25,810 nucleotides of DNA from a virus, in the IMG/VR virus record IMGVR_UViG_3300036770_000716, positions 1 through 25,810 of that record. The stretch is one strand, 5' to 3'. A program made the translations under genes and the position numbers. This document shows, piece by piece, positions 1 to 25,810 of the stretch (positions are counted from its first letter, which is position 1; the number at the start of each line of letters is the position of its first letter). The notes below the pieces were generated by a model. The model saw only the letters and a program-made list of their open reading frames with translations, made no database searches and was not told where the DNA came from.

Positions 1-547
1 GAAAACGGAACGGAATATCTTGGGTGTGCACCCCGCCAGCCCCAGCATCTTGGATACGCCGCATACGCCAGTAAACGAACGTATAGGTCGTCGAAGTATC
101 AGGGGTAGGCCAGACATTGATCGTAGGCGCGTTGACGCCTGTGGGGGTCGTAGCACCGCTCTGCCGGTTGATCCAGACCTGGATGGGCCTGCCCTGTGCC
201 AGCTTGTTAGGGATTGTTGCGTAGGTCGAGACGCTGATACGCGTGATCGTCAGATCCGCTTGGTTGGGCACGCTACCGGCTTGTGTACGGATTACATGCT
301 CTAAAAGATCCACCGTGTCCACGGGGAGCGCGTAAGTGGCTTGCCCAGGCACCAGAACAATCTGGCCCTGCTCCACCGTCCACAGATTGATACCTCGGTT
401 GGCCCAATCGGCAAACAGCAGGTTCATGCTGCGCCGCGCCGTACGAAGGTCATAGCCCGTGCGCAACTCTGCGCCACAGCGTTCAAACGCTTCTTCTACA
501 AGCTCGTTAAGATCGAGGTTGAAGGTGGCGGTGCCAGAGGTTGTCAC
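1..547 (-). CDS. Head-tail adaptor / head-completion-like structural protein (3' end outside window)
   Basis: The reading frame is open from a GTG at 547 to the left edge, so about 182 residues are visible and the C-terminus is missing. The GTG overlaps the stop of the upstream gene (GTGA), and AAGGGA lies 8 to 10 bases before it. The N-terminal part has a helical stretch (LNELVEEAFERCG, then RSMNLLFADWANRGINLW) followed by beta-rich sequence (QIVLVPGQATYALP). This pattern is familiar from phage proteins with a P22 gp4-like, head-completion or tail-adaptor role that sit downstream of capsid genes. The family assignment is from memory of the pattern; the position in the head module supports it. 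A structural role is likely, the exact role is inferred. Confidence 0.8.
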   Translation of the reverse strand, partial: MTTSGTATFNLDLNELVEEAFERCGAELRTGYDLRTARRSMNLLFADWANRGINLWTVEQGQIVLVPGQATYALPVDTVDLLEHVIRTQAGSVPNQADLTITRISVSTYATIPNKLAQGRPIQVWINRQSGATTPTGVNAPTINVWPTPDTSTTYTFVYWRMRRIQDAGAGGVHTQDIPFRF

Positions 548-732
548 TTACTCATCCCTTTTAGCGTACGGGCAAGACGCGCACGTTGGCCTAGTTTTCC
601 AGGCTTCTTGGAGGCGGCGACTAATTTCTTTTCTGGGATCTTCTTGTCACCCTTGATACCTAGCTGCTTACGCAGCTTCCCCACATTTTGTGGTTTAATA
701 GCATCTTGTATCCACTTTTTCTTTTCAGCCAT
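544..732 (-). CDS. Small basic phage protein, 62 aa
   Basis: Short lysine-rich protein with the segment KKPGKLGQRARLARTL near the C-terminus. I recognise the type (KWIQ.AI...LRKQLG...IP.KKL) as a common small protein of unknown function in the late region of aquatic phages. The ATG at 732 has GGAG 7 bases upstream, but that ribosome site lies inside the opposite-strand HNH gene. The stop overlaps the GTG of the adaptor-like gene by 4 bases, suggesting translational coupling. Its start codon overlaps the start codon of the HNH gene on the other strand within the tetranucleotide CATG. Without the HNH gene it would be coupled directly to the 79-aa gene at 1288-1527. Confidence 0.75.
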   Translation of the reverse strand: MAEKKKWIQDAIKPQNVGKLRKQLGIKGDKKIPEKKLVAASKKPGKLGQRARLARTLKGMSK

Positions 733-1279
733 GACTAAACTCCAGAGAAAAATACAAGGAAGAGGACGTATTGAACTTGTATGCGGTGCTTGTGGAAGTA
801 AGTTTACCCGCCCTCACGCGCATGTGCGAGGAGATACAAACGCCTGTTCCAAAATATGCTCGCAAAAGATAAAACCGCGCAAACAAAAAACACTTATACA
901 GTGCGTGTGTAAAGAGTGCAAAAAGCCTTTTAGTGTGCGTAAGGGCCGTGGAGGTACTAACGAATACTGCTCCATACCGTGTATGGCTAAAGCACGGGGT
1001 AAGTCTATGCGTGGAGCCAATCACCATAAATGGAACGGAGGTAGTAGTAAAAGAGCCTATTCTGTTAGAAAAATAATGCAAGACATTATTAAAGAGCGCG
1101 GTAAATGCGAAGATTGTGGAACAACGCATCAACTTCAAGGGCACCATATAAAGTCGCACAGCACAGAACCGGCTCTTAGAGCAGACCCCCAAAATATTCA
1201 AGTGTTGTGTAAGGTATGCCATGCTGAAAAGCACCCAAGACTAAAGGCGTTTATCCTTTCTGGTGGTACGCATGCCTAA
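731..1279 (+). CDS. HNH endonuclease with extra zinc fingers, opposite to surrounding genes
   Basis: 182 residues from the ATG at 731. Cysteine pairs at C18/C21 with C39/C43, and C58/C63 with C80/C84, look like two zinc-binding domains. The C-terminal HNH core has C126xxC129, HH at 138-139, N155, C160xxC163 and H164/H168, the usual betabeta-alpha-metal arrangement with a structural zinc. Such genes are mobile, homing-type endonucleases in phages. It is the only plus-strand gene in the first 12 kb and is visibly richer in A+T than its neighbours, signs of separate origin. The frame stays open upstream to 341, but that part is antisense to two good minus-strand genes and contains no conserved motif. 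No clear ribosome site precedes 731, so the start is the weakest part of this call. Confidence 0.85.
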   Translation: MTKLQRKIQGRGRIELVCGACGSKFTRPHAHVRGDTNACSKICSQKIKPRKQKTLIQCVCKECKKPFSVRKGRGGTNEYCSIPCMAKARGKSMRGANHHKWNGGSSKRAYSVRKIMQDIIKERGKCEDCGTTHQLQGHHIKSHSTEPALRADPQNIQVLCKVCHAEKHPRLKAFILSGGTHA

Positions 1280-1287
1280 ATTAGCCA

Positions 1288-1527
1288 TTATCGAAACCTC
1301 GCTGTCTTTGCTGCAATTGACTTTGGTTGTTTAACAAATTGTTTTCCAGCAGCTTTACCAGTTCTTTTCGCTCTAGTCGTCGCTGCATACTCAGCTGGAG
1401 ATAGTGCGTTGATCGCCTTCTCTGGGAGGTAACGTTCGCCAGTAACGGAGGACGGTTTCCCACTTTTAGTTCTCCACTTTTGGCTGGTCCATTCTTTTAA
1501 GCTCTGCTGCGGCTTCTTTAGTGGCAT
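1288..1527 (-). CDS. Small basic phage protein, 79 aa
   Basis: Contains SLKEWTSQKWRTKSG near the N-terminus, TGERYLPEKAINALSPAEYA in the middle and KQFVKQPKSIAAKTARFR at the end. I recognise this as a widespread small phage protein of unknown function; the three blocks are the conserved parts. The ATG at 1527 is the only start that keeps the first conserved block, and it lies 62 bases inside the preceding gene, with only a weak ribosome site. The stop TAA is part of TAATGG, and the following ATG frame ends after 15 codons, where the HNH gene begins on the other strand. This suggests that the gene was once directly followed by the 62-aa gene. Confidence 0.75.
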   Translation of the reverse strand: MPLKKPQQSLKEWTSQKWRTKSGKPSSVTGERYLPEKAINALSPAEYAATTRAKRTGKAAGKQFVKQPKSIAAKTARFR

Positions 1528-1630
1528 CTACTTCAGTCTTTCTCCGCTCCCGGAACACCTGTGCAGCTTTTAAAACCCACGAAAACACATTGCCGTCCCG
1601 TTTGGGGTCGTACACGGGCGGAGAAATCAC
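1466..1630 (-). CDS. Small hypothetical protein with GTG start, 54 aa
   Basis: The GTG at 1630 overlaps the TGA of the upstream gene (GTGA) and has a very strong ribosome site, GGAGGTG, 7 bases before it. The peptide contains VYDPKRDGNVFSWVLKAA and then a charged helix (ERRKTEVDATKEAAAELKRM), consistent with a small helical protein. It fills what would otherwise be an empty gap of about 100 bases in a tightly packed operon. Its last 62 bases are read in a second frame as the start of the 79-aa gene. I do not recognise the family. The start site and the gap-filling position are the main evidence. Confidence 0.65.
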   Translation of the reverse strand: MISPPVYDPKRDGNVFSWVLKAAQVFRERRKTEVDATKEAAAELKRMDQPKVEN

Positions 1631-1911
1631 TTATAGCCACCTCCGGCGGCTTTGTATTTCTTTGCCAGGAGTTGTGCTTTTCGGGCTGACCACTGCCCTG
1701 CACGAGTTCCTTGAGTGTCAGCATTTTTAATCTGGTTAAAGATCTTTTTACGTAGCCCAGGATTTGTGTAAACGCCTGCTTCATTGACACGCGATTTAGT
1801 CTCGCCGCCATCTTTGAACGTCTGAAACGTGTCACCATCTTTACGGCGTCCCGTTTTAGCTTTTGGCATTTTGGATGAGCGTATAGCGCCCATCCCGCGA
1901 CTCGGCAACAT
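1627..1911 (-). CDS. Small basic phage protein ending QWSARKAQLLAKKYKAAGGGYK
   Basis: 94 residues from the ATG at 1911, which directly follows the upstream stop (TAAATG). The C-terminal half (NEAGVYTNPGLRKKIF, then a tryptophan-serine-alanine-arginine block and a final GGGYK) is a signature I know from small proteins of unknown function in aquatic phages, and I believe it has a DUF number I cannot confirm. An inner ATG at 1869 would give 80 residues. The earlier start is preferred because the preceding residues (PSRGMGAIRSSK) also look like those of related proteins and because of the stop-start coupling. Probably a late protein, possibly DNA- or virion-associated because it is strongly basic (inference). 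Confidence 0.75.
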   Translation of the reverse strand: MLPSRGMGAIRSSKMPKAKTGRRKDGDTFQTFKDGGETKSRVNEAGVYTNPGLRKKIFNQIKNADTQGTRAGQWSARKAQLLAKKYKAAGGGYK

Positions 1912-2073
1912 TTAGCACTTCGCCTTGGTCATCTTGGTCTTGGGCGATCCACCGTTCATCATGGCGATCATCTTGCCCTTGGTTTTGCCTTTGGTAGCAA
2001 CACCGTCACGGCTCGGGGCAGCAGTCTTAACAGCACCCATCTTGGTGGCACCCATACCAGTCATCTTTTTCAT
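1912..2073 (-). CDS. Very small basic protein, 53 aa
   Basis: The ATG at 2073 has AGGAAAAGGA upstream at suitable spacing. The 53 residues are rich in lysine, methionine and glycine, with a TKMGAVKTAAPSRDG block followed by TKGKTKGKM. I have seen similar short sequences next to the DUF6321-type gene in uncultured phages; no function is known. The stop abuts the ATG of the next gene (TAAATG), so the two are probably translated together. There are no other frames of note in this stretch. Confidence 0.65.
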   Translation of the reverse strand: MKKMTGMGATKMGAVKTAAPSRDGVATKGKTKGKMIAMMNGGSPKTKMTKAKC

Positions 2074-2087
2074 AGCAGTTCCTTTTC

Positions 2088-2333
2088 CTAATTACGTTGG
2101 CCTAACGCGTCTATCTTGGCTTCCAGACGCTTGAACCCATCATCAAAATGTTCCCGAATCTTATCCAGATCGGCCCGTACTTCTGCGCGGGTAATGTGCT
2201 CCCGCGCCACTTCTTCCCGCGTACGGTTCAGCAAAATGCTGATCCGCTGTAGTTCATCGAACTTGCCCTTAAGCAGCATACCCATTACCGCCACTATCGC
2301 CGTAAGAACGACGTTCCAAAGCATCATTTCCAT
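2088..2333 (-). CDS. Small membrane-anchored coiled-coil protein, 81 aa
   Basis: One hydrophobic segment at about residues 4-21 (LWNVVLTAIVAVMGMLL) is followed by a long charged helix with heptad spacing to the C-terminus. The start ATG immediately follows the upstream stop (TAAATG). One membrane segment followed by a cytoplasmic or periplasmic coiled coil would fit a lysis accessory protein (holin- or spanin-like) or a membrane-associated structural protein, but nothing in the sequence decides between them. No lysozyme is seen nearby. Confidence 0.7.
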   Translation of the reverse strand: MEMMLWNVVLTAIVAVMGMLLKGKFDELQRISILLNRTREEVAREHITRAEVRADLDKIREHFDDGFKRLEAKIDALGQRN

Positions 2334-2588
2334 TTAGCAGTTCCATGCTCTCAACGATTTATTGATACGAGAGTTCGGATCTTTAGCTGTCTTGGCAGAT
2401 GTCAGCTTCTTCTTCATGCCTTTCATACGGGCACAGAATGAATCCCGCCTAGGACCGCCTTCAGGCTGCGGGGCTTTTAACCCCGGCTTTCCAGGGTTAG
2501 CTGCATTGTAGGAGGCCCGTCCTTTGGCGTTAAGACCGCCCTTTTCGGACTTGCCCTCTTTGCGCTGCCATGCTGGTGTCTTAGCCAT
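2334..2588 (-). CDS. DUF6321-like small basic protein, 84 aa
   Basis: The N-terminus PAWQRKEGKSEKGGLNAKGR, a middle RRDSFCARMKGM and the C-terminus DPNSRINKSLRAWNC are the three blocks of a small family that I know as DUF6321, common in phages of aquatic bacteria. Function is unknown. The length, about 80 residues, is usual. The ATG at 2588 lies 8 bases inside the preceding gene and has no clear ribosome site, so translation is probably coupled. The family is normally found near capsid and tail genes, as here. Confidence 0.85.
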   Translation of the reverse strand: MAKTPAWQRKEGKSEKGGLNAKGRASYNAANPGKPGLKAPQPEGGPRRDSFCARMKGMKKKLTSAKTAKDPNSRINKSLRAWNC

Positions 2589-2892
2589 AGATCAGAGTCA
2601 TCGAAGTGGTGTTGGTGACAGTACCGTGCAGACCAGACTCGCACAGAATACCTTCGCCGGGCATCGGGATAATCGTGTAGCCAGCGGTTGTACTAGCAGC
2701 GGTATTGACCGTTATGAGGATCTTTCCACTAGCACCGCCTTCACGAATAACCACAGACCCAGCACTAGCGCCATTAACAGCATAGACAGTCTTAATCCGC
2801 GCCCGTTGAATGGCATTATCGTTCTGGTCTAGAAAGTTACCGGTTGACTCTAGCGGCTTAGTCGCTAGTACGTCATATTGCATAGTAGGCAT
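2581..2892 (-). CDS. Small putative structural protein, 103 aa
   Basis: Beta-rich, Ala/Thr/Gly-rich sequence with segments such as SAGSVVIREGG and KILITVNTAAS, resembling small virion proteins. The ATG at 2892 has AGGAGG five bases upstream, and a second ATG three codons later is less well placed. It follows another small Ala/Thr-rich gene (2905-3093) and precedes the DUF6321-like gene with an 8-base overlap. A role in the head, neck or tail is inferred from composition and position. I do not recognise a named family. Confidence 0.75.
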   Translation of the reverse strand: MPTMQYDVLATKPLESTGNFLDQNDNAIQRARIKTVYAVNGASAGSVVIREGGASGKILITVNTAASTTAGYTIIPMPGEGILCESGLHGTVTNTTSMTLIYG

Positions 2893-2904
2893 TTGAGCCT
2901 CCTA

Positions 2905-3093
2905 TTACGAAGCGGAGATAGCAGCGAGAGTATCTACGCGAAGCCAGTCGGTACCATCAAAGAACGCCAGAACAGGACTACCAGCAGCGCCGTTGCTGAA
3001 ATATGCAACAGAACCAGTAGTAGCAGTAGTGGGGGCGGTAGCAACCGTGAAGACACCCAGGTTTACTGGGCCGGAGAAAGAGGTTTGAGCCAT
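2905..3093 (-). CDS. Small putative structural protein, 62 aa
   Basis: The start at 3093 is preferred because GAAAGGAAG lies just upstream; an upstream ATG at 3120 adds nine residues and has no ribosome site. The sequence (FSGPVNLGVFTVATAPTTA, then VLAFFDGTDWLRVDT) resembles short beta-structured virion or tail-fibre-tip segments in which FDGTDWLRVD is a typical end. The residues around FDG.DW..VD are common to many phage appendage proteins, but here they form a whole small protein. Function inferred only. It follows the HNH gene by about 100 bases without another recognisable gene. Confidence 0.7.
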   Translation of the reverse strand: MAQTSFSGPVNLGVFTVATAPTTATTGSVAYFSNGAAGSPVLAFFDGTDWLRVDTLAAISAS

Positions 3094-3194
3094 TTTTGGC
3101 TTCCTTTCGTGTAGTAGCACATCCCCGTACCGTCTCTACTAAGTCTGCTAGGTCAGTCTGTACGGGTGGAAATCCTAGACTTGTTCTCTTTGTA

Positions 3195-3776
3195 TCAGGT
3201 ATTTGTTGGGGCGTCAAGGAGCTTGTTCGACTTCTTCAAGTTTTCCTCTTGGGTCATTACGCGCAGATTCCAGGGCACGTGCAGGCCACACACCGCGTCA
3301 TTTATCAAAGGAACTATGTGGTCCACCACGTAGCGTTCGCCAGTAAGTTTGGTAAGTCTCTGCGCTTCTAGGTATAGCTGGCGGATCTGGAGCTTCTGTT
3401 CTTTTGTTACCCAAGGCGGTGTAGCGTTTCTGTGTCGCCGTTTACGCACGCTGGTGAGGGCTTTGTAAAGTTCTGGGTTGGCAATCTTGTACTTTTCTTT
3501 GTAGATACGAACTTCTTCGTGGGGCCTAGCTGCCGCGCGTGCAATAACAGCCTCACGGTTCTTTTGATAGTAGCGTCTCCCTGCGGCCCTAGCCGCTTCT
3601 GACTTCGGCTTCTCCTTACGCTTCTCGTTATCTACTACCCAGTCTTCCTTCATGCACTCAATACACACACCCTTTGTTTTGCGTAGGGCTATGTGCCCCC
3701 TAGAACACGGCAAGCCTGTGAAGTAGTGCGTTGCACCTTGGGCTTTTGCTTCGGCGCGGGTCTTCGGATACTCCAT
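3195..3776 (-). CDS. HNH endonuclease, 193 aa
   Basis: The N-terminal zinc-binding part has C24, H28, C38 and C41 in the pattern Y..G.PC..GH......G.C..C. A basic helical linker follows. The C-terminal HNH core is DHIVPL at 152-157, GLHVPWNLRV at 164-173 and N179 with K-S-N following. This domain order is typical of free-standing phage HNH endonucleases of the homing type. The ATG at 3776 has a strong AAAGGAGG site. It lies just downstream of the capsid terminator and on the same strand as its neighbours. Probably a selfish insertion between the capsid gene and the small structural genes; it could also assist packaging, but terminase-linked HNH genes are normally next to terL, not here. Confidence 0.9.
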   Translation of the reverse strand: MEYPKTRAEAKAQGATHYFTGLPCSRGHIALRKTKGVCIECMKEDWVVDNEKRKEKPKSEAARAAGRRYYQKNREAVIARAAARPHEEVRIYKEKYKIANPELYKALTSVRKRRHRNATPPWVTKEQKLQIRQLYLEAQRLTKLTGERYVVDHIVPLINDAVCGLHVPWNLRVMTQEENLKKSNKLLDAPTNT

Positions 3777-3818
3777 GATTTCCTCCTTTAGTTACGATAC
3801 GGGAAATCATACAGCAAT

Positions 3819-3843
3819 AAAAAACCCCGCGCAAGGCGGGGTT
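3819..3843 (-). terminator. Rho-independent terminator after the capsid gene
   Basis: On the minus strand an 8-bp perfect stem (3836-3843 pairs with 3823-3830, AACCCCGC / GCGGGGTT) with a 5-base loop is followed by a run of six T, then ATT. It lies 33 bases after the major capsid stop codon and in the right orientation to end or attenuate late transcription. Genes further downstream must use read-through or their own promoter. Confidence 0.9.
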
Positions 3844-3875
3844 CCAATCTAGCCCAAAGGCTTGATTTATAAGGC

Positions 3876-4784
3876 TTAAGCTCCGGGCGAACCAAACATC
3901 CCGAGAGGGTCACTCCAGCCGAAGCTGTAACGCTCACGAGCCTTGTAACGAACGTTGCCTGTATCGAAATCCCCGTCCATTGACGTCTGCATCGGCGTAC
4001 GCACAAAGTGCTTCAGACCGTTAGGAACGTCCGTGGTGAGGAACCAGGCATCCGGGTCGGTCAGGAAGTGGTTAATGGCATAACCCTCGGGGATCGAGCC
4101 ATTATTCCGCAGGGCGTTGATGTCGTTGTCAGCCGTAGCGGTACGGAGTTCCGTATCCAACAGACGGGTTGCAACGAATTGCAGCGCAGGAGGAATAATC
4201 AGCTTGCGGGGGCGAGCAGCGATCAGGAGACCACGCTCATCCGTCCACGCGGCGATCTGAATAACGGCGGCTTCAAGAGAAGTCTCGTTCAGGTCAGCCG
4301 GGGTAGCAGGCTCGTTGGAGTTAACGCCACCAGAAACCAGCGGGTGCTGGGTATCAAACAGCGGCTTGCCATCACCACCAGCATAGGCAGAGTCGAAGCC
4401 ATTGTTAAGAATGGCAGCGGCTTTAACCTGCTTGGTGTATGCCATAGCACGGGCCAGGGCCTTGGTATACCGGGACGACAGGCTGTCGTACAGGTTGTCC
4501 TCGATGGCCTCTTCCGTGACGGAGAAGCCAAGGGCGATGGTTTCGTGCGTATAGCGAGCGGTGAACGCCTCTTGCGCGTTATCGTAGGCAATTGCACTGC
4601 CCTCGTTCTTCACCGGTGCGGCGGAGAAGCCAGACAGTTTGGTTTCCTCTTCAAACGAACGCTCGGAGGTTTCGGTTTCGTAGATTTCCTTGTGCTCTTC
4701 ACCATAACGAGCATATTCAAGACCGAACAGTGCGTTCAGGCCAGGAAGGAGTTCTTTAAGTAGTTGTGCGCGTGAAATAGCCAT
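3876..4784 (-). CDS. Major capsid protein, Mu gpT-like
   Basis: 302 residues, close to the usual length of Mu gpT-type major head proteins. Recognisable blocks are an N-terminal helix with LLPGLNALFGLEY, then FSVTEEAIEDNLYDSL, the segment GKPLFDTQHPL and a C-terminal RERYSFGWSDPLGMFGSPGA. This family forms HK97-fold shells. AAGGAG stands 9 bases before the ATG. It is preceded by the putative decoration protein and followed by a strong terminator, which is usual for the most highly expressed phage gene. No clear N-terminal delta domain is visible, so a separate scaffold (5949-6896) is plausible. Confidence 0.9.
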   Translation of the reverse strand: MAISRAQLLKELLPGLNALFGLEYARYGEEHKEIYETETSERSFEEETKLSGFSAAPVKNEGSAIAYDNAQEAFTARYTHETIALGFSVTEEAIEDNLYDSLSSRYTKALARAMAYTKQVKAAAILNNGFDSAYAGGDGKPLFDTQHPLVSGGVNSNEPATPADLNETSLEAAVIQIAAWTDERGLLIAARPRKLIIPPALQFVATRLLDTELRTATADNDINALRNNGSIPEGYAINHFLTDPDAWFLTTDVPNGLKHFVRTPMQTSMDGDFDTGNVRYKARERYSFGWSDPLGMFGSPGA

Positions 4785-4796
4785 TTAAGTTTCTCC

Positions 4797-5453
4797 TTAT
4801 ACGCCAACAGGGTTGAGATACTGATGGCCACCGGTCACGACGCTAGTGGTATTAATACCACCGTCAGAGGTCGAAACCACGTACGGGGCGTTCCACTTAA
4901 CAATCGCTTCCTGATACACAACATTGCCGCCAGAAACATAGGAAGTCTCAGGAACCAGATCAACGATCCGAACCGGCAAAGAAGCCGTAGTAGCAACGGT
5001 ATCGTCAATAGCCACGCCAGAGTTACCAGTGGTCGTGTTACCAGAGTTCTGAACCAGAGCAGCGTTGTTACCAACAGCCGTACGTTGGACAGTACCGATA
5101 GTCGTACCAGAAGAAACAATAGCTACTTTGTACAGCGCATCAGGATCATCCTGGACGTAAGCCATGATGTCAGAAGCGGTTGTACTGGCGGGGTAGTTCT
5201 GACGGAAGACCTTACCGTAGGTAGGATCAGTGTAAGAACAGCCAAGAAACACACCAACAGGAGTAGCGGTAGTAGTACCGGTTTCTTTCACCAGAACACC
5301 GTCGCTGGAGAGCTTAACAACGTCACCGAAGAAAATACCGGTGGCGTAAGCCGAAGCGATGGGGATCTGACGAGTAGCACCAGCAAATACCTGACCGCCG
5401 ATCAAGTTGATCGGGATTAGCCCGTAGGGGCCATTAACAGTAGGATAAGCCAT
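4797..5453 (-). CDS. Putative capsid decoration / structural protein, 218 aa
   Basis: The sequence is rich in Thr, Val, Gly and Ala with few charged residues, which fits a beta-rich virion protein. It starts MAYPTVNGPYGLIPINLIGG and has repeated SSGTT / NSGNTTTGNSG-type loops. Proteins of this kind lie directly upstream of the major capsid gene in many uncultured phages and are taken as cement or minor head proteins. A weak ribosome site (GAGGTC) precedes the ATG. I cannot name a Pfam family with confidence; the structural role is inferred from composition and place. Confidence 0.75.
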   Translation of the reverse strand: MAYPTVNGPYGLIPINLIGGQVFAGATRQIPIASAYATGIFFGDVVKLSSDGVLVKETGTTTATPVGVFLGCSYTDPTYGKVFRQNYPASTTASDIMAYVQDDPDALYKVAIVSSGTTIGTVQRTAVGNNAALVQNSGNTTTGNSGVAIDDTVATTASLPVRIVDLVPETSYVSGGNVVYQEAIVKWNAPYVVSTSDGGINTTSVVTGGHQYLNPVGV

Positions 5454-5473
5454 AGTTGACCTCGTTTAAAAAG

Positions 5474-5947
5474 TTATTTAGACCCAGACCCAAACCCAAC
5501 ACCTCTGGTCGTCGAGCTTTTCTTCTCGCTAAACAGGGGCATGCGTGGGTCATTGTTTCGCAGGAAGTTGTTATCCACAGACTCCATCTGCGCCTTGTTT
5601 TGAACATGGTAGTAGCTGCCACGCGACTCTGCCAATTCCTGCGGCATTTTGCACAACATCAAACCACCTAATTCAACATTGCCATTTTTGTTGCCAGCGA
5701 GTTGTAGCTCGGGATGATCTTCTGCGCGTACAGGTTCCCATCCTTCCCGTGTCCGTTTGGATACGTTTTGGGGGGTTGCCTGACCCAGAAGCTCTACACC
5801 AACCCACCTAAAACGCCATCCGGCTTGTGGTGTTGGTTCTGGAAGCGTGCTCGCAGGCTGATAGACCATACGGGCAGCACCCTCACGTGTTTGAAGGTTT
5901 CTAGGTGTACGCTCTTGCGTACCGTCACGACTGATTCGTTCAGACAT
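5474..5947 (-). CDS. Conserved hypothetical head-module protein, 157 aa
   Basis: Central motif GWRFRWVGVELLGQ, followed by NVSKRTREGWEPVRAEDHP and a lysine/asparagine-rich end with a Gly/Ser tail. I recognise this layout (W-rich segment then REGWEPV) as a protein found between scaffold and capsid genes of aquatic phages, with no assigned function. The ATG at 5947 follows the scaffold stop by one base and CGGAG lies 7 to 11 bases upstream. It may bind capsid or scaffold; this is inference from synteny. Confidence 0.75.
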   Translation of the reverse strand: MSERISRDGTQERTPRNLQTREGAARMVYQPASTLPEPTPQAGWRFRWVGVELLGQATPQNVSKRTREGWEPVRAEDHPELQLAGNKNGNVELGGLMLCKMPQELAESRGSYYHVQNKAQMESVDNNFLRNNDPRMPLFSEKKSSTTRGVGFGSGSK

Positions 5948-5948
5948 A

Positions 5949-6896
5949 TTAGGACTCCGAGTTAAGTTTTAATACTTCAGTTGCATACTGCTTATTGGTA
6001 AGACCAAGCCGTCGAGCAATCGCTTCTTGCGATTTAGTCAACGTAACTTGCGTTTTCTTAGCCGCAGTACGGGTAGGAGCAGCAACAACGGTTGCCGGAC
6101 GTTTAACTTCTCTCGTTTCCTTCTTCGTCTCACCGAAAAAATCGGGAAACACTTCACGCATGCGAGCGTCTACCCGCTCGTAATATTCCGGTGTTCCTGC
6201 ACGGACACCAGCGTTGACCAACTTCTTGTGCACAGCATACGCGAGAGCGGTCATCTCATCATCCTGCCCAAACCACTGATTCCGAGCTTGCCACTTAACG
6301 TCCGTATCAGTCAGTTGAACAGCAGGTTGTTGCTGCGTAGGTGTTACATATACCTCTTTTTCTGGTTGTTGTAAAGCAGGCGGTTTATACGCCTTTGCTG
6401 CTTCAGAACGATATTTTGCCGCAGCCAACTCTTCTTGCGCTGCAATAATCGCATCAGTATCGTAAGACTCCTGTGCCGCTTTTAGTTTCTGCCGAGCCAT
6501 TTGCAGTTCCATATCGGCCTGAGACTGAACCACTTTTGTATATGTCTCGGCCCCTGCCTGGAACTGATCACGCAGACGCTTGTTTTCTGCCAATAACTGC
6601 TCAGCAACACGCGCTGCTTCTTCTCGCTCTCGTAAAGCGGCTTCTTTCGCCCGTCTCTCGTCGTGCCGTGCGTGGGTTAATTCACGCATCCGCTTCTGAA
6701 CCTTGTCGCTATATTCCGCAACTTCTTCATCAGTCGGATCATTGACATCGCGATCAAGAGGCTTACGGCCCCGATCTTCTTCCGGCGTATCGTCTACAAC
6801 CTCTAGTTCAATATCATCTTCTTCGGTACGAACTTCTAATTCTTCGTCTTGCCCTTGCTGCTCTTGTTCATCGGGAAATTTGTATGCTTCTGGCAT
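5949..6896 (-). CDS. Scaffold-like coiled-coil protein
   Basis: 315 residues. The first 60 are very acidic (EEDDIELEVVDDTPEED), followed by a long predicted coiled coil at about 60-170 (repeated E/A/R/Q heptads such as EREEAARVAEQLLAENKRL). A Gln/Pro-rich linker and a smaller C-terminal basic helix (TLTKSQEAIARRLGLTNKQYA) come last. The architecture and the place between portal and capsid fit a head scaffolding protein, whose basic C-terminal helix usually contacts the capsid. AGGAGC precedes the ATG. Sequence similarity to a named scaffold is not claimed. Confidence 0.75.
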   Translation of the reverse strand: MPEAYKFPDEQEQQGQDEELEVRTEEDDIELEVVDDTPEEDRGRKPLDRDVNDPTDEEVAEYSDKVQKRMRELTHARHDERRAKEAALREREEAARVAEQLLAENKRLRDQFQAGAETYTKVVQSQADMELQMARQKLKAAQESYDTDAIIAAQEELAAAKYRSEAAKAYKPPALQQPEKEVYVTPTQQQPAVQLTDTDVKWQARNQWFGQDDEMTALAYAVHKKLVNAGVRAGTPEYYERVDARMREVFPDFFGETKKETREVKRPATVVAAPTRTAAKKTQVTLTKSQEAIARRLGLTNKQYATEVLKLNSES

Positions 6897-6908
6897 TTCT
6901 AGCTCCTA

Positions 6909-7271
6909 TTAAGCGCGTGTATAGCCACGTGGATCTTCAACAACGGCTTCTACCTGATCGTCATTAATCAGGCGGAACTCTCTGCCGTGAATTTTAAAAC
7001 GAGTTCCAGAGTAAGCCCTAACTAACACAAAATCACCTTTACTACACCACGGACCATTAGGGAACTTGCCTGGGTCTTTGTAGGCATCGTCGCCAACATC
7101 AACTACAAACAGCACGGTCGTACTGTGCTCTTCCACTTTTGTCACCGAATCCGGTTTTAAAAGGTCGGTTCCTGAGAACTTATCTTCGACTTCCGGTATT
7201 GCGCACAACAATTTCCATCCGCGTGGTTTAGGTAATTGCGTAGCTTGTTGCTCGTTTGTTTCTTCAGTCAT
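6909..7271 (-). CDS. GroES-like co-chaperonin
   Basis: 120 residues from the ATG at 7271 (overlapping the upstream stop as ATGACTGA). The core PRGWKLLCAIPEVE at about residues 15-28, then LLKPDSVT, a mobile-loop region, VLFVVDVGDDAY, GDFVLVRAYSGTRFKIHGRE and FRLINDDQVEAVV follow the order of GroES / Cpn10 family strands. Phage co-chaperonins such as T4 Gp31 replace host GroES to let GroEL fold the phage capsid protein. Its place in the head module fits that use. It has an acidic N-terminal extension that bacterial GroES lacks. A longer start at 7319 overlaps the previous gene and is unlikely. Confidence 0.85.
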   Translation of the reverse strand: MTEETNEQQATQLPKPRGWKLLCAIPEVEDKFSGTDLLKPDSVTKVEEHSTTVLFVVDVGDDAYKDPGKFPNGPWCSKGDFVLVRAYSGTRFKIHGREFRLINDDQVEAVVEDPRGYTRA

Positions 7272-7455
7272 TTTGTTTCGCAAGCCTTTCTGCCGTTTCG
7301 GCAAGAATGTTGTTGGCAATTAATAGCCCCCGCATAACACCACAGTGGTACTGGTATACGGAGTGCTTTTTGGCTTTGCCATCAGCCAAATCTTCCATCA
7401 TCTGTAAACGCTGCTGTTGTAATTGCTTAGAAATACTCAGCAGTACTTCATTCAT
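7264..7455 (-). CDS. Small helical protein, paralogue of the next gene upstream (63 aa)
   Basis: The ATG at 7455 has GAGGAAAG just upstream and overlaps the end of the preceding gene; the longer frame from 7479 adds eight residues and lacks a ribosome site. The C-terminal block (YQYHCGVMRGLLIANNILAE) aligns with YQKLCGVIQGLAIAESYLLD in the upstream neighbour: Y, Q, C-G-V, G-L, I-A and L match in place. Both are about 63 residues and mainly helical. They look like products of a tandem duplication. Function unknown; similar short proteins occur between portal and scaffold genes in other phages. Confidence 0.75.
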   Translation of the reverse strand: MNEVLLSISKQLQQQRLQMMEDLADGKAKKHSVYQYHCGVMRGLLIANNILAETAERLAKQND

Positions 7456-7642
7456 TACTTTCCTCGACTTTCTTAGCAAGATCTAAAAGGTAGGACTCTG
7501 CAATGGCTAGACCTTGAATAACACCGCAGAGTTTTTGGTACTGCTCAAAGTTTTGGCACGCTCCACCGGCAAGATCGTCGGCGTAGTTGTTCATATCCTC
7601 ACGGATACGTTTGCGCAGATGTTCTGCGAAGGCTTCTATCAC
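7448..7642 (-). CDS. Small helical protein, paralogue of the next gene downstream (64 aa)
   Basis: 64 residues, with HLRKRIREDMNNYADDLAGG followed by a YQKLCGVIQGLAIAES block. The ATG at 7642 overlaps the portal stop by 4 bases (ATGA on the minus strand), indicating coupled translation with the portal. Shares its C-terminal motif with the following gene (7264-7455). No catalytic residues or membrane segments are visible. A helical adaptor or virion accessory role is only a guess. Confidence 0.75.
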   Translation of the reverse strand: MIEAFAEHLRKRIREDMNNYADDLAGGACQNFEQYQKLCGVIQGLAIAESYLLDLAKKVEESNE

Positions 7643-10128
7643 TGGGTGTTACCTCCTTGGGGTTTACTGCTTTGTTGACGCATTTGCGCACGACTTTGTG
7701 CGACAGATGTACCGAGCTTCATACCTTCTAGCTCGCCTTTTAACGATAGCTCGTCAACAGCTTGGGCTGTACGCGCCAAGAGTTCACGGTTTTTAAGCTC
7801 CATCTCATCGACTTTTGCCGTGGCGTTAACGATGAGTTCCTTCTCTTTAATCGCAAGTTCTGCCTGTTTTGCCTGCGCATCGACCATATCTTTCTGAGCT
7901 TTGCGTTGGATTTCTGCTTGTTTAAGGGCCAACTCTTGCTGCTGCATCTGGATGAGCGGATCTTGTGCCTGCTGTTGCGCCTGTTTCTGTGCAGCTTTAG
8001 CTTGGTTGTTCGCCAACACACGCTTGGCGGCTTCTGCTGTAAGACGCGAGACCTGCAACTCAAGCTCTTTGGGCATCTCATCTTCAGGCGAGGGCAACGG
8101 TATACCCAACTGCTCTTCGATCTGACGGCGATATGCGAACCCTGCGTGCTCGGCAATATGTGCTTGCATTGCAGCAAACATCATCTGTGCCTTGGGGTTC
8201 TGCCCCATGAGCGCTGCCATCTGTGGATCTTGCAGTGCAGCAGTATGTACGGCGATATGGGCATCGTGGTCCTGATATATGAACGCCTTCACAGGTTTGC
8301 CCTTCATCACTTCCATGTTCTCCGTGACAGGATCTGTGGGTTTCTGATCGTCCTCCACCGGCACCAGCTTGGCAGCGTTCTTGATCCCCAGCACTTCTAA
8401 CATCTGGCGATGCAACTCTGGCAGGTTGTAGATCTGAGGCGCAGTCTGTGACAACTGGATCACTGCTTGATACTGCACAACCCGCTGAGACATCGTAGCG
8501 GCGTTGGGGTCTGACACGGGGATAATCTCCACCATGTCGTAGTCAGCCTTCTTCGCCTGCCGCGTGCCTTCTACCGGGTCGTAGTCATACGTATCGTCGG
8601 TGTAGTCACGGATGATGTTTGCCAACAACTGCAACTCTTGCTTGAACGCGTAGTGCACACGCGCCTGAACAGCCGACATCACCTTGAGCATGCGCTCCAA
8701 GAGGGCAAGCGTCGTACCGACCGGTGCCTGCGCACTCATGTCGGAGATCTTCATGTCTGCCGTTGCAGCAAACCGTCGGCCTTCTTCCACAATTGTGCCA
8801 AGTAACTGATACAACGTGGCACTCGGCTCCTTGTACGGCAGGGGCAGAATGTTATCCCGCAGTGCACCAGAACCAATATCTACATCTCGGAACTCGCCCG
8901 GAGCAATCGGCGTGTCGTCGCCTTTGATCCGTAAGCCCCTGGCCTTCAGGCCACCAGGAAGGTTAGATAACGTACCGGCATCCACCAACTGCCGAATGAT
9001 CGACGTTGCCGACTTGGCAAATCCACCAATCAGGTGGAAAAGACCGAACCCATAGAACCCAAACCCAGGGATATAGACGTAGTGAACGAAGTGATCGCGC
9101 TTCTCTTTTGTATCGTCATCTTCGTAGAAGTTACGCCGTATGGACAGCACCTCGCCTGTATGCGCCAGTATTGTGACTACATACGGTATGGCTATGCCTG
9201 TCGGCTCGCCATCTTCCTCGTCTTCATACCCTTCCATATCCAGATTGACGTGGGATTCATACAGCAGGAACCGATCATCATTCAGACTGTTTACACCACT
9301 TTCTTTGTCTTTCTTCTCTTGTATCTCGTTCTTTGTTTTCGGCGGATCGCCAAGCTCAATGTCCCGATAGAACCCAGCCACCTGGAGCTTGCGGATCTCA
9401 TTTTTGGTCTTATACATACGGTGCGTCGCACGCTCCGCAGTATTCAGAGACGCCGCGCCGTAGGGCACGATCACATCTTCGGCAGGCACAAAGATCGATG
9501 TCTGGCGCTGGAGCGACGGATCGTAATACACCTTCTTAAACGCAGACCCGGTAGCAGGCAGGTTCCACAACATCCGCTCGTGCTCGGTACGAAACTCCGG
9601 CATGCGCTCGGTTAACTCGTAGTTCATGTCGTGTTTGACCCGCGCGGCAGCATCTTCTTTCTCCCGCGTCTCTTTACCCAGAATCTTTGTCTTCACCGGC
9701 CCCTGGGCAGGGAATGTCTCCATGATTGTTTCTGACTGGAAGCGCACAACGGCTTCTGTAATCATGGGGTGGAACACGCCACACGCGCCGTCCCACGGTT
9801 CTGTTCTTTCCTCGTACTGCAACCCAAGTAGCGTAAGACCTTCTTTGTATGTCTTCTCCCAGTCTTTGCGGGAGTCGAGGTCACTTTTAATATCTTCTAG
9901 CAGTTCATTACCAATAAGCTGAAGGTCATCTTCACTAATCTCTTCTGCCAGATTGGTATAAAAATCTGCCTCTTCTTCTGGCTCGATCTCAATCTCCAGA
10001 CCCCCAGCGCGGATCTTTACTTCTTCCGGGTCTTCGATCTCAATCTCAATATCCGGTTCGCCCAACGTATCTTCTACGTCTTCGATAATCCCACGGGGGG
10101 CTTGGTACAGACTTTTCTCGACCGCCAT
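7639..10128 (-). CDS. Portal protein (long, with C-terminal coiled-coil tail)
   Basis: 829 residues. After an acidic N-terminus, the part starting around residue 90 (RKDWEKTYKEGL, then TEPWDGACGVFHPMITEAVVRFQSE) and the middle segments (HYVYIPGFGFYGFGLFHLIGG, split by the usual stem and clip regions) match podovirus-type portals. From about 680 to the end it is a Gln/Ala/Lys-rich helix (AAQKQAQQQAQDPL and following), comparable to the long C-terminal barrel of P22-type portals. AGGAG precedes the ATG. It lies directly downstream of the large terminase, the usual order terS-terL-portal. Large size favours a podovirus-like neck, but this is inference. Confidence 0.9.
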   Translation of the reverse strand: MAVEKSLYQAPRGIIEDVEDTLGEPDIEIEIEDPEEVKIRAGGLEIEIEPEEEADFYTNLAEEISEDDLQLIGNELLEDIKSDLDSRKDWEKTYKEGLTLLGLQYEERTEPWDGACGVFHPMITEAVVRFQSETIMETFPAQGPVKTKILGKETREKEDAAARVKHDMNYELTERMPEFRTEHERMLWNLPATGSAFKKVYYDPSLQRQTSIFVPAEDVIVPYGAASLNTAERATHRMYKTKNEIRKLQVAGFYRDIELGDPPKTKNEIQEKKDKESGVNSLNDDRFLLYESHVNLDMEGYEDEEDGEPTGIAIPYVVTILAHTGEVLSIRRNFYEDDDTKEKRDHFVHYVYIPGFGFYGFGLFHLIGGFAKSATSIIRQLVDAGTLSNLPGGLKARGLRIKGDDTPIAPGEFRDVDIGSGALRDNILPLPYKEPSATLYQLLGTIVEEGRRFAATADMKISDMSAQAPVGTTLALLERMLKVMSAVQARVHYAFKQELQLLANIIRDYTDDTYDYDPVEGTRQAKKADYDMVEIIPVSDPNAATMSQRVVQYQAVIQLSQTAPQIYNLPELHRQMLEVLGIKNAAKLVPVEDDQKPTDPVTENMEVMKGKPVKAFIYQDHDAHIAVHTAALQDPQMAALMGQNPKAQMMFAAMQAHIAEHAGFAYRRQIEEQLGIPLPSPEDEMPKELELQVSRLTAEAAKRVLANNQAKAAQKQAQQQAQDPLIQMQQQELALKQAEIQRKAQKDMVDAQAKQAELAIKEKELIVNATAKVDEMELKNRELLARTAQAVDELSLKGELEGMKLGTSVAQSRAQMRQQSSKPQGGNTQ

Positions 10129-10136
10129 AATGGCTC

Positions 10137-11657
10137 CTAGTAATACGCCGCTTTGCGGCCTGATTTAAAGAATCTGGGTTCGTCTGGTTCATCGCTAGGC
10201 AACGTAATGAACCCACCATTTCTAAAGCGTAACAGTGCCTGCGTCATCGTGTCCACGTAGTCATCGTGCTCCCCAACCGGGAACGCAACCACTTCCTCGA
10301 TCACATCTCTGGCCCACCGCCTATCTGGTGCCCAGACCGCCCCGCTTGCAAAAAAATCCGCTACCGCATTGACCCGCGCTATCTTGTCATTACCCCGGCT
10401 TGGCGTGAACTCATCAACCGGTATCCCCATCCTACGCAGTTCTTGTATTAACGGCGCGCCTGCTGCCTTTTTTTCCACCAAAAACGCGTCTGGGTTCCAT
10501 TCTTTCCACTGTTTATACGCCACTTCCTTTAACTCTGGAAACTCCATCCGGTCTTTAAACGCATCGAGCAACATCAGGCTTGGCCTGTTGCCCTCTTCTT
10601 CGTTATACCAGACACCCCAGGTTGTACACGCCGTATAGTCAGCGGTGGTCTTGGCTTCGTGCGCCGTATCCCAGGACTGAATAATAAACTCGCATGGCGG
10701 CGGATCGTCGTGCTCCCAGATTCTCCAGTGCTGTCTCTTAATAAACGCAGCCGAGTCTGCCGTGGGCTGCTGCATATACTGGGCGTTCCAATACCTCGGG
10801 TCCATCGCAGCTTTTTTCTGCTTTAGCTGCTCCACGGGCCACTGCTCGGGCCAGAGCGACTTCTCCCGCTCCGTGTTCTCAAACAATATGGCTGGCAGTT
10901 CTACGATCTCCCACGGATCTGCGTCTGGGTTTCTCGCCTGAAACGTCAAGAGCCTACCCGTCAGATCAACCAGCGACCACCTAGTCATAATCACCAGGAT
11001 CGCACCCCCTGGCATCAGACGTTGCAACGGACCAGTCTGGAACCACGACCACGCATTATCAAACGTAGCCCTGGAGTTCGCCTTTATATCCTGTTCAGAA
11101 TGTGGGTCGTCAATAACAAATAAGTCAGCACCACGACCAGCCAGCGCTCCGCCCACACCCACTGCGTAATACTGACCGCCAGCCGCTGTAGACCATTTTC
11201 CTGCCGCCTTTTGGTCATCTGCCACAAGAGTTCCTGGGAATACATTGCGATAGTCCTCCCCCTCGATCAGATTTCGTACCCGCCTACCAAAATCCTCTGA
11301 CAACCCCGCCGTGTGGGTTGCCATAATGATCTTCTTCTCTGGGTATTGCCCCAGAAACCATGCAGGAAACAGGTAAGAAGAGAACTCTGACTTACCCATA
11401 CGGGGCGCGATGTTGATAATCACGCGTTTTTTCTTACCCGAGGCCACATCTGCGAAGATTTTCGCCAGTTTTCTGTGGTGCGCCCCCTCTTTGAACCCTG
11501 GATAGACCTCCTTGGCAAAGGAAATCATGTCCCCACGGGCGTTTTTTAACCGCAGACGCCTCTGTTGCTCCTCCAACTCCTCTAAAAACTCGTACTTCTG
11601 CTGTGGCGACATGCCTGCCAGCAGATTCTGGATCTCCGCGTCACTCAGACGGTTCAT
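10137..11657 (-). CDS. terL: Terminase large subunit
   Basis: 506 residues. The ATPase has Walker A APRMGKSE at 84-91, a following ATHTAGL motif at 113-119, Walker B LFVIDDPHSE at 179-188 and a coupling motif VIMTRWS around 222. The C-terminal nuclease has QSWDTA around 334 and a HDDYVDTMTQAL segment around 468, giving the acidic residues expected for an RNase H-like headful or cos nuclease. The protein pumps DNA into the prohead through the portal. It overlaps the small-terminase candidate by 17 bases. All key motifs look intact. Confidence 0.96.
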   Translation of the reverse strand: MNRLSDAEIQNLLAGMSPQQKYEFLEELEEQQRRLRLKNARGDMISFAKEVYPGFKEGAHHRKLAKIFADVASGKKKRVIINIAPRMGKSEFSSYLFPAWFLGQYPEKKIIMATHTAGLSEDFGRRVRNLIEGEDYRNVFPGTLVADDQKAAGKWSTAAGGQYYAVGVGGALAGRGADLFVIDDPHSEQDIKANSRATFDNAWSWFQTGPLQRLMPGGAILVIMTRWSLVDLTGRLLTFQARNPDADPWEIVELPAILFENTEREKSLWPEQWPVEQLKQKKAAMDPRYWNAQYMQQPTADSAAFIKRQHWRIWEHDDPPPCEFIIQSWDTAHEAKTTADYTACTTWGVWYNEEEGNRPSLMLLDAFKDRMEFPELKEVAYKQWKEWNPDAFLVEKKAAGAPLIQELRRMGIPVDEFTPSRGNDKIARVNAVADFFASGAVWAPDRRWARDVIEEVVAFPVGEHDDYVDTMTQALLRFRNGGFITLPSDEPDEPRFFKSGRKAAYY

Positions 11658-12237
11658 TTTCTTCTACGTCTGTGACGTTCTCGTCGTCTTTCGGCGCGTC
11701 AATCGTATTCTGTATAGCTAGGAGCTTCTCTTTAATCTTGGCGTCTAACTCTGAATCAGACAATTCTGTCTTCTTCACCTCAATCCTGTCCGTAAACAGC
11801 CCCACCTCCGTCACGCGGCCTAGCAACTCTAGCGCCTTTAGACGAATTCTGGCGTCTGGGTGGTCGGTCTCCTCCAAAATCTTAGCCACCGCCATACCCC
11901 GGATCTCTTTGGCCTGCTCAACAAACGCCCAGTCATAGGCGGTCAGCATCCCAACCAGCTTCTTAACCGCCGGGGGTACAGTGACTTTCGCCACCGCGTT
12001 CTTTGCCTCGGCTGGTGTTGCCACCAATGCCTTAAACGCATCACGGGCCTGATTCTCTTGCGCTGTCTGAAGCACCTCTTCATCCGTCCGCGCGCCTAAT
12101 TCTTCTAACCAGTCCGTCGTTTCTATCTGCCCTTGCAGCAGATCTGTTGCCGAGAGCTTTTTCTCAGGCGTAAAGGATTCTCTGGGTGCAGTCAGCACCT
12201 CGGGTTCGTACTCGATCTCCAACAAATGTTCTAACAC
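11641..12237 (-). CDS. Putative terminase small subunit
   Basis: 198 residues from a GTG at 12237 with GGGAG 8 bases upstream; no ATG in frame lies between this point and the upstream stop. The middle is helical (KKLVGMLTAYDWAFVEQAKEIRG) with RIRLKALELLGRVTEVGLF near 130-150, which resembles the small-terminase HTH/oligomerisation region; the ends are acidic. Position directly upstream of terL and a 17-base overlap support the call. Similarity to a named family is not certain. The start region is unusual because another small frame (12164-12319) with a better ribosome site overlaps it. Confidence 0.65.
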   Translation of the reverse strand: MLEHLLEIEYEPEVLTAPRESFTPEKKLSATDLLQGQIETTDWLEELGARTDEEVLQTAQENQARDAFKALVATPAEAKNAVAKVTVPPAVKKLVGMLTAYDWAFVEQAKEIRGMAVAKILEETDHPDARIRLKALELLGRVTEVGLFTDRIEVKKTELSDSELDAKIKEKLLAIQNTIDAPKDDENVTDVEENEPSE

Positions 12238-12319
12238 GCGGGGGTCTCCCGAAGCATAGGGTTGTACCTAGTGGGGGTGAGTGTATACTCTTGGCGTGTG
12301 GTCTCGCAAGGGGCTTCAT
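12164..12319 (-). CDS. Possible small ORF overlapping the terminase start, 51 aa
   Basis: The ATG at 12319 is preceded by AAGGAGAGACAAC, the same layout (AAGGAGAACAAC before ATG) used by several plus-strand genes of this phage. The frame runs 51 codons and ends inside the small-terminase gene in another frame. The peptide is basic and Pro/Arg-rich (MKPLARPHAKSIHSPP) and looks less like a real protein. It may be a leader whose translation brings ribosomes to the GTG of the terminase gene 80 bases on. The ribosome site is the main evidence. Confidence 0.3.
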   Translation of the reverse strand: MKPLARPHAKSIHSPPLGTTLCFGRPPRVRTFVGDRVRTRGADCTQRILYA

Positions 12320-12368
12320 GTTGTCTCTCCTTCGGCTGAGTGCGCTCAGTCTTCCCCCCGTCGAGCTA

Positions 12369-12397
12369 CCCCCTCTACTGCTCCGGGGGATTTTTTT
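12369..12397 (+). terminator. Plus-strand terminator-like hairpin
   Basis: A 5-bp all-GC stem (12369-12373 CCCCC with 12385-12389 GGGGG), loop of 11, then A and seven T (12391-12397). It points rightward, but no plus-strand gene lies upstream, so it would end an antisense or small RNA made from within 12240-12370. The stem is short, so strength is uncertain. Confidence 0.45.
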
Positions 12398-12400
12398 AAG

Positions 12401-12457
12401 TTACTTTGTCAAAGATTTGACAATAACTATTTTTATTTTTACAAATATTTTTAGCAT
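12401..12457 (-). CDS. Possible 18-aa leader peptide
   Basis: ATG at 12457 with AAAGGAGG eight bases before it, one of the strongest ribosome sites in the window, followed by 18 codons (MLKIFVKIKIVIVKSLTK) and a stop. The peptide is hydrophobic and basic. Its 3' end covers the TTGTCAAA / TTTGACAA palindrome. Short frames with strong start sites ahead of a late operon could act as leaders. It may also be a chance frame in AT-rich DNA. Confidence 0.35.
   Translation of the reverse strand: MLKIFVKIKIVIVKSLTK
12406..12423. promoter_or_regulatory. Inverted repeat TTGTCAAA-GA-TTTGACAA
   Basis: Perfect 8-bp arms with a 2-base spacer. A further copy of the arm, TTTGACAAA, is at 12520-12528, and the same octamer TTGTCAAA forms the -35 area of the promoter at 19106. 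The right arm contains a consensus -35 hexamer TTGACA (12417-12422). It may be an operator for a dimeric regulator, or overlapping promoter elements. Confidence 0.5.
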
Positions 12458-12687
12458 TGGCGTTTCCTCCTTTGTTGTATTTATCGTGGGACGAGGGGGT
12501 GGGGTGGATTTGCCACAAATTTGACAAAGTGTGGAGCGTGGTTGCGAAACACTGTTCTTGCCGCGCCGCTGCACCGTCACATATTTGGGGGGTCACCCTG
12601 GGGTGGGGTCGCAAAACGGCAAAAACGGGTCAATAGAAAAATCTCTTATGTTAAAATATAGGTGTTGGTTGGGATGGCCCAGCCAGC

Positions 12688-12709
12688 CTTCGGGTGACAA
12701 GCCCCGAAG
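12688..12709. other. Hairpin before the first plus-strand gene
   Basis: 7-bp perfect stem CTTCGGG / CCCGAAG with an 8-base loop, three bases before the 20-bp palindrome at 12713. No T run follows, so it is not a standard terminator. It would be in the 5' untranslated part of the first plus-strand transcript and might affect its stability or translation. Confidence 0.5.
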
Positions 12710-12712
12710 CCC

Positions 12713-12732
12713 TTTGCAACACATGTAGCAAA
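12713..12732 (+). repeat. 20-bp palindromic element, copy 1 (centre CA)
   Basis: TTTGCAACACATGTAGCAAA. The arms TTTGCAACA and TGTAGCAAA pair except for one A:A position. It lies 18 bases before the ATG of the gene at 12751 and next to its ribosome site. Four more copies occur at 13200, 13443, 14745 and (inverted) 16276, differing only in the middle two bases. Likely a binding site for a dimeric protein; the AACAnnTGTA core is close to TACAnnTGTA sites of BlaI/CopY-type repressors, which is an analogy only. Confidence 0.8.
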
Positions 12733-12750
12733 CTTACTAGGAGAAACACC

Positions 12751-13140
12751 ATGAAATACGCAAACGAGTGCAAGACCTACGGTTCATTCCTCAAAGCAGG
12801 CGCGGCGATGCGAGACGCTATTGCCAAGCATTTGAGGAAAGACAATTCACTGCCCGATGATTTTGTCAGTGAATTGGCAGTAACCCACGCGGCACACTAT
12901 GGTTGCGCAGTCGAGCAAAACAAAGACGGCGCGTGGAAGTTTAAGGATGCGCAAGGCGAGCGGCACGCCGCCGCGCAGATGCAATGGGGTCGCACGATTG
13001 ATCCTCACCACAAACGCGTTCGCAGTAACCGTGGCGGTGCGCGCGATGTCAACCGCAAAGATCCTGTCAGTGAGTTGATAGCAGGCTTTTGGGATCTCAC
13101 CGCAAAACAACGCGCAGATTTCCTCGCTCGCATCAAGTAA
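12751..13140 (+). CDS. Hypothetical protein, 129 aa
   Basis: First gene of the rightward set. ATG at 12751 with AGGAG nine bases before it; an earlier ATG at 12694 would read through the hairpin and palindrome and is unlikely. The protein starts MKYANECKTYGSFLKAGAAM, has a stretch KFKDAQGERHAAAQMQWGRT in the middle and ends with DLTAKQRADFLARIK. It is a mixed charged, probably soluble protein. I do not recognise the family. The 20-bp palindrome just upstream suggests repressor control, consistent with an early gene. Confidence 0.8.
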   Translation: MKYANECKTYGSFLKAGAAMRDAIAKHLRKDNSLPDDFVSELAVTHAAHYGCAVEQNKDGAWKFKDAQGERHAAAQMQWGRTIDPHHKRVRSNRGGARDVNRKDPVSELIAGFWDLTAKQRADFLARIK

Positions 13141-13166
13141 TTGACAAGATTGTGCGGCTCACGAGT

Positions 13167-13186
13167 GGCGCGGGATGCTTCGCGCC
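13167..13186. other. Hairpin GGCGCG / CGCGCC upstream of palindrome copy 2
   Basis: 6-bp GC stem with the 8-base loop GGATGCTT, 13 bases before the second 20-bp palindrome. A stem with an 8-base loop also precedes copy 1, so the hairpin plus palindrome arrangement is repeated. No T run, so not a clear terminator. Confidence 0.45.
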
Positions 13187-13199
13187 TATTCCAAACCTC

Positions 13200-13219
13200 T
13201 TTGCAACACCTGTAGCAAA
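13200..13219 (+). repeat. 20-bp palindromic element, copy 2 (centre CC)
   Basis: TTTGCAACACCTGTAGCAAA, identical to copy 1 except one central base. It lies in the gap between the genes at 12751 and 13273, 53 bases before the second start codon. Confidence 0.8.
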
Positions 13220-13272
13220 GCGCAGTAAAACCCAACCGCAGTACTCACAATCAACCACTAGGAGATTCAACC

Positions 13273-13440
13273 ATGTCCAAAACCTTCAAAGACTCACGCA
13301 CCACCCGCAACCTCGTCAAAACCGACAAGCCCAGCAAGGCCCCTATTCAGGCCTATAAGCGGAAGAGAACTAAAGAGATATACCGCCTAGATCCCACCTG
13401 GAAGAGCGGCTTAGAGCACCGCCTAGGGGCCGACGATTGA
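13273..13440 (+). CDS. Small basic hypothetical protein, 55 aa
   Basis: ATG at 13273 with AGGAG nine bases upstream. The peptide (MSKTFKDSRTTRNLV, then YKRKRTKEIYRLDPTWKSGL) is basic and probably partly disordered at the N-terminus. No known domain. It stands alone between two copies of the 20-bp palindrome (13200 and 13443), so it may be controlled from both sides. A DNA- or RNA-binding role is possible but based only on charge. Confidence 0.7.
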   Translation: MSKTFKDSRTTRNLVKTDKPSKAPIQAYKRKRTKEIYRLDPTWKSGLEHRLGADD

Positions 13441-13442
13441 GC

Positions 13443-13462
13443 TTTGCAACAGATGTAGCAAA
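13443..13462 (+). repeat. 20-bp palindromic element, copy 3 (centre GA)
   Basis: TTTGCAACAGATGTAGCAAA, two bases after the stop of the 55-aa gene and at the left edge of the non-coding region that carries the TGGAC repeats. No gene starts within 370 bases downstream. Confidence 0.8.
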
Positions 13463-13463
13463 C

Positions 13464-13510
13464 CCCCTCCTTGCTTTGCGTATCACAAACTTACTGGCAG
13501 TAAGGAGGGG
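13464..13510. other. Long inverted repeat with nested palindrome
   Basis: 9-bp arms CCCCTCCTT (13464-13472) and AAGGAGGGG (13502-13510). The loop contains TTACTGGCAGTAA, itself a palindrome with a one-base centre that ends in the right arm. GGGTC-AAAAAA-GACCC follows. The structure could be a cruciform or RNA fold next to the candidate origin, or a termination structure for the preceding short gene. Confidence 0.5.
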
Positions 13511-13524
13511 TCAAAAAAGACCCT

Positions 13525-13840
13525 CGGACAAATGTCCACCACTTTTGGGTTTTGTCCACCACACTGGACACGCGCAAACGGCTTGCCGCTGTCCTGCGTC
13601 CACCAAAGCGTCTACTACTACTACTAAAAATAATTTTATATATGTATGTATGGAGGGGTGTACAAGTGGACACATCCGCGTCTGGAAAATTTTTACCTCA
13701 GCCTTCCCTGTTTTTGTTTTTAATTTTTGTGGGTATGGTGTACGCAATCCGCTCAAACTGCGATACTATGCGGGTTCTACGCTGTCACGACGCGTGGACA
13801 TTTCCCAAAAACCCTGGACGCACTGGACACAAATATGGAC
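13525..13840. other. Candidate replication origin: TGGAC repeats and AT-rich block
   Basis: Within about 315 bases the pentamer TGGAC or its complement occurs nine times (13534, 13554, 13565, 13598, 13667, 13795, 13815, 13824, 13836), mostly as TGGACA(C) or GTGTCCA-like forms in both orientations; fewer than one is expected by chance. Between the clusters lies an AT-rich stretch (13617-13650) with TTTTATATATG. Iterated sites plus an easily melted region are the usual look of a phage origin. The last copy is the start codon region of the gene at 13835. No gene is otherwise seen in 13463-13834. Confidence 0.5.
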
Positions 13841-14617
13841 ATTCACATCTGCACGACCTGTAATGAGTCAAAACCACGGGCGGATTTCACCCGCCTAGCC
13901 ACCCTTGCGCAAACCCGCTCGTGGCTCCGAAACCCCAACGCACAACGCCGCCTCACCTATCACGGCGCAGAGTGCAACGCCTGCTTCAACAAATCCAAGA
14001 GAACCCCGCTCGATATGTCGCCCTCAGAGTACGCTCGGCGGCTGAAGAAGGAGGGCAAGAGCCAGCACTACATCGATCTATTTGTCGCAGACCGTGTGGC
14101 CCACGGTAAGAAGCGCGCCTCTGCCGCAGGCATCAAAGGTATTCAGGTTCGGCAGGCGCCCATGTACAAGGCGATCTGCGATTCTCTCAGTGAGTTAATA
14201 GAAAAGCTAAGGCAACGCTACAACTACATGCAACGCACCCACGGCGACAAGGGGGCGCTGGCGTTCCTCGACTTCGCGCTTGCCCAGGCCATGCTGGTGC
14301 GTATGTCGGTCAAGGAGAAGTACCGCAAAGGTGGGTTCATGCCCGACTCGTGGCAGGAGTATGTGACCGATGACGCGCGGGAGGAACTACACAAACTCTT
14401 CGACACCATAGACCCGCTCTTACGCAGTCGGTTCGACACCTTCCTAATAGAGTTTGAGTACCAGTTGACGAACCCTTCTTCTAAACAAGTTAAGGATATC
14501 GTTGACCGATGGGCCGAGGCCAAAGGTGCGTTGACGCCTGACGATATGCCCAGGCGACCGCCTGAAGAACCCAAACCAGAACCACCGGCGTGGATGTTGT
14601 TCCCCTCACGCTCTTAA
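13835..14617 (+). CDS. Zinc-finger-like hypothetical protein, 260 aa
   Basis: Begins MDIHICTTCNESKPRADF, with C6/C9 and C47/C50 (ECNACF) forming a likely four-cysteine zinc site. The rest is helical and charged (NYMQRTHGDKGALAFLDFAL, then EELHKLFDTIDPLLRSRF), ending in a Pro/Glu-rich tail. The ATG at 13835 is chosen because the cysteine motif follows at once; an open frame to 13727 adds residues encoded by the TGGAC repeat region and has no ribosome site, but 13835 also has a poor one. Being next to the repeat array it may be an origin-binding or replication-related protein; that is inference, no replication motif is seen. Confidence 0.75.
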   Translation: MDIHICTTCNESKPRADFTRLATLAQTRSWLRNPNAQRRLTYHGAECNACFNKSKRTPLDMSPSEYARRLKKEGKSQHYIDLFVADRVAHGKKRASAAGIKGIQVRQAPMYKAICDSLSELIEKLRQRYNYMQRTHGDKGALAFLDFALAQAMLVRMSVKEKYRKGGFMPDSWQEYVTDDAREELHKLFDTIDPLLRSRFDTFLIEFEYQLTNPSSKQVKDIVDRWAEAKGALTPDDMPRRPPEEPKPEPPAWMLFPSRS

Positions 14618-14637
14618 TTTGTACCGACAGACCGCAC

Positions 14638-14675
14638 GCGGCAGGCGGCTCTGTTCGGGTGTCTACTTCTGCCGC
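14638..14675. other. Inverted repeat GCGGCAG / CTGCCGC upstream of gene
   Basis: 7-bp perfect arms (14638-14644, 14669-14675) separated by 24 bases, just upstream of the ribosome site of the gene at 14697. It may form a leader structure. No T run follows. Confidence 0.4.
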
Positions 14676-14696
14676 ATAACCAAAGGAGAAACAACC

Positions 14697-14876
14697 ATGA
14701 GCATGACCAAAAAGAACCTAGCCGTGTTGCTTACGGCAAAGAAGTTTGCAACATCTGTAGCAAAACCGGTTCAACCACGAACCAAAACAAAACCCGCCAG
14801 CGATGGCACGCGTGAGTGGCTCGCGTTCCGTATGGAGTGCGTGATGCTGACCAACAAAAAAGGAGGTGTGAAATGA
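14697..14876 (+). CDS. Small hypothetical protein, 59 aa
   Basis: ATG at 14697 preceded by AAAGGAGAAACAACC. The protein is lysine-rich (MSMTKKNLAVLLTAKKFATS) with a C-terminal EWLAFRMECVMLTNKKGG. A longer frame from 14619 lacks a start site. Codons 17-23 encode the 20-bp palindrome copy 4, so the site is retained in the coding sequence close to the 5' end. The stop overlaps the next start by ATGA and its last codons provide the AAGGAGG site of that gene. Confidence 0.7.
   Translation: MSMTKKNLAVLLTAKKFATSVAKPVQPRTKTKPASDGTREWLAFRMECVMLTNKKGGVK
14745..14764 (+). repeat. 20-bp palindromic element, copy 4 (centre TC), inside coding sequence
   Basis: TTTGCAACATCTGTAGCAAA within the first third of the gene at 14697, read there as Phe-Ala-Thr-Ser-Val-Ala-Lys. 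Conservation of all 18 non-central bases inside a coding region argues that the DNA site itself is selected. Confidence 0.8.
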
Positions 14877-15070
14877 GTACGAAGACCTATGAAGTCAGAG
14901 TAGGCAACTGCGAGCGGTATCTCGGGCATCTACAACCCAATATTGTGGTGCTGACGATGGAGGCAGACAACGAAGAAGACGCCGAGTCCAAAGCGTACGC
15001 GTACATGTACGCAGTGAAATGGGGCGGAGCAGATACCGACTGGTCAGTTTCAACTATCAAGGAGGTGTGA
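14873..15070 (+). CDS. Small hypothetical protein, 65 aa
   Basis: ATG at 14873 overlaps the upstream stop and has AAGGAGGTGTGAA before it. The protein (KTYEVRVGNCERYLGHLQ, then ADNEEDAESKAYAYMYAV) resembles short alpha/beta proteins of phages with an EEDA.SKA..YAY helix. No function known. The same ribosome-site sequence, AAGGAGGTGTGAAATGA, recurs before the next gene. Confidence 0.75.
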   Translation: MSTKTYEVRVGNCERYLGHLQPNIVVLTMEADNEEDAESKAYAYMYAVKWGGADTDWSVSTIKEV

Positions 15071-15071
15071 A

Positions 15072-15239
15072 ATGACCGTAGAAAAAATGATCATCAAGCG
15101 GACCGACGATGACTATTACGAGTTGTACGCCGACGAGCAGTTGCTCTACAAAACCGACGATCCCGAAGAGCTTGCGGCGATCTTGCATGAGTTATATCAA
15201 GGCGCACCACTCGTGCCGTATGTAAAGAAACCACAGTAA
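15072..15239 (+). CDS. Small acidic hypothetical protein, 55 aa
   Basis: ATG at 15072, one base after the previous stop, with AAGGAGGTGTGAA upstream. The sequence (MTVEKMIIKRTDDDYYELYA, then PEELAAILHELYQG) looks like a compact two-strand and helix fold. No known family recognised. Part of the chain of tightly packed small genes. Confidence 0.7.
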   Translation: MTVEKMIIKRTDDDYYELYADEQLLYKTDDPEELAAILHELYQGAPLVPYVKKPQ

Positions 15240-15252
15240 AGGAGAAACAACC

Positions 15253-15336
15253 ATGGGACAGATGATCTTTATTTTTTATTTCCTAGTGCTCACCGCATGC
15301 GGTGGGCTGATTCTTTTAAACATGTGGGGGGTGTGA
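15253..15336 (+). CDS. Very small membrane peptide, 27 aa
   Basis: ATG at 15253 with AAAGGAGAAACAACC upstream, the same strong start as the gene at 14697. The peptide (MGQMIFIFYFLVLTACGGL and on) is a single hydrophobic helix. A cysteine after LTA with GG could suggest a lipobox, but the peptide is too short for a normal lipoprotein. It fills the gap between 15239 and 15338 and its stop is followed one base later by the next ATG. Confidence 0.6.
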   Translation: MGQMIFIFYFLVLTACGGLILLNMWGV

Positions 15337-15337
15337 G

Positions 15338-15520
15338 ATGAGTGAGATTTGGTATGTCAACGACGGCAACGGTGGGTTCCACTGGGTTGACCATGTGTTT
15401 GAAACAAAGATAGAAGCAGAGCGCTATGCACGGGAGTGTTTTCCCGATGAGAGTGAGGACGAGCGGTACGCCCGTATCCATTGCAAACCAGTAGTTTCTT
15501 ACAAGGAGGTGCAGTCATGA
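15338..15520 (+). CDS. Small hypothetical protein, 60 aa
   Basis: ATG at 15338 with GGGGGTGTGAG before it. Residues include IWYVNDGNGGFHWVDHVFET and KIEAERYARECFPDE, giving a strand-rich start and an acidic helix. No family recognised. It overlaps the next gene by 4 bases (ATGA) and carries that gene's AAGGAGGTG site. Confidence 0.7.
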   Translation: MSEIWYVNDGNGGFHWVDHVFETKIEAERYARECFPDESEDERYARIHCKPVVSYKEVQS

Positions 15521-15858
15521 AAACGAATGAACTACACGGGCCAGCCCTTGATTGGGCGGTGGCGAAGTGTGAGGGGGTGTATACCCCGAGCGTGGATACC
15601 GATATTGACGGGACAAAGCGCATCAACTACGGTGGGATGTATCCCGAATGGTCAACCGATTGGGCGCAAGGTGGGCCGATTATTGAGCGGGAGGGGATTG
15701 GGGTGTTCAAGTATTCAAGCGGTCCAGAATGGAATGCCCGGACAACGGTTTACCCGCCCAAATACGTTAAAGGCCCAACACCCCTGATCGCAGCAATGCG
15801 GTGCTATGTCGCAAGCAAACTTGGAGACGAGGTAGAGATACCGGAGGAATTGAAATGA
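15517..15858 (+). CDS. DUF2591 / NinX-like protein, 113 aa
   Basis: The N-terminus ELHGPALDWAVAKCEG, the middle STDWAQGGPIIEREGI and the C-terminal PTPLIAAMRCYVASKLGDEV are the three conserved blocks of the DUF2591 family (NinX-like), widespread in phages, of unknown function. Length is normal. The ATG at 15517 has AAGGAGGTG upstream and overlaps the preceding stop; the longer frame from 15481 is not needed. In lambdoid phages such genes lie in the early/nin region, which agrees with an early role here. Confidence 0.9.
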   Translation: MKTNELHGPALDWAVAKCEGVYTPSVDTDIDGTKRINYGGMYPEWSTDWAQGGPIIEREGIGVFKYSSGPEWNARTTVYPPKYVKGPTPLIAAMRCYVASKLGDEVEIPEELK

Positions 15859-16076
15859 CCGCAAATAATGACGAGTACTTAGATGTTGTAAACAAACTGC
15901 ACGCAACGCTAGAGGGTGCAGACCTTGACGATGTTGTGCCAGCCACGGCGATGGTGCTCGGGCTGGCGGGTGTGATGGCAGGCGCAGATAAGAAACTTCT
16001 GATCTCGTTCGTCGTTGACACCATCGACAGAGTCTACAGAGACGCAGACAAACTTGTGAGAAAGGACATCAAATGA
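15855..16076 (+). CDS. Small hypothetical protein, 73 aa
   Basis: ATG at 15855 overlaps the upstream stop (ATGA) and has CCGGAGG upstream. The sequence contains DVVPATAMVLGLAGVMAGAD, an Ala/Gly-rich helical hairpin, and DTIDRVYRDADKLVRK at the end. It resembles short helical phage proteins without known function. An earlier start at 15801 lies in the middle of the upstream gene and is unlikely. Confidence 0.75.
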   Translation: MTANNDEYLDVVNKLHATLEGADLDDVVPATAMVLGLAGVMAGADKKLLISFVVDTIDRVYRDADKLVRKDIK

Positions 16077-16216
16077 GAGTCAATTCAACCGAACGCCGCA
16101 GGCGTATCCGCAGGGCGCAGGAGTTGCGCGCCGTGTTCATAGATTTCATCGGGGTGATGGGGCTGGCCTTTGCCTTTGGCCTGTTCTACATGATCCTGAT
16201 GATGCTGTCGTATTAA
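16073..16216 (+). CDS. Small membrane protein, 47 aa
   Basis: The ATG at 16073 overlaps the previous stop (ATGA). The N-terminus is strongly basic (TERRRRIRRAQELR) and is followed by one hydrophobic helix (IGVMGLAFAFGLFYMILMML). By the positive-inside rule the N-terminus is cytoplasmic. Function unknown; in an early gene set, small membrane proteins may affect host envelope or superinfection, but nothing shows this. Confidence 0.65.
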   Translation: MRVNSTERRRRIRRAQELRAVFIDFIGVMGLAFAFGLFYMILMMLSY

Positions 16217-16240
16217 TAAACTAACCACAAGGAGAACAAC

Positions 16241-18019
16241 ATGGACATCATGTCTAAAATAGATTCCAAAGATGCTTTGCTACAAGTGTTGCAAACCGCT
16301 ACCACTGACGAGTACTGCCACTTCATACGCATATGTAATCTGTACGACGACGGCGGTATGCGCAACGAACCTGGCGGTGGCAAGTTGATCCACGAAATAC
16401 AGGTCGACGGCGAGCCGGTGTTCGGCGCTGACGCACCGAGGTTCAACGGGTATGACTTCGCAAGCAAACTCAGCGAGGCGTATCAGTCTGGCTCAGACAT
16501 CAACGACAGCGGCGAGAGGTCGGCGTTTCGTATCGCTAACACCATTGCGTATATGCGTGAGGCGATGCCTGAGTCTGCGTTCTGGGTGTGGCGTGAGAAC
16601 GCACGCTTTGTGATGGAGTACTACAAACCACCTGCGTTTCTCGCAACGCTACGCAAGATAGGCAAGGACAACCCGCACCTGTGGTGGCACTTCCCACACA
16701 TATCAACCGAAGACCCCACGATGGTGGCCTACACCCCATCGCCTGAGTACGGCAAGCGTGACCGTCAGGTGCGCACAAAGGTCGGTCGCTACCTCACACA
16801 GTTCTACGGTGAGACGCTGACACAAAACCAGATCCGCTCTCTTGCCGATGGCGTCAAGCAGTTGGACTTCCATATGTCCAAGGATGCGGATGATTTCGAG
16901 GCTATCTACAGTATCCGTGAGGATGAGTGTGGGCTGGCCTCGTGTATGCAGGGCGATGTGTACTCGTTCGACAGTGACATACATCCAGCGCGGGTCTATG
17001 CGTCTGGCGACTTTGCACTAGCGTGGCTGACTGACCGCGTGATGAACGACCGTGTGGTGGCGCGTGCCATCGTTGCGTTTCCTGATGATCCTGCCAAGGC
17101 ACACTTCGTTCGCGTCTACGGTGATGAGTCCAACGCGTTGCTCGATATGTTGGTGGAGCGTGACTACCGGCGAGAGTCTGTGTACCAATACGACCCACGC
17201 CTGCTTGTGGTTGAGCACGACGACGGGCAGTATGTCATGCCCTACATCGATGGCAATGACAAGCATGTGAGCATACATAGGATCGATGGCAGGCGGTACT
17301 GGCTCGTTGCCAACTCCGACGGTGAACACAAGAGCAGTGCCACCAATACCAACGGGCTGACGGAGCGCATGGGTGGCAGGTGCGAGGTGTGTGGTGACTA
17401 CACAGAGGAGGACGAGGACGATATGCCCTACTCTGACTACCACGGCATACGCATCGGCAGATGTTGCACTGATCAATACCTGTGGGCACACTCACGGCGT
17501 GGCAACGAAGACCATATCGAGAGCGACTCATGCGTGTACTGCGAGACCGATGGCGAGTATTACCACGACCAGTACCTTGACTACTACGACATCGTGTACT
17601 GCGAGCATGACGGTGACTATCGGCATATCGATGAGTGCGTGCAAGACCCCAGCGGCAATTGGATGCGTACCGACGACGCCATCGAGGTGATCAACAATGC
17701 CGAGGGTCAGGTGTACTTCCACGAGTCAGACGCAGACAGTGCGGTGGGTGTCGTAGTGGTTGCGCCTGATACTGTCGAGGGGTTCCCCTACCAGACAATC
17801 GTGTGGGCTGATGACATGCCGGAGTTGTTTGCCGAGGCGTATCTCAACGCACCACGGTTCACGGATGACTACGGCAACGAGCGTGTCGTTGGCTTCGTTA
17901 CCCTGCGGGATCTCGTGCGTTCGTATGGTGACATGGAGGGTGCATCCAAAGCGTTCCGTTATATGACCAACTTCCGTACGCATTTCTTCTACCACGCCAC
18001 CTTTCAGGCATTGCGCTAA
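16241..18019 (+). CDS. Large hypothetical protein with cysteine-rich domain, 592 aa
   Basis: ATG at 16241 with AAGGAGAACAAC upstream. Middle part (about 215-280) has ECGLASCMQGDVYSFDSD, then HPARVYASGDFALAWL. I recognise the SCM plus P.RVYA..D.ALA pattern from phage hypothetical proteins of unknown role. From C381 there are several CxxC pairs (C381/C384, CC near 409-410, C432/C435, then others near 455 and 470) in an acidic, Tyr/His-rich context; this looks like two or more zinc-binding units. The C-terminal part has VGFVTLRDLVRSYGD. No catalytic motif is recognised. The fifth 20-bp palindrome lies within its codons 12-19. Large and probably early. Confidence 0.85.
   Translation: MDIMSKIDSKDALLQVLQTATTDEYCHFIRICNLYDDGGMRNEPGGGKLIHEIQVDGEPVFGADAPRFNGYDFASKLSEAYQSGSDINDSGERSAFRIANTIAYMREAMPESAFWVWRENARFVMEYYKPPAFLATLRKIGKDNPHLWWHFPHISTEDPTMVAYTPSPEYGKRDRQVRTKVGRYLTQFYGETLTQNQIRSLADGVKQLDFHMSKDADDFEAIYSIREDECGLASCMQGDVYSFDSDIHPARVYASGDFALAWLTDRVMNDRVVARAIVAFPDDPAKAHFVRVYGDESNALLDMLVERDYRRESVYQYDPRLLVVEHDDGQYVMPYIDGNDKHVSIHRIDGRRYWLVANSDGEHKSSATNTNGLTERMGGRCEVCGDYTEEDEDDMPYSDYHGIRIGRCCTDQYLWAHSRRGNEDHIESDSCVYCETDGEYYHDQYLDYYDIVYCEHDGDYRHIDECVQDPSGNWMRTDDAIEVINNAEGQVYFHESDADSAVGVVVVAPDTVEGFPYQTIVWADDMPELFAEAYLNAPRFTDDYGNERVVGFVTLRDLVRSYGDMEGASKAFRYMTNFRTHFFYHATFQALR
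16276..16295 (-). repeat. 20-bp palindromic element, copy 5 (inverted, centre CT)
   Basis: On the plus strand TTTGCTACAAGTGTTGCAAA; its complement TTTGCAACACTTGTAGCAAA matches the other four copies outside the central pair. It is inside the 5' end of the 592-aa gene, about 35 bases after the start codon, and is the only copy in this orientation. Confidence 0.8.
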
Positions 18020-18044
18020 TCATCAACACACTTAGGAGAACAAC

Positions 18045-19079
18045 ATGACAAAGGCAAACACAGTGACATCCACAACCACCCCCACATCCACCGAGTTCTA
18101 CGACGAACGACTGCACGAGATGCTCAGATACAAACGCCCACACGGGTCGAAGTCTGAGGCCCAGTGGATCGAGCGGTTCATCATGCCGTATGACCCCCTG
18201 AACATTGACGACATGGCGCTGGTCGTCACGGTACCTCACGCAGATGGACGCCACCCCAAAACGCTCTTCTCGTGCCACACCGACACCGTGCACCGCAACG
18301 AGGGCAAGCAACGCATCAAGTACGACCGCACCAAGCAGACCTACTACAAGACCGACGGTGAGCCTTTGGGTGCTGACGATGCGGCTGGTGCGTGGGTCAT
18401 GCTGGAGATGATCGACGCCGGTGTGCCTGGGTGTTACTTCTTCCACCGTGCCGAGGAGTGCGGCGGTCTGGGGTCATCGCATATCTTCAATAAGTACGGC
18501 GACATTCTCTACAAGTTCAACCGTGCCATTGCGTTCGACAGACGCGGGTCAACCGATGTCATCACACACCAGGGCTGGTCACGGTGTTGTTCCGATGCCT
18601 TTGCCCAGGCCCTAGCCGATGCGCTCAACACCAACGAGGCCAACATGTACCTGCCAGACGACAGCGGTGTGTTTACCGACACGGCGAACTACACCGACAT
18701 CATCCCCGAGTGCACCAACCTGTCATGCGGCTACGACCACGAGCACAGTGGGGCTGAGACGCTACACCTGCCCAGCCTTTTCAACCTACGCGACGCCTGC
18801 CTTGCTATCGAGTGGGACGACCTGCCCACCGACCGAGACCCCACGGTGACCGAGTACAAGGAGGACAAGTGGTCTACCTTCTACAAGTCGTATGACAAAC
18901 AAACTGCCAGTAACGACCATACCCTGTACGACATGACCAAGGCCGAGATGTACGACATGGCGTACACCGACCCAGAGACCTTCGTCATGCTGGTACGCGC
19001 CGAGTTGTTCGGTGAGCCGGTGGAGTCCAGCTACGGTGGGGGCTATGCCTACGATGACACTATCTACAACAAACTGTAA
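18045..19079 (+). CDS. Dizinc metallopeptidase-like protein (M28/M20/M42 type), 344 aa
   Basis: A full set of candidate metal ligands is visible in order: H78 and D80 in SCHTDTVH, D111 in LGADDAAGAW, E137/E138 in RAEECGGLGS, D165 in AFDRRGSTD and H234 in CGYDHEHSGAETLH. In M28/M20/M42 aminopeptidases these positions bind two zinc ions and the first Glu is the general base. The length of about 340 fits M42/M28. No signal peptide, so it would act in the cytoplasm. ATG has TAGGAGAACAAC upstream. Substrate unknown; peptide, amino acid or a modified group are all possible. Function call by motif is strong, activity not shown. Confidence 0.85.
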   Translation: MTKANTVTSTTTPTSTEFYDERLHEMLRYKRPHGSKSEAQWIERFIMPYDPLNIDDMALVVTVPHADGRHPKTLFSCHTDTVHRNEGKQRIKYDRTKQTYYKTDGEPLGADDAAGAWVMLEMIDAGVPGCYFFHRAEECGGLGSSHIFNKYGDILYKFNRAIAFDRRGSTDVITHQGWSRCCSDAFAQALADALNTNEANMYLPDDSGVFTDTANYTDIIPECTNLSCGYDHEHSGAETLHLPSLFNLRDACLAIEWDDLPTDRDPTVTEYKEDKWSTFYKSYDKQTASNDHTLYDMTKAEMYDMAYTDPETFVMLVRAELFGEPVESSYGGGYAYDDTIYNKL

Positions 19080-19105
19080 ATAAGAAAGGAGGTTTCAGAT
19101 ATTGC

Positions 19106-19134
19106 TTGTCAAATGTTTTACTATGTCCTATAAT
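19106..19134 (+). promoter_or_regulatory. Sigma70-type promoter before the AAA/VWA module
   Basis: TTGTCA at 19106-19111, 17 bases, then a perfect TATAAT at 19129-19134, 38 bases before the ATG at 19172. It is the best bacterial promoter I can see in the window. The -35 region is part of TTGTCAAA, the same octamer found in the divergent region at 12406. The gap (19080-19171) also has an unused AAAGGAGG at 19085. Confidence 0.8.
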
Positions 19135-19171
19135 CTTTTACCAGTGCAGTTAATCTAAAAAGGAGAACAAC

Positions 19172-20311
19172 ATGGATGCAAAAGACTTCCTATCGCACGA
19201 CCAAGTTATCGATCTGATCAAGGCAGTGGGCCACAAGCGCACCGTCCTTGTGATGGGTGAGAACGGCACCGGCAAGACATGGCTACACAAAACGCTCAGC
19301 GCTGATCCGTTCTTCAAAGACTTCGTCAAGCCCACGCCCATCGACTGCACGCAATTGTCTGATGGTTCGCTCTTCATGCCTGACATCGACCGTGAGCGGG
19401 GGGTGTCTCGTGAGTTGCCTAACGAGCGGATGGGTCTGAGCTTTGCCAACCAGCGTGGCGGTGACAGCGAGCGCCCTGTGCTGGTCTGCTTCGACGAGGT
19501 TGCCAAGGTGCCGCAGTATGTGAAGAACATGATCGCGCCCATCATGTATGACCGCCGTATCGGTACGTTCTTCATGCCCACGGGGTCGGTGGTGTTCGGG
19601 CTGACTAACCTTGCCATCGAGGGTCTAGGTGACAGCCTTGCCGCCCACCTGCGTAACCGGCTCATTGTGGTGAAGATGCGCAAGTCTACGGCCCAGGAGT
19701 GGATCAATAACTTTGCCATACCCGTGGGGTTGAACCCCATCCTGATCGCCTGTGTGGAGGAGAACCCGCAGGTGTTGGACTCGTTCGTTGACTACTTACC
19801 AGGAGGCAAATATGCAGGCAAAGACCAAGCAAAAGACAACCCGTCTATCTACAATCCACAAGAAGTCCAAGACGCCTATGCGTCGCCGCGCACCCTACAT
19901 GCGGCCTCTGACATCCTCGATGCCTACGCCCTGGGGGGATTCGATAGCACCACTCTTGAACAAGCGCTTACTGGCACAGTGGGCAAAGCATTTGCCTCTC
20001 TCCTGATGTCGTTCATACGGTTCGGTGCGCAGGTGCCACGCAATGCCGAGGTGCTCCAAGATCCTGGCTACGCGCCAGTGCCAAGCAATAAGATCGCACA
20101 ACAGATCATCGTGTTCCGGTCTATTGCCCAGACACGCACGCGTGACGATGCCGAGGCCTACACAACATACATCGCACGATTGGAGCCGGAGGTGCAGTCG
20201 TTGTTCCTGCGCCGTGTGACCGAGTCCAAGAGTGAGTCGATGGGGCTGTACACCACGGTCAGTAAGTTTGGCGAGATGCTGACCGACAACCGTCTGTTCT
20301 TCAAGGCGTAA
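19172..20311 (+). CDS. MoxR/CobS-like AAA+ ATPase, 379 aa
   Basis: Walker A GENGTGKT at 29-36, Walker B VLVCFDEV at 103-110, sensor 1 GLTN around 143-146 and an arginine pair RNR at 161-163. The layout, with IDCTQLSDGSLFMPDI after Walker A and a following VKNMIAPIM helix, fits the MoxR/CobS/NorQ-type AAA+ clade, which usually works with a VWA partner. The partner gene follows 2 bases later. AAGGAGAACAAC lies before the ATG. Such ATPases remodel proteins or insert metals; in phages, CobS-like genes are known but their role is unclear. Confidence 0.92.
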   Translation: MDAKDFLSHDQVIDLIKAVGHKRTVLVMGENGTGKTWLHKTLSADPFFKDFVKPTPIDCTQLSDGSLFMPDIDRERGVSRELPNERMGLSFANQRGGDSERPVLVCFDEVAKVPQYVKNMIAPIMYDRRIGTFFMPTGSVVFGLTNLAIEGLGDSLAAHLRNRLIVVKMRKSTAQEWINNFAIPVGLNPILIACVEENPQVLDSFVDYLPGGKYAGKDQAKDNPSIYNPQEVQDAYASPRTLHAASDILDAYALGGFDSTTLEQALTGTVGKAFASLLMSFIRFGAQVPRNAEVLQDPGYAPVPSNKIAQQIIVFRSIAQTRTRDDAEAYTTYIARLEPEVQSLFLRRVTESKSESMGLYTTVSKFGEMLTDNRLFFKA

Positions 20312-20313
20312 TC

Positions 20314-21498
20314 ATGACGACCCAAATGCTGACACAGTGGGACCGTATGACTGCGCGTCAACGCATCACGGCGGTGAACGTTGACATCCTAAATCACAAA
20401 CAGTTCAGTGTGTTGTCTGGTGCGGTGATGATGGGCGGCGTGGAGGTCAAGGACATACCGACTGCCGCGACCAATGGCAAGGATATTTTCTACGGGGAGG
20501 CGTTCGCCCTGGCACAGACACGCAAGCAGTTGCGCTATGTGCACATCCACGAGGCGCTACACATCGGCCTGCGTCACTGCCTGGACTACGCCGACATCGT
20601 GGCGAAGTACCCCAACGAGTCGAACAAGGCGATGGACTATGTGGTCAATGGGTTCATCGAGCAGACTGACCCAGGGTTCTCGTTTGTTGAGCGCCCCACA
20701 TCGCCTGCCCCCCTTGTCGATAGTAAGTATTTCGGGCGGTCGTTTGTCGATGTGTTGCAGGATCTCCTGCGCAACAACCAGGACCAGAGTCAAAGCCAGA
20801 GTCAACAGACGTTGGATACGCACATGCCTGCGCCTGCCGATGCTGATATGGATGAACTGCGCCAAGAAGTACAGGACGCCATGAACCACGGCGAGATGGT
20901 GCAGAAGCGACTGGCTGGTGCCGATGGCAAGTGTGATGTTCTCAGTGGGTTTGGTGTAAACCGTGAAACCGACTGGCGTAGCGCGTTGCGGGAGTGGTGG
21001 GAGGAAGTTTCTTCGGGTGACGAATATTCTCGTTACAACCCACCCAACCGTAGGTTTCTGCCGCTCGGCATCATCATGCCCACGCACTTTGACATGGCGT
21101 CTGGGGAAATCCACATCAACTGCGACACATCCGGGTCAATGGCTGGTGTCTATCCCGTGATCTTCGGTGAGATCGCCAACATCTGTAAGCAGATCAACCC
21201 CACGCTGGTTCGCATCATCTGGTGGGACACACGGGTGCGCGGTGAGCAGACGTTTGTGCAGGGTCAGTACGACGCCATCGCACAACAACTGGCACCCAAG
21301 GGTGGCGGCGGTACATCTCCGCAGTGCGTTGTTCAGCATGTGCAGTCCAAGCAGTACAAACCATCGGGGGCCATATGGCTGACAGATGGATACATCGATG
21401 CCTGCCCATCATCGGTGTGCAGTAAAGAGTTGTGGGGCGTGATTAACAATGACCATTTCAAACCCGCGCACGGCAAAACCCTGCGCATCTACTCTTAA
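20314..21498 (+). CDS. VWA-domain protein with HExxH metallopeptidase-like motif
   Basis: 394 residues. N-terminal part has HIHEALHIGLRH with H79-E80-x-x-H83 and a following MDYVVNGFI, the pattern of predicted metallopeptidases of the DUF2201 type. After an Asn/Gln/Ser-rich linker (near 150-165) comes a VWA domain: MIDAS start INCDTSGSM with D271-S273-S275, and LTDGYID with D358. A metal-binding VWA plus AAA+ ATPase forms a MoxR-VWA pair, similar to CobS/CobT and NorQ/NorD. The start is 2 bases after the ATPase stop. It may recruit the substrate; the target is unknown. Confidence 0.9.
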   Translation: MTTQMLTQWDRMTARQRITAVNVDILNHKQFSVLSGAVMMGGVEVKDIPTAATNGKDIFYGEAFALAQTRKQLRYVHIHEALHIGLRHCLDYADIVAKYPNESNKAMDYVVNGFIEQTDPGFSFVERPTSPAPLVDSKYFGRSFVDVLQDLLRNNQDQSQSQSQQTLDTHMPAPADADMDELRQEVQDAMNHGEMVQKRLAGADGKCDVLSGFGVNRETDWRSALREWWEEVSSGDEYSRYNPPNRRFLPLGIIMPTHFDMASGEIHINCDTSGSMAGVYPVIFGEIANICKQINPTLVRIIWWDTRVRGEQTFVQGQYDAIAQQLAPKGGGGTSPQCVVQHVQSKQYKPSGAIWLTDGYIDACPSSVCSKELWGVINNDHFKPAHGKTLRIYS

Positions 21499-21508
21499 GG
21501 AGAACACC

Positions 21509-21976
21509 ATGCAACAGCAAAATCTTTTCACACAAGCAAAGCCCAAAACGCAACGTAACTTTACAAAAGAAGGATTAGAAAAAGTGAAATCACTTAAGGT
21601 TGTCAGCGCTCTAAAGCAGAAAACTCTGTCAGAGTTGTTAACTGTTATGAAAAACCTGGGCTGTGAATATTTTGTGCGTGACGCTGATGGCAATGAGCAT
21701 CGCCACGGTGAGTCGTTACACATAAAGGTCAAGACCATCAAGCCCACGCGTAAGCGCAACCTCAAGTACCAGTTCGGTGAACTGACTGCCTACGTGCGCC
21801 CGTTTATTGATGCGCTTCAGCCCGGACAGAATGTCATCATACCTGGTGGTAAGTACGGAGCGACAGCCCTTGGTTCATCCACGTCATCGTATGCAACGCG
21901 TGTCTTTGGTAAAGGCGCGGCACTTACTGCCGTCGATGAAGCTAACGACACCGTAGAAGTTCTGCGTTTGTCTTAA
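21509..21976 (+). CDS. Hypothetical protein of the AAA/VWA module, 155 aa
   Basis: ATG at 21509 with TAAGGAGAACACC upstream; an open frame to 21449 is not needed. After a basic N-terminus comes KTLSELLTVMKNLGCEYFV, then a strand-rich segment ending YGATALGSSTSSYATRVFGK. No known domain is recognised. The gene lies between the VWA protein and the DUF3150-like protein in the same direction with short gaps, so it probably belongs to the same transcript. It may be the substrate or a regulator of the ATPase, which is a guess. Confidence 0.75.
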   Translation: MQQQNLFTQAKPKTQRNFTKEGLEKVKSLKVVSALKQKTLSELLTVMKNLGCEYFVRDADGNEHRHGESLHIKVKTIKPTRKRNLKYQFGELTAYVRPFIDALQPGQNVIIPGGKYGATALGSSTSSYATRVFGKGAALTAVDEANDTVEVLRLS

Positions 21977-21995
21977 TAAAAAAGGAGAGATAACT

Positions 21996-22868
21996 ATGAG
22001 CCGATTCAATATTGATACCTGCGCCATGTTGGTTGAGTTCAGCGCACCTATGTGGACCGCACGCAAGTTAGACAAGGGGGCAACCGATGAGGTTGTGCAT
22101 AACAAACGTGCGGCGGCGAAGGATGCCGCTCGGGTCAACAAGCACCTGCTTGCAGGTCGTAACGAACTGGAGGTCATACAGCAACACGTTAATGCGGCGC
22201 GTACCTATGTGTACGAGAACACCCTGCCCTGGTCTGACGCTGGCATCCGCCTGCTTCCTACCAAGAACTTTATGACATTCAATCAGCGCATGACGCAGTT
22301 TGAGCAGGAGTTCGTGGGCATGGTCAATGAGTTCGTGCAGGTCTACCCCTCGTTGATCACAGCGCAGGCGATGGCGCTGGGCGACATGTTCAACCGTAGT
22401 GAGTACCCAGCCCCACAAGAAGTTGCCAGTAAGTTCTCGTTCCGTGTGAACTACATGCCAGTGCCCAAGGCCGGTGACTTCCGTGTGGATGTGGGCAACG
22501 AGGCGCAGGCCGAGCTACAGAAGAAGCTGTCGTCTCTTGCTGACGAGCGCGTGTCGGCGGCAGTAGCAGATGCCAAGGCCCGACTCAAGGGGCACCTAGA
22601 CCGTATGCTCAAGCAGTTGCGTGTAGAGGAGGTCAATGGCAAGCAGAAGAAGGGGCGCATCCACGCCTCGTTGATCGAGGGTGGGCTGGAGTTGTGCGAG
22701 GCCTTGAAGGCGTTGAATGTGACCAATGACATGACCATCGAGGCCGCACGGGTGGAGTTGGAGAAGCTACTGCGTAGCGTGGACACAGACGATCTGCGCA
22801 AGCAGGTCGATGCACGCACAGAGATCCGCACCCAGGTGGCAGACATCGTAGACCGTTTTAATTTCTAA
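21996..22868 (+). CDS. DUF3150-like helical protein, 290 aa
   Basis: Begins with MLVEFSAPMWTARKLDKGATDEV, then NAARTYVYENTLPWSDAGIR and LLPTKNFMTFNQRM. I recall this order (W..RKLD, TLPW.D.G.RLLP) from phage proteins annotated as DUF3150, often beside a MoxR-like ATPase and a VWA gene; the number is from memory. The middle and end are helical and charged (LQKKLSSLADERVSAAV). AAGGAGAGATAACT precedes the ATG. Role unknown. The repeated linkage with ATPase and VWA genes suggests that it is part of the same complex. Confidence 0.8.
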   Translation: MSRFNIDTCAMLVEFSAPMWTARKLDKGATDEVVHNKRAAAKDAARVNKHLLAGRNELEVIQQHVNAARTYVYENTLPWSDAGIRLLPTKNFMTFNQRMTQFEQEFVGMVNEFVQVYPSLITAQAMALGDMFNRSEYPAPQEVASKFSFRVNYMPVPKAGDFRVDVGNEAQAELQKKLSSLADERVSAAVADAKARLKGHLDRMLKQLRVEEVNGKQKKGRIHASLIEGGLELCEALKALNVTNDMTIEAARVELEKLLRSVDTDDLRKQVDARTEIRTQVADIVDRFNF

Positions 22869-22877
22869 GGAGTGAGT

Positions 22878-23180
22878 ATGAGACCGATTCGTGTAATAGA
22901 TTTACAAAAACAGTATAACGTTGACCTTGTATGCGTAGGGGTGTTGGATGTGCTCAGTGATTTCCAGGGCATGATCCCCACGCAGAAACTTATCGACGCC
23001 TGCCACCATGACAAGATCTCTACACCTGCCACCACGCACAAGAAGATTGCCGCGTTAAAGGCAAAGAAGTGGATCAAAGAAACCAAGAACCCGCAGGACA
23101 ACGACGGGCGTAAGTGTTTCATCATGCTGACCCAGGCGGGTATGGACTTTCTCAAAGCATGGGAGGGCGCTAAACAATGA
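22878..23180 (+). CDS. Winged-helix DNA-binding protein, 100 aa
   Basis: ATG at 22878 with TAAGGAGTGAGT upstream; a start two codons earlier is possible. Segments MIPTQKLIDACHHDKISTPA and TTHKKIAALKAKKWIKE form a helix-turn-helix with a following wing DNDGRKCFIMLTQAG, as in MarR-type wHTH proteins, but with only about 100 residues and no clear dimerisation helices on both ends. Probably a phage transcription regulator. It overlaps the next gene by 4 bases (ATGA). Confidence 0.75.
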   Translation: MRPIRVIDLQKQYNVDLVCVGVLDVLSDFQGMIPTQKLIDACHHDKISTPATTHKKIAALKAKKWIKETKNPQDNDGRKCFIMLTQAGMDFLKAWEGAKQ

Positions 23181-23368
23181 CCGTAAAAGAGAAACTGCAA
23201 CGTTACTTGGCACAACGCAAGACACCCTTGACAGTTACCCAGATCGCAGAACGTATGGCGTGCCACAAAAGCACAGCCCTGCATGCGATGAACGAACTCA
23301 TAAAAGAGGGCGTGGCAAAGGAGGTCTTCGTTGCTGTCAAGAACAAATACGTAAAGGGGATCATATGA
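23177..23368 (+). CDS. Small winged-helix protein, 63 aa
   Basis: The core (LTVTQIAERMACHKSTALHA, then MNELIKEGVAKEV) is a plain HTH plus wing of the replication/transcription-factor type. Starts in overlap with the upstream HTH gene (ATGA) and its own stop overlaps the Rap1a/Tai-like gene. It may act with its neighbour in a regulatory cascade, inferred from adjacency. Confidence 0.75.
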   Translation: MTVKEKLQRYLAQRKTPLTVTQIAERMACHKSTALHAMNELIKEGVAKEVFVAVKNKYVKGII

Positions 23369-23697
23369 GAAAGCTACTATTGAGTTTGTTGTTCGTACCA
23401 GCGATGGCGAGTGCAGGGTTCCACACCGGCAATGAACTGTACTCTGACCTTCTTAGCGAGAGCACTAGCAAACGCATGTATGGGTTGGGCTATCTGGCTG
23501 GCCTTGCAGACTATGGTGACAGTGTGTCGCACTGCATACCGTCTAATGTCACGCTAGGGCAGATACAGGACATGGCAATCGACTACCTACGCAGGAACGC
23601 TGAAAACCGCAACCTGCCTGCTGACATTCTCGTGGGCATGATGTTGATAGAACGCTGGCCTTGCAAGAATAAGTCGAAAGGGGGGAAGGGCGCATGA
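23365..23697 (+). CDS. Rap1a/Tai immunity-like exported protein, 110 aa
   Basis: A signal peptide is clear: basic RK, hydrophobic LLLSLLFVPAM and a cleavage site after ASA at 17. The mature part has the family pattern: GNELYSDLL, GLGYLAGLADY, C57 in HCIPSNVTLGQIQDM and C100 in RWPC. Rap1a/Tai proteins bind type VI secreted amidases in the periplasm and give self-immunity; many phages carry homologues of unknown role. The N-terminal cysteine often seen after GN.LY is serine here. The ATG overlaps the HTH stop. Periplasmic location is predicted. Confidence 0.85.
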   Translation: MRKLLLSLLFVPAMASAGFHTGNELYSDLLSESTSKRMYGLGYLAGLADYGDSVSHCIPSNVTLGQIQDMAIDYLRRNAENRNLPADILVGMMLIERWPCKNKSKGGKGA

Positions 23698-23978
23698 CTA
23701 CCATCAAGGAGTATGCCAAGAAAAGAAAAATCTCTGAGCGAACCGCCCGTAAACAGTTAGAGCGTCTGGTTGCCTTGGGTGAATTGGCGCGGCAGAAAGG
23801 ATCAGGTAATGCGTATATCTACTACGAACCAAAGTACGAGCACCGAAACTGGCACGACCCGTTCAACAAGACGCTTAAGGTGGCACGATCCCTTCAGAAA
23901 AACGAAGGGCAGGGTGCCGAGGTTGTGGAGGAATCCGGGCACGTATCAGACCCGGAAGAAGTGGCCTCTCATGCCTAG
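23694..23978 (+). CDS. Small winged-helix protein, 94 aa
   Basis: The N-terminal half, TIKEYAKKRKISERTARKQL then ERLVALGELARQKG with SGNAYIYYEP, is a helix-turn-helix with wing, similar to phage HTH regulators. The second half is polar and ends in acidic residues. ATG overlaps the preceding stop (ATGA). The last 8 bases are shared with the next gene. Confidence 0.75.
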   Translation: MTTIKEYAKKRKISERTARKQLERLVALGELARQKGSGNAYIYYEPKYEHRNWHDPFNKTLKVARSLQKNEGQGAEVVEESGHVSDPEEVASHA

Positions 23979-24198
23979 GCAAGCGTTAATCCTACATCTG
24001 TACAACATAGGCCTAGAGACGCATGAGGTAGCGGAGATCGTGCAGGTAACAGTAGAGACGCTACGTAAGCACATGGCGAGGATTTACTACAAGTTTGGTG
24101 TCCATGACCGTGGGGCGGCTATTAGAAAGATGTTGTGGCACAACCGTAAACCCAAAACCGAGGACTGTAAACTTAAGACCGAGGCACTAGAAACTTAA
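23971..24198 (+). CDS. LuxR/GerE-type helix-turn-helix protein, 75 aa
   Basis: The block ILHLYNIGLETHEVAEIVQV with VTVETLRKHMARIYYKFGVH and a following RGAAIRKMLW matches the LuxR C-terminal HTH (EIA...V...TV..H...I..K.GV..R..A). Only the DNA-binding domain is present, without a receiver or ligand domain, as in small GerE-like regulators. The start at 23971 lies within the preceding gene. Together with the other HTH genes it forms a cluster of four DNA-binding proteins. Confidence 0.75.
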   Translation: MPRQALILHLYNIGLETHEVAEIVQVTVETLRKHMARIYYKFGVHDRGAAIRKMLWHNRKPKTEDCKLKTEALET

Positions 24199-24209
24199 AG
24201 GGGTGAGAA

Positions 24210-24815
24210 ATGAGCATCGAGGCTATGAAGCAAGCATTAGAAGAGTTAAAACCTTTTGCAAGCACAGAAGTGTGGGATAAGTTACCGGCGAGTGCAAAGG
24301 TCGCAATGTTAAATATTGAAACCGCGCTATACAAAGCCATAGAGCAGGCAGAGAAGCAAGAGCCTGTGGCGTGGATTGTAGACGGAGGAATAAAAGTAAG
24401 GCTGGATATGGCGGGAAAACTGTATTACTCCGAAGCCAATGTTTATGCAGCACCTGTACACGCCAGCGACATATCGCAAGAACGTGTCGATGAAACGGCA
24501 AAAGGTAAACATGAGTGGGCCATGCAAAAAATGGTTGAGGAAAACGAAAGGTTAGGTTTGTATAACGAACCAGTTGCGTGGATCAAAAAGGAAGAACTAG
24601 CCTACATGTCAGCGGTTGTGGGGCTAGGCGGTATTGCATGGCAAACGAATCTCGGTCTCAAGCCCGAGGCTGGGGATGTGCCCCTCTACGTCGCACCACC
24701 AAAACGTGAATGGGTTGGGCTGGACAACGATATACCCAGCTTGGGTTTAGTTACCGAGGAGTTTTATAACGGGATGCTTTGTGCAGAAGACATATTGAGA
24801 AAGAGAAACACATGA
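24210..24815 (+). CDS. Hypothetical protein with EPVAW and WVGL repeats, 201 aa
   Basis: ATG at 24210 with AAAGGGGTGAG upstream. The sequence starts with a helix (MKQALEELKPFASTEVWDK), has EPVAWI twice (about 52 and 122) each followed by a short strand segment, and VPLYVAPPKREWVGL towards the end. I know this EPVAW...LY.APPKREWVGL layout from many phage hypotheticals of unknown function. It is the first of the C-terminal-sharing family in this cluster. The stop overlaps the next ATG (ATGA). Confidence 0.75.
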   Translation: MSIEAMKQALEELKPFASTEVWDKLPASAKVAMLNIETALYKAIEQAEKQEPVAWIVDGGIKVRLDMAGKLYYSEANVYAAPVHASDISQERVDETAKGKHEWAMQKMVEENERLGLYNEPVAWIKKEELAYMSAVVGLGGIAWQTNLGLKPEAGDVPLYVAPPKREWVGLDNDIPSLGLVTEEFYNGMLCAEDILRKRNT

Positions 24816-25087
24816 AAAAGATTACGGTCGTATGCCACAAAGACCATTTGCATGGCTACGAGGACTTTGAAGGTAAGTGCTTGTTGTGTGAAATGGAAAA
24901 ACTTTACGCTGAAATCAACCAAATCACCCATCAACTGTATGACTACCGAGCCGCCTTTATAAAAGCACGTGACCGTAAATGGGTTGGGCTGACACAAGCA
25001 GAGTTTGAAGAGACGGTTGATGGGTTAGATGATTTAGAAGACTGCTGGCAAGCCATCGAAGCAAAACTAAAGGAGAAGAACACATGA
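24812..25087 (+). CDS. Small protein with WVGLT / EAKLKEKN end, 91 aa
   Basis: The ATG at 24812 overlaps the previous stop; the longer frame from 24779 is not needed. N-terminal C8 and a CLLC pair at about 25-28 suggest a zinc site. The C-terminal half has RKWVGLTQAEFEE and ends EAKLKEKNT. The final codons carry AAAGGAGAAGAAC, the ribosome site for the next gene. Function unknown. The end is shared with the two following genes. Confidence 0.75.
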   Translation: MKKITVVCHKDHLHGYEDFEGKCLLCEMEKLYAEINQITHQLYDYRAAFIKARDRKWVGLTQAEFEETVDGLDDLEDCWQAIEAKLKEKNT

Positions 25088-25368
25088 AAAGATTTACTGC
25101 ATATCGAAGAGCCATAAGCCAACGTGACACGCACAACCACTATCAAAAGAATCCTGATGATGAACCACAATTTGAAGGTGTGATCTGGACTGACGGCACT
25201 GTGACTTTACGATGGCTTACTGCATGCACTTCACATTCGGTATGGGCGAACATTGAAGACTGCTTAAATATCCATGGGCACCCAGAATACGGCACCGAGA
25301 TTGTTTGGCATGACGGGCCTGCCCCGGAATGTTGGGAAGCAAAACTAAAGGAGAAGAACGGTGGCTAA
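25084..25368 (+). CDS. Small protein ending EAKLKEKNGG, 94 aa
   Basis: ATG at 25084 overlaps the previous stop (ATGA). The sequence starts MKRFTAYRRAISQRDTHN, has FEGVIWTDGTVTLRWLTAC in the middle, then HGHPEYGTEIVWHD and the shared EAKLKEKN end. The VIWTDGT..LRWLT segment followed by HGHPEYGTEIVWHD is a pattern I know from phage hypotheticals. No function known. Confidence 0.75.
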   Translation: MKRFTAYRRAISQRDTHNHYQKNPDDEPQFEGVIWTDGTVTLRWLTACTSHSVWANIEDCLNIHGHPEYGTEIVWHDGPAPECWEAKLKEKNGG

Positions 25369-25708
25369 ACCCATGACAAAAACCGAGTGGATGAACTGGG
25401 TTGAAGAGGCGTGGAACAAGGCCCAACAATCAGCGTGGGCAGAAAAAGGGCAGGAGTTTGAATGTGTTAAAGCAATTGATGTTGAAGCTGCGGCAGAGCA
25501 GTCCGACAACTATGCCGCTTTTCTTGCTGGCGTTAGGTTTGCAAGGGTTAATTTGCCCGCACCATCAAAAGAATGGGTTGGGCTGACGGATGAGGAGCGA
25601 GAACGAGTGCGTTCTAATGCTGGTTACAACCAATTTATGAGTGCTGGTGAATATGCAGAGCTTGTGCAACGGGCTACCGAAGCCAAACTAAAGGAGAAGA
25701 ACGCATGA
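25361..25708 (+). CDS. Small protein with WVGLT / EAKLKEKN end and GTG start, 115 aa
   Basis: GTG at 25361, overlapping the upstream gene by 8 bases, with AAAGGAGAAGAAC at good spacing; the ATG at 25373 is a possible alternative. Contains KTEWMNWVEEAWNKAQ, then KEWVGLTDEERERVRS and the ending RATEAKLKEKNA. Third member with the shared end. Function unknown. Confidence 0.7.
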   Translation: MAKPMTKTEWMNWVEEAWNKAQQSAWAEKGQEFECVKAIDVEAAAEQSDNYAAFLAGVRFARVNLPAPSKEWVGLTDEERERVRSNAGYNQFMSAGEYAELVQRATEAKLKEKNA

Positions 25709-25810
25709 ACTCACTACTTGATCAACGCATACAGAACGGCACCTACTGGTCTGGCTTCGTGCTAGGTATGTTTTCTATGTTGTTTCTAGTTCTTGCCATT
25801 GACCGCATGA
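25705..25810 (+). CDS. Small membrane protein, 5' end only
   Basis: The ATG at 25705 overlaps the previous stop (ATGA) and has AAAGGAGAAGAACGC upstream. About 35 residues are visible, with an N-terminal soluble part (NSLLDQRIQNG) followed by one hydrophobic helix (TYWSGFVLGMFSMLFLVLAI). The right edge cuts the frame before its stop, so length and role cannot be told. Confidence 0.6.
   Translation, partial: MNSLLDQRIQNGTYWSGFVLGMFSMLFLVLAIDRM

Follow-up and report, generated by a model that had tools for sequence, protein, structure and literature searches.

Positions 13526-13840 of the window (the whole stretch of 25,810 nucleotides analyzed here) very probably contain the replication origin of a tailed phage, predicted from sequence to be of the SaPI/PICI working type, in which mirrored iterons flank an AT-rich melting region. 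That a candidate origin lies here, as the original prediction held, is well supported, since it survived both refuting tests named there: the repeats are kept in relatives, and 10 of 12 near-complete genomes have a GC-skew minimum nearby. At 25.8 kb the record covers part of a phage whose relatives are represented by contigs of 55-66 kb. Its virion genes (portal, terL and terS) run leftwards; from about 12.7 kb on, the early genes point right. The repeat cluster has a rightward gene on either side and lies 1.2 kb into the early region, and is therefore not itself the transcription switch, which is at terS. The features of the locus are as follows.

13443..13462, no strand: 20-base near-palindrome TTTGCAACA-NN-TGTAGCAAA at the left edge of the cluster, one of five copies in the window
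13526..13539, no strand: leftmost site GGACAAATGTCCAC, an iteron opposed, across a 2-base gap, by an incomplete copy on the opposite strand
13534..13559, no strand: outer left dyad arm with two iterons (minus strand, 13534 and 13554), pairing with 13794-13819
13565..13569, plus strand: iteron TGGAC (TGGACACGC)
13598..13602, minus strand: iteron GTCCAC adjoining the AT-rich core on the left, its position invariant in alignment A6
About 13621..13652, no strand: AT-rich core, the presumed melting region, recognized from its sequence and from a core at the same place in relatives
13667..13671, plus strand: iteron GTGGACA adjoining the core on the right; the dyad centre is at about 13676
13794..13819, no strand: outer right dyad arm with iterons 13795 and 13815 (plus strand), pairing with 13534-13559
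13824..13840, plus strand: last two iterons (13824 and 13836)
13835..14617, plus strand: fast-evolving adjacent gene encoding 260 amino acids, with a four-cysteine zinc ribbon and long helices

The nine TGGAC pentamers reported on both strands within about 315 bases were all found where they had been placed, within 13534-13840: three on the minus strand (13534, 13554 and 13598) and six on the plus strand (13565, 13667, 13795, 13815, 13824 and 13836). These nine are drawn from 41 copies in the whole window, fall within 1.2% of its length, and belong to a word that is scarcer than expected window-wide (41 versus 54.7). The density exceeds that of shuffled sequence, as TGGAC reached at most six per 315 bases in 100 dinucleotide shuffles; some 5-mer reached at least nine in eight of the 100. 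The longer word TGGACA occurs seven times in the cluster, a count that no 6-mer attained in 100 such shuffles. The AT-rich block said to lie between the copies is real, with three minus-strand and one plus-strand TGGAC to its left and five plus-strand copies to its right. The leftmost site has the form GGACA-WW-TGTCC, which also occurs in loci L179 and L008, and the ninth pentamer shares bases with the 13835 start codon (ATGGAC). The region had been described as free of genes, which holds insofar as no conserved gene lies there, although open reading frames are present. Used as a DNA query against the phage collection, the cluster region gave no match.

Recurrence of the repeats in related phages, originally proposed as a check on the origin, was borne out at the same place upstream of terS. 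Relatives were reached via the terminase, which gave 599 matches and 80 loci, and dozens of related phages have the layout in the corresponding position. In those with enough DNA upstream of terS, the AT-rich core mostly lies 1.2-2.4 kb from that gene, and in most the order is the core with iterons on both sides, then a gene of the 13835 family. Each of the 13835 homologues identified in eight of these loci has the same kind of cluster in front of it. The layout has two exceptions, L012 and L014, where another short gene follows the cluster. Many relatives have TGGACA as their iteron, and by eye we found the variants GTGGGTA, GGATA and GTGGGCCA in others. Two further viral contigs, L111 (4457-4830) and L126 (2665-2914), carry GTGGACA arrays mirrored around an AT-rich core and have no matches to the 13835 family or to other window proteins.

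The iterons are arranged in mirror image. Across 14 TGGACA loci, 27 copies to the left of the core are on the minus strand and 13 on the plus strand, versus 14 and 46 to the right (Fisher p 2e-5, with the loci pooled and partly related). Beyond the individual sites, the left and right flanks in relatives form long imperfect inverted repeats, with local scores of up to 79 where shuffle maxima are near 25 and most loci scoring far beyond their shuffles; several matched blocks within a locus share one centre, in most loci 26-64 bases to the right of the core. The centre of the window's arms, at an offset of +46, falls in the middle of that range, and its arm score at the clade's centre offset was reached by 2 of 300 shuffles; the window's dyad is weaker than that of most relatives. 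Four loci (L017, L018, L029 and L179) gave no clear dyad by local inverted-repeat score. In alignment A6 the arms co-vary at 0.135, where shuffles give 0.083 and none of 500 matches the observed value; sliding yields no more than 0.067. Both sides are changed in 15 pairs versus 10.2, and A7 and A8, of four sequences each, point in the same direction. Instead of selection for pairing, gene conversion between the arms may explain this. The dyad led us to consider a telomere-resolution site; the core is not a perfect palindrome.

The GC-skew check proposed for the origin gave a detrended cumulative minimum within 2.2 kb of the core (-2.1 to +1.1 kb) in 10 of 12 near-complete relatives; in the other two, G011 and G014, it was off by 6 and 9 kb. 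In four genomes the minimum is closer to terS than to the core, and gene orientation confounds the measure because transcription diverges only 1.2-1.6 kb away. Four-fold degenerate sites are likewise G-richer in genes pointing away from the core than in genes pointing towards it (10 of 12 genomes). The prevailing gene orientation is away from the core in any case, and the genomes are related to one another, so we take skew as supporting rather than decisive.

No known initiator had been seen in the original prediction, which is explained by the early end of the record: a better candidate, a DUF927 primase-helicase, lies past its end in relatives. The relatives' early operon encodes an A-family DNA polymerase, a PD-(D/E)XK exonuclease, an SNF2 helicase and the DUF927 protein (950-990 amino acids). 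The DUF927 gene is present in 20 of 38 related records, including nearly all the longer ones and the near-identical G032, where some 21 kb separate it from the origin on the downstream side, farther than the window record reaches. In an AF2 model, the protein's last 300 residues (mean pLDDT 73) follow a helix-helix-beta-hairpin order; the best PDB match is SCCmec Cch (Z 8.8, 228 residues aligned, at a high rmsd of 5.5), then SaPIbov1 Rep (Z 7.8, 193 aligned, at a high rmsd of 6.4), with the next best at Z 4.4. We consider this primase-helicase, known from relatives, the more likely main initiator. DUF927 helicases are about equally similar overall in phages with quite different iterons, and only their C-terminus tracks iteron type, weakly and for some clades, with G011 (TGGACA type) a misfit. 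GTGGACA arrays also stand directly behind Prim-Pol/DUF927/HTH_56 genes in the unrelated contigs L113 and L177, and directly behind AAA_25 helicase genes in two more, L115 and L149. An O-like initiator had no Pfam or PHROGs match among the proteins scanned, which were part of the gene set. Rhizobium phage RHph_TM3_14A and Pseudomonas phage Rollin also carry a DUF927 gene, but no TGGACA array was seen; in RHph_TM3_14A, non-coding DNA at 19.4-20.1 kb, close to where the early genes begin, is AT-rich. The early operon of RHph_TM3_14A lists DNA polymerase I, a RecB-type exonuclease and an SNF2 helicase, as do the window's relatives, and its DUF927 primase-helicase (L255, 42239-45322) carries the annotation 'putative integrase protein'.

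The gene at 13835 had itself been put forward as an adjacent candidate initiator. Its family does adjoin the examined iteron clusters of the clade nearly always (L012 and L014 excepted) and changes with the origin, but no initiator-like fold was matched. The four-cysteine N-terminal motif noticed earlier is indeed encoded (C-x2-C...C-x2-C), and the AF2 model of this basic protein (pI 9.4; mean pLDDT 90.8) has a zinc ribbon, then a helix of 59 residues and more helices. Compared with PDB and BFVD, the model had no significant match, the best rows being generic helical bundles; sequence searches of PDB and of the phage collection returned nothing, as did a first viral scan with this protein alone, and the family was reached via the terminase and then alignment A3. 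In four loci (L027, L028, L019 and L071) TGGACA is kept though the family protein has no zinc ribbon, which argues that the ribbon is not the TGGACA reader. An accessory or specificity factor of the origin is more likely than a main initiator, and is our best guess because the gene's position is constant and it changes together with the arms.

This joint change is most visible against G032 (65,038 bases), whose terS is 100% identical to that of the window, its terL and portal 99% and its p20314 99.7%, whereas the 13835 proteins are 35% identical, the second most divergent of 29 open reading frames. The non-coding DNA left of the origin is identical up to 13537, after which the outer left arm differs; 13563-13612 is nearly identical, and the right arm and the 13835 gene differ again. 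The left arm of G032, GTCCTGGGTTG, is by eye complementary to its own right arm, CAATCCCAGGAC. In other pairs with terL at least 98% identical, the 13835-family proteins are only 24-47% identical, and in L063/L072 and L050/L052 the sequences cease to resemble each other just left of the core and stay dissimilar into or through the gene, a pattern that looks like cassette exchange. Judging from these alignments, a cassette of core and 13835 gene is exchanged between phages otherwise up to 99% identical. Controlled for terL, arms and 13835 protein show a positive partial correlation (0.35 for the left arm) that linkage may explain. A tentative reading, which we regard as possible though rather doubtful, is that arms and protein form a replication-specificity cassette: the arms would match each other, through cruciform pairing or through one protein holding both, the protein would read the arms, and phages would exchange the cassette or evolve it anew, thereby evading competition between origins or replication parasites. 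Such replacement between phages of one kind may be likened to plasmids changing incompatibility group.

As a mechanism, we propose that the winged-helix-like C-terminal domain of the DUF927 protein would bind the AAGTGGACA iterons to the left and right of the core, probably in the form of two rings. The AT-rich core would then melt, the rings would load and move apart, and primers would come from the primase part, with the A-family DNA polymerase of the phage itself taking over. The assignment of sites to proteins is our inference here. With less confidence, we suggest that the 13835 protein may bind the fast-changing arms or help their pairing, giving origin-specific recognition, and that the complex may shut off the 13835 gene through the iterons close to and overlapping the start codon.

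A transcriptional control region, with TGGACA as operators of an early-operon repressor or activator and the AT-rich core as promoter DNA, would account for the long plus-strand operon downstream, the iteron on the 13835 start codon, the operator-like palindromes nearby and the sigma-70-like boxes noticed by eye in the right half of some relatives. We nevertheless hold it improbable, given that 13500-13840 has no sigma-70 match, that the sites lie on both sides of the core around a common dyad centre, unlike an upstream operator, that unrelated phages carry arrays of this motif behind helicase genes, and that the transcription switch is 1.2 kb away, at terS. The region may control the 13835 gene in addition to its predicted role as an origin.

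Packaging sites are often near terS and can contain repeats, and in the examined loci terS starts 1.2-2.4 kb away. Still, a pac or cos site read by the small terminase subunit is very improbable, as two genes intervene between the element and terS, the iteron adjoins primase-helicases elsewhere, and terS is fully identical in the window and G032, yet the arms and adjacent gene differ. We give scarcely any credence to the dyad being a structured RNA made from the region. The complementary arms co-vary, as a stem would, but their mismatches (33 G-U, 63 A-C and 168 others) show no G-U excess on either strand given the base make-up of the arms, which argues for DNA symmetry over an RNA stem; moreover, the region has no Rfam match and the iterons are located within the arms.

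The origin thus predicted resembles those of SaPIs and PICIs, where an AT-rich region lies between two sets of short iterons, as is always so in E. coli PICIs (PMC6092414). PMC7581432 describes DUF927 helicases such as SCCmec Cch as relatives of SaPIbov1 Rep, a self-loading initiator, with SaPI Rep recognizing iterons through its C-terminal domain; the initiator candidate here appears to be of this class, its modeled C-terminal fold matching at high rmsd. Unlike those elements, the present origin belongs to a complete phage with its own DNA polymerase, and terminase and portal are present, where a satellite would lack the virion gene set. It also has additional dyad arms and an additional fast-evolving adjacent protein, and some 21 kb separate it from the helicase gene, which SaPIs place directly beside the origin; the arrays of L113 and L177 do lie directly downstream of such a gene, unlike that of G032. 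The predicted origin would be of the DUF927 iteron kind, lacking one usual trait, position beside the helicase gene, but would work like one.

Other systems share single traits. SCCmec Cch carries DUF927, and Cch2, of another helicase family with a similar role, needs the iteron AAGTG, comparable to AAGTGGACA here; SCCmec origins differ in having three iterons in a short intergenic stretch, and mirrored arms like ours are not described for the putative Cch and Cch2 origins in the sections of the source available (PMC7581432). In phage P4 (alpha/ori/crr), a primase-helicase winged helix binds origin repeats, as proposed here (PMC4234260), although alpha has a Toprim-type primase. The stem-loop origin of plasmid pRN1 likewise keeps symmetry with its sequence not conserved (PMC4234260); it differs in being a stem-loop of about 100 bases, lacking iterons, directly downstream of the replication gene. 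Lambda-type origins (O protein) have their iterons inside the initiator gene, whereas here they are in DNA with no conserved gene. Herpesvirus oriL has mirror-image initiator sites around an AT-rich spacer; its proteins are unrelated, so the likeness is one of layout alone.

With this prediction, the SaPI/PICI type of iteron origin, hitherto known mainly from satellites and islands, would also belong to autonomous uncultivated phages, a large group whose assembled relatives number in the hundreds and which now has a concrete candidate origin. The change of both arms together with the neighboring gene makes a gain of origin specificity testable, and asks whether parasites drive it.

Several elements near the origin drew our attention. 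The near-palindrome TTTGCAACA-NN-TGTAGCAAA occurs at 12713, 13200, 13443 and 14745 (plus strand) and at 16276 (minus strand), exact save for the two middle bases and all within 3.6 kb around the origin. G032 likewise has exactly five near-palindromes, one of which apparently encodes the second CxxC of its zinc ribbon, and relatives have similar elements, TTTGGGACA-NN-TGTCCCAAA. The near-palindrome is possibly an operator of a phage repressor; candidates for its regulator are the run of helix-turn-helix genes at 22881-24198, with an IclR-like gene at 23177, a GerE/LuxR-type match in 23770-24198, and weak helix-turn-helix matches at 22881 and 23694. As to the host, a terminase scan of genomes returned only three metagenome-assembled contigs, of discordant taxa. 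The gene at 15517-15858 encodes a homologue of phage P22 NinX. Adjoining small genes at 24210-25708 have common C-terminal words (WVGLT and EAKLKEKN, for example) and short repeated DNA, and look like a shuffled set of paralogues that differs between the window and G032.
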